This document shows, piece by piece, positions 1-64,000 of a stretch of 64,000 nucleotides of DNA (position 1 is the stretch's first letter; the number at the start of each line of letters is the position of its first letter). Made by a program: the position numbers and the translations under genes. The notes beneath the pieces were generated by a model. The model worked only from the letters and a program-made list of their open reading frames with translations. It was not told where the DNA came from and did no database searches. The DNA comes from Stichopus chloronotus (Eukaryota; Echinodermata; Holothuroidea; Aspidochirotida; Stichopodidae). The DNA is taken from the NCBI GenBank assembly GCA_021234535.1, contig CM037849.1, positions 11,265,526 to 11,329,525 on the forward strand, read 5' to 3'.

Positions 1-816
1 GAACCAGCCTTCCAATTTACTTATCAAGGTCTAAGTTAGGGTATGTGTTTTCAGCATGAAAATTTTAGGCCCCTTTAAACACACTACATTTCACAATCTT
101 GGACACTGATTCTAAATCTCAGGAAGGTGTGTGTGTACTGTACAGTATGAGCTGTACATTGTACACTGAAGACAGGAAGAGAGAGAGTGCTGTTACAACA
201 GCCACATCTCAAGATAAAGAAGACGAACCCCTTCCACTCATTAGGCAGCTCCTGTATTGACAGTTCACCATCAAGCATACACTGCACACTGTAAATATAT
301 CATCAATACATAACTGCTTGCCCTCAGAAGACATCAGCCTTGAACTGCCTTCACCAAGAAATGTTTAAATCTCTACAATAACAGAGAAATACAACCAGCA
401 GCAAATAACATAATAGGGACAGAAGAATCACAAAAGTGCAAACGACAGAATCAAGACCAACCTGTTACCATGGCAACCTTTTCAAAGACTTACTTCTACT
501 TGACTGATTTTCCACATAATAATGATAATGTGCTATGATCATTTCTTGTTCCTGTGGATGTAGTTCTTCTGCCTCATCTCGGCTAACAACTGTTTGGGTT
601 TGGAAAATCGATGCAATTCGTTTCAGAAGGCACTCAATCCACATTAGACGTATGTAGGGTACGTGGTCTTGCCAAGTGCTGTATTTTATCGAGAATGAAG
701 TTAAGCCTTAGCATCGTTGAGTATACATGGTGCTCAAGTGCACTTCAAATTATACACTGCAAATGACAATATACATGCTCCTTTACTGTACTGTGTTATT
801 GCATAATATCACATAT

Positions 817-1022
817 TGAATGGTCTGTATTGATTACAGTCTAGTGTTTCATTGAACCACACTCTTTGTTGAATGGTCTGTATTAATTACAGTCTGGTGC
901 TTCATTGAACCACACTCCTTGTTGAATGGTCTGTATTAGTCTTGTGTTTCATTGAACCACACTCTTTGTTGAATGGTCTGTATTAATTACAGTATTGTGT
1001 TTCATTGAACAACACTCTTTGT
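817..1022 (+). repeat. 53-bp tandem repeat, four units
   Basis: Units begin TGAATGGTCTGTATT at 817, 870, 923 and 970. Three are 53 bp long; the third has lost 6 bp (ATTACA). Units share TTTCATTGAACCACACTC. It lies in the presumed long intron 4 of the protein 4.1 gene. Confidence 0.9.
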
Positions 1023-4000
1023 ATCATAGCAGGTTTAACACTGGTCATCAGTCTGGGCTCAAAAGGATTTTCATCCACAGTTAAGTTGATAACTTTGAGG
1101 ATTCTTTTAGGTCAGATATTATGTTTTGCACATTCGTAACACACATATGCTAGCTTAAGACATAGTCACACCCAAACTGAACCAAACACTCTAAATTAAC
1201 TAATTTAGGCACAGCACTTTGATCCTGCTCTCTTTTCTTTTGAATGCATTTCTTCTTTGCATCCATATTCTTTCTTTCTTTCTTTTCTTTCACTTCTATT
1301 TCTCTTGCTGACAACCTCACCCCAGATTAAAGGTCACACAAGTACAGCGCAACTTAAAATTGATCGACGCCCATAGCTTCCATTCTTGAATTTACCAACC
1401 AGCCAACTTACCAAATGTAAGGATTAAAAGAACATTTGACTTTCATGATCAATTCAAAAACCTGGAAGTGTTAGTATTGTATAGGACACTCTTCAACGAT
1501 CAACCAAAAACTTTTTGTACTTTGTCCATCTTTGCTACTTTCACTACAGCTTTCAACACATTTCTGAAGTCACAGAGAGTGTCAAAGCTTATGTGTTTAA
1601 CTTCTGTCTTCTCTGCATGCAGTCCAGTTAAATATGTTTTTCTTTAAACTGTGTCTAACTGTGGACGAACAACACCACATCTACAGTACTGTATGCCATT
1701 CAGAATTTGGACTTGTCTTAGCGTGGGTGTATGCAGTACATACAACATGTGTGTTTGTGTGTGTGCAAAGGTCGCTAACTTTCTGAGAAAAAAACCAATT
1801 GCAAATTTTTATTTGCTGACAAAATGCCACTGACAAACCTTTGTTTGTGTGATTGTTAACGTTGTCTAAACTTAAGCACAACTGTCAAACAACAAGTCTG
1901 GCATAAAACCTGGATTCTAGGTTCATTTACTTTACATCAATATTTTTCTATTTTGCCCTGGGGACTGCCCCATCAGATAGGGCATCCTTATTTCCACTGT
2001 TCTTGTGAAGATCTTATCAGACTGGGATTAGTACAGGGATAATAGCAAACAACCGAACATGTTTAAGATTAATGACCAGAAAAGTGTTCAGTGAGCAATA
2101 TCTTGAAATATGATACCATCATTTACCTGTATAATAAGTCATCATCGTAATTACAACCAGTCGGAGTAGATTTCCGATAGACTTCAGGTTTGATAGACTG
2201 ATAAAGGTTTTAGACAACTTTGGTTCAGGATAGCTGATGGAAATTTTAGGATTGCACAGCACAGGAAAAGAGCTGGAAGGCTGGCAATTACGAATGGCAG
2301 GTGACCAAGCATAGGCACAAAGAAACTGCCAGAAGTTACGGTCCATTGAAAATTTGAATCAGGTAACGTTTGGTTACATAGGAGATGAGGGAATATGAAT
2401 GGTGAAACCACAAATACAGTAGAAGCATTTGTTTTACTTCGTCTTTGCCAACACTTAGGCAAAAGGAAAAGCATGAAAGTTGTTCCCTCCTCCCTACCCC
2501 CCACCTCCAAAGAAAGAAAAAGGTGTCTGATATTACTAAAAGTCGATTTTAATCACAAACATGTTTTTTCTTCTTTTTTTAGATTCAGTGTGACAGCTGA
2601 TACAGCACTTGTATTCTTTTCCCATGCAGAAACATTTTGGGCTGAAATTAACCTCTTATTCCATTAAATGCTTGCATAGTACAAGAGGCCTTGTCATTCA
2701 ACTCTCTGAAATTTCCCAGAAAAGTAGGTCTCAGTTACAGCATTTTCACCTGTTTCACCTTAGAAAGTACCAGGTGAGTTTCTGTCAATTACAGAGGGGT
2801 ATGCTTTTCTGGCCTGCTCATTTGGAAGAAGAGTGCAAAGTCCGTCTCATAACAACTGTTACTACTGCATAACCCTTCCAGTGAGAGATGGCAAGTACGT
2901 CGAATGAGCACAACATCCCCCCATCCTATTGCAGCCCAGTCACTACCACCCCCCTCCCTTCCCCTTGGATGGACTTAAATCACTAAAATATCCACAGTAA
3001 ATATATCTAGTACAATTCTTTCAACTTTGTATGACTTTTCAATTAATCAAAATCTGCAGTCTGGTGTTTAATAATCAGCTCTTGGTCCAGAAGCACAAAG
3101 TCTACCTTATTTGCTAATGCTTTCCTTTTTTTTCTATTGCGCATTCCCCACAAGTAGCTCTTGACTTTCAAAGCAAGACGGAGTGAAGAGGTTTTAATCT
3201 GTAGAGATTTCTTGCAGATCTTTTACTAATACAGGATCCTAGTAAAAATCAAAACCATATGGCAGTGTTTTAAGAACCTGCTGCTCAGTGACAAAAGGTT
3301 AATACAGTTCAATTGTTTTCATCATGTTGCATATAGAGGAACTGGAAACACTGGAACTTGTATATTGGACAAGTCCATTATAGCAAATAGGTAAAAAAAA
3401 ATCGATTTGCTTCATGACTGTAACATGAGACAACAACATTGTTATTGGACAAATAAAATACAGTAGGGTACCACCCATCCTCCAATGACGCAGTCATGAG
3501 TGTTTTGTGTATTGGATACTTAAATGATAAATTTACCTTTGCATACAGCAGCAGAATGATTTATTGTTGTATGCATAGTTAAAAGACCTCTAAACAGGAG
3601 TCATGTACATGTTGCAATGTAAGCAAAATATTGTGCAGGAGTCAGCACCATTACTCCTTCTTCAAGAGGTACTGTACTCCAGGTACTCCCCAACATTAAC
3701 TCCTACGGTCTACTTTGAGTTCATTTCAAAGAGAATGAAACTGACAACAGACCTTGTTGACAAAATTTTAGCTGAGGACAAATCTGACTAATACTTTTGA
3801 TTCTGATGGATTCTAAATGGAAAACTGCCACTTTTAGAGAAAGGGATTTAGTTATGTGACTATCACCAAAGAAAAATGGTTCCAAATACATACTGTTTTT
3901 TTTTCTTCTCAGTAAAAGCAAATTTAAATGTGGCTCCACTACCTCAAAGTCATGTACCTGTTACAAAATATGGAAATGAACCTTCCTTTGACAGGGTCAA

Positions 4001-6260
4001 CTATGTCACTTAAATGCAACACACAAGATTGATATATGAGTGCATACTTTCAAGTTATAAACCTGTACAAAGAGAACAGTGAACTAACACTATGTTGACG
4101 GAATTATCTCACAAGTCCACACAATAGAACAGAAAGGGATTAAAATCAGAGCAATACAAGTCGTGCACCTATAGAGGCTAACTTTACCTAATTTGGAAAA
4201 AATCAATTTAAAAGTAATGTCCAAAAGTGAGAAATATTGACCCAATTATTGAAAACACACAATAGGTGTTTGAAAACAGTGCTATTCACAGGAGCTAAAC
4301 AAGTGATATGGTATATTACATAATACATACTGTACACTAGTTTGTAATAACTAACACTTCAACTTCCAGAGTAAACTAATACAGTTAGGGACTGTCAATG
4401 CCAATAACGTGATTGTCAAAATGTGTGCAATGCTGGACACCAGAACGGACAAAATTCAGGTAAAATTTAGGCAATCAATGAAACATTTAGTAAACAATTG
4501 CGGGCATACTTAACACAAAGCATGATAAGTCTACATGCAACACACACAGAGTTTAAACTGTAAATCCATGCAGTAAGGAACACATTCATGTACATGAAAA
4601 GTAAGTACAGTACTGCAACATTTGCTCTTTAAAGACAGCAAAATGCGAAAACTACCCCAGACTATATACATGAGAGTAATAAGCTTTAAATGTGTAGCCA
4701 GATCTTAAGTACTTCTGAAGAATTTTTATATTAAAAAGAATAAACTGTACACCCTTAATGCTATGCAAATCAGTATTTCATTCCACATCACCTGGAATCA
4801 GATTTAGAACCATTTATAAAATGAATCTGGTTTTGTTAAGCCTGCTGTGATTGAAATGTGAATAAGGGTGAATTAAACACTCAGGGTCACTCCATGATCC
4901 CATTCACTGTGAAATCCGAACCAACCATGCATGCTATAGAAGGTAATCTAATAAATTTGTTTTTCGTTAAGACTTTGACAAATCTGACAACTCATAGACC
5001 TGGAATCCTTTGTTTTTTATGAATCATTGTTCCAAAATAACCATCTGAGACCTTGCTAGGGAGAGGCAGAGTGCAATATTTGTTCAACAGCAGACTGTGA
5101 CTTCCTTGACTGGTTTGTAAACAGGAAGTGCCTTAATACTAAACTGAATGTCAACAGAATTAAGTACACATTACACAAAGGCTTGAAACAAAAATTTAGA
5201 TCTCACTGTGCTTCACTAAATCACACACATTGCATTTTATTAAATTAGGCCACATCTCCCCACTGTCAGTCAGAACCCATTAAATCTTACAGGCCTGTGG
5301 TAGGATGCCCTGGGAATCACCAAATAAAACAGAGTGCAAGAGATCTACATACACCAGATGGCCACACCTACCACACAGGGATGTGTTCACCACACAGTGT
5401 TCATTTCGTGTTCACAGATGCAGTGACTGGCTGCTCTCCATCATGACCAACAAACATCAGTTTGCTGTCTAGACTGACACAAAATGCACCCATGCTGGGA
5501 GCTTGCGACCTCTATGAATGCAGAGCACATGTGAACAGAAGGAAATGGTGGTTACCGTATCTAGGAGAAAACAACTGGCATGCTGTGAAGGGAATAATTT
5601 GCTGCCTACATATGACAATACAATAAAACAGGACCTGCTCCATGGCAGCTGAAACAAAACACAGCAAGTTATGGAGTGAGAACTGCCGTCAAATTTGTCT
5701 GATTTTTGTGGATTGTCGTGTAATGCACTGTAATGAATACACAGAAACTCCATCGGCTGGCAATGGTGTCGATGATACCCGTCTGCCCTCGCGAGGGATT
5801 CTCGTTGGCAACCAAACCACATCGATCATTTGGTTGCTACAATGTCAATTTACACGTCATGCCACGTAAAACATCACAGAAACATTTTATCAAACCAATG
5901 AGCACAAACTTACTAGATACTGAACAGAAATCACATCAAACAGTGAGGAAAGAACTTGCATTTCAGTAATGATTTGTGTGTTTTTATCTTCACTTGCAAG
6001 CAGGTTTCCTCCACCATTTTCCTCTCAGGGCAGAGATTCAGCTGTTGGACTGGCTACAGATTCATCTGAACTGATTCCAACAAGTGAAATGACTGATGTT
6101 CTTCTCATCCAACACATATTGCAAGTAACGACTTGCGCAAATATTTCCCTGTGCATTCCACAGTCAATCAAATGACAACAAACTGAGAGGAAAACTCACA
6201 ACCAAACACTGCCAGTAAATAACAAACTGTTGCAGATATCAGATAATCTGAAGAACTTAC
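1023..6260. other. Non-coding stretch, presumed protein 4.1 intron 4
   Basis: Lies immediately downstream of exon 4 on the coding strand. Only short ORFs without splice or domain support were seen. No further FERM exon could be found. A few pyrimidine-rich tracts, otherwise unremarkable. Confidence 0.5.
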
Positions 6261-6303
6261 CGCCAATCTGTTTCCTGACCTCTTTCAACGGATCAATCCA
6301 ATT
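6261..6303 (-). CDS. EPB41: Protein 4.1 exon 4: end of FERM F1 lobe (gene continues off-window)
   Basis: A 43-nt microexon reading NWIDPLKEVRKQIG plus one base of the next codon. The acceptor is CATTTTCAG|AATTGG and the donor GGCG|GTAAGT. It matches the conserved segment 'W-L-D--K-I-KQ' that closes the F1 lobe in vertebrate 4.1 proteins (NWLDPAKEIKKQ in EPB41L3). Its phase-1 end fits a next exon starting within a Gly or Ser codon. I could not find the following FERM exon (the PW-F----KFYPPDP block) between 6260 and 1, so the next intron is probably longer than 6.2 kb and the rest of the gene lies to the left of the window. The intron to exon 3 is 1,646 bp. Confidence 0.85.
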
Positions 6304-6559
6304 CTGAAAATGAGAGAGATGAAGAACATGAAAGAGGATGAAAAAAAAAATCAATCCCAGTTTGAAATTGTGTGACAAGAAAGAGACAGTTTTGTATGGG
6401 ATGCATCATTTACAAATATTACCCAAGTGGAGGGTCTCTAAGCAATGGTGCAATAAAGGCAGCAGTGATAATGCATATATCCCCAGAGAGATACCCCATG
6501 GAAAATAGCCCCCTCAAAGGCGGCTCTGTTAATTTGTCAGGTGGTAAAAGACCAGGGGG

Positions 6560-7790
6560 GATGGTGTTTGGTAAAGATGAGGGGCATTACTGGTAAACAC
6601 TCATCACCCCATACAGTTTCAATTCTCCCAACCACTAACTTCTGGTCCTGCCCACAGCTTTGTCTAAATTTCTAAACATGTGTAACCAAAGCAATGGATC
6701 CCTGGGAACGCTGTGTAATATGAGCTACTCTGCATCTTTCAAATTTGCTGTCAATCTAAGAGTACTGTAACTTAAAACTAAAGCAGCAATGCCACTAAAT
6801 CTCAATACTTCTGGCTGTTTTCCTTTGTCAGGATTTTCTGAATGTGTTAGGAACATTTCAGTTGTGATTGAAGAGATAAACAGTTTGAACCTGTTTGATG
6901 TATCTGGAATCTGGTTGACAAAGTATTAGACTACTGCCTCTTCAGTTCATTTGCAAGCCATCCATTTTTAAAAAGACAACAAGGTAAATGTATTCACTTA
7001 TATGTCAATTAAGCAGTTGTTTACAATTTTGAGGCACCTTCTCTGAAAATGTGGGTGGCTAAACACCTGGGATCAAAGCATTGTTCTGAGTGAACTAATT
7101 GTGTAAGGATTGCAGTAGTTGACTTAAATGATGTTGCTAGGTGATTCATATTGTACTGGAATCACCTAATATAGGAATAAAATACCTACCTTTGAGCTAA
7201 CTGAACAACAGATCTCCTCTAAACTTGTTGGATCTTAAAGTTTTAGCTGTAATGAAACTAAATGCACACCTGGTGTCCGACATCCTTCTTTTGCTGAATT
7301 TGAGAATACACTTGAGTTGAAAATCTCTCAGCCTCTTACTCTGTCCTGCGACTACCAAAGAAGGAGCTTAAAAAACTCCTGTGCAGGGCCCATCACACCA
7401 AACAAAGGACTGAAACATCTATAATCTATGCAAGTACTACCGTATGCCAAACTATAGGAGAACATCAAACATTTCCACATTTCAGGCATTTTTTTGGTCA
7501 ATAATTTGCAGAAAGACTTATTATATGTATTTTCTTCCACCTTAACTTGTAACATCTTTTGCTTACATGCAAAGAAGCATGATGGGGAAGAGTATGATAT
7601 ACATTCACAATAAAATAATGCCCTGACATCATTTCAAAAGAATACACAATGTCCAGCTAGCCTTACAAATCTCTGTACACGTAATGCATTGAGATAACCA
7701 GTTGAAAATTTTGCTATCCACAAGCCAAAAACATAGCTTGTGTGATGAGTCACTGCCTTTAAACTGTATATCGTCACAGACAATGCTGCA
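6560..7790 (+). repeat. Dispersed repeat D, copy 1 (split)
   Basis: 6560-6780 matches 14465-14700 (landmarks CAATGGATCCCTG, GCTGTGTAATA and TTTGCTGTCAATCTAAGAGT), and 7695-7790 matches 14697-14785 (CAGTTGA-AATTTT, TTTAAACT). In this copy the two halves are about 915 bp apart; in the other they touch. It lies in an intron of the protein 4.1 gene. Confidence 0.65.
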
Positions 7791-7949
7791 CTTAGCCTCC
7801 TCTTTCAGGTTAAAGGAAGAGGCCTACCTGCTATCAGAGAAGTTCAAAGCCCTTTACATCCCTCTACACGATCATCTGTTCATGATACTGTTACCAGTTC
7901 CATCTGATTACTCGCTATAAACTTAACATCACAAGAGGCAGAGACTTAC

Positions 7950-8054
7950 CCTTGCCTCCTGAGAGTCTTTGTAACAAACACCAAAGTAGTCTGTTTCAAT
8001 CAGATCAAGCTGGTGACAAATCGCATTGATCAAATCCTGTCCTTTCACCCTTTT
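7950..8054 (-). CDS. EPB41: Protein 4.1 exon 3: FERM F1 lobe core
   Basis: Thirty-five codons, phase 0 to phase 0. The acceptor is CTCTTCGCAG|AAAAGG and the donor GCAAGG|GTAAGT. The peptide starts KRVKGQDLINAICHQLDLIE and continues TDYFGVCYKDSQEAR. The K-x-KGQ-L---I/V---L-L-E-DYFG pattern is the signature of the FERM F1 lobe in protein 4.1, coracle and close relatives. The following residues (YKDS) line up with the YRD/FMD segment of EPB41L3 and EPB41L5. Exon limits give a continuous FERM sequence from exon 2 (LDVD|KRVKGQ) and into exon 4 (QEAR|NWIDP). There are no stops or frameshifts, so the gene looks intact here. Confidence 0.9.
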
Positions 8055-9315
8055 CTGCGAAGAGAAAATCCGTGGAAAACTGTGAAAGCTTGGGGACTGG
8101 GAAAAGTGTTTGCCAATTTTATTTCTGAGTGTGAGCCTTTTTGGATAAACTTTATTCAGGAGTGTCCATCGATCCAGATCAAAAATTTCAGAATCGGTGG
8201 CAATGTATAGGAAAGAGTTTGCTTAAAGGAAACAAAAATTATCAATAAATCTTCCTTGGTAGAAAGATATTTAGTAATACAAAAAAGAAAAATAATACAA
8301 AAAAATCAAAAGCACTCAAGTTCTACACAACTTGGAAAGCTAAGCTACGATAACTGACTTTGTGGTTTGTATCAGTTTCTATTCACACATTGCTTTAGGG
8401 TTAATATTTCAGTTTTATCTTCTTCTTGTGTCGTCAACTGATAGATGCTTTATGCTTCAGTGACTTAAATTCTAGGTTTACTGCACATATGCAGGTACTC
8501 CTGCTTTGTACATTAGTTACCATCTAGTTACCACATATGTTATACACTACATCGCAAAAGTGTCACAGAATATTCATCCTTTCAATAAATAAATTAGTTG
8601 GCATATGGAGCCTGTTTCAGGGCAGAGGAATGACACCTTCTCATTGGTGAATTTCTTACTCTTCAACGGACTGTATCATGTGACAATATAAATCTGTCAT
8701 GGCAACTGCAAAACATATCTCCAAGAACATCTGCTAAAAATCTCCCTTTTTATCCCTAAATGCAAAGAGTATTGCCACACAGTATGAATGTCATTATCTC
8801 ATACATCCAAGCCATGACAGAGCTGTACACCACACTGCTAAGGATGCATACAGAGTAACAAAATGTAGACACAACTAAATTATGGATCTTTGATGTATTT
8901 CAAGCAATATCATTTCAAATCAAAGCAGAGCTCTATACAATTCCCTGTTTCTTTTTCTTTTAGATTCTTTTACTTCTTTTAGTCTACATGAAATTCAAAA
9001 TCATTTCCAAGGTAGTGATTATCTTGCACTGTCAACATTCTGACAACTGTTTCCAATTAATCATCCCTACGACAGTACTTCCAAACCACAATGTGTGGAT
9101 ACATTTAACATGTTTGAATGGGTAAATACATTACGCAAGGCTGTGAAAAGACCCTGGTCAAATGATTCAAATCTTCACCAATAAACTCAATTGGCAAAGT
9201 CTACCTGTGGTTAGTGACAATTTCTTTAAACTGATATTGATGATGGACAGTTTCCAATGACATGCACGATCATATATCTAGACTTGAATCAAACTTTGTT
9301 ACTTATTGTCCTTAC

Positions 9316-9465
9316 ATCGACATCAAGAGACATTTCTGAGCCATCAAGGAGTGAAACTTTGCAGGTCTGGAGCCTCTTGCGGGGAGTCTGGCCCTGTGGA
9401 GCTGGTTCCTGCCTCTGGTTCTGCTGTTGCTGCTCCTGTTGTTGTATACTTTCGCTTTCATTGTC
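9316..9465 (-). CDS. EPB41: Protein 4.1 exon 2: Gln-rich linker and start of FERM domain
   Basis: Fifty codons, phase 0 at both ends. The acceptor is TTCTCCATAG|GACAAT and the donor CGAT|GTAAGG. The exon begins DNESES, runs through a glutamine-rich stretch (IQQQEQQQQNQRQE), then a Pro-rich and basic segment (TPRKRLQT), and ends with CKVSLLDGSEMSLDVD. That last part is the first beta strand of the ubiquitin-like F1 lobe of a FERM domain; vertebrate 4.1 proteins have CKV-LLDG-E followed by a D/E-rich strand at the same place. It joins exon 3 without a frame break across a 1,261-bp intron; the intron to exon 1 is 360 bp. FERM domains bind phosphoinositides and membrane-protein tails and link them to spectrin-actin. 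The glutamine run is not a usual vertebrate 4.1 feature and may be lineage-specific. Confidence 0.85.
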
Positions 9466-9825
9466 CTATGGAGAACAATAACGAGAATCACTTCAGCCAT
9501 CGGTAGGGTGTACCTTGCAATACTGGCTGAATCTAAGTGAACTTGAGCATATTGCACAAACCCTATTGTACGATAGAATGCATTGTACCAGTATAGGCCT
9601 TGTCAAATCAAAGAATATTTTCACAAATACAAACCAGTCTCATGCGTTTTGTTTCATCTCAAATATTTTCAAGTATTTGTTCTACACCATACTGTACTAC
9701 TACATTCAACTATTACAACAAACTGGTCACTGACTTGGACAGATAATGTAATGCAAGCTTATAAATTTTATGTGACAATCTCAACACAGGTTGTACTTTT
9801 GTGCAACTTTTTGAAAGTGGTTTAC

Positions 9826-9952
9826 CTGAGGTTTATCTCGATCGGCTTCTGGCTTTGATTCTTCGATCCTTTCTCCATCTGAATGAGACTCTGGCTGGTC
9901 CCCCCTGTCACCGCCTCCACTATCTCCTGCATCACTCATTATGTCCTCTTTG
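9826..9952 (-). CDS. EPB41: Protein 4.1 (EPB41-like), first coding exon (partial gene)
   Basis: This exon carries the start of a membrane-skeleton adaptor of the band 4.1 family. The ATG is at 9939-9937, followed by 38 codons beginning MSDAGDSGGGDRGDQ and ending EADRDKPQ, phase 0. A canonical donor (CTCAG|GTAAAC) follows 9826. Upstream, a pyrimidine-rich acceptor ending CAACAG places the exon start at 9952, so 13 nt of 5' leader belong to it and at least one upstream exon must exist. The frame stays open through that leader (KEDI before the Met), so a longer N-terminus from an upstream exon is possible. The peptide is acidic and low in complexity, as the poorly conserved head of 4.1 proteins usually is. 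Family identity comes from the next three exons, which join in frame. Paralogue (EPB41, L1-L3 or L5) is not resolved. Confidence 0.75.
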
Positions 9953-9999
9953 CTGTTGGTGTAGAAGAGAGACATGACACAATATGAAAACTTTAGTGC

Positions 10000-12980
10000 T
10001 AAAAGCACAAACAAAATTTTGCATGGACAAATTTTCTGAAACAATGAAAACTTAACACAGTTCAATAGCTAATAACATGGACAGTAGGCATATCTGAACA
10101 GAGTAAAAGACATAGTCTTGGAAAATCAATTCAAAACTGGGTTACGAAAAAAGATATCTTACAATCATACAATGTAATACAATGACTGTACCAAATTCAC
10201 TGATATCGTACGCAAAACATCTAAACAGAAAAAAACAAAGTTAGTCTGTAAAGTTGTAGGCTGTTCTCAATTCCTTATCAAGAGAACCAACAGCATCAAC
10301 CACAAATGAGGGATCAATAGCTACCTGTACTATTTAAAACAAGTAAACAGTAAACAGATGACAAACTTCACTGCATGCTTCAGTTATTGCACACTTAGTG
10401 TTTAACACGTGCAACAGCATTCCACAAACGCTGAGACAGGATAGGGACCTGGAAATGAACTTCAAGCATTTGACCTTGACCCAACCATGACTGGCAGGTC
10501 AAATCCGCCAATGTCTCCCACCACCTCCCTGACATCATAATTACCATTTGCTTCTCCAGTCAACCTTGCAAAGAATTAGCCAGGGTACTACAGAATGAAT
10601 GGCGAGGCTCATCGAGTTACAGCTCTTACCATATGTATCAACCTCAAGAAACTGCTTCAATACAAGAACTGATAACTGTGAACTGTAAACCAAGCATCAT
10701 TCACTGTATGACATGTATACCTCAATGACCAAAGAGTGGTACAGTAATGCAGTACAGTAGTGCAGGGTCATTACCATAAGCACTGTAACTGCTTTACAAT
10801 AACTCTTCATAGTAAAAATTTCAAATTGTTCAATTCGTGGTTTATCATTTAGTAAAGTCCTGCTTATCAATATTCAGATAAGTTCACTACCAGCCATTAT
10901 GGCACAATCTTTTGTATTCTACATCAGTGTCATTGTTGAGGGTAACTTGACTAGCATGCAATTCCCCACCAAACTTGAAATATGGTACAGTGTTTCTTGG
11001 CTAGACTGTGTTTTGGGTTAGAGTGCTTCAAACTATAATACTGTACATGTATGATATAATTGTTGAGAAGTCACATTTAATGCTTTCATATTTCCAGCAC
11101 TCCAGCAAGTACTAAAACCTGCAATCATTTCTAAGATTTTAAAGACCTTGCTCTCAGTATATATGTATGCTATTCACTGAAAATTAGGATATCGAGCACA
11201 ATAAACAACTAGCAGACACTAACTTTGTAAAGATCATAACAATTTCCATATTTGGGACATACTGAATATTGAGCATTTTACCCGGCATATACTGTGACTT
11301 ACAGTGTCACCATATTTGCAAGTGATGTGTGTAGGCTACTCATGTTTTGTATTCCGACACGCCTAGCCTAGGCCCTAAGGGAACTTTTTCAAAGAAGACG
11401 GGTTAGCAGGCCATCTTTAAAATGCTGTAGGCCTATAAGGGGCTAGTTAAAGTCAAAGCATGGAAGCCCCTATTCTCGTGCAAGTAAGTCAGAAAATGAC
11501 GAGTAATTTCCCAGATGAAGATAGAATTCAATGGAAACGTACATGTGCGTTGACTTTTTGATGGCTTTTCTTACCTTGCTTGAGTTGAACCTTAAGTTCA
11601 TTCCAAAACCTTTGTGGGGGACAATGAAGTTAAGAGTAAGGTCTCATCAACCTGTAGAAAGTGCATTCGTTCCAATAGAAAGATCCTCTGCAGGTATACT
11701 TGACATGCACACAAGGAACTTAAGCTCAATTTCCAACAAATAAGTGCTGCACGAGAATAGGGGAACATACTATACAGGCTTAACAAGACATGTAATGAAC
11801 AAGAGATGTTGCCAGGGTTGATTTTTCTAAATTGTAATTTAAATCAGTAATTTGAAAACTGAAGTCTTACAGGTTGGATTTAAATCAGTGATTCAAATCA
11901 AACACATTAATAGATCAAAGTCTGAATCAATTTAAATCATTTTTCCATTTAAAGATAAACTACAGGCCTCATTTCACTTGTGATTTCCATCAACTTGATT
12001 TAAATCATATGGCCCTTTGCAGTTGTGACAATACTTTCCAACACTAACCAGTGATTGGGAAGGGGTTTGACACTGACCATTTGCACTGTCTACTTTACTT
12101 AATGCTAAATTGTACTATGTTAAGTCTAACTTAGGGCATAACATTAAACATGTATTTGGAAATCCAATCCATGCAATTTTATTCTTTTTGGTAACATAAA
12201 TGATGCTTATAAAAATAGAATAAGCATCGCCTAAGCCTATCTGAGTTGCACTACAGGTCCCTGTCTTGAACCAATGTTTTGAACTTTCTTACATTTGCGG
12301 TCCAAAACTTCAGAAATGAGGTTTGGGCTCGCCATCCTACAACAAGGACACAGTGATTTCGCTTGGCAAGGGGGTAGCGACCTTGTGCGATTAACAAAGA
12401 AGGACAAACAGTAACCCTAGACCTGGCCTAATCTGTCAATAGCTCTGCAACCCTAACTAACGGTTAGACTCAACCATTCAGTACCACAACATCGACCACA
12501 TTCATGAATATGATTTACTTCACTGCCAGAACCACAAATAAACACCTTATAGTCATACACGAAATGATGAAGGACGGCTGCTACACAGTGCTAGCCTAAC
12601 TGAGGCATAGACTAGTATGACTATGGGCGCTTTATGTTACATCTTCTGGTACTAAACATGCAAACAAAATTGAAAAAAAAGGCAGTGAGGCCTATTTTGT
12701 CAATTAAGTTGTAAAGTTCTAACGTTTAACTTAAAACATGCATTAGACCCATAACACACTGAACACAGCACTAACGTTACCGTCTGCACTGAAACCACTC
12801 GAGCGAAATAAATACAATACGTTAGTCACCAACAATACAACCTAGTACTACAGGAAAACCACACGGTGTTCTGTAAGCAATTATCCATAACATTTACCGT
12901 GTATAAAAATGTACTGTCTCATTAATTTACAAATTTAAAATCCCCCCTCAAAAAAAAAAAAAACATACCACCGTAGAACA
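10000..12980. other. Non-coding stretch upstream of protein 4.1 exon 1
   Basis: Presumed 5' intron between the possible first exon (12992) and the first coding exon (9952). Holds the TTTAAATCA cluster. No exon with recognisable homology. Confidence 0.4.
11815..12010. repeat. Cluster of TTTAAATCA palindromic motifs
   Basis: TTAAATCA or its extended palindrome GATTTAAATC occurs at about 11838, 11879, 11931 and 11999, with other GATTCAAATC variants between. The spacing is irregular. It looks like a degraded MITE of the type built from this palindrome. Confidence 0.45.
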
Positions 12981-12991
12981 GGGCAACTTAC

Positions 12992-13210
12992 CGACGAATG
13001 ACAAAACACTTAAAATGTTAATCCGCATAGAATTCCTGGAGGCTTGAGTGTTATGTTCCACAGAGTCTGTATGTACGGGCCTATATATCCTACGTATGTT
13101 ATCATGTACAACAGCGCAGCGCTCAGCTGAGGTGCGAATGATCTGTGCAGCCTCGGTGTTACAGTGAGAGTGCCGCAGATCAGGGGCTCGACCACGCAAC
13201 ACAGTTGTAA
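12992..13210 (-). promoter_or_regulatory. Possible first exon and promoter of the protein 4.1 gene
   Basis: The first coding exon has an acceptor, so an upstream exon is needed. A strong minus-strand donor (GTCG|GTAAGT) sits with exon end at 12992. Behind it the sequence is richer in G, C and CpG than its surroundings, with a TATATA-like block at 13083-13088. This is what a first non-coding exon and core promoter would look like. There is no transcript evidence, and the distance to exon 1 is about 3 kb. This is an inference from position and splice signal only. Confidence 0.25.
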
Positions 13211-13471
13211 GTGCACACAGGCGGTCGAAGTAATAATGTATGTGTAACCTGGATATTACATGAGCGTTACGGACGACATACCTGCAAAATTATTATTGAG
13301 TGCAGTATTTTGTTTCTGAAGCGTCCTGCATAGTGTGGCCCATTTTCAAGGCAACATTAAAGGTGCTTTATCAAAGTTTGGGCGGAAATGCGAAGTACTT
13401 ATTCATCATTAGGTGACATTTATAGCGTAGGTTTATGACAAAATGCAGGGTTATTGACAAAATACATGCTG

Positions 13472-13499
13472 ATGTGTGTGTGTGTGTGGGGGGGGGGGG
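13472..13499 (+). repeat. (TG)n followed by G12
   Basis: A short TG dinucleotide run passes into 12 consecutive G (13488-13499). Confidence 0.9.
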
Positions 13500-13826
13500 C
13501 AGTGAATAGCTCGATGGATGATACTATTTCAGTTAGTGTTATCGTGTGGACTACTTGAAGGGCAGTACTGGCAAATGTGATGGTTTGTTTTTATTTTCAG
13601 CATACACTGATTTAATACATACATTAATGACTGATTTAGAAGCATGTTAGTACGTTAGGCTGTCTGTCCACATGAGAAGTCACAGTTCTATCGCCCTTAT
13701 GGGCTGAGAGGCGCAGGTGGTTTGCATCAATGTTTCCAAATGTGGATCAAAGATGTATGTGGGAATGCAGTGAGTACTGTAATAAATACAGTCCCACTCA
13801 AGAGTTCACCTTTTAATTCAAATTTA

Positions 13827-14210
13827 AAGTGATTGCATACATAGGCAAAAAGGAAAATCCTTCAATTCCAGATACCGAGAAGGGGGCGACGACTTGAGAA
13901 GCACTGTATGTTTTTGATACACTAGTGAGACCTGTACTGTTGCAAATTCATTATGTTGGCGCTTATAGTGAGAACCGTTATTTTTCAAATATGATTTCTG
14001 TTTTTTACTGTTTTTAAACTAATCCCGTTGCTTTTCGCAGTAGTTACTGTCATTTTCCTTCATTGAAAGACATATTCCATTTGTGTACAACCTCGCGTGT
14101 ACATTTAAAAATAAAGAAAAAGTTAAGATCGAACGTAATTTTATCCTTTTGGTTTTTCAGTACAAACGCAATCACTTTAGCTTTTGTTTCCTCTTAAGTA
14201 CGTTCAAACC
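13827..14210 (+). repeat. Dispersed repeat C, copy 1
   Basis: From about 13885 to 14210 this matches 31055-31400 at high identity in the same orientation. Shared landmarks include GATACACTAGTGAGA, ATCCCGTTGCTTTTC and CATTTAAAAATAAAGAAAAA. The start (AAAGTGATT...CATAGGCAAAAAG) matches 30709, so copy 2 has about 290 bp extra inside or copy 1 has lost them. No ORF. Confidence 0.75.
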
Positions 14211-14464
14211 CAAAGTGAGATTCCTAAGGTAAGGAAAGGGGGGGGGGGGGATGTGACAAAATGTTGAGTTTGCATTTTGTACTTGCTGAGAAAGTGGGGA
14301 CACACTTTTGCACATTGGCATCTCCAGTTTGGCTACTGCCTGGTCAACTTTTTCACCTCCTTTTATATGACACTACCCCACATGAACACACTGGAATTGT
14401 CAACCTCTTGTTCAGAAATTTTGTGGCCAGTGACCTTTTCCTCAGTATCAGCTTTCTTAATTGG

Positions 14465-14790
14465 GGGAGGTGAGGATGAGGGTGTGTATTTTCACAAAGG
14501 GTATTTAAAGGCTGTAATGCATCACCCCAGACAGTATCAATTCTCCCAACCACCTACCTCTAGTCCCTCCCTCAGCCTGTCTTACATTCCTCCACATGTG
14601 TAATCAAAACAATGGATCCCTGTGTACGCTGTGTAATACAAGCTGCTCTGCATCTTTCCAATTTGCTGTCAATCTAAGAGTACTGTAACTTAGAACCAGT
14701 TGAGAATTTTCCTTTCAGTGAGGTAAAAATATAGCTTAGGGTGATGCAATACAGCCTTTAAACTCAATATCACAATTATAGTACATGCCT
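14465..14790 (+). repeat. Dispersed repeat D, copy 2 (uninterrupted)
   Basis: Contiguous version of the repeat at 6560-6780 plus 7695-7790. Comparison suggests that about 900 bp were inserted into copy 1. No TIRs of that insert were recognised. Confidence 0.65.
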
Positions 14791-15502
14791 AGCAGTCCCA
14801 TGATGCTCACAGTAAACTAATTCTTATTTTCTCTTTACGTTTAGAGAGTGACAAACATCTTTGTCACTAATGCACTCTTTCTATTGTTTTACAACTTATT
14901 CTGTTTGATTGGATTCAAAGTTGATTCTACATTCCAAAGAGACTGAATTAATATTAACATCCATGAAGGAAAAACTTCACATATGTGTAACTAGGATAGA
15001 ACTTACAGATGTGTCTTCCAATCTAATTCCAATAAAAGTGAAAGGATGAAACATTCATTACTAATGAGTAGAATCTGTCAAATACATTTGACTCAGGTAG
15101 TTACAATTTACTTCCAGGCAAACCACGGAAATAAAACAACTGCCTTTCGTTGACACAGGAGAGTGTTTGTTGCCCTCCGGGCTGCCTCCTCATTTGGTTC
15201 ATAAACTCTCGTGTTTTAATTTCTAAACAAAGAGAATAAACGTGTGCATGCATCTTCAGTGAAGTGAAATGAAAATTCTCATCTACTTGTTTGCCACACC
15301 AGGTAAACGACACTTAATTGTACCTGATTATGCGCGGAAATTTCAACCTTGCCACATGAATGGGTGGTTGCACTGAAAAAGTGCACGAGCAACTTTACAG
15401 TGGTGTATACTGCATTGCATAAAGCTCATTGGACTGAAACAATTAAATTCAACAAAGGAAGTCTGCTCGTTCACTCCTGATAAACTAACTGAACACAGTT
15501 AT

Positions 15503-15576
15503 GCCATCATTTTAACTGAATTTTGATCTCCTAATTTTGGCCATCATTTTAACTGAATTTTGATCTCCTAATTTTG
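15503..15576 (+). repeat. Perfect 37-bp tandem duplication
   Basis: A 37-bp segment starting GCCATCATTTTAACTG is present twice with no difference, at 15503 and 15540. Identity implies a recent slippage or an assembly artefact. Confidence 0.9.
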
Positions 15577-17128
15577 GCTGTTTTTGCAAATTTTGGAGGA
15601 CAACAATTAAGGATAAAAGAAACTCTGTAAGGGAATGTTACTAAAGATGCTTACTGACATTTTTCAACAATCAGTCACTGACAGCTATGCCTACAGAGAG
15701 AGAGAGAGATACAAATTCTCAACTATGCTTCACATTTTATTTATTTACACATCTCACTGATTCTCATCATTTTGAAATTATTTCTAAATTCCTTTGCATC
15801 TCATGAATTAGCAAAAATATGAAAAAGCATGATCGAAGACCATATCTACACATATACAAGCAATGAAAGGGAGGATTTGGACTTTTAAATACTATACATG
15901 CATATTCATATCCATAATGAACTCTTCCCAGGTGTGATGAATTATTCATTATCCTCTTGAAACTTAATAAATACACCAAAAGCTGAGTCTAGCTACCTCT
16001 GTCAGTTCAATCAATATCCATTCTGTATAATGTCTCAATATAAAGTCAAACAAGACTTCATGGCAAGTCAGTGTTTAAATAAAAAGATCAAACTGTTTGC
16101 AGAAGGCTGAGTGCACACACAAAGTGATTGTCTGCATTAACCAAGCTGTGTACTGACTTTACGCTTGGGTTTTTTGGGCTAATAAAGCAAAATATTTGTG
16201 TCTGCAGTAAAGAAATTTAAACTGTATGTTCCTTAAAACTGTCAAATCCATAAAAAAAAATTGGCAATTTTTGGTAAAGTTTTTCTGAAAATTTCGGATG
16301 ATATTCAAAGAGAAATGGTCTTTGCTGTTTCAAAACTTCTCTTTTTGCCTCTTTTCACCCTCCTCTAAAATTAATATTTACAGTAGCTAAACTTTCGCTA
16401 CAATTGCAAACTCTAAAATCTACCCTTCTAATATATCAAAGCAATATAAGGACTGACAAAGTTAATGTTCCGCTGGCATTCTTCAAGAGAACTTTAATGT
16501 GAGTTTAATTGTTCAAAGTAATGAACGAAAAACAAATAAAAGTTTGAATGAGTTGAAAATTACTCTGCAGTCAGCTGACAGGTAATTACTACATGCGATA
16601 TGTTCCCATTTTGGAAATCATACAATTTGTGAAATAATCAGAGTGTTAGTACATAATGGGGACCAGACTTTCACATTTTACTAGGAATCAGGAACTTAGG
16701 AATTTAACGAAGCAAAGGAATTTGATGTGAGAATTACCTACTAGTTTGGGAAATTGAAGTACTTTGTCAATGGAACATACTGTGATAATTTCTCGAGTTG
16801 TGTTGTGGATTTCTCTTGACTTCTAAGTGCACTATAGTCCTGAATTCTATGCATGCATGTAATACAGCTACAAACAACTTACTTGAGAGTCACTCTAAAT
16901 AATTACTAAGAGGTGCTCTGGTAGGTGACTTGCTCTACATGTGATTGTTACTAATTGCTGCAGAATTCCTTGTTATGCAGCGCAATAAGGGCCTTCAAGG
17001 AGAGCATTCATCCTGAGTTTCAGTCCATATTACTGACTTAATCTATTTCAGTTTTTTTTAATTTTTACTATTCAATTTCTGTTGTTTTGTAAAGTTTTTA
17101 TACAACTTTGTCTTGTATATTTCTTTAC

Positions 17129-17488
17129 CTTATGTAGCTTGTTTTATGTAGCTTGTTTTATGTAGCAAGTTTTATGTAGTTTGTCTTACGTAGCTTCTTT
17201 TATGTAGCTTGTTTTAGGTAGCTTTGTTTTATTAGCTATGTTTTATGTACCTTGTTTTATGCAGCTTGTTTTATGTAGCAAGTTTTATGTAGTTTGTCTT
17301 ACGTAGCTTCTTTTATGTAGCTTGTTTTAGGTAGCTTTGCCTTATGTAGCTATGTTTTATGTAGCTTGTTTTAGGTAGCTTTGTCTTATGTAGCTATGTT
17401 TTATGTACCTTGTTTCATGTAGCTTGTCTAATGTAGCTTGTTCTATGTTGTGTTTGCTTTATGCAGCTCTTGTTTTATGAAGCTTTGT
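17129..17488 (+). repeat. Minisatellite of about 14-bp units (TTTTATGTAGCTTG)
   Basis: About 25 degenerate copies of TTTTATGTAGCTTG. A longer pattern (GCAAGTTTTATGTAGTTTG...) is repeated at 17165 and 17278, a 113-bp higher-order period, so blocks of about eight units were duplicated together. Confidence 0.9.
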
Positions 17489-19517
17489 TGTCTTATTCTT
17501 TTACCTCTTACTGTGTTTGTATTCTTTCATCTGGCATTCTTTCACACTGTTTTGTTTCATCTGTGCAAGTGCCCAAATTTCCTTTTTGGAGCAATAAAAT
17601 GGCTGTATCCTGATCTACAATATCCTATTGAAACATTGTTGAGAAATGGACAGCCACTGCCAGACTGCACTTCAGAGAATTAGAGGAACCTGATTCGGTC
17701 TTTTCCATTCAGGTGATGAGGAAATGCTACCCAAACAGCTGGGATTTTATCCAAATGTAACCAACCACTGGGCTTGCACTAAACCAGATTTGTCTAGACA
17801 CGGTTCACAAGAGTGTAAACAAAGGGCTAACTGACAGGCCATGAAAAGAAAAATAGACATTTGGTATTCTCTGGCTCTGCATGCACACTAGAAATCCCCA
17901 TTCATTATGCTCATCATAGTGTAGCATATATTAAACCCTGAAGAAGTCTGGTCAACTAACCAAACACAAATTACCTTTCATCCCTCTGTATTCTCCCTCT
18001 CTCTCTAACTAAAAGATACAAGGAATTAATCATTTACTTCTTTTCTTCACTCTCACAGATTTGGGATTCTGGATGGCACTTGACCCTTCCTTGCACTTAG
18101 AGTGAATCTGAGGATAGGATGTTGTGACTTGAAAGGAAATATTGCTGGAGGGTATCCATATCCCAAAGTCAGTGAACTGGAGATGAATTGGAAAAGTCTA
18201 TTGAAGTCTGGCACTTGTGAAAAAGTGTGAAACCACGTAAATTTAGCTCCATGGTGAAACACAAGAAAACCCTGGTTTCAGCACAAAAATAAAATGCAAT
18301 GTTCATACTTGTAGTACATGTACACGGTCAACAGACTAGCTCTAGGAGATTTCAAGAGACATGTTGTTGAAAATTGTGTTTGGGTGCTTATGGAAAATTT
18401 TACCCATGTTCAGATCCTTGGCTACCGTGCAACAAGCAGGGCTGAAATTTAAGGATCAACCCATCGTCCGAGACAAGTTAAAATTATATTGAACAGCGAA
18501 ATCCACTCCTTCTTATCGTCCAAGGAATGAGTCATGTTCTGAAGCAAGATGTTCAGATCTTAAAAGTGATGAAAAGTTTATAGGCATCATCCTTCATTTA
18601 CACTGAGAGAAAAATAATGATCGTTTTGGTAGCTTTGTAACAAGGGCTACTTAAAACTAAAGAATGACAGATTTACAGTACCAGTCTGAATACCATGGAG
18701 GAGTCCACTATGCTATTGTGTAGATATAAAACATTCTACACCAAACATTAAGTCTTACGTTTCTGGAGCTCTGACTTTTCTTTTTGTTTTCTGTTCGGAC
18801 GACCAAACGTTACTTCCGACAACAAAATATGGGAAGTGGGTTGTCCAGATGAGAGCAATTAAAATTTTTGTTAAAAATCACACCGGCGACAGTGTTATCT
18901 GTTAGATGTATGAATGGGTAACCATCAAATGTGCACTTAAGGAAATCTATCATTTGCAAGATTGAGATGGTTCCACCCACAAAAGTCCGAATACTTTTTC
19001 CAGAATCACTGTTGTCTCAAATGAATAAAAAATTGTGCCACCAACGGTAAAATCATTCCGCCATATTAACAACAACACACAAGAAAGTTAACTATAAACC
19101 CCAAAGCCTCTGTCAAATGGAAATGCTGTTGACTCAGTGCAGAAAGGACAAACTGGTGGCGTTCTTCATTATTTCAATTTGCCAGATCTAAGCTTTCAAA
19201 AATTGTGATTTGGGGAATGTTAGGCTAGGGTTAACAGTTGACAGCAGACATGTTATGATACTGCAGTTGAGTTGTTACATGTATAGCTCCCTGAATTGAA
19301 GTAGAAATCAGGCTTCTGTCCTGGCCTTAATGAATTGCTCTTCTTTCACAAAATGTCCAGCTTGCCATTATGTGTCTTGTCACCGATAAGTAAACAATTC
19401 CATTCATCTTCACACCATACAACATCCTATATTCCTATTACATAGATTACAAGTGTACTAGTAATATTGAATATGGTGTGCAAAACTTTCTTGCATGAGG
19501 TAAATGTAATGCACTAG

Positions 19518-19658
19518 TCACTTGCAACACACACCACTGATCCCCAGGAAAGGTGCATCACTAACTTTGTGTTCGTTGACGTCGATGACGCTGGGGTTCG
19601 TCAAAGTAATGCTTTGGTCCGTCACAGCAGAAGTGGGTGCAGATGCGTCAATATCCAT
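19518..19658 (-). CDS. Candidate first coding exon or short ORF
   Basis: An ORF of 46 codons from an ATG at 19658 with A at -3 and G at +4, begins MDIDASAPTSAVTDQSITL and continues TNPSVIDVNEHK. Local GC and CpG are above the neighbourhood. A possible donor (AAA|GTTAGT) follows the EHK codons. The composition (Ser, Thr, Asp, Val, few Leu runs) looks more like a real N-terminus than a chance ORF. No domain is recognisable and no partner exon was found. Confidence 0.25.
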   Translation of the reverse strand: MDIDASAPTSAVTDQSITLTNPSVIDVNEHKVSDAPFLGISGVCCK

Positions 19659-22600
19659 TGTGACTTCCCTAATATAGGAAATCGGGCTTGCAAAGCTGTA
19701 GGGGTGCGTTACAGGGCGTGAATGTTCTACCACACAGCAGATATTGACACACCTCCCCCGGGGATCCACAGGTGCGCCTTGCAATTGGTAGGTGTATATG
19801 CGATGGTACAGTCACGTGTAAGAAAGGTCACATGAAAGGCTGTTTCCATAGTCTAGTGTACTTGTCCACACAAATATGTGCTTGTCCACTTCTAATCATC
19901 TAGAACTATACTTTTTTAATCCTATAAAAATGAAACTCCTATGGGCTTCTTGCCCTGTGCAACAAGATTGAGAAGTTCTCATGTCCAAGTGATTTTTACT
20001 TGCCTTGGACGTCGAGTAAGGAATTTGTCAAACTCTGTAAAACGATCACTCTGTCATTTTACAATAACGTTCAAATATTACAAAACTGATGTATCGCGAA
20101 GTGACATTCCGCTGACAAAAACATTGCGAGTGAACACTGACTCCGACTTTGAAGGATAAAACAAAGACACATTTTTTTTTGGTTTGAACTGTTCCTGCCA
20201 ATTCAAATACTGTATATATCCTGTATATAATCTACAAAGGCCTGATAAAAAGCTTCAATAACTTTGAGACTCTAACTGACAGAAGTATCAGCCATTATTC
20301 AAATTTCTCCTGGTGAGATCTCAGTAGTCAGATGCAACGTGTGCCTGCAGCACCCTTTCCTTTGTTTTGAGCCATGGGTTGACAGATATCCTGTCACTCG
20401 GTGCCATATATTGCAGGATGTGATACTGAACATGAGGAGATCAAAACCGATGGAAAAAGATAAGCCAACTTTTTCATCTTATCTCTATTGCCACTTTCTC
20501 CAAACATCACCTACCCTCAACTTGCATATATGCAGAATTTGTTATCTGGAGACAGCATCCTTGAATCAGATGGATTCAAATACAAAGTCCCTGGGAATTA
20601 TGAAAAAAAAATTGACCCCTGGATCATTTCATCATTGAAAACATCTCACAATTAAAATTGCAATGAAGAAAAACATTCGACTGTTCGAGTTATCATGACC
20701 AAACATGCATGAAGACAGTGCTGACAAAAGCTTTGGATTTCTCCCTGTAAATGGTAAGGGTACTGTAACTTTGGGTATAGCTAGAAAGACAATATTCAAA
20801 ATATTCTCATAAAATCCATCATAGTATGAAACAATACTGTATGTCAACAACTCTCAGTCTGGCTCCCAATATATGGATTGTCTGAAACCGCCAACATTTT
20901 TGAGTGGACCGAAAAAACCTACAACATACTGCGGTAGAAACTACAGAAACATGGGACAACAAAACCATTGTGTGACTTTAATATCATCATGCACTGAAAT
21001 TTACTTTTTCATGAGGCTTTTGTAAACATTAACAGTACAATATGTTACCATGTCAATATTTTTTTGGACCAATTGGGTGTTGCTTTTTACAGAAAAATGC
21101 CTTACATGATCATTATCGAATACTCTCTGTTTGTGACATGGAGTATGGGGATGGTCTGGACTGAGACTGAGTCTTTTAAGCAGTCCTGTACAAAAGAAAA
21201 GATGATTTACATTCCTCATATTTTCAGTTAAAAACAATTCAGTTTCACTTAAGACTGATGAATTCCATTAAACAAAAAGTCTTAATAACATGTATTTCAT
21301 AATAACATTTTAATAATATTAACAACATATTTTGTAATAAAGTTTAAACATGTATTTTTCCTACTGATACTTATTTTCTTCATGCACTCATTATTAAACT
21401 GAAAATGTATTCTTCATAAACGAAATTGCACTTTGCTCAGTGAACTTGTTCAGTATATCTCTATAGAAATTTGTTTTTTCTTTTAAAGTGAATTTCTCTT
21501 ATATATATAAAACTGCACTGTCTTCAATGAAAATGAACTTCTCTCACAGGGAACATGACACATTCTTGTTGACTTGAATTTACTTCTCTTTAAGTGAAAA
21601 CACAAGGTAAAAGTTAAAACAGCTTGCCATGGATCCTTGGCTAAGTCAATGCTGTGTCGATTTTAAAGGAACATTCCTGACCATCACAAACTACTGTACA
21701 TGTCACAAACAGAGAATATTCAATAATAACCACACAAGGCATTTTCCCATAAAAGTAACACCCACCTGCTCTACAAGGGTATTAAGATAGTGACACATTT
21801 TACTATAAATAATGTTCGAGACAGCCCCATGAATAATTCATTATTAAGAAATTTTGGCTGTTTCATATCTATACACGAAGACTCAGAGCAGATTGAACGT
21901 TGTTGAGATGTAGTTTCATATTATTACAGATTTTAATTTTGAATGTTGTCTGGCCTATTCTTTTCAAGGTGATTGGTCCTCTTGTGAATATACCAAGTGA
22001 CGTCACTCTCTTCGTGATAACTTTCTGCAGACATCAGTAGTTTACAGTTATACTCCTTGCACACAGTAATGAAATATCGGTAGGATGTGGTGAGTGTACA
22101 AAGGTTTGCTATCAAAATTATGTTATTCACTGCATACAAGTAGCCTATGCACGAGAGTTACAACGGTAAACTACAGTAGTGGCTCTTGCAAAGCATTATC
22201 AAGGAGAGAATGAGGTCACTTGAGGCACTTATGAGAAGACCGATCGCCTTTAATGCACCATATGCAGTCTGAAACCTTCACTTATTGACATCACTTCATA
22301 AGGTGCACGGTGACGGTGGTCAGTACAGGTAATCTTCACAGAGGAAGGCCATAGCAGTGAAGACACGACAAACAATATTATAATGGTGTGCACATCCTCA
22401 GACAATGTATCACATTACAACACAGATGCCCCCCCCTGCCACCTCCTTTGTCGTAGGACGTGATGAACACTGCCAGACACAGCTGCAACACTGGGAAAAC
22501 TTGGGGGGACTGTTGCTTAATTACAGGCACATTTCTGCTGGCTCTTCTCTGAAACTATTCACAATGATTTCAAAACAAAAGTTAGTACCTCTGCAGAGAG

Positions 22601-25574
22601 ATACGTGGTCTTCGAAGTATGTCTTCTGCATACCATCTCTCGCTACAGGCCCCTCCCTGTCCACCTAGTCCCCCCAAAAAAGGAAGAAAATAATCCTTCA
22701 AGTGCCACTGTGCAACGCAATGGAAAGATTGAATAATACTTTGTAAGTATGACTGATCACGTTCCTTGATAAAAGATACCGTAATGGAAAACCTTACAAC
22801 GACCAATTCATCAAATTATGGAGAGTGAAATGACTAAATCCACATCTGTTTTCTGTAGCTAGCCAGTGTAATTCAAGATCTGTTTGTCACAAACTCTGGC
22901 TTATTTTCATCATCTACTTCAACTCACCTGTAAGAGGTTGTCCACATGAGGTCATTTGGCTAAATTTAACTACCAAGGTCTACTTCAACTTGCTCTCTTC
23001 ACAGCTCTTTTGGAGTTATGAGTTGCAGTTTGCAACTTTAAAAGTCACAGCAAAATGTGTGTAAAAAATGAATACCCTATTTTGCTTTTATCAGATGAAA
23101 TTGTTCAAGGTTTTCTTTTTTCTTGCATTTTAATTTGTGACAGAGTGCACTCCCTCGCAAAAGTCACTGGAAATACCCACTGTTTCGATCTGTTTGCTGA
23201 ACTCGCGCTGCACTAACACTGTCATTGCCGGCAGTAATCCAACAGTCTTACTGTCACGGGCATGACCATGCCGACGATCGATAAATAATGCAGCTTACTA
23301 ACTGAAGAACAACATGGGGCTCTTCGAATATGTTCGACAGCAACTAGTTAATACAGTACATCCATTCAAACATATATCCCAAATACTCAATCCAGCTTCA
23401 ACCTTTTCCAACAGGTAAAAATAAATTACTCGTTTTGCAATCTGCCAATATTTTCACTCATGCTCGATATTCTTCAAGTTATGATGAAAACAACCTTAAC
23501 AAATATTTCGAGAAGGTTCTACATGCTTCCTATCCTATGAGCAATATCAATTGGAAAAAAGCTTACACATGCAAGCCGATCTGCAGGACACCTATTTGTG
23601 TTTATGATGAAATTTGGTAAAATAACGGCACTACTCGTAAGTCTGTTTCAAAAGATGTCTCCAAATATACAAGCTAATGTCACCCACTTACCAAAGCAAC
23701 GTTGCTTCTTCTATCCATTTGCAAATGAAGTCTATGTCACTATCTTGCACTTGAAGGGAACAAAAAAACACGTTATAGGCCCATTGACATTGTTCTCAGA
23801 GAAACATCAGAAATCAGACTTGCTTCTAATCATTCTAAAAATCCATGGCAAGAGAGAATATATGTAAATCCTCATTGTAAAAGTAGTACTCTCCAAATGT
23901 GGACAAATAGAAATGAGTGGGTAAGGATCTCGCAGAACATGCCATGTAAAAGGGTTTTAGTCTGTGGCTTCTAAATTACAACTTCACTCCGGGTGACTTT
24001 TTATTCATTCAGTATCGAACTACATCTTTGGGGAAAGTAGAACTACTGTAAATGCAACGGTCTGCTTTTTCAGACAGCCTGATAATACTAAGGGAAACTG
24101 CAATCCAACTTTTAGCTGTTTGCGAGTTAAATTTAACAATTTCCGTCAGGTTTCTGTTACACACAGTTTCATGAGAGGTCTTTTGCCTAACAAAGTGAGG
24201 ATGCCACTCAAATTCAATTTTGATCATGATCTAGCACACTCTGGGCACATCAGGGCGGCAGAATGGGAAGGAGGCACTATCAGACGGCAACAACAGGGGC
24301 TTTTAACGATTAACAATACCAGGTTAGCACAGTAGATTGGAGTGCATTTAATGTGATGAGACAGGTAAGTGAGGAGCAAAGTAAATGATCATGATCAAAA
24401 TGCCAAACTGGACACGAATGCATAAAAAGCTTTGTGACCCCCCCCAAATCCCATGTGTCCTAAATGTGATTCCCTGCCATAATTATAAGATCTAAACCTA
24501 AACTTAACAAACTACACTGCACAGCTACTTAATACTCTATGAGAATCTTTGTGTAAACATTCTAGTGAACAGAGCAGAGCTACATTCCTTCAGAAAGCAG
24601 AGAAGTCACATCAGACAGTTTAAAGAATTAACTTTGAGGCAACAGAGTGTGAACTGATTTGCATCAGTGAAAAATGCAGCAAAATGACATCCAAAACATA
24701 AAAACAAAATAATGCTGAAACTATGAGAAATGTAGACATGTACAGTATTTTCATATCACCTGGTATTACCTTCCATAAATTGGCAGTATATTGTACTTTC
24801 ATACCTTGCAGATCTTCAGTAAGTAACAAGCTGCAAAATCTTCTCTGATAGGTTCAATTAAACACTCATAATTATTGATAATTAATTACATCCATCTCCA
24901 GCGATTGTGTGAAATAAACAGAAGATATATTATTTCCTGCATACGAGAGTGCATCCCTGTTTAATACATACAGTAACTGTTGAAACCGTGTGGTGCTGTT
25001 GTACTTAATTAAGAGTCTGGAGTTAAGGAGACACAGCCAGTAAACTTGGAGAGACCAACAACAGAAAAGTGATCTCAGTTGTCAAGAAGAGTTTGGTGCT
25101 ATAAAATTGCAATTTTCATGACCATAACAAACACAACCTATAGATCTTTTCATGCATACAATTACAACAACCATGTTGAAATTTGCAAAGACATTCTCCA
25201 TGATTGTATCCAAACATATCAGCAACACATTGAACACAGTGTAATGCATGCTTCAAATGTAACACGTCCCAGACTGAAGAATGTTAGAATCTCAAATGTG
25301 ATTTTAGTCACAAGATCATGAATGCAAAATGGCACAATGAACATCACCTTGCAACGGTCAACCAATAAAAAAGAAAAAGCTCCAGGGAAGCAATTTTTCA
25401 GCCTGAGTACAATGACAACAATTTTACAGATTACAGCTACATTGCATTTGAATGACTTACCAAAATCATTTACTAATTTGGAGCATCAACTGGTTAAGCT
25501 ATAGGTGATGAGAAAACCTTTTATTTCATCCCTCTATGTAGTACACAGGGAGAAGATATTGTACTTCGTTGAGC

Positions 25575-26700
25575 AGTTACAGTAAGTCACCAAAAGTGAC
25601 ACTTGTACCCCATCTTACACCCCTCATGGTATTCAGTCAAAACTAGGTGGGTCAATAGTAATTATACAGTCAGTGGATACTCATGGCATACAAATGACAT
25701 GGATGGAGATTACCGATTGGGGGTGGGGGGTGACAAGGGATATCCAAATGTGTGTGGGTGTGTGCGTGGGTGTGCGAGTGCACTGTGTGTGTATGCAAAC
25801 AAAAGTGTGTCACAATCTCCTCTTAGACAGTGTGGCAGATAACCCTCAAACTTGGTGGGTAGGTGCCCAAGAATGTGGTGATGGTGTTTTCCCCAACCGA
25901 TAACGTCCTAGGTCAAAGGTCAAGGACTGCAGGTCACGAAATGAAAAGCACATTTTTAGCATTATCTCTATGTGTGAATGTCCAAGAGTTATAAAACTAC
26001 CATACAGTATATGAAAAGTAGACGATACAGGATATTTATTTAAAAATTTCGATGATGCCACAAGAGTCAAATCGGCAAAAATGTTCTGGAAAAGAATGTC
26101 GCGATCTTCTCCTGGACAGTACGTTGGATTAACTTTAAACTAGGTGGATACGTAGGTGCCTGGGTATGTGGAACAGGGTCTGCCCAACCGATGACATCAT
26201 AGGTCAAAGATTATGAAAATGAAAACCACAGTTTTAGCATTTATCTGTATGTGTGGATCTCTTAGAGTTATAAAACTACTATATATGGAAAGCAGACGAT
26301 ACCAGACTTTTTTTAGAATGTTGATGATGTCACAAGGTCAAAGGTCACGAGGTTAAAGGTCAAATCGGCATAAATGGAAAAGTGTGTCACAATCTCCTCC
26401 TAGATGGTACAGTATGTCAGAAAAAGTTCAAACTTGGTGGGTAGGTGCCTTGGTATGTTGTATAATGTCGGAAATGTCCGCCCGACAAATGACATCATAG
26501 GTCAAGGTCACAGTAAACTTTAGTGCGTAGTACAGTGTGTTAGGTACAAGGTGTCAAAATGACTTTAACATCTTTGTCTTTCCATGAATGTGACATGGTA
26601 TTTCAACCGATGCAACCATGTTCTGGGCTCATGAGCTTTGGTCTGGTAGCAGTATCATTTTCCATGTAGTACCTCTACTCAGAGTATTTTTACAGTTGCG
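25575..26700 (+). mobile_element. Family B tandem-repeat element, copy 1
   Basis: The left flank (about 25575-25800) and the right flank (about 26500-26700) both match, in inverted orientation, the copy at 33720-34890. Shared landmarks are AAACTAGGTGGGTCA on the left and ATGCAACCATGTTCTGGGCT on the right. The core repeats with a period of about 288 bp, seen from the 'cacaatctcctc' landmark at 25811, 26101 (variant) and 26388. DR1-type sites lie at 25910-25922 (perfect), about 26057, 26203, 26335-26347 (perfect) and 26498. No ORF of note. It has the same design as family A (unique flanks, tandem core), but flank sequences are unrelated by eye. Confidence 0.7.
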
Positions 26701-28560
26701 ACCCATTTGTACACATGTTTACACACTGCGAAGAAAAATATCGAGCCACATACAAACAACGCGCTTTTTGGGGCATTCAAAACATCTAGAGTGATGATGC
26801 ATACGGATCTGAGGAATGCTTTGACACACACATGTTCTGGGAATAAATTTGACACATGCGATTTCTGGGCACAAGCAGGTACAGTATTTGTGTCATTCAA
26901 CGCATACACGCAGTACACTGTACTAGACTACTTAGTACCTTGTAACTAAGTAACTAGCTTGAACTAATGAACTAATGTACAGCTCAGCGCACTGTGGGAG
27001 TAGGCCTACATGAAATGATGGGCATCCAATAACCATGCAAAACGATAGGGACAAGTGGATTGCCCACTTGTTCTCCCTTGCAGATTCAGCTTCACCAGTT
27101 TGGAGCATGGCCAAAAATTATGGAAAGTGGAAACAATTCATAGCAATGCCCTTACGAGTGTCGATGACACCCGTTTAAGTTCTGCTGTAACATGCAGCAC
27201 TGAATCCAACAATAGTACAATAACTTTTAAGTCAAAACCTTCCATTTAAGTAGTTCAGCACATTGACCCAAGAGCTATCATGGATACATTAGAATTTGTA
27301 ACATGTACAGTACAAGTCAAAGCTGGTTTACAAGAAAACCGCACAATATCAGCTACTGCACTCTACAGCATTTTACAGATCTATTATAATACTTGAACAA
27401 ATCCATAAGAAAAATTTTCATCGGTCGCCATGGTGACATTGACACCTCCTAACAGTGGAATTGCAAACTCATCTTGAGCACCTCTGCAAACTTCTAAAAG
27501 AACATACAGTACACTGTAATAGAATTCCTTTAATATTTGATGTTTCACACCAGTGATGAAGTGCTTAACATGTGAGTTTTGATGATGATGAAAATTATTA
27601 CTTTCCAACCGAGGAGTCGAGGAACCGTCACATGCGCAGTGGTTCATTCTTTGTGGTAGAGGGGGAAAAAAGGAAATTACAATCAATGATGCCTAGAGTA
27701 TCTTGTGAAGATTGCAAAGCTGCACGATCACATTATCTCTTCTCTCATTTTTCTTTTTAAAACATTGTTACTTCTTCTGAATTAACTTAAAAAAGAAGAA
27801 AAAAGTAATGGTAAAAAAAGTAAAAAGATATACACACTGTGGACATGTAGCATACTGTACTAGTGACAAATAGACCTATTGCACTAGCAAGAGCAATGTA
27901 TGTACAGGAAACCGGTTACACAACCAAGACCGGTTATAACCAAAACTGGTAATTAATTGATTTCTACTCGGTTTGATAATTGCCTTGAAGGAAAATCAGA
28001 ACATCCAAACAAATCCAGTAACATTGTAACAACTGAAGATTAATTGTGAAATATCAACAATAATTGTGAAATATTGAAAGCTGCAGTGAACTATTTGTGA
28101 AATGTTTGATAGAGAAATATATAATAATAATGAGAGTTTGCACGCTTAGCGGAGGACCTACAGTATGTACTGCCCTTGGACTTCTAAGACATCCAATTTT
28201 TTTTTGTCATCATTCAAGTTATGTGTGTAAGGCATGTAAGGGAAGTAGCAGTTATAATCCAAGTACGATAACTAGGTGTCCGATCAGACCGCTAGTTGTC
28301 TTTTGTGTGAATACTGTGAAAGTTTACATCTAGAGTAATCAAATACTACGACAGATTCCAGTTGAGTGTTTGTGCTGATCTTTCATCAAGTTGGAACAAT
28401 TTCATATACGCTAGTAAACACGTTGCACTGTTTTCCCATACAATGCTTCAAAACAAAGCAAACTGTATCTCTCTGATTAAAATATGACTTTAAACAGGTC
28501 ATTCACACTCCTCATACTCACAATACTTGGGTCTTGGGCAAAGAAGTGGGACATGTCAGC

Positions 28561-28697
28561 CAGTGTTGTAGTTGAATCTGAGGCTGGCCTTCAACAGAAG
28601 CGTGTGACAGTACAGTATATGTATGGAGGTCTTGAGGCTTTGAGGCCGCCCCAGGGCTGAGAAGTAGAGGCCAAGGCCAGCCTCAACTACTATTCTG
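28561..28697. mobile_element. Small hAT-like MITE
   Basis: The left end CAGTGTTGTAGTTGA and the inverted right end CAGAATAGTAGTTGAGG form imperfect TIRs of the CAGTGTTGTAGT type common in hAT MITEs. Flanking 8-mers ATGTCAGC and ATGACAGT agree at 6 of 8 positions, as expected of an aged 8-bp target duplication. The interior repeats GAGGCTGGCCTT/AAGGCCAGCCTC. No coding capacity. Confidence 0.5.
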
Positions 28698-30708
28698 ATG
28701 ACAGTCTAGAGAATATTATCCGAACTGGGTGGACAATTGGTTAAAATAATGCATGTTCAATCTTTTACATGTCATCAAGAACATGTACAGTAAAATAAAA
28801 GATGACACCATATTTAACCCTTATGTTTTATGTTATGTTTTAGGTTCAATATGGTACTGATATGTTTGCTTCGACTTCCAATTTTGAACTACAAAATTTG
28901 CAAGGGATAAGTTAGTGTGAATTGTGTCAGATAACAAGAGAGAGGCTCATCAAATGTGAAACCACAAAAATTAATCACATAGTCTGCACTGTAGCTTCAA
29001 AATTATACAAAGTGTCCTGTCGGCGACTCTGCACACAAAATTGTCCCAATTTTTACACAGCGCTGTGACACCCGAATAAATTACTCTTTTAACGGGGTGA
29101 TGCCTAAAATAAACCAATCGATATTATTCATGAGCATTTATAGTCAGTTGCAGTCTGAAACTTTTCTAGGCTTTCTCGCCAGCTGTGAAATCCGAGTCAA
29201 AGAGCGACAGCAATACAGGCTTTGAGCAAAGAAGATGAAATCCAAAACCCACTGATGTGCTTTGCATTCTTCATGTAAATGCAAAATATTCGCCATGCTG
29301 TGAAACTATGAACAATAATGTATTCACAACTTAATGACCACCTGCATTTCGTTTACATTGTGTACCTTGGTAGCAGGAATGCATGCATACATGGTTACAT
29401 AAATTACTGTGAGCACATTACTGGAAAAAGGATTGGATCTTTTCCTACATTTGTAGTCTAACATAAAAACAATTTCTTTTAAAACACAATATACTACGTC
29501 TTCAAACTGAATGACAAAATGGCTGCTTTGGCACAAACAATGTTTCTTACTTAAGCCAATCTACCCTTTGGCATCATCATTTGATCTGTCACTGAGATGA
29601 CAATATGAAACAGTGAACCAATACAGCATATACAGATGTATGCTAGAACTACCTTTAGGCAACTGCAGTATTCCCTGAAAACTGAGGGTTCCAAAGTATA
29701 CACCATCAATGTTTCCAAGTTTATTTTAACTGCTACATTTCATGATAGTCCACCACATACTTGAACTACATGTTTTGGAGAACAACAGTATTCCCCCAAA
29801 ACTGATGGTTCCAATTGCAATGCACCTACTATCTAACCAATGGTTCCTTGCTCCAATTAGTGCCAGAAATGATGAAAAAGAGGACAGAGAGACGGTCCAG
29901 AGCGAAGCTGTCATCGTTCTAAGATTGCTACACATGTACCACGTATACATTAATGAAATGAGGAGAGACATGACATGGGTTAAATGAAATGACTTGTCAC
30001 AAAAGTTGAGCCCATTGTTCTTGCTCACTGTACATGGGATGTCATCAAACATGCCGCATGTACAGTAGCATAACGTGATGTGCATTTTCATTGCTCTTGT
30101 CACACAAACATTGAATTACTCTGTAGGATTATCCAATACCTTTCACCAGCATGCTTGTTCAGCTTTCAACCGTATTTGGCAAAGGCAGTTCCAAATTTGT
30201 CTCAAGGAAGATTCGAGCCCTGTATGTTTACTAAATAATCTATCATCTTACGGTAACTTGGCTTGGCACTAGACACCACCATGCAGCTATTACTGTAATG
30301 ATACCATTCACACAGCTACTGCCACCACTCTGGAACAATGTACACCTCTAAAGTACATTTCTGTCAGCCAGTCCTTCGTTTTCCCTTATTTCCATATTGC
30401 TGTTTCTCCTTTCAAGGGGTCAAGGGTCAAAGCCAAATATTTAAGAACGTAGCATCTTGCAAGATTGGGAGCTCTACAAAGTTTGATCATGACGTGTGTT
30501 GGCTCTAATGCCATAGAACACTTAAAGCAAGTCGTGTTAATTTAAGCACCTGCTCATTTACAAGATAACAGCATATACTAGTGAACAGGTTTTCCACTTT
30601 CTCAAATTGCGATTGAATACTGTAATTCAAGCACACACAGTGGACAAGTTAAGGTAAAGATAAATTCATATGAAGTTTGCAAAGCTTGGGAGAACACTTA
30701 AAGTGATT

Positions 30709-31400
30709 AGGTGCATAGGCAAAAAGTGAAAACATTGAAATTTCATCTCCAAAAGTTTGGTAAGGATTTTAATTACACCATTCAGACAATTTGGGAAAAT
30801 AAATAGGTTTCAGTTGGTTAATTTTGCCGTATGATGTCAAATTCTTCTAACATAACGACAAAAAGTATAGAATATGATAATGTAGTGGTTGACAGTTTTC
30901 ATTCAAAGCAACGGTGTGCTTCTATGAGCGAGGCAATGGGAAGTATACTAGTATTGAATATTCAGTTAATAACTCAGGATCACTGACGCCCCACGCAAGG
31001 TTGTGTTCAATTCATACGTTATTTGTAAATACAGTGTTTCCTTTCACCAAATGTTGCAATTCCCGATACCTACCAAGGAGCGATGACCTGAGTAATATGT
31101 TTTAGATACACTAGTGAGAACTGTACTGTTGCATATTCATTATGTAGGCGGTTATAGAAAGAACCGTTAACTTCCAAATATGATTTCTGTTCTTTACTGT
31201 TTTTATGCCAATCCCGTTGCTTTTCAAAGTAGTTACTGTCACTTTCCTTCATTGAAAGACATAGTTCGTTCATGTGCAACTTCGCGTGTACATTTAAAAA
31301 TAAAGAAAAAGTTATGATCAAACATAATCTTATCTTTTTGGTTTTTCAGCACACACACGATCACTTTAAGAGATGTTTGATCTTGAGTAGTTTTGCTACA
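30709..31400 (+). repeat. Dispersed repeat C, copy 2
   Basis: Same family as 13827-14210. The first 35 bp align at 30709 and the main body at 31055-31400, separated by about 300 bp absent from copy 1. It encodes nothing recognisable. Confidence 0.75.
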
Positions 31401-33719
31401 CTGCTCCCTTTTTGGCATGCCACAAGTCAACTAGAATGTATACTGTACATGATAGCGGTCCTGCTGGTATAATACCGTACGTAGATGATAGCAGTCCTGC
31501 TGGTAATATCATTTTGAGAATTGATATTACATTCAAGGAAATACCTCCATTTGACTTTTGGCCATATTAGTGAAGGTTTAAATTACTACAAAGGTAAGTT
31601 CTACAGGACAGGTCACGCCCATTGGACTAAGACAATTGAAATTCTATGGCCCTTTCCAAAGCCAAACTTGTTTGGACAAACGAGGCCACTAGGTTTGTAA
31701 GATGGAGGACTAATCTGGCTTTAAACCAAACTATCTGCGAGCCAAATAAGCTGGATTTAGTAAGAGCTTTACATACTGTGCATTGTGCAGCACATTATTC
31801 ATGTACTTTCGATCGAGACAATCTCGTGTGAGGTTTGCAAGAGAGGAGAGAGTTCCCAAATTGCTGTTTGTCATCTATGCCATGACATTGCAACATTCCA
31901 TTTGTAGTGTCTAAGAATCCATCTCGATCTTTTTGATTTTATTCAGAGTCTTCATACGGTATGTGCCGTCGAATTGTCCCAATATCAAATTTAATGAAGT
32001 TGGTAATTGGAAACAGATATTTTGTGTTTGACTCCAAAAGTCAGTTTCCATGTTCCATTTTGGTGTATCATATCACCCAACTATTTTCAATTAACTCCCG
32101 ACCAAACTCTTCAACTACTTCGGATCTGGTCGACTGCTGTTCAAACATGCTAAATCAGTATGTGGATGGACTCGCCTGCAAAATGTTGGGCATTTGACAT
32201 CAGTAGGGAAGTTTCTATGGTAAATGTAATGAAATTTTTCAAGGACTTGAATATCACTCCATATTTCACACTATGGATAATATAATTTTGGAAAGTATGA
32301 AAGAGCTTAGGATCAACCATATAGTATGTCTAAATAAGTAATGTGATGTAGAGTTGTTGTATTGTTGTGACTGTTGTAATCAGTCTCTACAATGAGATAA
32401 AGGTACAGTAATTTCGGACTCCTACCCATCAATATTAGATGTAAAAATGTAAGACCTATCGTTAACATTGGTGTTTATCTCATAGTCGGTGTGGAGAGGT
32501 CTCACTGATGCAATGCATACACTTGTTTTCTCATCAGACTGTTTTTATCACTATCTTCTTTTGATATTTCTAAAAAAAATTTTTGATCCATAAGATGACA
32601 GATCAGATCCAATACTGACATAGAGAAGTGTTGCTGTTCACTTGAACATGGTAGGAATTTTGGAAAGGGGTAGTAAGCACCTGGTCGAGTCCTCACTTGT
32701 AACTTACTGATCAATGCAGGTATTCACAAGTGACTACCCCCTGCTCATACTTATACAAAGAGAAGCTCTAAAACCCTAACGAGGAAGAGCTGGAGAACAG
32801 AGGGCGCAGTGCAAGAACAAATTATTCAAAAGGGGTTTTAGAGATTATCTGACTATGCATAAGTATGAGAGCAGTGTAAGTACATGTTTATGATGTGAAT
32901 ATCTGTGTCACTAGGGCAAACGCTAATATTAGGCAGTTTTCGCAAACACGACGTGGACATAGAATCCAGTGTGCAAAATCAGACAGTCACCACACAATTA
33001 CTATCCGTTGTGACGAAAGCTACAACCGTTCTCTGACAACCTTACGTTCGTTCTAGACTGGGTGCTCGAAGCCAGTAACCATATATGCCATTGCAGTGCA
33101 TTCCGTTCACAAAATGCAAAACCATTCAAAAGGAACGACATGTGCCTGAGTACACGTACTGTACCTTCATGGCTGATAGCTTCCGCATACTCTTGGTGCT
33201 TCCATCGTGTTTGCGAAAGCAGCGTACTCTTATAAACATGCAGTACATGGCAGGCATCTCAGTACAGTACATCTCACAAGAAAAAACAAGTATGCAATCC
33301 ACAGAGACTTTGCAAATCCCATCCCCATCGTTTTGTATGGTAATTCAATAATTAATTATCCATCATTTCAATATACTTCCACAGTGCGCTTAGTTGTACA
33401 TTTCATTAGGATTAAAATTGCTCATTGTGGATAGAAGCACTGAACATTCACGTTACTTAGTAGTCTAGTATTGCAGTCACCATATGCATCAAACAGAACA
33501 AATACATGCACGCACAAATGTTCACATGCGCATAGAAATTGAGTGCGCATCAACAGTATTTCTCAAATCCGGATGTGCCATCACCATGGATGTTTTGTGA
33601 TACCATGAAAAGAGAGTTGTGTGTGGTTCCATCTTCTCTTCAAGATGCATACACATCTCAAATTGTTGTGCAATTGAGTACAATGTAGTAACCATATACT
33701 GTACATATAGTAGAAGTTA

Positions 33720-34890
33720 TAAAAATATACTGAGTGAAAGTACTACCATTCCATGGGAAACAACATTGCTACCAGACATGATCACTCAGCCCAGAACATG
33801 GTTGCATCTATAGGTTGAAATATTGCATCACCTTCAAGGACCGGCAAAGATGTAAAGTTCTGTTGACAACATGTGCTACCAACACCTAACGCACTGTATT
33901 ATGCGCTAAAATAAATGTAACCTTTGACCTTGACCTATGACATCAGTAAATTCTGTGAATTTTTATACAAAAAGTTCAATTTCTCTTTTTCCTTTCCCTG
34001 ATTTTCCACAATTGCATCTACCCACCAATTTGTATTTCATCCAACATAAATACTTAACGAGGAGATTGTGACACACTTTTTCAGAGCCTTTTTGCCAATT
34101 AGACCTTTTGATTTAATGACCTTTGACCTTGCGACATCATCAGCATTTCAAAAAAGTTCATGTACTATCTACATTATGTATGAGGTAGTTTCTTAACTCT
34201 AGGACATTCAAACATAGAGACCATGATAAAACTATTTTTTTTGTTTTTAAGACCTAGAAAGCTTGACCTTTGACATCATAGAACACTATACTGTACCTCA
34301 TACAAAGTCACCTACCCACCAAGTTTGAAGTTCATCCAACTAATCTAAGGAGGAGATCATGACACAATTGTTCAGAGCATTTTTGCCAATTCACATCATG
34401 ACCTTTGTCATAAATGTTTTAAAATCTTCTTACACTATTTTCTTTACGCACATGGTGCTTTCATAACTTTAGGACATTCACACAAACAGACAATGCTAAA
34501 AATGTGTGAATTGTTGGAAATGTGAATGTGTGAATTGCTGGAAATGTGAATGTGTGAAATGTTTTCATGACCTGTGACCCTTGACCTACAATCTCATCAG
34601 TACGGCTGACACTACACCCCATATCCGGGCACCTACTCATGAAGTTTGAGGTTCATCCGACTAACAGTATAGGAGAAGGTGACACACTTTTTTCTTGCAC
34701 ACACACTCATGCACACACAGTGGAACATCCCTCCTCACCCCCCTCCCCCCTCAAGGGCAATCAGTAATCTCAATCCATGTTATTTGAATATCATTTACGT
34801 ATATAAAAGGATGACTGACCCACCTAGTTTCAGTTGTATACCACAAGGGGTATATGGTGGGCTACCATTTAAGTGTCATTTTGGCAACTT
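33720..34890 (-). mobile_element. Family B tandem-repeat element, copy 2 (inverted)
   Basis: Read on the minus strand this follows copy 1 from its left flank (near 34890) through the tandem core to the right flank (near 33720). The right flank shares ATGCAACCATGTTCTGGGCT and the following GGTCTGGTAGCA-like block. Core landmarks GAGGAGATTGTGACACACTTTT (34054, plus orientation) and GGAGGAGATCATGACAC (about 34350) are the complements of those in copy 1. A perfect DR1 (TGACCTTTGACCT) lies at 34117-34129, with weaker ones at 34264, 34399 and 34568. Both flanks being shared shows that a defined mobile unit, not only a satellite, was copied. Confidence 0.7.
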
Positions 34891-34899
34891 GAACAGCTG

Positions 34900-37800
34900 G
34901 ACAAAGTAGTACCTCCTCCCTATATATGATGAAATATGCTCACATGAAACAGCAAAGAGTAATGCTTGAACATACTGTAGTTCTTCCACATAAAGACACT
35001 GTAATCTTCTTGGGTAGGAAATCTGAGTTTAATAAAACTTGTCTATTCATAGTATATACTAAGGATAGAAAATATGTTTACAGGGCACAAGTTTTTTTGT
35101 TTTTTTTTTACGCTCTGTAATTTTTGGAGAATCTCATAATTATGACCTGCTATTACAGAATCATTGATACTCCTCTTCTCCATGATGGCTTTGGAATGAA
35201 ATCTTCCTGGTGTAGTGAAAGCTTCAGAACAAAACTTAAGTTGATCTACAGTACAGCGCTACTCTGCTACCTGAAACCACCAAATATACTGAGTGTCTGA
35301 CTGTCTGCTGCGCCACAATCCGTTGCCATGGTTTCTGCAGATGCAGAGCTTTTACGCTGGTACATGGTGTTCAATGACAAATTGTTTCTGAAGCAAACAC
35401 CACGTTACAGTAAAAGATGAACACTTAAATTAGGTCTGATTGGTGATATTTTCCTCCAATTCCAGTTGAATGTTGAGACTGTAGATTCAGAGATTTGGGA
35501 ATCAATTCGAGGAAATTACTGCCAACTGTCATCTGACATACCTGTACATTGCTTTGAGCTTGTAATCTGACATATGTTGCTTTGCAATAGTGTATTGTAT
35601 TCTAATGCAGCAAGATTTATTTTCAAACTGAGCATTAGCAGCTACCTTATTGCAGGTAGGAATTACAAATGCAGGTCTATCTGTATTGGCTCTCTAAATT
35701 CTATAGTTTGTTATTCAGATACACATACGTATACCCTGGCACATACAGAAACACAAGGACAAAAATGCTGATGATGGCGTAACTATAATTGATGACAACT
35801 GGACGGTACTTAACAATGAGATTTAAATGGAGATAATCACAACCTATTTAACGACAATGGCACGTACACCATTACAGTACAAGATGTTGCAAATTCATCT
35901 GGTGACAATGAAATTTGATACAACTGTATATTGAGATATAACGTGAAGACAATTAACCACAAATGATAACGTAATTATAGTAGACAGAAATTAGTCTCAT
36001 GAGTGTAAATCAGTAGTGTTGGCGCTATTTTCACATGCCAACAATTACATTTATGACATGATTTCGGTCATCACCATTTAGGCCCTAGATTTACATCAAT
36101 GATGAGCTCCAGTCCACCATTCGCGTTTTATGCCGGAATGGTCATTTTTACGAACTGCTGTCTGCATGTAGATAAATTCAATGGACGTATTTGACAGTAC
36201 TTCCTGTTTGATATTTGCACCAACAGCTTTAGAAATCTTGACCAAGAATAGTCACTGCGTACCACCATTAGAACAGATGTAAAATTTCCTGGCAATGTAT
36301 GCTTGAAATTTTGAAACTTAGACCAAAATTGTCATTCTGGTCTAAAAGAAGAAATCACAATCATCAAATTTATGCCAAGTGCTTATGGTAAATGCTAATC
36401 CTGCTCCAGTCATCATCACAAATGTTTGCATCAACATTCATCATTTTTTGCCCTTTTTACATTCCATATTAACAGTGAACTGTAAACACAGTGAGGTGCA
36501 GTACCAGTATGTAAAACGTTAACTTTTATGAGATGACTTTGCTATGGGAGCTTACATACTGTACAGTACATGGGTTCTCTGTACATACGTGATGTGTTAA
36601 GGTAACTAGGGCCCCAGATTTTCTGAAGTCCTCAAAAATCATGGAAAAAATTAAAAATGAACTTTTTTGGGGGGGAAAATCACAGAATTTTACCTACTTT
36701 GGAGAAATGTTCTAAAATAATATACATCTTTACAAAACATATTAAATCTGTTGTAAAATGAACATGCTGTATATTTGTTCTAAATTTTCCAAATAAATTT
36801 CACAATCGACATCAAACAAGATATGTATATTGAAACATAATGTGAAATGTGATAGGCAAGTCAACCAACTGCAGCTACTGTAACAGCACCTGTATGAACG
36901 AACCCAAGTTTTTCCCATGAACACTACAGTAGTTGCTGTATAGCATTCCTTGCCCATGCTACTGTAGCACTACATCACAACCTTCAACAAAGCCATCTTA
37001 ATACAAATTTAAATGGTAAACAACAAAATATGATTCAAATGATTACTTAAATAGCACAAAGCATGTGATTTACAAATTTAGCCAGTTTTTCACTTTCACA
37101 GATGATGAAATTTCTACGCACTTGCTGAGGTGGTTAGGCAAATTTGCTTTAGTGCCTGACCATGTTACAGTAGAATATGTAAAAACAATTTTACTCCAAA
37201 ACTTGACGCCTTCCATCAGTACTTATGGTAATTAAAGCCAGAAGTGGATGCAATTATTCCATGTTCATAAGTTCGCTTTGCAGTGCAGTAGTCAGTACTA
37301 GTGCCTATTCATGAATTACCCCACTTACAAACCTGCACAACATGCTTTCATTGTAGACTATTAAAGGAATACAAATACAGTACAAAACATAAAAGCTGAC
37401 TTACATACAGTACTTGCTGAAACCTACCTTGATACTCCCTCGTATTCTCTACATTCATTGGCATACTGTTTGACTTAAAGAGTAAGCTGTGAGCTTGCGT
37501 ACTTTCATGCTAGTAGTGCATCTCAATATCTCATATACAAGTCTTTGTAGTACCTGCACACATGCCTCTCTAGCCACATGGTGAAATCCATTCAGAATAC
37601 AGTTAAGAGACTGACTACTCTGCGTTAACAAAACATGCTGGTGGTGCCTTACAGTGATTTGTACATTCTGCTGTAATGCACTCTGGTGTATACCGTACAG
37701 TATTTCATTTCAATTATTAAAGGGAAATGGGGTGTTGAGAATATACACCAAAATAGCATGCAAAGAAAATAGCTTTCATCATTGTAAAACCATCCAGTCT

Positions 37801-39150
37801 CATCAATAAACATCTGCCAGCCCTTCATCTCCTAAAAACATAATGCACACCTAATGGAACATGTGTCGTTTGAATTTGGAAAATTTGGGTGAACAAATCA
37901 TAGTTGAGCAACAAATAACTGAATTTCGATCTGTGAGAAATATATTTCCAAACAAGGCCACTGGTCTACCTTACTTTGAATGATCTATCATTCCATGTCC
38001 ACAAACATTGGTTTTAAAAAATATGATTGTTTTCTGTAACACAACTAACGCCTTCCCTTTAAAACCAATGACAAACATTCATAACCAGAAGTACATAAAT
38101 AAACAGGGATCAAAAATAGCATCTTCAGTAACTACACTTTGGCCATGCTCCTTCATAGCTCCATGTATAATTACCACAGAAGTACGCACTCAGTTCTGTG
38201 CTGTACATGTCAGTATGTCAGCTCAGAACACACTCAGCAGAAAGATACCATGTACAGTAGCTTCAAGAGAACCATGCTACAGTATGTGACACATACATTG
38301 TTTCATTGCATGTGAAATTCTATGCATCGGACAATATAAAAAAAAAAATCCTCTGATGAAACCCTAAGTATTGCACAGAAAAAAGTTAAGCCAACTTGAA
38401 CTTAATCGTTAGGGCCTACAGTCTTATTGCGCAACACTTAGAAACCAGTTAGGCATATTGCAAAAAGTGTGTACTACTAAACCAATGGACAAGAATTAAG
38501 TACAGTACATAAAATGTATTTTGGAAGCAAGGGTGAAAAAAAATAGAAGCAGTAACAGTCTACATACTGCTACAGGAAAACCTATCGTATTTAATCTTCC
38601 GCTTACCATTCCCATGTCTCCGCATACCATAGGTGCAATTTTAAGAAGGCAATATTTGACTAAGAGACATGAGAAATCAAAGGGTCTTTACATTTTCCTT
38701 CACTGTTCTTCACTCATTTCACAAACTTGGCCATGGCTTTAACGACCTCAGCCTGTAGTTTTCTGGTAGCTGAATATGCACATACTGTACATGCTGCCCT
38801 TGCTATGTACAGTACATGTTGACACTTTATCTGAGCTGATTTTGAGCTGTACATTTTACTTGTCAGGAAATATCAAAAGTTTGGTCACATGTGATGGACA
38901 AGGGAACAAGCTACCAACAGAGCCCTGATTTTCCACTGCAGAAATGGGAAATTTTGTTTTCCACTTTCAATTTAAGTATTTTCCACTTCCCTGTTTTCTT
39001 TTTCGGTAAACTCCCATTTCAGACATTAATAAAACTGCGAGTGGAATTGTCTGTGATGTTTTGTGACAGTCATTTCTCTATCAAGATGCCCTGTGTGTGA
39101 ACAAAAGCATGCAGCAGTATAGAATTTTTGCTATAAATAGTGCAGCTTAG
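34900..39150. other. Unannotated stretch between families B and A
   Basis: AT-rich, with many TACAGTA/TACTGTA words. No ORF with coding character and no recognised repeat. Confidence 0.4.
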
Positions 39151-39153
39151 GTT

Positions 39154-41117
39154 AACCAGAAAGCCAAAAGGCTTTGTGATTCCTTGCGACATAGTTATAT
39201 TATAACAAATGAATTATCCACATGACAAGTATATGATCAACGACAGTTATTGTTCTTGAAACACCACATTAATAAGCCTTGAACTCAAAATGACCTTTTT
39301 TTTGGTTACCTCAAATTAATGACATTTGACTTCCACCAAAAGCAATAGGGATCACCTACCCAGTAGGGCCAACCTATAACCAGTATCAAGTATGACATCA
39401 GTCAAAACCACCCTTCTGGAGATAATGTGTTCGCAAGGTTTTCACAGTTTGACATCGGGTGACCTCAAACTTTTCACCTCCACCAAAAACACAAGGAGTC
39501 TTCAACTCAGTATATACAATCCACACATCAAGTATGACATCAGTCAAGATTAGAATTCCTGGAAATATTGTGTTTACACATTTTTACAGTTTGACCTCGC
39601 GTGACGTCAATTGACCTTTAACCTCGACCAAAAACAATAGGGATCTTCTGCTCATTATTACCAACCCACACATCAAGTATTACATCAGTCATGGTTACCC
39701 TTCTGGAGATATTGTGTTAACAAGGTTTTTCCAGTTTGACCTGTGGTGACCTCAAATGGCCTTTGGCATCCACCAAAATCATCCTGGGATCCTGAGTTAT
39801 CCTACCGTCACCCTCTTCCTACAACTGCCATCAAAATTGCTGCAGCCACCTACTTTTACTGGTTGTTATTGCTTCAACATATCTGTTTAATACATTGTTC
39901 AGTTCAGTGACTAACAGGTACCAACATGATTCATTTGGCAGGCAAGGCACCACAATACATTGTAATGAATATGCAGTCACCCACTGTAGATTGACCAATA
40001 TTTGCAGTCTCACACAAGATTCTTCAAAGGATGAATTCATGGATTTAGTGATAGTTTGTGATGTATCCCCATTGTTTTGTTTTTTTGTTATCCCAACAAA
40101 GTTTTTTTTACCCAAAGGCAAATTTTATTGGGATAAAAAAAGACACTATTTTTCTGGCATTTTCCTGTTCTTGCTGTGCAAATTACTATTTTTTTCCTGG
40201 TAAGTGGGGAGATGTTCCTTCTGTACTTCACACGTGACAAGGATAAAAGACACCGTAATGCCTACCTCTTTTAATACAAAACTTTTAAGGGAAATGTTTT
40301 TTTTTTGTTTATCCCATCTTACTATACGTGTTCAGAGTTTTCCTCTAGTGACCTCAAATTAACTTTGACCGACCTGGAAAACAATAGGATTCATCTAGTC
40401 ACAATGGACTACCTACATATCAACTTTGAAATTACAGCAACATTCCCTCATTGAGATACTGTGTTTACAATGTTTTCAAACTAAGACCTTTACTGACCTC
40501 ATATGACCGCTGACCTCCCCAAAACTTTATGGAGCTCAACTACTCATCAAGAGCGACCAATGATTAAAGTTTGAAGTTCTGGCCACATTCAGTTGCTGAG
40601 ATATTTTCTTTAACAAGTTTTCAGGCTTTTCCCTTTTGTGACCTCAAATGAACTTTGACCTATTTCAATAAGAATAAGGATCATCTACTCACAACCTACA
40701 CACACACCAACTTTAAAGTAATTTTCCATCATTTGGACACATTGTTTTACAAGGTTCTCAAACTATGAACTCTACTGACCTAATTTGACCTTTGGACTAC
40801 CCACAAACTGGACAGAGGTCAACTACTTATGAGGGGGTACCAATGGTTTGAGTTACAAGTTCAAGCAACATTCAGTGGCTAATATATTTTCCTTAGGTTT
40901 TCAGACTTTTCCCTCTGATGACCTCAAATGACCTTTGACCTACTAGGATCAGAGTAGAGATCATCTACAGACAATGGACTACATTCATACCCACTTTGAA
41001 GTTCAAGCACCTTTCTGTTCTCAAGATATCATGTTTACGACCCAAGGTATCACATACACACACATATGCCATCACCAACGCCTAGATTCCTTGTCTGCCT
41101 TCAGCAAGGAATCAATG
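39154..41117 (+). mobile_element. Family A tandem-repeat element, copy 1 (older, interrupted)
   Basis: The left end (AACCAGAAAGCC) and about 170 bp beyond it match family A copy 2 at 52524. A hairpin AAGCC-AAAA-GGCTT lies at 39161-39174, followed by TGATTCCTTGCG at 39177-39188. The core holds degenerate repeats spaced about 145 bp with sites like TGACCTCAAATGACCTTTGACC (clearest at 40919-40942; the others carry changes). The right end at 41085-41113 is the stem-loop GATTCCTT...AAGGAATC, as in copy 2. About 540 bp between roughly 39790 and 40330 lack repeat units and look like a later insertion or unrelated filler. No protein is encoded, so the element is non-autonomous. Divergence from copy 2 says it is the older insertion. 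Confidence 0.75.
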
Positions 41118-41388
41118 CAACTTTTGGTTCATAGCACAGGATCGTTACAAACTAGTTATGGTAATATTAATGACATTATTTATGCATGGGCAACTTTTTT
41201 TTTTTTTTCTGAAAAGGGCTTGCCATTATGTACATATATATAGTTGTCACTTGAACAACCAGATAACAGTTTAAAAATTTCAACGTTGGATTTACACTTG
41301 CCCAGTCTACTGCACATAGATTTACTATATCAATGGAAGAGAAAGCTAAAGTTTCTTTAAATGACATCCACAGGCTGAACAACGTAGA

Positions 41389-41500
41389 GGTTCAATTGCA
41401 CCGGGGTTCAACTGTACCACGGAACAACTACACCAAGGTTCACCCAGACCAACGTTCAACTGCGCCGAGGTTCAACTACGCCAAGGTCCCACTGCAAAGC
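41389..41500 (+). repeat. Degenerate 15-16-bp tandem repeat (GGTTCAACTGCACC)
   Basis: Seven or so copies of a unit close to GGTTCAACTGCACCAA, each with substitutions. The frame is open but the peptide has no known pattern. Confidence 0.7.
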
Positions 41501-41814
41501 CTTCATCCATGTACTGTAAACACTAACTGTCAGCACTGTTGTTAACAAATTTTCGGCATTTGAAACTCTTAAACAGGAAGGCCATTTACTGTGTAATTCT
41601 CACTGCACCATGCAGTACATGTACAGTATTCTAAAATGTATAAAAGAACCACGACACACTGTTTGAAGGAACTTTTTATTTTACTTAGTCTTTCCTGACC
41701 ATAGACAGCTCCACATACATTTGTGAATTTAACATTTAAGCAAAACTTATTCAGTGTTCTCAATGTGGGGTTTAGTGTTCTCCATGTGGGCTTTAAGGGG
41801 TCTACCAGTATTGT

Positions 41815-42310
41815 TGTCACGATGTCAGGAAAAATGTGTCAATACATCGCGAATAACAATTTGTGATCAAGGTATCGCATAACTTGAAAACAAAATTAGC
41901 TAGTCTTGACAACCTCTAGGGATATTGAGTTGGCTGGTTTATTTTCCACTCTTGATTTTCACTTTTCTTGAAAAATGAAACTTATCTTTACAAATAATTT
42001 TACTAAAAATACAAAACAAGAGAAAAAGAGGACAAGGTTGGAAAATTTTATTACTCACATATTTTTCCTTTTTCTTATTATATCACAATGTATACATACT
42101 GGACAGCAACTTTTGGTATATTGGAGAAAAGAGGTATCGCAATATCACAACAGCACTTACCACTAGGGCTGGGCGGTATCCAGGTACAGAAATCAGTACC
42201 AGTAATCACACTACCGTATTTTGCAGAACCAGTGGAAAAATTTGTTGGTGCTCATACCGGTACTTTGGAATACTTCACAGTACCACAGAAAATTAACTGT
42301 ACCAGTACCA
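41815..42310. mobile_element. MITE-like fragments with 'GTATCGC' and 'GGGCTGGGCGGTAT' ends
   Basis: Two adjoining pieces. 41815-42165 contains several ATCGCGA/GTATCGC motifs at both ends. At 42165 the sequence TAGGGCTGGGCGGTAT begins a stretch with repeated GGTAC/ACCGGTAC motifs to about 42310. Such ends are widespread in animal MITEs. I found no matching right end for the second piece, so it is probably truncated. Confidence 0.4.
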
Positions 42311-43420
42311 TCTCCAACAAATCAACAAAAATTTGTTTTTTAAATGTAGCGTTAATACTTACTTATCAACATCAAAACAGACCAAAAATAAATTCCAAAT
42401 CTATTTTAAAACTTTTCATATCAATATCTCACAAAAAACAAACCTCAAGGCCTCTGAAAGTAAATGTACGTATTGCCGTAAATGATCGTGGTTAACCTGG
42501 TGCACGATACACTGTGGGAGTTACTGTGTTATGGCTAATAAAGCATCTATTTTGAATTATGATTGCAAAATCACACAAACGGTATAGGATAGGCCTACAA
42601 ATATTGCCTATTTTGTTTACACTACCTTACTGTAAAAGAAGATTGAGTACCCATTCATCATACTATTGGAAGAACAAAAAGTTTGAAATGTTTCAAAATT
42701 GCTTTTTACAGTATTTGAGCACAAAGTCTGTGACCTTTATACAGCTAAACTGCTGCTGATCGGTCTACATATGTTAAACACTGTGTTCATTATCATACAG
42801 TAATACCCACGACAAACCATTTAGGACACTCCAAACAAAAACTTTACATCAGAAATGTGTTGCAATCCAATTTTGTGGAACTGGTACACATCATTGTAAC
42901 TTTTTCAATTGACAGCACCGATTTGCAAAGGTGGTGTCTATTGACCTGGATGCCGACCCTATTATTCAGGTTCTTCTTGTAATTGACCCGGACCTAACTT
43001 TGGTTCTAATTGAGAATTAAAAACTCTGTAATTAGTGTAATGATAGTCTAAACCATGGATGCAACGCTAGTAGTGAGACGCAACTTGCAGTTGGCAAGCT
43101 CACTCAGATGGTACAATTTCTTGAATACCATAATTGTGCCATAACTTCTATTGTTCTAATTTGCTAGTCCAGTTCCATCTATGGAGATATGAGACAATTG
43201 CCCTGGATGCCGATTCTATTGTCGAACTTCTCTTGCTATTGGCCCTGATGCCAACTTTCCTGTTTGAATGGCTGTGTAAATAGTGAGACTTGAGCCAATT
43301 GACCCAGAATTCAAAACTGTCTTTGGCTACACCACTGTTCTCTTTATTACTACTAGTACTATGATATACTTTAATAGAAAGCGATCGGTGGGCTTAATTT
43401 GATTCTTCTATCTCGCGCAG

Positions 43421-43558
43421 ATGTCCCAGTTACACTATGTATTGTTTCATTTGAGTCCGGGTGAAAAGTGTTTGACACTGCGTTATTCAACCGGCGTCCG
43501 GGTCATTAGATTTAGACACAACGATTACATTGCAAAGAAAGCTAGTTTCGTGCAACCG
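43421..43558 (+). CDS. Candidate coding exon of unknown family
   Basis: The acceptor CTCGCGCAG|ATG and donor AACCG|GTACGTG enclose exactly 46 codons in one open frame, starting MSQLHYVLFHLSPGEKCL and ending KKASFVQP. The exon contains several CpG sites in a region that otherwise has few. No family is recognisable, and no flanking exons were found on the plus strand. It may be an isolated exon, a retained domain of a transposon, or chance. Confidence 0.2.
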
Positions 43559-44339
43559 GTACGTGCGATATTACGCTCAAAAGTGACAACGCCTTGGTCG
43601 TAAAAGTTCAGTTATATTGGATGCAAACGGATTTACCCTAACCTGGAAGTAATTTAACACATTATCTATTTAGAGGTTGCAAAAAATGTTACGATGTAAT
43701 TTACCTGTTGCGATATGAGCGTACTATCTGCTTCCAAAATGGCAATGTGACTTGATGGGTTATCAGCGTTATTTGATGTTGGTTTACCGTCTGTATACGG
43801 TTAGTAGTTAGGCCGCGCTTGATATGTGTTGTGTTAGTAACGTCGTTACCATACCGCGTACCCTTCCGCAAGCTTCGCATTACAGTTATATGCAAAACTG
43901 AAGCCCGCTCTTATTTCGTAAATAAATTGTAGAAACGTCACTTGCTGTGCAAACATTACTGTATGAGATGTGCCAGCGGCGGCTAGTGGCAAAGTACAGA
44001 AACAGCTTTCAGGGGCGTTGTATGAGGGGCGTTGTAGGATAGATACCGCCCCGGTTCTCGCGCCAGTCTTTTATAACCTGCATATAAGCAGATGGGTGAA
44101 AAGTAAAAGATGATGAGGAGGTGGCCTGACAGTCGCGGCAGGACTATAGACTAAGCGGAGTGTCACCATATGTTGGTACATAAAATAATATAACATAACA
44201 AGTTAGGGGACAAAGAGGGCTAAATGCCCCATAAAATGCCCTAAAGAAACAGGCCCGAATTTAAGTGAGAAGCAAACCCAAACCTCGGAGACATCAAGTA
44301 AAAAGTAAATTCTACTGAAATCTGAGAAAAAATTAATCT

Positions 44340-45420
44340 ATGTTAATTTTGAGACAGTGTACAGAACTAGTGTAGTTGACAACCCACTCACGGAGACTAG
44401 GCTAGTCCATTCTCTAATAAGGCAATGGGAATTAAAAGCTAAATTTCCTGACATCGAATCTACGTAAAGATTTGACCAGCTTTTTACCGGCTATGACAAC
44501 GAACCCGGGAATAAGTAAAAACCTTTCAGTTACAATTGCTCAGGGCATTACTCCCATGAAGTGACTGAGAACTTTGAAAACAGTGAATCATCACCCCCCC
44601 CCCCCCTCACCCTTCTGAGATCAAGTGTGGTGAGTCCAAGAATCTTCAGTCTTTTGAGATAGTAGGGAAAACAACGAACCGCTGGAATGGGCCTGTTAGT
44701 CCTTGTTCAACGAGAAACGTATCCTTTTCATCAAGCGATCTTTAATTAGAGACTCCACTAGTTACACAGTTTAACACTTGCTATACTGACAGGCCTGTAA
44801 TTACAAGGCATACTGTGGTCCCATGTCTTGAAAATTGGAGTGACATAAGCTAGTTTCCAATCTGATGGAAGAAAGTCGACATCCAATCATTTGACGAAAG
44901 ACAATATGAAGAGGAACAGACAAAATATCAGAACACTCCCCGAAGGCTGGCTGGATAAAACCCATCAGGTCCTACTGACCGACTAACAAGCATTTAAACG
45001 CCTTAATTTATTGGCAACCAAGTCGTCAGACAGGAAAATGTCATCAAAAGTGAACATACAATCAACAAATAAATGAGAACCCACAACGGGTGGTTCTTCC
45101 GTAAAAATTGAGACAAAAAGATCAGATTTAACTAGTCAGCCACGCCCAGGTCACAGCTAACCGGGGTGTCCGGCCGTCATCACAAGGGAGAGGACCAACA
45201 CTATCTTTCACAACCTGCTTTGACCTGACATATGCATTAGAAGATTTTGGATTAGGCTTACTTTATCCTTCCCGGCGAATTTTCTCTCAAAGTTCGCCTT
45301 GGTGTTTAAAACCACGCTCTTTACTGACAGTTCCTGCTTTTTGAAGGGTAAGTAATCAGAAGCACTATTACTGGCCTTATATAGCGACACCAAACTTAAC
45401 GCTTTCTTCTACCTGTGTAC
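44340..45420 (-). mobile_element. Decayed non-LTR retrotransposon (LINE) fragment
   Basis: Translated on the minus strand with frame changes, this region shows the order expected of a CR1/Jockey-type LINE. First comes the linker before the reverse transcriptase (ASDYLPFKKQELSVKS, 45393-45208). Next is the RT start GPDGFYPASL (about 44972-44943), then LPSDWKLAYVTPIFK and NYRPVSIASVKL (about 44865-44765). The last part is a C-terminal block FDVRKFSF near 44450. Several stop codons and at least two frameshifts separate the pieces, and the catalytic YADD region was not found. It is a dead, 5'- and 3'-incomplete copy. Confidence 0.65.
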
Positions 45421-46055
45421 ATAGTAGGCCTAATTAGAGGGCGTTTATTTAAAAATGGCTTTGTTTCTTTTTTTTAAAGAAGAAAATGGCGACTGATGAG
45501 CTACAAACCAAAATAAAACGGAACAAACAAACAAGTCAATGAGCCAAAATATGTATATTTGCCACGGACCCACCCCCTCCCCCGTCCCATGATGCAAAAT
45601 CATAGGCCTAGTTGGCCCACACGTATTTAGTTGTAACAGCTCATGTCTTGTTAACGAAAGAAACTGCAGTAGACTACTGTAGGAGAAAGGTTAAAACCGC
45701 GCAGTTTTAATTTGGTGAAAAACTGATAAGGGTGCCATTAATCCATCGTTGAATTTGGTAGGTCCGACACTGAGAGGTGATGTGCGCGGTCATACTGATA
45801 CAGTCACCACCTTAATTTCAGTAAGTCCTACCATTGCACTTTTGAGACACTATATGTTTCCACATTTTAGACTGGAGGTGAGTGATATCCTGTTAATTTC
45901 TAACTTTCTCTCCCCCCGTTCCCGATCCTTCCCCCAGAAAATTCTTTTCATACCAAAACACAAAATCAACCTCTCATGAAACACATAAGGCAAGAATTCA
46001 CATGACGCCGATGGGCTACGCGAGGTGTCAACACAGTTACTGTCTTGCACGATCA

Positions 46056-46478
46056 TCACATTTCGCCTACACTAAAAATTACATTGCATATGTGAAGGAA
46101 TATCATCACCAGGACATTATCATCTCCCCACCCCCCGCCCCCCTCCTCCTTCTTGGCTTCGAACTCTACATTCGCTAACTTATCATACATTGTGCGTGCG
46201 CCGTTATTGCTGTAACGATGAACTTCATAGCTCCTTCTTCTAGAGACACAAAACCAGACTGTGTTGTAAGCTCTGGTGTACTCGTCGTCACCTAAAACTG
46301 CTGTTTCCCGTGGGTATTTCTTTGTAAGCGCAAGTTGACATGCAAAATTCGGCTTGAAGTGCCTATAACTTACGACAAATCTCTTCAAGTTCACTTTACG
46401 ACTGCAACTGCATGACTGCGTTGACAGATGAGCTTTAATTGTCATCCCCATTCGGAGAGACTGTGTTAAATAAAGCAA
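46056..46478 (-). CDS. Hypothetical 140-residue ORF
   Basis: The second longest open frame in the window. It contains a basic, aromatic stretch (KRFVVSYRHFKPNF) and a charged middle (LGDDEYTRAYNTVWF), and its C-terminal part runs into a simple Glu/Gly-rich sequence encoded by a C-rich tract at about 46125-46150. There is no recognisable domain and no convincing splice pair. Kept as hypothetical because its composition is not obviously low-complexity over the first 100 residues. Confidence 0.15.
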   Translation of the reverse strand: MLYLTQSLRMGMTIKAHLSTQSCSCSRKVNLKRFVVSYRHFKPNFACQLALTKKYPRETAVLGDDEYTRAYNTVWFCVSRRRSYEVHRYSNNGARTMYDKLANVEFEAKKEEGGGGWGDDNVLVMIFLHICNVIFSVGEM

Positions 46479-48345
46479 TTAATTGCTAACAATGTTTCAG
46501 AGTATTCATCTTTTCTTATTAGGAAAATAGCTCTTATTTCGATTTTGTGGCACAAACCTCTCACCACTCTATTGGTGCTGTAATCCTTTTAGGGATAGCA
46601 TATATATTTTCGGATCTCACGCAAAAAAAAAAAGAAAAAGCTCTGCGTAGTATCTTTCTATTTGCACCTATACAGCGTATCCTCTTACATTCAATGCTTT
46701 GAGCGAGTCATTGTGAAGTATACTCCGCGCTAGACTTGAGAAGTAGGTATTACCCCAGGCCCATATATATCCAGGTGAAATTGTCGGGCGGGGGGGGGGG
46801 GGGGGGAGTGGAATGGGTCCACCGGCACCGGTCCCTCATGCATGTTAGTTTGTATTTTGCCATATTTACATCTGGGGGTTAATGCCCATTAAGCAGGAAA
46901 GCGGGTGAATCTAACCACGAATTTTGAAACAATGAGGCACTCTTAGCCTGTATGCAATTTGGAGCCACTGAAATTTTGCTGACGTAATTTCAGCAAATTC
47001 AGCTTAATTTCAGTTGTTAAATATATGAGACCCAGGTCTGAGATATTCTTTAGTGTGTAGCAAACGTGCATAAGGACTGATTTACCAGCAGTTGGGTTGC
47101 TTACAGTATGTTTTCCATGTAGAGCACAATCCCAAGGGGTTGGGACCGCCATCCAGAGTCGTTTTAGTAACTCAAGGGACTGTAAACTGTGGGGAGGGGG
47201 AGGGGGAGGCAAAAGGGCATATGAAAAACACATCCGCAAACACAGGCACACACATATTAACCAGAAGCTGTAGAGAAAACAAATTAGTTTTCACAAGAGT
47301 TTTTTAATCATATTTTCAAGTTTTCAATCATAAGGACGGGAGGGTGAGGGTATGACAAGAAACCAGCGAACCCCCCGAAGGGATATGAAATTTCATCAAA
47401 GTCGCGCAATGTTTAAATCTTTCATTAGTACATTTATACACATATGCGTGATTTGACGTGTAACTATTAAAATAGATGGAACAACAACCACCTCGCTCAA
47501 TAATTGTTAAACCAATCGGACGATAGTTATTTTGATTCGTATTTCATTAATTACCCGGTGTCATTCTGAGACAGGGGGCGCTGAGCTGACAAAGGCTGTA
47601 AGTCACTGCTGTGAAGCTACATATTACTTACATATGTACTCCCTGTACCTGTACCGTAGGTATAAAGTAATTGAACAATTACCACCCAAATGAGGTGAAG
47701 TGATCGAGACTGGTAGTGTGCGTGAAGGGGGGGGGGGGGGGTTCCGAAAAGTGGGGGATAAAATGAGATACAAATAAAGGGAAACTACAGAGGGGGAAGG
47801 TAGAACACGCAGTGCGTGATGTGGTGAATACATGATTACAGAGGGCGCAAAAAGTATCGTGGGTCTTCTTGAAAGGCAAATAAGATTTGCTAAAGTACTG
47901 TACCAACTTTCCAATTTTAGATATTAAGCAACCCCCCACCTACAGAAAATTCCAATCAGTCTCCGATGATTACAAAACCCCTCTGAAAAGTGGAGGGGAC
48001 TAGAACGCCCATTCTCCCATGTGGCGCCGCCAGTGGGGGCGGGGGAGTTTATGCTTGAGCATTACGGTTTAAAAGATCTATATTTGATTTACAGGCCAGT
48101 TGGGTATCAGATGTAAAAGGTGCTATTGCTGAATAACGGTTGAGAGAGTAAATATTTGAAGATTTTTTGCTTTTTTTTTTTTGGGGGGGGGGGTATACAG
48201 CTGCCACTTTAAAGAACCTCCTCCCTGCAATCTCTTCCCTGTATCCATTGGGTTGTGTGTTTAGGCATCTATACTATCTGTGGCATTTTAGAATGGATTA
48301 TAATATTCTTACCAAGAAAGATGTGCAGTTTGCAACCAGATATTT

Positions 48346-48931
48346 TTAAAGGGGAAATCAGGGTTTGACTGAGAAAATTCACCTTTAGTTGATTTTTCTT
48401 TCTAAACTGATTGTTCACTGAAAAATAGAGACGTTGGGGAGGTGTTTGAAGGTACAAGAAAAGGTAATTATTGCGTTAACTACTGTTGAATGAGAACTCT
48501 TAATATTTGTCGGGTACAAAAAATAAACGTTGATGTTCAAGACACGTTTACGGTTCCCATGCTGTTCGTGCATTGCGCAATGCTAAGTAAACAAGAGTTC
48601 AGTGATAGTTGATGATACATACGGCACACGTAGGCTACGTATGAAACTGTTCGTTTGATGTCTTGTTTACTGTACTAAATAGGAAGCCCCACTTCCTCAT
48701 ACCTTGAAAAGGCGATTGTATTGAATATTTATATTTGATTCGATGAATATGGATGTTACAGACTTTCGGAGTTCTTCCCCGATGTTTTTGCGAATTTGAC
48801 TCGTTTCTCGAAATTGTCCACATTTTTTGAGATAATCTTGATCGTATTTGTTAGTTATAACTCATTGTACGATACCGGAGGGGAATTGTCGTGAAATAAA
48901 TTGTGAAAATAAACCCTGATTTCCCCTTTAA
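48346..48931. mobile_element. MITE with perfect terminal inverted repeats and TTAA flanks
   Basis: The left end AGGGGAAATCAGGGTTT (48350-48366) is exactly inverted at 48911-48927, and each end abuts TTAA (48346-48349 and 48928-48931). A 17-bp perfect TIR with a TTAA duplication is typical of piggyBac-type transposition, and the 578-bp interior has no long ORF, so it is a non-autonomous element. The perfect TIRs suggest a fairly recent insertion. The TIR start differs from the common CCC(T/C) piggyBac ends, so superfamily assignment is tentative. Confidence 0.65.
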
Positions 48932-50899
48932 CTCCAACAAAAGAAAAGGTCTCAAGCGGTCTTTGGATTTGAAACAACACATTTATTTTGTCACGTGATA
49001 GTTGTGGTTTTAGGTAGTTCCAAAACAACATGATCATTGCAAACAGAGTGTTGAACGTAAATTCTACACCCATTCTATAAAAAAAAAAATATGTAAAAGT
49101 ACAACACTTAAACAAGCCAGTCTACCTGCGACTTAAGAATGGGATGTGTAATTTCAGTCTTAGAGTTAGGGGTAACTACGGTCTCAAAAGACTTGCTAGA
49201 ACAATATATGAGACTGAAAATCACAGAGAGAGAGAGAGAGGAAAAAAAACTAATGTGACCAGTACAGAGGCTAACCAAAACTCCCCACCCTAACACCCAT
49301 CCAAAGCCACTTTACATAGACCTATAAAACATGTACCATGAATAGTCAGTACACCTGGGTTGAAAAACTGCCGTTGAAATTAAATCATAGCAAATCCTTC
49401 CTGCTTGGGGAGCAACAAAGCCTCAACTAAGAATTCTGTGTTACAATTGCAAAGTTACTCAAACTTTGGAAAAAACTGCTATAAATATAAGTGCAAGCAG
49501 ATTTGAATACTCACTATAGCGACACAATAGCGACAAAACTAAAGCGACAAAACATTGTTTTGTAATGATCTTCAGCCAATAAGCCTGTAGAGTGGGCTTT
49601 AAACCACATTTTTAAAATGAAATTGATACTGCATAGGACACCCAAAATTGCAGGGCCTGAAGCATATGCTACTATAGGAATCCCTTGCAAACTGCACACA
49701 CTCCTTTGTATGGAGGAGCAGCCATTATAGAGTTGACCTTTTAAATTACATTAACCCACTGAAAAAAAGTGACATTAGGTTTGCACTATCACTAGACTCT
49801 AACATCAAGTACACAAATACATTTGTTTAATGTTCACTTCCAGGAGGTAATTAACTGGGAACAGTGATAAACACATTTCTCTAAGGGACTATTTTTACAT
49901 ACCATCATTCACTTGGTAGCCTTCAACAAACATTCAAGCAAACTGAAGGTGAAACGGATTTTGAACTAGAAGCTTTTTGATCTACAAGCCTTTCAAGGTA
50001 AGGATGTAAAGGGGGGGGGGGGGGTGGGGGAATGGTATCACTCTACGCTTGCAACCCTTTCAACCCACAAGATCTACATGGCACTACATATGGTCGTTTT
50101 GAAAGTGAAGGCCAGGTTGTCATCTAACACATGAGTGGTAGAGCAACGTATTCACAAGGGATCATGAAAAGAGAACGGATTAAATGTGCAGGGCAACAGC
50201 TGGAGGAGATTTAGTTTAGTTGTGGTGCACACTGTCAATTGCATGATTGCAGACATTGGTGTGTCAATCACAACATTTAAAACATGAAAACATATTTACA
50301 ATTCACAAAGTACGAGTAACATCTGTGACATCCCAATACATCCATACACTACAACGAAAAAGAAATCACTTTGAAACAAGCAAGTTGAAATTCAAATGCA
50401 AGCCACACCCTGTGATAGGTGAGTGTCAGATACATCCCATTTTGGAGAGCAGCAAATACTCATGGCAAGGAAAGTATCGAAGGACAACTGCTCCCTCCTC
50501 CAAACAATTTTGATCATAAAAGCTTGCAGGAACTTTTCATAATCCTGTATTTCTTTTCAAAGTTTTTCCCCACTGTTTCATGGTTCTCAAAGGGACCACA
50601 CAGTACTTGGCTATGTTACATACATGTGAAACTCTGAAATACCGACGTGATATTGGACAGCATTACCACTGCTAGGAATGTGTCTGATGTGGTCACAATG
50701 CTAACTCATATTACACAAATTACATGAACTTGTTTAAGCATCCTTGGGAGAGAATCTTTGCTCTGGCATTGATTAACAATCCAAGTGTGCAGTTTGAACA
50801 ATAGCAAGTCTTTTGTATTGGTTACTATGGATACCTTCAAACTAGTGACTCATTTTGATGAAAAAAAAAACTTTAAAAGCATAGCACAAAAAAATTCTT

Positions 50900-51827
50900 G
50901 CTAAAGTTTATATGGTGCAAAAAAGGATGTAACAACTTCCTTTGATAACTTCTGGTGACATCACAAGTACATCACCATTGCTGTTGTACATTAACTGAGG
51001 TTACTCCAGACAGACTTGTTTGGCTGCTAGGGGTGGGGGAGGGTGCAGCTAATCTGTCGAAACACATTCAACTCTGGATTGAACTGACGACTTAAAGGCT
51101 CTTGTGTGATGAAACCACAGGACTGTAATCCACCTGCCGATAGATAATTGCACTGCTGCTACTGGATCTTACAAGTACCTCTGCTGATGATGACGATGGT
51201 GATGATGATGATGGTACCCTCAAGTGAGACCACCTATCAGGCAGCAGGTGTAGTCTATTCTGTTGGTATCTCCTAGAAGCTATCATGTCTTTTGGTCTCT
51301 ACCATGCCGTATGGGATGCACTCATTCGTGTCCATATGCGCTGCATGTCAGTCCCAGCCTGGTACGATGGTATTGATTGAGAGCTGTCGGACAGCCTCGA
51401 TCGAAAGTAATCAACATCCTTCTCTTCATTGAGAATATATTTCAAAGGCAACTATCAACAATTTCAGTAACGACAGTTTCTTCCTCGTGCACTGAAGCCA
51501 GGTATTTGCTCTGACACACTGTCGTTCACTAGCGTGCATGATCAAACTATTTATCGTTAGATCCACCACTGTTGGATGATCAGCTATGTTGATCACTGAT
51601 AATTCTCCTTGGTCTCTTTCAGATACGACATATCACAAATACAGTCTATCACTATTCAGAAATGACCAGCAACACTCGTTCAGCCATCCCGTAATCAAAT
51701 TTACTGATGGCTGGAAGTTTTGTGATAAATTTCTTCAACTCTTTCAGTCTTGTGTGATCAGATGCACCGATCACTTCACTTTAGCTTCCATGGAGTGCCG
51801 ATAACTGATCGACCGATCTCCATCCTC
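50900..51827 (-). other. Likely 3' UTR / downstream flank of NF-YC
   Basis: This lies directly downstream of the NF-YC stop on the minus strand. There is no second ORF of note. A GATGAT-type microsatellite lies at about 51187-51216. I found no clear AATAAA signal close to the stop on the minus strand, so the length of the UTR is unknown; the left boundary is nominal. Confidence 0.3.
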
Positions 51828-51941
51828 CTACTGATCTGCTATGCTGACTGCTGCTGTATCCGCTGCAGCTCCCGACAGAAATACTTGCTGGGCCTGTCCT
51901 CCCTGAGATTGTAATGGAAGCTGCTGAATCTGGAACACCTG
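51828..51941 (-). CDS. NFYC: NF-Y subunit C, last coding exon with stop
   Basis: Thirty-seven codons and a TAG stop at 51830-51828. The acceptor is AATATTTCAG|CAGGTG, phase 0. The peptide begins QVFQIQQLPLQSQGG and ends AAVSIADQ. It corresponds to the NF-YC C-terminus, where vertebrates have QLYQIQQVTMPAGQ followed by a short Ala/Ser/Asp-containing tail of similar length. No donor follows before the stop, so this is the terminal coding exon. The intron to the previous exon is 2,453 bp and is mostly occupied by a tandem-repeat mobile element (52524-54320). The 3' UTR should lie to the left of 51828; I could not fix its end. Confidence 0.6.
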   Translation of the reverse strand, partial: QVFQIQQLPLQSQGGQAQQVFLSGAAADTAAVSIADQ

Positions 51942-52523
51942 CTGAAATATTTTTGGCAAAACAAACAGTACAAATATCAGACTTATGATTCTCTGTGATA
52001 AATTCACTGTGAACACAAATAAACAGTGACTCAAATGACCCTGACCCCATTTTCAGATTCCAGTTTATTCTGTTTGACCCACTGCACCCTATGCTACCCT
52101 TGTGCCCCTCCCCTTCTTCTGCCTTCCCAGGCTTTCACCCCTCCCTTTCCTGTAAGGTTTGCCAGTATACACCAAACCAAAGCACTCCAGCTGTAAGAAT
52201 TGATGTAATTCACTGACACACCAGTCTATGAAGCAACAGACCAAACCACATTGTATGTAATACAATTTACTTTGAGACCAAAATAAACTATCTACAGACT
52301 AACTTGATGTAGTGATGATAGAAGCTATTCTAAATGAAGAGTCAAGAAACCACATCACTGTGTGACAGAAGACCAGTTGCTATACAGACCAAGCTGGGCT
52401 AACAAAAGGCCAAGTCAGTATGTGGCATACCAGAAACCCATCTAGTTATAGACTACTGAAAACCAATTATGCTACAGATCAAACAACCCCAAAAAAAAAA
52501 AAAAAGAGAAGAAAAACACAAAG

Positions 52524-54320
52524 AACCAGAAAGCCGAAAGGCTTTGTGATTCCTTGCCACATGGTTATATTATAACAAGCATGAATTATTCACATGACAA
52601 GTATGAGATCAACTGCACTTACTGGTCTTGAAACACCACATTAATAAGCCTTTAATCCAAATAACCTTTATTTTGGTGACCTCAAATGACATTTGACATC
52701 CACTAAAAGCAATAGGGATCACCTACCCAGCATGGGGAACCTACGCATCAAGTATGACATCAGTCAACATTACTCTTCTGGAGATAATGTGCTAGAAAAT
52801 TTTCACCCCGGGGGACCTCAAACGACCTTTGACCTCCACAAAAACAATAGGAGTCATCTACTCAATATGACTTACCCACACACCAAGTATGACATCAGTC
52901 ACACTTACCCTTCTAGAGATACTGTGTTTACAATGTGTTTACAGTTTGACTCAGGGTGACCTCAAGTGACCTTTATCTCCACCAAAAACAATAGGGATCA
53001 TCTACTCAATATGACCAACAAACACACCAAGTATGGCATCAGTCGCAGTTACCGTTCTTGAGATATCATGTTTACAAGGTTTTCACATTTTGACCTCTGG
53101 TGACCTTAAATGACCTTTGACCTCCACCAAAAGCAATAGGGATCATCTACGTAACATGACCAACCCACACAGTAAGTATGACATCAGTCACAGTTACTCT
53201 TCAGCAGATACTGTGTTTACAAGGTTTTTCCAGTTTGACCTCCATTGACCTCAAATGACCTTTGACCGCCACCAAAAACAATAGGGATCATCTACTCAAC
53301 ATGTCTAACCCACACACCAGGTATAATATCAGACACAGTTACCGTTCTTGAGATATCATGTTTACAAGGTTTTCACATTTTGACCTCTGGTGACCTCAAA
53401 TGACCTTTGACCTCCACCAAAAGCAATAGGGATCATCTACTCAATATGATCAACCCACACAGTAAGTATGACATCAGTCACAGTTACCCTTCTGGAGATA
53501 TTGTGTTTACAAGGTTTTTCCAGTTTGACCCCCGTCGACCTCAAATGACCTTTGACCGCCACCAAAAACAATAGGGATCATCTACTCAATATGACTAACC
53601 CACACACTAGGTATGACATCAGACACAGTTACAGTTCTTGAGATATCGTGTTTGCAAGGTTTTCACATTTTGACCTGTGGTGACCTCAAATGACCTTTGA
53701 CCTCCACTAAAAACAATAGGGATCATCTACTCAATATGACCAACTCACACAACAAGTATGACATCAGTCACAGTTACCGTTCTTGAGATATCCTGTTTAT
53801 AAGGTTTTCATATTTTGACCTCTGGTGACCTCAAATGACCTTTGACCTCCACCAAAAGCAATAGGCATCATCTACTTCATATGACCAACCCACACAGTAA
53901 GTATGACATCAGTCACAGTTACCCTTCTGGAGATATTACGTCTACAAGGTCTTTCCAGTTTGACCTCCGTTGACCTCAAATGACCTTTGACCGCCACTAA
54001 AAACAATAGGGATCATCTATTCAATATGACTAACCCACACACTAGGTATGACATCAGACACAGTTACCGTTCTTGAGATATCGTGTTTACAAGGTTTTCA
54101 CATTTTGACCTCTGGTGACCCCAAATGACCTTTGACCTCCACCAAAAACAATAGGGATCATCTACTCAATATGACCAACCCACACACCAAGTATGACGTC
54201 AGTCATGGTTACCCTTCTTGAGATATCGTGTTTACAAGAAGTGTCACATACACACACACACCCATACACACACGACATCACCATCGCATAGATTCCTTCT
54301 GCCTTCGGCAAGGAATCAAT
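52524..54320 (+). mobile_element. Family A tandem-repeat element, copy 2, in the last NF-YC intron
   Basis: The left flank starts AACCAGAAAGCC with a perfect hairpin AAGCC-GAAA-GGCTT (52531-52544) and TGATTCCTTGCC (52547-52558). The core is a 145-bp tandem array. The right flank has a CA-rich stretch and a stem-loop GATTCCTT...AAGGAATC (54291-54317). GGCAAGGAATCA at 54307-54318 is the exact reverse complement of the left 12-mer, so the two ends form inverted subterminal repeats. Tandem core, subterminal inverted repeats and a 3' stem-loop are the known layout of Helentron-associated (HINE) and 'pearl/CvA/Tsp' elements. No coding capacity. It lies wholly within an intron, on the opposite strand to NF-YC. 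Confidence 0.8.
52685..54240 (+). repeat. 145-bp tandem array with one DR1 site per unit
   Basis: The sequence TGACCTTTGACC recurs at 53111, 53256, 53401, 53546, 53691, 53836, 53981 and 54126, each exactly 145 bp after the last. Three more diverged units lie to the left (about 52687, 52823, 52967). Each unit also carries TGACATCAGTCA-like and 'caatagggatcatcta' landmarks. Two subtypes alternate: A (CCGTTCTTGAGATATC and GACCTCCACC) and B (CTTCTGGAGATATT and GACCGCCACC), in the order A B A B A A B A. The motif is the exact complement of AGGTCAAAGGTCA, the DR1 response element bound by HNF4, RXR and COUP-type nuclear receptors. Confidence 0.9.
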
Positions 54321-54394
54321 AAATGAATGAATAAATGAATAAATCAATCAAAGAATGAACATGCTAAATACTTTCATAGCTGGATGGATCTCAC

Positions 54395-54517
54395 CTGTTG
54401 CCCTGTCAACTGAGCCACCAGGTCTTGAGTGTTGATCTGCTGTTGTCCGTTGGCCTGCTGTAGGGTCACCCCTTGGGGCCTCACAATTTGTATGCTACCT
54501 TGCTGGTTCATCTGAAG
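54395..54517 (-). CDS. NFYC: NF-Y subunit C, penultimate coding exon (Gln-rich activation domain)
   Basis: Forty-one codons, phase 0 to phase 0. The acceptor is CTTGTTCAG|CTTCAG and the donor CAACAG|GTGAGA. The peptide is glutamine-rich and hydrophobic (LQMNQQGSIQIVRPQG, then INTQDLVAQLTGQQ), the composition of the NF-Y C-terminal activation region. Spliced to the next exon it gives LTGQQ|QVFQIQQ, closely parallel to FTDGQQLYQIQQ near the C-terminus of vertebrate NF-YC. NF-YC pairs with NF-YB through a histone fold and, with NF-YA, binds CCAAT boxes. The histone-fold exons are not visible between 54518 and 64000, so they are presumably beyond the right edge. Other Gln-rich factors (NF-YA, Sp, CREB, POU2F) were considered; the tail match favours NF-YC. 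Confidence 0.6.
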
Positions 54518-55431
54518 CTGAACAAGAAGGTGTGAATGTGAAATCAATTGCAAAAACAATACCTTCACAGAAATGCCTAGAATTACTAACCTAGCTACTA
54601 CTGTATCATCTAATGACACACTGACATGAATCTCTGTCCAATTTTTATTCCTCAACTCTCGTTCATCATTCCTAAACTTTCTGAGAATAAAACAATTACT
54701 TCGTATTGTTACTATTGTAATAACTAACTTTACCTTCTATACAATGCGAAGTAACCACAGAAACAGAGCATGCCTGTGGGTTACATATCACAATTTTCAC
54801 ATCAGGTGGCTACCAACTCAACAATTCATCTCATATACAGTAGCTTCTTTTTATCACAGGGTCAGTTCAGATGGAAAAACAATTGATTACTCTTGGATGA
54901 GATGCCATTCTCACTGGGACCTAGTCACGGATGCCACTTTGTTTGCCTGCAACAGCAGCAGCAACAGCAATGGGACAACAGTATAACTGGGACCATAGTG
55001 GGAGACCAGTCACCATGATGTATAGATAGATGGATGAAAGGATGGATGAACAGATGGCTGGGTTGATGGATGAACTTACAGATGTTACTATGAAAAGGAA
55101 TACTGCATCTCATGTTGATTCACCCCAAGAAGCTGTTTACAGTATCCAGTACTACAAGCTATTGATATGCAATTCTGTAATCTCAAAACTGATTCCTTTT
55201 AAGATCAATTGCCTTTACAAAACACTCCTTAACTGATTCATGTTTTACGTCAATAATATTTTATTATGTTTATCTCTCTGATTTTAACTGCCACTATGCT
55301 GGATTTCTCACATCAAAAGGCTCTCTAAACACTCCAAAAACTGACCAATCATTAAGCAGGTACAGTAGCCTAAAGCTCCTGAGGTTATAAGAAATTACTG
55401 GAGAAAAATCCAACTGCATTTGACGATAGAT

Positions 55432-55508
55432 CTACATCTCTACTAGTTGGCTTGCTGCATTCGATGCTGGGAAAGGTCCTCGAATCATTGGCTTGTTGCT
55501 GGAAATCT
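55432..55508 (-). CDS. Unidentified terminal exon, in phase with 58251-58171
   Basis: The minus-strand acceptor TGTATCTTTCAG|AGATTT is followed by 2 + 72 coding bases and a TAG stop at 55434-55432. In the phase dictated by the exon at 58171 the peptide is ISSNKPMIRGPFPASNAASQ followed by LVEM and stop. A second frame is also open past the stop, so the assignment depends on the splice partner. The two blocks together read as a plausible C-terminus of 52 residues, family unknown. If real, this gene ends inside the region that should hold upstream NF-YC introns, which calls for nesting or alternative splicing. Confidence 0.35.
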
Positions 55509-56439
55509 CTGAAAGATACAGACTGCCATCCTCCACAATAGATATCTATCCCTGTGAACCGATGATGTTGTTCTTACTGTGATGGTCAGCTCTCTTCTCT
55601 TTGTTTAAGTTTAGTTTGAACAAATTAAAATTGGTTAAAAATCAAAGATTTACCCAAGGAAAATCTCATCTCAATATAAAGTCCTGAGTGTTGAAAAGAA
55701 GGACAGAATTTCAATGAATTTTTTCCTTAGTTTAATACATGAAATTATGAGCCACGTGAAAGTATGAGCTACTACCATCCAGCTTTGGGCTACTTGTTCT
55801 CAGGAAAACCTCTTTTCATTTGGAAGTGAAACAATATCAGTAAGAATATATGGGAAGAATTTATCACGGCAGTCACTTTCTCTACCACATCACATGTGAT
55901 GAAATTTACAAATTGGTTTTTTGCCAAAGTAATCACTAGAAGAAAACAGGTAATCACCAAGGTTGTCTGGTGTTCAACATTACTGGGTAACACTACTGAG
56001 TAAACCTACCAAAAAGATGACAGACGGATAACACTTCTCATGTAGACCACACTAACATGAACAGTTACAGAAAATATAACTTGAATGAATAGCACACATT
56101 TTCTGTGGACTAAAAATTACTTGTTCAGCGAGCTGTTTACAGTGCTGCTAGAGGGGTTATATGGTGATGTCAATTTAGATTAATGTTGTCCAATTCAGGT
56201 CTCCTCCACTTCAGGTTGCTTAACACTGCTAATGGGTTGCTGAGCTTGGCAATTCCTTCACCCTCCTACCAGCCTTTGGGAAAGTGACTACAGAATGAGG
56301 AATATCAAGTGGCGGTCCCAGAAGCAGGTTTGAGCTGGTATAGGGTTGTTGGTTCACCCCTCCGTCATTCCCTTCTGAACACTTACTGAAAAGCATTGGC
56401 GAATTTCCCCGGTGTTCATTAAGGATCAACGTAGAGTAA

Positions 56440-57165
56440 GCAGTGGCGGTATATCGATATTACTGGTATTAGTCGGTATTCCCACAATACCCATACCGTC
56501 GATATGCGTTTTCAACTATATCGATATACAGTAAAGTCGATATATAGAAGAAATATCTAAAATATCGATATTACACTACCTAGTAACATAGTAGCATACC
56601 GGGTCAACTGTTGATATCGACAGTCAGTAGCAGTGACTAAGTATCGACTAAATGACACAGATTGATAACCCTCCGTCTCATGTTACAAGGACACTTACGT
56701 TCAACTTGTGTCTCTGACCTCCATAACAAAAGCAACCCTAATAGCAGTTGCTACGCACATGTATACGTGCACTCCGATCGCTGCACACGTGTTTACATGC
56801 ACTTTGACCGTGCAGAAGCTGTTGTCGACATTAGGTGCAGGGGTTACAGTGTCAAGTACATACACAGTGTACAGGGTTCAAAGCAGCAAGTTCAGACAGC
56901 GCGGAGTACGAACGTTAGCGACACACGTTGTCACGTGGCAATTTGCGCGGGACAACGATCACAGTTTGTCATCCCTGTGGAAAGTTTCAGTTTCTGTAAC
57001 AACTGCATCACGATGTACAAAAGATAGAACCAAGTAAAAGGGCTGGATCACTGCATTATAAAAACGGGTGTGGAGTGAAATTGTTATTTTTTTTTTTTTT
57101 CTGTTGAAGATTTTGTTCGTATCGATAAAATATCGGTCGGTATTTTAGATATGCAGAGATATTTA
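56440..57165. mobile_element. CGATAT-rich element remnant
   Basis: The left 200 bp (56440-56660) is packed with TATCGATAT and GGTATT motifs, and the right end (about 57117-57150) has TATCGATAAAATATCGGTCGGTATTTT in the inverted sense. The middle carries a plus-strand open frame (56662-57027) without recognisable domain. The inverted, palindromic ends suggest a DNA transposon remnant. Confidence 0.4.
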
Positions 57166-58170
57166 TGGGGCAAGCTGAAGCTTGTTGATGAATACTGACA
57201 GAGTGACCGGCGAGTTAAGCTGTACTGAGGCAAACAACGAGTTCGGTAGAACCCCTTATTTCCAAGTTTGCGTAGAGTACAGTACCGTTTCGTCCAAGTT
57301 GACACTTTGTCCGCGTCCAAATTGCCAAACATCGTCCACAACTCGTCCACTTCGTCCGCGCAAAAATCCCCCTATTATGCAGTCAACTGGAAGTAACAAA
57401 CTCGTCCGTTTAGCTTGTAACAATGAATTCGTCCCCTCGGACGGAATATCGTCCACCGCAAAACAGATCGGATTTGCGATAGCGGCAGTGATTTTGGGCA
57501 GATCTACAATCAGTTAGGATGTTGTATTAAGTTGCCAGTGACATGTGAGGGACGAATAAAGTACGCATGGCTGAATTTCCTTTATACCAGACAGATATTA
57601 TTGAGTAATCCCCAACGTAAATATAGAACTACATTAGCCGCATCTTTACGCTAGCCTAACATTGGAATGTAGAAGTAAAATTGTCAGCCTATACCGATTT
57701 TTTTTTTTTATTCTTCCCGAACATGTTAACTTACTCTTTATTTGCAAACTACACATGTAAGAGTGGCAGTACGCTGTGACCTTTTTACGAAGTTTAGTTG
57801 TACAAAGGGCCCGATTTTAAAACCACATTCATGTGCAGTAGTTCAAAGTTACAACCTATTTTGTGAAAATTATTTTTGAAAACTTCAATTTTAATGTAAG
57901 AGTACCCTCGTGGTAACTCCCAAACCAATTATTTCCACAGCTAGGCTAGTAATTAGAAAAGTTAAACCCACCAGACAGGTTATGTCCGAATATGTAGTTG
58001 TGTAAAATAAAAGTATTTCAATTACGCAACAAAGCATTTGAAATTGAACTTACAGTAGCCCAAAATTGGCAAACCTTGCTCAATTTCCCGCGAACTGACT
58101 TGGGCGATTAAAAATCATCCGGCTTCCCGCTAGCGTTTGTGCATCTATCTAGCACGCAAAACGTTCTAAC

Positions 58171-58251
58171 CTGTGAACAAATCGGCGTGGGCCCGGCTCA
58201 GCAGGGCCCCGGTGTGCTGTACCCCTTGCGGATGTCCAGGGGGAGAAGTCT
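58171..58251 (-). CDS. Unidentified internal exon, GC-rich
   Basis: An 81-nt block, much richer in GC than its surroundings, bounded by ATCTTTCAG|AGACTT and TTCACAG|GTTAGA on the minus strand. The frame that starts after two bases reads TSPPGHPQGVQHTGALL, then SRAHADLFT plus one base. This ends in phase with the next exon-like block at 55508, giving a Glu codon at the junction. A second frame is also open, and the third has an internal stop. I do not recognise the protein. It does not join in frame to the NF-YC exon at 54517, so it belongs to a different transcript or an alternative end. Confidence 0.4.
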
Positions 58252-59468
58252 CTGAAAGATTTTGGGTTCATTGCATATCAAAATACTGAGTTACAGCTGC
58301 GTAGGTACTGTGAGACCAACCCTTACGAACTTAAGTATTCCGTTCACATTTGTCGCAAAAGTGGACAATATTCTAATGTGCTACATATTGTCTATTGACT
58401 CCTAACTACAACACCCTCATCTACGATGTTGATAATAACCGTGGCCATGTTTCTTCAATAGTCAGGAAACAGCAGAAGCTACAGCTAGGGATAGGAACAG
58501 CGGTTTGTAAGAGACTCTGCTTATCCCTAGCACATTTGCAATCGAACATCCAAGGCAATATAAAAATGTTAGTAAATATCAAAATACATTTTACCTGTGA
58601 TATTTGGTTGAAGAAATCCGATAATCCAGTTAATTTCACAAGTTCCATAATTACATAGACATTTTGTAAAACATCATGTCATAGCTGCTAAAGTCATGGC
58701 CTACACAGATGCGTGAATCGCGAAACACTTTGTAGATTCAACCAAAGATGGTAAAATCTTTGATGCAACAAACATTAACTACCCGTGCTTTGCAGAATAT
58801 CTGTGATCGTGCAGCCTAAGCAGTATCATGTTAAAACATCAAAACCCAGTTTTTTTTTTCCACAGCTGGGCTAGTTGGCGCTAACTGAATGCAACAATGG
58901 TAAAAAATAGTTGGGATATCAAAGTAAGTTATTGCCGTTACCCGCTGTAAAACAGGTCCGATTGTAAACCCGCGCGGCCCTGCTGCCTGTCTTTTTTCTT
59001 TATGCATTGTGTATATACAGTAGACCTGCATGCGGCTATGACAGGACCGCTCATCAGATGTTGAATACCGGAAATGTGTTTGCAAAAGTTCGCGCCGTTT
59101 CTCGGGCTGCTGGGTTTCCAACGTTGAAAAACACGGTCAATGAAATTGTAGTAAATTTTAAAAGGACTATGAAGGCGGAGTTAGTCGGATGACCCTAAGA
59201 TATGATTGGTAGCTAAACAGCATGGGGTAAGCAACTTCAGATGTCGGTTATGGTTATAGACCAGGTGTGTGTATTACTTCCATATTTTCATGCAGTGGGC
59301 GGATATCTTGAACTGGCAAACATACCGCACTGTGTTACAGTAGTTTGATCAGGGAGGTGCTAACACCTCCATGGTTTGATGTACTGTTCATGAACTATTG
59401 CAACGTTTTCATTATTCCACGCCCAGTAGTATTGATAGAGCAAAAACAAAATAAATGTAAAAAGATGA

Positions 59469-60041
59469 TTGGTCTTTCTTTACCCCACCCCTCGTTGCGG
59501 TCCTATTCAAAACTTTTTCTTTTTTTCGACGATGAGCAAGTTTTTGTTAGCTCTTGGCATGTTGCCAGGCTTACAGTGTTCGCGCGTGACAACAGCGGTT
59601 CATTTTTCTCCTTTTTTGGGGGTTGGGGAGGAGCTTGCACTACTTTCCTCGAATAATCAACTGCATTTTGTGAACAACCAATCCCTGCATTTTCACCTGT
59701 TTCGCCGGGGCTTTTCATTTCGGCAAGCAAATGCGCACGCAGCTAAGGAAAAAAAAAGGAAAAGCCTCCACACATACACGGTAGTATGTGCTCAAGCGTG
59801 TTGGTCAGAACGTAGAAAATTTGCTGATGACGATAGTTTGCATAATTTGGTGTCTAACAAAAGAATTAAGTCTCGATGTTTTACAGCTTTTCCAGAATTG
59901 TTCGTTTCTTCCGTACATTTTTTTTCTTTTTATTTATTTTCGATTTTTTTTTATCTTTGTTTTCTGTGTCTGGCTCTGGATTTTATGCGAGGATGCGGAC
60001 CAGGTTCGGGTGGTTCGCACGGTTTCCAACCCTTGCCTTAA
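59469..60041 (+). CDS. Longest ORF (190 aa), probably spurious
   Basis: An ORF of 190 codons from ATG at 59469 to a stop ending at 60041. The reading frame crosses several poly-T tracts (59515-59526, 59918-59950) which give phenylalanine runs and a false membrane-like segment near the C-terminus. A second frame is open over much of the same stretch. No motif or family is visible. It is the longest open frame here, but I judge it more likely a by-product of T-rich sequence than a gene. Confidence 0.12.
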   Translation: MVFLYPTPRCGPIQNFFFFSTMSKFLLALGMLPGLQCSRVTTAVHFSPFLGVGEELALLSSNNQLHFVNNQSLHFHLFRRGFSFRQANAHAAKEKKRKSLHTYTVVCAQACWSERRKFADDDSLHNLVSNKRIKSRCFTAFPELFVSSVHFFSFYLFSIFFYLCFLCLALDFMRGCGPGSGGSHGFQPLP

Positions 60042-60078
60042 CATTGCCAGTCGCTTAAGCTGTAAATTAATTTAAGAG

Positions 60079-60110
60079 TTTCGACGCGTTTCGACGCGTT
60101 TCGACGCTGT
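60079..60110 (+). repeat. TTTCGACGCG triplicate
   Basis: The decamer TTTCGACGCG occurs twice and a third copy is truncated to TTTCGACGC, each directly adjoining. CpG-rich in an otherwise CpG-poor region. Confidence 0.8.
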
Positions 60111-61189
60111 TTTCAACATACTTGTCTAGTACCGTACAACTTGCTCAAAATGAGGGTGTTTTTTAGGTCATGCGAGCGAATGCAAATATAAGTCAAAAAT
60201 CGACGGCAAAGTTTAGTCTTATACTTCTTTTGTTCATTTGCATAGATCATGAGCATTGGTGTATAGCCAGCATCATTAGGTTTCCTGGCAATAAACAGTC
60301 GTTTTGAATGTCAGGATAGTGTTTCGTACTTGACTGTCGGCAACTAGTTAGACATTTAAGCATTCCTTGAAATAATCCTTTTTGTTGGGGTCGCTGTAGG
60401 TATGAATTAGCAGATGAGGTTGCCTAGATATTAGACAAAGGTTTTCAATGCCCTTTAGTTCAATAATCCCCAATTAAAGGATTAAGTCTCTACTCTGAGG
60501 TCAATCTCATTAGATTAGCATAAATTAAAGTTTCCGATGGATCTCCATCTAGTAACACCTCGGGGGAGAGGTAGGGGTTAGTATGTTGTTAGTATTTGCA
60601 AATCTTCTTGACTCGTGTTTATAGAAACTTTTGTTACCCAGCTTCTTTGGCAGTAGTTTAGAGATATCTGGGTGAGACAACAAATGACTCCCCTCCGATC
60701 GAAAACAAAAACAACAAACACAAAAAGAATTAACTTTCTTCAGTTAGGGTGTTAGTAATCCTCTAAATATCTGCATTGCATTGACAACAAATAACCTCTT
60801 GCTTCCCTGCAAAGAGTTGAAATTGTAAAACTGAAGGGATCACTGCTCATTCTTTTCAACAACGTTTCGCCACTTGGGCTCCAACTGGAGTTTCATAAGA
60901 AAATGGTTCCGCCAGAGCGTGGTGAAACTTTGGTGCGCTTTGTTTGTCCCCACCCCCGCCTCTTGGAGCAGTGGCTAGTTCCACCCTTGGGTTAAACGTG
61001 TACGAAGGTGAGACTGCAAAGGTTTTTCATGGATCCTTTGCGAGCACAAATTACCTAACACAATTTACCAAGACGAAATTCTTGAAGCCGTCAAGTAAAG
61101 TCTATGTACGTAAAATAATCAATGTACCTAAGGGGAGTCTACGTTAGAACCATTCAAACTGAAGCTTTCTCGAACAAACTGAAGTTTAA

Positions 61190-62950
61190 ATAATCGCTTA
61201 TTTCGAGTAAAATAGTGGATCCGATCTTGTATATAAAGATGCGAGATAGTCACATTTGGTTTGGCGATCTGTGTTGATGCTATTAAGAAGACACAGTCAA
61301 AAGTGAGACAAAACTGGCATTAAAATATTGAAAATAACCTCGTGTAAGATGTCCGAAGTTCCAAGTTAGAATAATTTAAATTTAAAACTAACAAATTAAA
61401 GCAATCTTAGATTGAAGGAACTTTAACTTAAGGTTTAATTCGGGAAATACTGAATATACATAAGCAGATGCGAGGTTACATATACAGATGCAAGACTGCT
61501 ACGTTTTTTTTCATATTTTTTGTAAACATTTCTTGGATAACTTGAAGATGGTGTGCAAAAGATATGCGCAAGATAGGTTGGCTTTCGCGTTCTGTGTTAA
61601 CACAAGGAGACTGAGTTTAAAAAGGTGAGACCAGACCGGCATGAAAGAAAAACAACACTGAAATAACGCCACGTGTGAGGTGGAACGCTAGTTCAATCTG
61701 CTGACTTCAAGTGTTCTTAGATTGAAGGAACTTTAACTGACCGGTTAAAGTATTGTATACCTACGCAGATGCCAGGCTTCACATACAGACGCAAAATTGC
61801 TTAGTTTTGTTACTCGAATCAGATAACTTTCATACGATGTGCACAAAGGGATGCGTGTTTGCATAAACAGGTGCGAGATAATCACGTACGGTTTTACTAG
61901 GGAGATGCCATATAACGACATCTGCCCCTGGTTTGACGTTCTGCGTTAACGCTGCTCATAAAACTGAGTCAAAAGTCAGACCAAACCGGCGTAAAAATGT
62001 TACTGAAATAATACCATGTAGGACGTGAGGAGCTTAAACGCTAGTAGATGCTAGGTTTCACATACTGATGCAAAATTGCTACTTTCGTTCCTTGAACAGA
62101 TAACTTTCATATGATGTGCGCAAAGGGATGCGGGCTTGCATAAACAGATGCGGGATAGTCACATCTGGTTTGACTAGGGAGATGCCGCTCTTTAACGGGA
62201 TCTGGCCAGTGTTTAACATTTTGTGCACTCTTGGCTGTGTCAACGCGAATACAAAGTGTCAAATAATTGGCCTTGTCAATATTATGGCCATGTGTGCGAA
62301 TACGGTGCGAATATGTTACCACTAAAAATATTTCATTCTTGATCGTTCGAACCATAGAGCTATAGAATTCCATGTTACTACAAACGAAAAGATAGAAGAA
62401 AGTGGGACACCCCGACGTGAATTTGCACAGGGATGTATCTGAACATGGTGATATAACCTTACCGCCGTAAACATTGATATCATCATACATTTTAACCCCA
62501 ACAAAAAATGGTGTAAAGTGCGTGCTTTATAGAGCTACTAACCAAAGTACCATCAATGTCATAATTTTTTAACTTTTCAGACCATCCCTTCCATTGCACT
62601 TATAGTAGTAAAGGAAGTTATGAATGAATCTCTGCAAGAGCCAATCAGAGGTTAGCATTTTAACAGGTGCAAATTCCTTTCGTCTTAGACGAGAGGCGCA
62701 GGTCGATGATTTTTCAACGTAATAGGAGATACTCGGAGTTGGCGTGGCGTTTTGAAATGAGACCAAACCGGCATAGGAAATATTGAAATTATACCTTGTA
62801 AAACCCGCGACGTGCTGGGCTAGAATATTTAAGGTTTGGCGCTTCCAAAGTAAAGCGATATTAGACTGAAAGCATTAACTGACGGTTTATTTCGCATTAT
62901 GGAATGTACCGGTGCATAAGCGGATGCCAGACGTATTGTGCTTATTGCAA
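61190..62950 (+). repeat. Satellite-like array, about 280-310-bp units
   Basis: Several landmarks recur in the same order. CTTAGATTGAAGGAACTTTA is at 61406 and 61716 (310 bp apart). AGATGC-AGG-T-CACATAC-GATGCAA is at about 61470, 61770 and 62050. GCATAAACAG-TGCG-GATA is at 61861 and 62138 (277 bp apart). A last diverged unit follows at 62755-62945. The stretch 62320-62750 does not fit and may be an insertion. No coding potential. Confidence 0.7.
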
Positions 62951-63460
62951 ACTTAAACTAAACTTGAACTTTTCTGCTGCTTGAAAGAGGGCATAAACGA
63001 ATCAATATTCAAGTAGATAACGGTAGGCAGCACACTATCGTTCCGTTTGAGCCTTTAAACCTTTGCACAATGTTAAGGCAAGGCCCAAAATCAAAGTACG
63101 TGATTCCACGCGGCTTTCTAAGGAGACCGTTGATTGAATGTATAAAATAGTTGGCACTTAATTAAGACCAGTATATATTCAATGCTGTGCACCAAATTAT
63201 CACATTGTCATTCTGAATAACGCAAGTAAGGTCTAAGAATAAACATTTCACTCAAGGGCGAGATTAACTAAACCTATAGCCGGGTTCTAATGGGTCAGTT
63301 TCATCATATCGAAGAGTCACACTCCATCTCCCTTGATCGGGCTTAGACCATACTACGCCCTTTGTTTACACACAGAGTTAGAATTTCAAGACATTTCTTT
63401 TTTACTTCGCCTGCCAAACACATTAGGGTGATGGCTCCGTTAGAGACACAGGCTGGTTTA

Positions 63461-63488
63461 ACCGCCGATTTTGGGCAAAATCGGCGGT
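63461..63488. other. Perfect hairpin, 12-bp stem
   Basis: ACCGCCGATTTT (63461-63472) and AAAATCGGCGGT (63477-63488) pair exactly around the loop GGGC. No run of T follows, so it is not a Pol III-type end. Function unknown. Confidence 0.85.
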
Positions 63489-63702
63489 AATAAATTTCTG
63501 TCCTTATTCCCAGACCACTTATCCAAAATCAGCTCCTACAGGTGTCAATCTGTCATGGATTTTCAACTGGGAAGCAAAGGTCATGTGCTCTAGGGATATG
63601 ATCATGCAGCAATAGTAGGTTACAGGTTAATTCGCATTCCAAAGATCCTGTGCAGCTACAGTAGCCGTCCATGCACTTGATCTATTATTTGAACCATCCA
63701 TA

Positions 63703-63730
63703 TATATATATATATAATATATATATATAG
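63703..63730. repeat. (AT)n microsatellite
   Basis: An AT dinucleotide run with one interruption, self-complementary. Confidence 0.9.
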
Positions 63731-64000
63731 TACTTTACATACTGTAGGAGCAGTATATGACCGAGTAGCAGCTTGGTTCCCATCATGTTCCCATACATGG
63801 GCATGCCCATCTCGCACAATGCGTATACATCCCACAATCTTGTGTCGACAGATGTCGTATTTATTTCACCCCTTTTTGTTTCTTCACAATGTGTAAATGT
63901 CGATTTGAAAGTGCATTCACGTGCACAATACGCCTAGAAGGCCTACATGCATCCTACATTGCCGTACAAACAAGACAACTTGTTTCCGCATTTGCAGAGA

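Follow-up and report, generated by a model that had tools for sequence, protein, structure and literature searches.

The closest described systems are the HINE of the oyster Crassostrea gigas (Cg_HINE) and the Pearl elements of bivalves, described as having subterminal inverted repeats 11-12 bp long, a 3' palindrome and, on the 5' side, an inverted repeat, features that recur in the element reported here (PMC7492417). The same account lists a microsatellite, central satellite-like repeats (arranged in some cases in two arrays) and insertion at oligo-T targets without duplication, again as found here, and gives an average of 140-180 bp for the central repeats of oyster HINEs (PMC7492417). A DINE-1-like architecture, common to the present element and DINE-1, has also been cited from the sea urchin Tsp, which is likened here by description only (PMC4067079). 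Mobile repeats are also documented carriers of nuclear-receptor sites: 108,582 consensus DR2 motifs have been counted in human, 90% of them in Alu (PMC1785376), and HNF4 binding in Alu has been reported (PMC3252374).

The present analysis concerns a window of 64,000 nucleotides from the sea cucumber Stichopus chloronotus, the whole stretch of DNA analysed, in which the 12-bp string TGACCTTTGACC starts at 53111, 53256, 53401, 53546, 53691, 53836, 53981 and 54126, with a step of 145 bp throughout. A DR1 consensus consists of two AGGTCA half-sites with 1-bp spacing, and the receptors of DR1 type are HNF4, RXR and COUP-TF. The sequence-only reading, which had listed the string at these positions 145 bp apart, was borne out by exact matching and by the TRF call of an array at 52799-54238 (period 145, 9.9 copies, 84% matches, 0% indels). 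Its description of eight perfect DR1 sites was too strong: the thirteenth base is T on this strand at 53111, 53401, 53691, 53836 and 54126, giving the exact 13-bp consensus in five of the eight, and G at 53256, 53546 and 53981, which spoils one half-site in the other three. Across the whole window, 12 exact copies of TGACCTTTGACC were counted against 0.02 expected from dinucleotide-preserving shuffles. The array lies inside an element, here called A, with the following parts.

52524..54319, minus strand: HINE-like non-autonomous element A, with ends common to 38 delimited genomic copies
54307..54318, minus strand: 5' subterminal inverted repeat TGATTCCTTGCC (inverted pair I12), pairing with 54291-54298 as a hairpin (z -4.1)
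52547..52558, minus strand: 3' partner in pair I12, a subterminal inverted repeat that reads GGCAAGGAATCA on this strand
52530..52545, minus strand: 3' palindrome AAAGCC..GGCTTT adjoining the 3' end, seen in the sequence (fold z -2.8)
54244..54274 (approximate limits), no strand: short CA/GT microsatellite separating the array from the 5' end, seen in the sequence, its layout matched in element B
52672..54242, plus strand: central array of 11 units, with 145-bp steps in the core and unit types partly alternating
53111..53122, plus strand: site 1 of 8 (TGACCTTTGACC), an exact match
53101..53123, plus strand: example of the 23-bp block, with TGACCT half-sites at 0, +10 and +17

By profile search, element A comprises 11 units at 52672-54242 and a partial unit at 52581-52651; the exact string occurs in the 8 core units and is absent from the three left-most ones. 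Its 5'-to-3' direction would correspond to the minus strand, as judged by comparison with HINEs, for which the same order of parts is described (PMC7492417, PMC4067079). The members of the 12-bp inverted pair TGATTCCTTGCC/GGCAAGGAATCA are 100% complementary and lie within modules common to the 38 elements. The left module AACCAGAAAGCC(G/A)AAAGGCTTTGTGATTCCTTGC and the right module GATTCCTT...GGCAAGGAATCAA bound the arrays of both A and its relative B, with a G/A difference in B. Coding capacity is confined to a single overlapping stop-to-stop frame of at least 80 aa, 89 aa long and located inside the repeat units, and a Pfam search of 8 frames gave no match. Two likely minus-strand exons, at about 51829-51943 and 54395-54517, flank the element and would encode a glutamine-rich protein end. 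Their product presumably resembles the C-terminus of NF-YC, although a tblastn probe for NF-YC returned no convincing match; since these likely exons lie on either side, element A would sit in an intron of an NF-YC-like gene.

Related repeats occur elsewhere in the window.

39154..41115, minus strand: older relative B, with the same two ends as A and arrays at 39301-39781 (left) and 40338-41048 (right, type B2)
25580..26700, minus strand: copy 1 of repeat family C, with DR1 sites and ends not defined, 66% identical to copy 2 by alignment
33710..34895, plus strand: copy 2 of family C, from similarity, alignment and sites

In element B, the profile search found four units at 39301-39781 and four at 40338-41048, plus partial units, and the exact TGACCTTTGACC persists in one of the eight. 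The claim that the motif is better kept in this older copy held for the right array, with 5/48 motif positions changed against 153/503 in the rest, and failed for the left array, where the motif is worse kept (11/48 against 66/413). The segment between the arrays (39782-40327) gave no match to element A; it contains an internal inverted repeat at 40078-40145 and could be inserted sequence or the point at which two elements fused. The two copies of family C, inverted relative to each other, share a co-linear skeleton (receptor block, CCACCAAGTTTGA, GAGAT) and hold at least three of the window's DR1 sites; the family is possibly a distant relative of the 145-bp unit. Other repeats observed were an array of the 14-bp unit TTATGTAGCTTGTT at 17130-17485, with a higher-order period of 113 bp, and several long poly-G runs within about 3 kb (about 46790-46806, 47727-47741, 48183-48193 and 50011-50024).

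The genome searched for copies comprises 267 contigs and 718,950,351 bases. With the array as query, at least 260 matches came from the 40 scored of 2,936 candidates; 39 loci were fetched and 38 elements delimited, with none by the cut-offs in loci L010, L039 and L043 and two each in L035 and L038. Delimited elements, which hold 5-18 units, start with AACCAG and end with AATCAA in 36/38 cases each, the remainder being one base off; as copies were sought by their end modules, these shared ends are partly by construction. Construction does not account for the presence of both modules at the two array edges in 36 of the 39 loci, which were found by the array alone. The three bases following the element are AAA in 36/38 and TAA in 2/38, with an A-run of 3-5 (T on the element strand) in 36/38; in the window, the bases after element A are TAAAT and those after element B TGCAA. 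Flank matches of 5-8 bp, as a target duplication would leave, were found in 0/38 elements, and shorter ones (3 bp in 6/38, 4 bp in 1/38) compare with 5.7 and 1.1 in shifted pairs. Copies abut head-to-tail in L035 and L037, which is supportive of rolling-circle transposition without being proof of mechanism, and the L021 element is inserted in the A-tract of another unit of the same family. The Helitron-type Rep profile PF14214 had 43 matches in the genome against 0/14 control genomes. A broken Helitron/Helentron-type Rep frame with a family element inside was observed at L040:1800-2267 and 4086-4500.

Element A carries the marks by which HINEs are recognised, namely subterminal inverted repeats, a 5' inverted repeat, a 3' palindrome, a T-rich target without duplication, a microsatellite, central tandem repeats, no coding capacity and head-to-tail copies. 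The array is the central repeat region of a non-autonomous Helentron-type (HINE-like) rolling-circle transposon that carries a nuclear-receptor-type block.

When units are counted from the left in the 37 elements with six or more of them, those in the same position show 96-98% identity between elements, as against 87% for units within one element; counted from the right, where unit numbers differ, the last unit reaches 97% and the five preceding ones 90-94%. Because same-position units of different elements are more alike than units of one element, the array must be copied whole, and the eight sites therefore represent one inheritance. The sites of the first three units are usually damaged (TGACATTTGACGT in 25/37, CGACCTTTGACCT in 34/37, a 1-bp deletion in 30/37). 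The exact 12-mer is present in 274/429 units, and in 266/313 from the fourth unit onward.

We infer, with moderate confidence, that this central array of a HINE-type element holds in its block a cis-acting site that helps the source element multiply, a nuclear receptor being the likeliest binder. Source elements would require the block or gain from it; its binder would be a DR1-type host nuclear receptor (HNF4, RXR or COUP-TF) in the germline or early embryo, and binding would open chromatin or drive transcription of the source element. Inserted copies would afterwards decay mostly neutrally.

The first rival to this reading treats the motif as a pure passenger, satellite-like HINE cargo whose apparent conservation would be owed to the chance that a few source elements carried it, an account we consider somewhat unlikely. 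The comparison between lineages speaks against it. In five lineage consensuses, 0/12 motif columns differ, versus 8-56 of the 131 other columns, and the motif is the best-kept 12-bp window between lineages. The B2 consensus, from nine copies picked by similarity to the window, has five units at exactly 145 bp with 5/5 perfect sites, even though the window's own B2 copy is ruined; a search for this subfamily gave at least 61 matches among 7,360 candidates, mostly at 70-81% identity. Variants shared by two or more of the nine copies affect the motif at 8/511 positions and the rest at 406/6505 (ratio 0.25), and shared to singleton variant types stand at 4:33 in the motif against 165:432 elsewhere (Fisher p 0.022). 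A further set comprised 121 diverged units outside delimited elements with at least 60 aligned columns, including the arrays of three loci without a delimited element and seven window units. At 70-80% identity (48 units, 16 loci), the motif was changed at 47/503 positions against 1397/5272, and a single one of the 132 windows was lower; motif/rest ratios in the remaining identity classes were 0.38-0.57, with 3, 11 and 4 of 132 windows lower, so that between 1 and 11 windows were better kept, depending on the class.

When 74 older units were clustered with the block left out and the four largest clusters were compared, the consensuses of the two large ones (n = 23 and n = 19) contained the exact 12-mer and those of the small ones (n = 5 each) were one mismatch from it. 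Across the A, D, B2even and B2odd consensuses, 78/143 columns are invariant and no invariant run is longer than the 13-bp DR1 (shuffle P 0.015); among 23-column windows the 23-bp block ranks best, with 21/23 positions invariant (P 0.0026). Once the G-ending young type is included, these become a run of 12 (P 0.020) and 20/23 (P 0.0097). The block TGACCTCAnnTGACCTTTGACC comprises three half-sites, a DR4 overlapping a DR1, and as far as these alignments reach it appears, with moderate strength, to be the best-kept part of the unit among the few, related lineages compared. Full-length young units carry the full DR1 in 203/453 cases and have G as the last base of the site in 117/453. The site need not be perfect, because of these G-ending units, the three of eight such sites in the window and the broken early units.

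Single copies behave differently, and here the passenger account finds its support, as private changes do not avoid the motif. In 395 young units, the motif/rest ratio of private variants was 0.86, 1.28 and 1.55 at thresholds of 1.5, 3 and 5%, and ranged over 0.78-1.62 across core and edge classes; singletons of the nine old B2 copies gave 33/511 against 432/6505, a ratio of 0.97. Genomic units with 10 bp intact on each side numbered 5,748, and less than half kept the 12-bp site (2,678 kept, 3,070 changed). A neighbouring 12-bp control segment was intact in 48 of the first 100 listed among 4,576, or 61 of the first 100 if its commonest variant is counted as a second type. The damaged sites of the first three units are passed on as faithfully as intact ones, and common and rare variant types of the young family showed no motif/rest difference (p 0.39), both as a passenger would have it. 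In 83 mixed older units, variants present at two or more loci gave 0.41; the singleton ratio was 0.86, on counts (4/891 against 49/9333) too small to carry weight.

Within clusters of older units, by contrast, motif decay was lower than expected in the two large ones (21 changes against 45.2, n = 23; 23 against 35.6, n = 19) and close to expectation in the small ones (7 against 8.0 and 7 against 7.6, n = 5 each), amounting to 58 against 96.5 over the four. Sub-lineage structure, separated only for B2, is perhaps responsible; copy-level constraint or a mutation-cold block is also possible. Inserted single copies appear to decay mostly as neutral sequence, with no clear motif constraint.

Three apparent signals were set aside. 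When units were compared by their place in the array, the motif/rest ratio came to 0.43 (p 0.001) where the site was intact and 1.14 where it was broken; the 0.43 was rejected because elements out of register contribute differences of unit type outside the motif and not within it, and counting private changes only removed the effect. Ratios over 453 units (0.34 for all variants, 0.75-0.80 for rare ones) mix both levels. The pooled B2 decay (41 changes against 66.6 expected) looked constrained and splits into the 0.97 of singletons and the 0.25 of shared variants.

The site tends to survive lineage change, although single copies appear to decay freely. The suggestion that the motif is selected, not merely carried, is upheld between lineages and finds no clear constraint in single copies; in substitution rate, private changes are about equal in motif and rest, whereas lineage consensuses differ less in the motif.

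The cis-acting site could alternatively be bound by the transposon's own Rep/helicase in an iteron-like manner and not by a nuclear receptor. Rolling-circle replicons carry direct-repeat iterons, and the consensuses of A, D and B2 place the half-sites at 0, +10 and +17, with constant steps of 10 and 7 bp. Helitron-type Rep sequences are present in the genome, as their 43 matches attest, and the block is about as well kept as the transposon end between A and B2. Nonetheless, oyster HINEs are described as able to pair unrelated central repeats with related ends (PMC7492417); as their repeats vary in this way behind related ends, central repeats would not be generally needed for mobility. The preferred binder is a host receptor because the consensus equals the receptor sequence to the letter. 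Binding by Rep as an explanation in its own right strikes us as quite improbable, and the element's own Rep/helicase is best seen as the main alternative binder, a second choice to the receptor.

The abundance of the sites brings in a further possibility, that some or many copies are kept because they serve the host, either as a sink for receptors or as enhancers to which receptors bind. Exact DR1 13-mers number 35,398 in the genome, one per about 20 kb, against 54 for a reversed control; 2,678 of the genomic sites lie in exact A-type flanks, and of the 213 DR1 13-mers in the 39 loci fetched, which were selected by the array, 210 fall inside units of its profile. Such array repeats of HINE type seem to have spread perfect sites of nuclear-receptor type by the thousand. 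As to transcripts, a list of 20 primer pairs for unigenes with differential expression in the sea cucumber Holothuria leucospilota includes 3 that match the unit (PMC7161275). The best six of 80 primers are those of the three pairs, with 0, 1, 1, 3, 4 and 5 mismatches, the weakest (5/25 mismatched) being close to what a control stretch of the same length gives at best (22%). To judge from these matches, related repeats are probably present in coelomocyte RNA of that species. The matched unigenes are not called repeats in the part of the source consulted, and three assays of its Table 6 may measure repeat transcripts, the primers lying in a repeat family (PMC7161275). With a chance frame of the array as protein query, one 135-aa frame was found, in a 555-bp ENA contig repeating the unit. 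Three scans of viral contigs yielded one stretch, without a profile match and taken as chance, and one scan of genome contigs outside the source genome gave no match.

Retention by the host draws on this number of sites, on the matching primers, on the lower motif decay within two older-unit clusters and on the Alu precedents (PMC1785376, PMC3252374). Private mutations are not depleted in the motif, however, and the site is changed in 3,070 of the 5,748 units with intact flanks, so that we regard such retention as very doubtful. A broader picture, tentative and in our view unlikely to hold in full, would have an echinoderm rolling-circle lineage retain the three-half-site block as a multiplication device acting through a host receptor active in germline or embryo, with much of the roughly 35,000 DR1 sites as a by-product of it and its relatives and occasional copies rewiring receptor targets. 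In this picture selection would act on source elements and not on inserted copies, leaving private changes neutral and lineage changes blocked, as in B2.

Unit spacing within the elements is 145 bp in 255/391 cases, 144 in 70 and 136 in 35, and other nearby DR1 sites lie 113-158 bp apart (22 spacings below 200 bp, counted by hand among the first 100 listed genomic sites). The proposed link between the period and nucleosomal DNA was not supported: selection of 145 bp for nucleosome phasing is extremely improbable, for although this spacing is modal and recurs in the B2 consensus, it is inherited with the array, it is not strict across families, and 140-180 bp is the ordinary length of HINE repeats in oyster (PMC7492417).

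The element is unnamed in the literature searched, in which a DR1 site in such repeats is likewise unreported. If the lineage-level constraint holds, Helentron satellite-like repeats keep motifs that the element may need, a proposition open to testing, and the contrast between private and shared changes offers a simple test of passenger versus working sites in transposons. With one exact DR1 per about 20 kb, studies of HNF4, RXR or COUP-TF binding in this genome must reckon with the repeats.

Set beside Cg_HINE and Pearl as described, the present element belongs to another phylum, is likened by architecture and not by repeat sequence, and adds a receptor-type site with apparent lineage-level constraint, neither of which is mentioned in that account as far as consulted (PMC7492417). 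Like Alu, it is a mobile repeat that spreads consensus or near-consensus receptor sites genome-wide; Alu is a SINE, for which the cited accounts, as far as consulted, mention no tandem unit array, whereas here the carrier is a rolling-circle element (PMC1785376, PMC3252374). Deamination is described as the main origin of the DR2 sites of Alu (PMC1785376); in the present family, by contrast, the larger subfamilies examined have the site in their consensus. The ISX element of Drosophila miranda offers a further parallel, since this transposable element scatters sites for a DNA-binding complex of its host (PMC4384637). For ISX, selection and gene conversion among copies are reported, whereas in the present family private changes do not avoid the site (PMC4384637).
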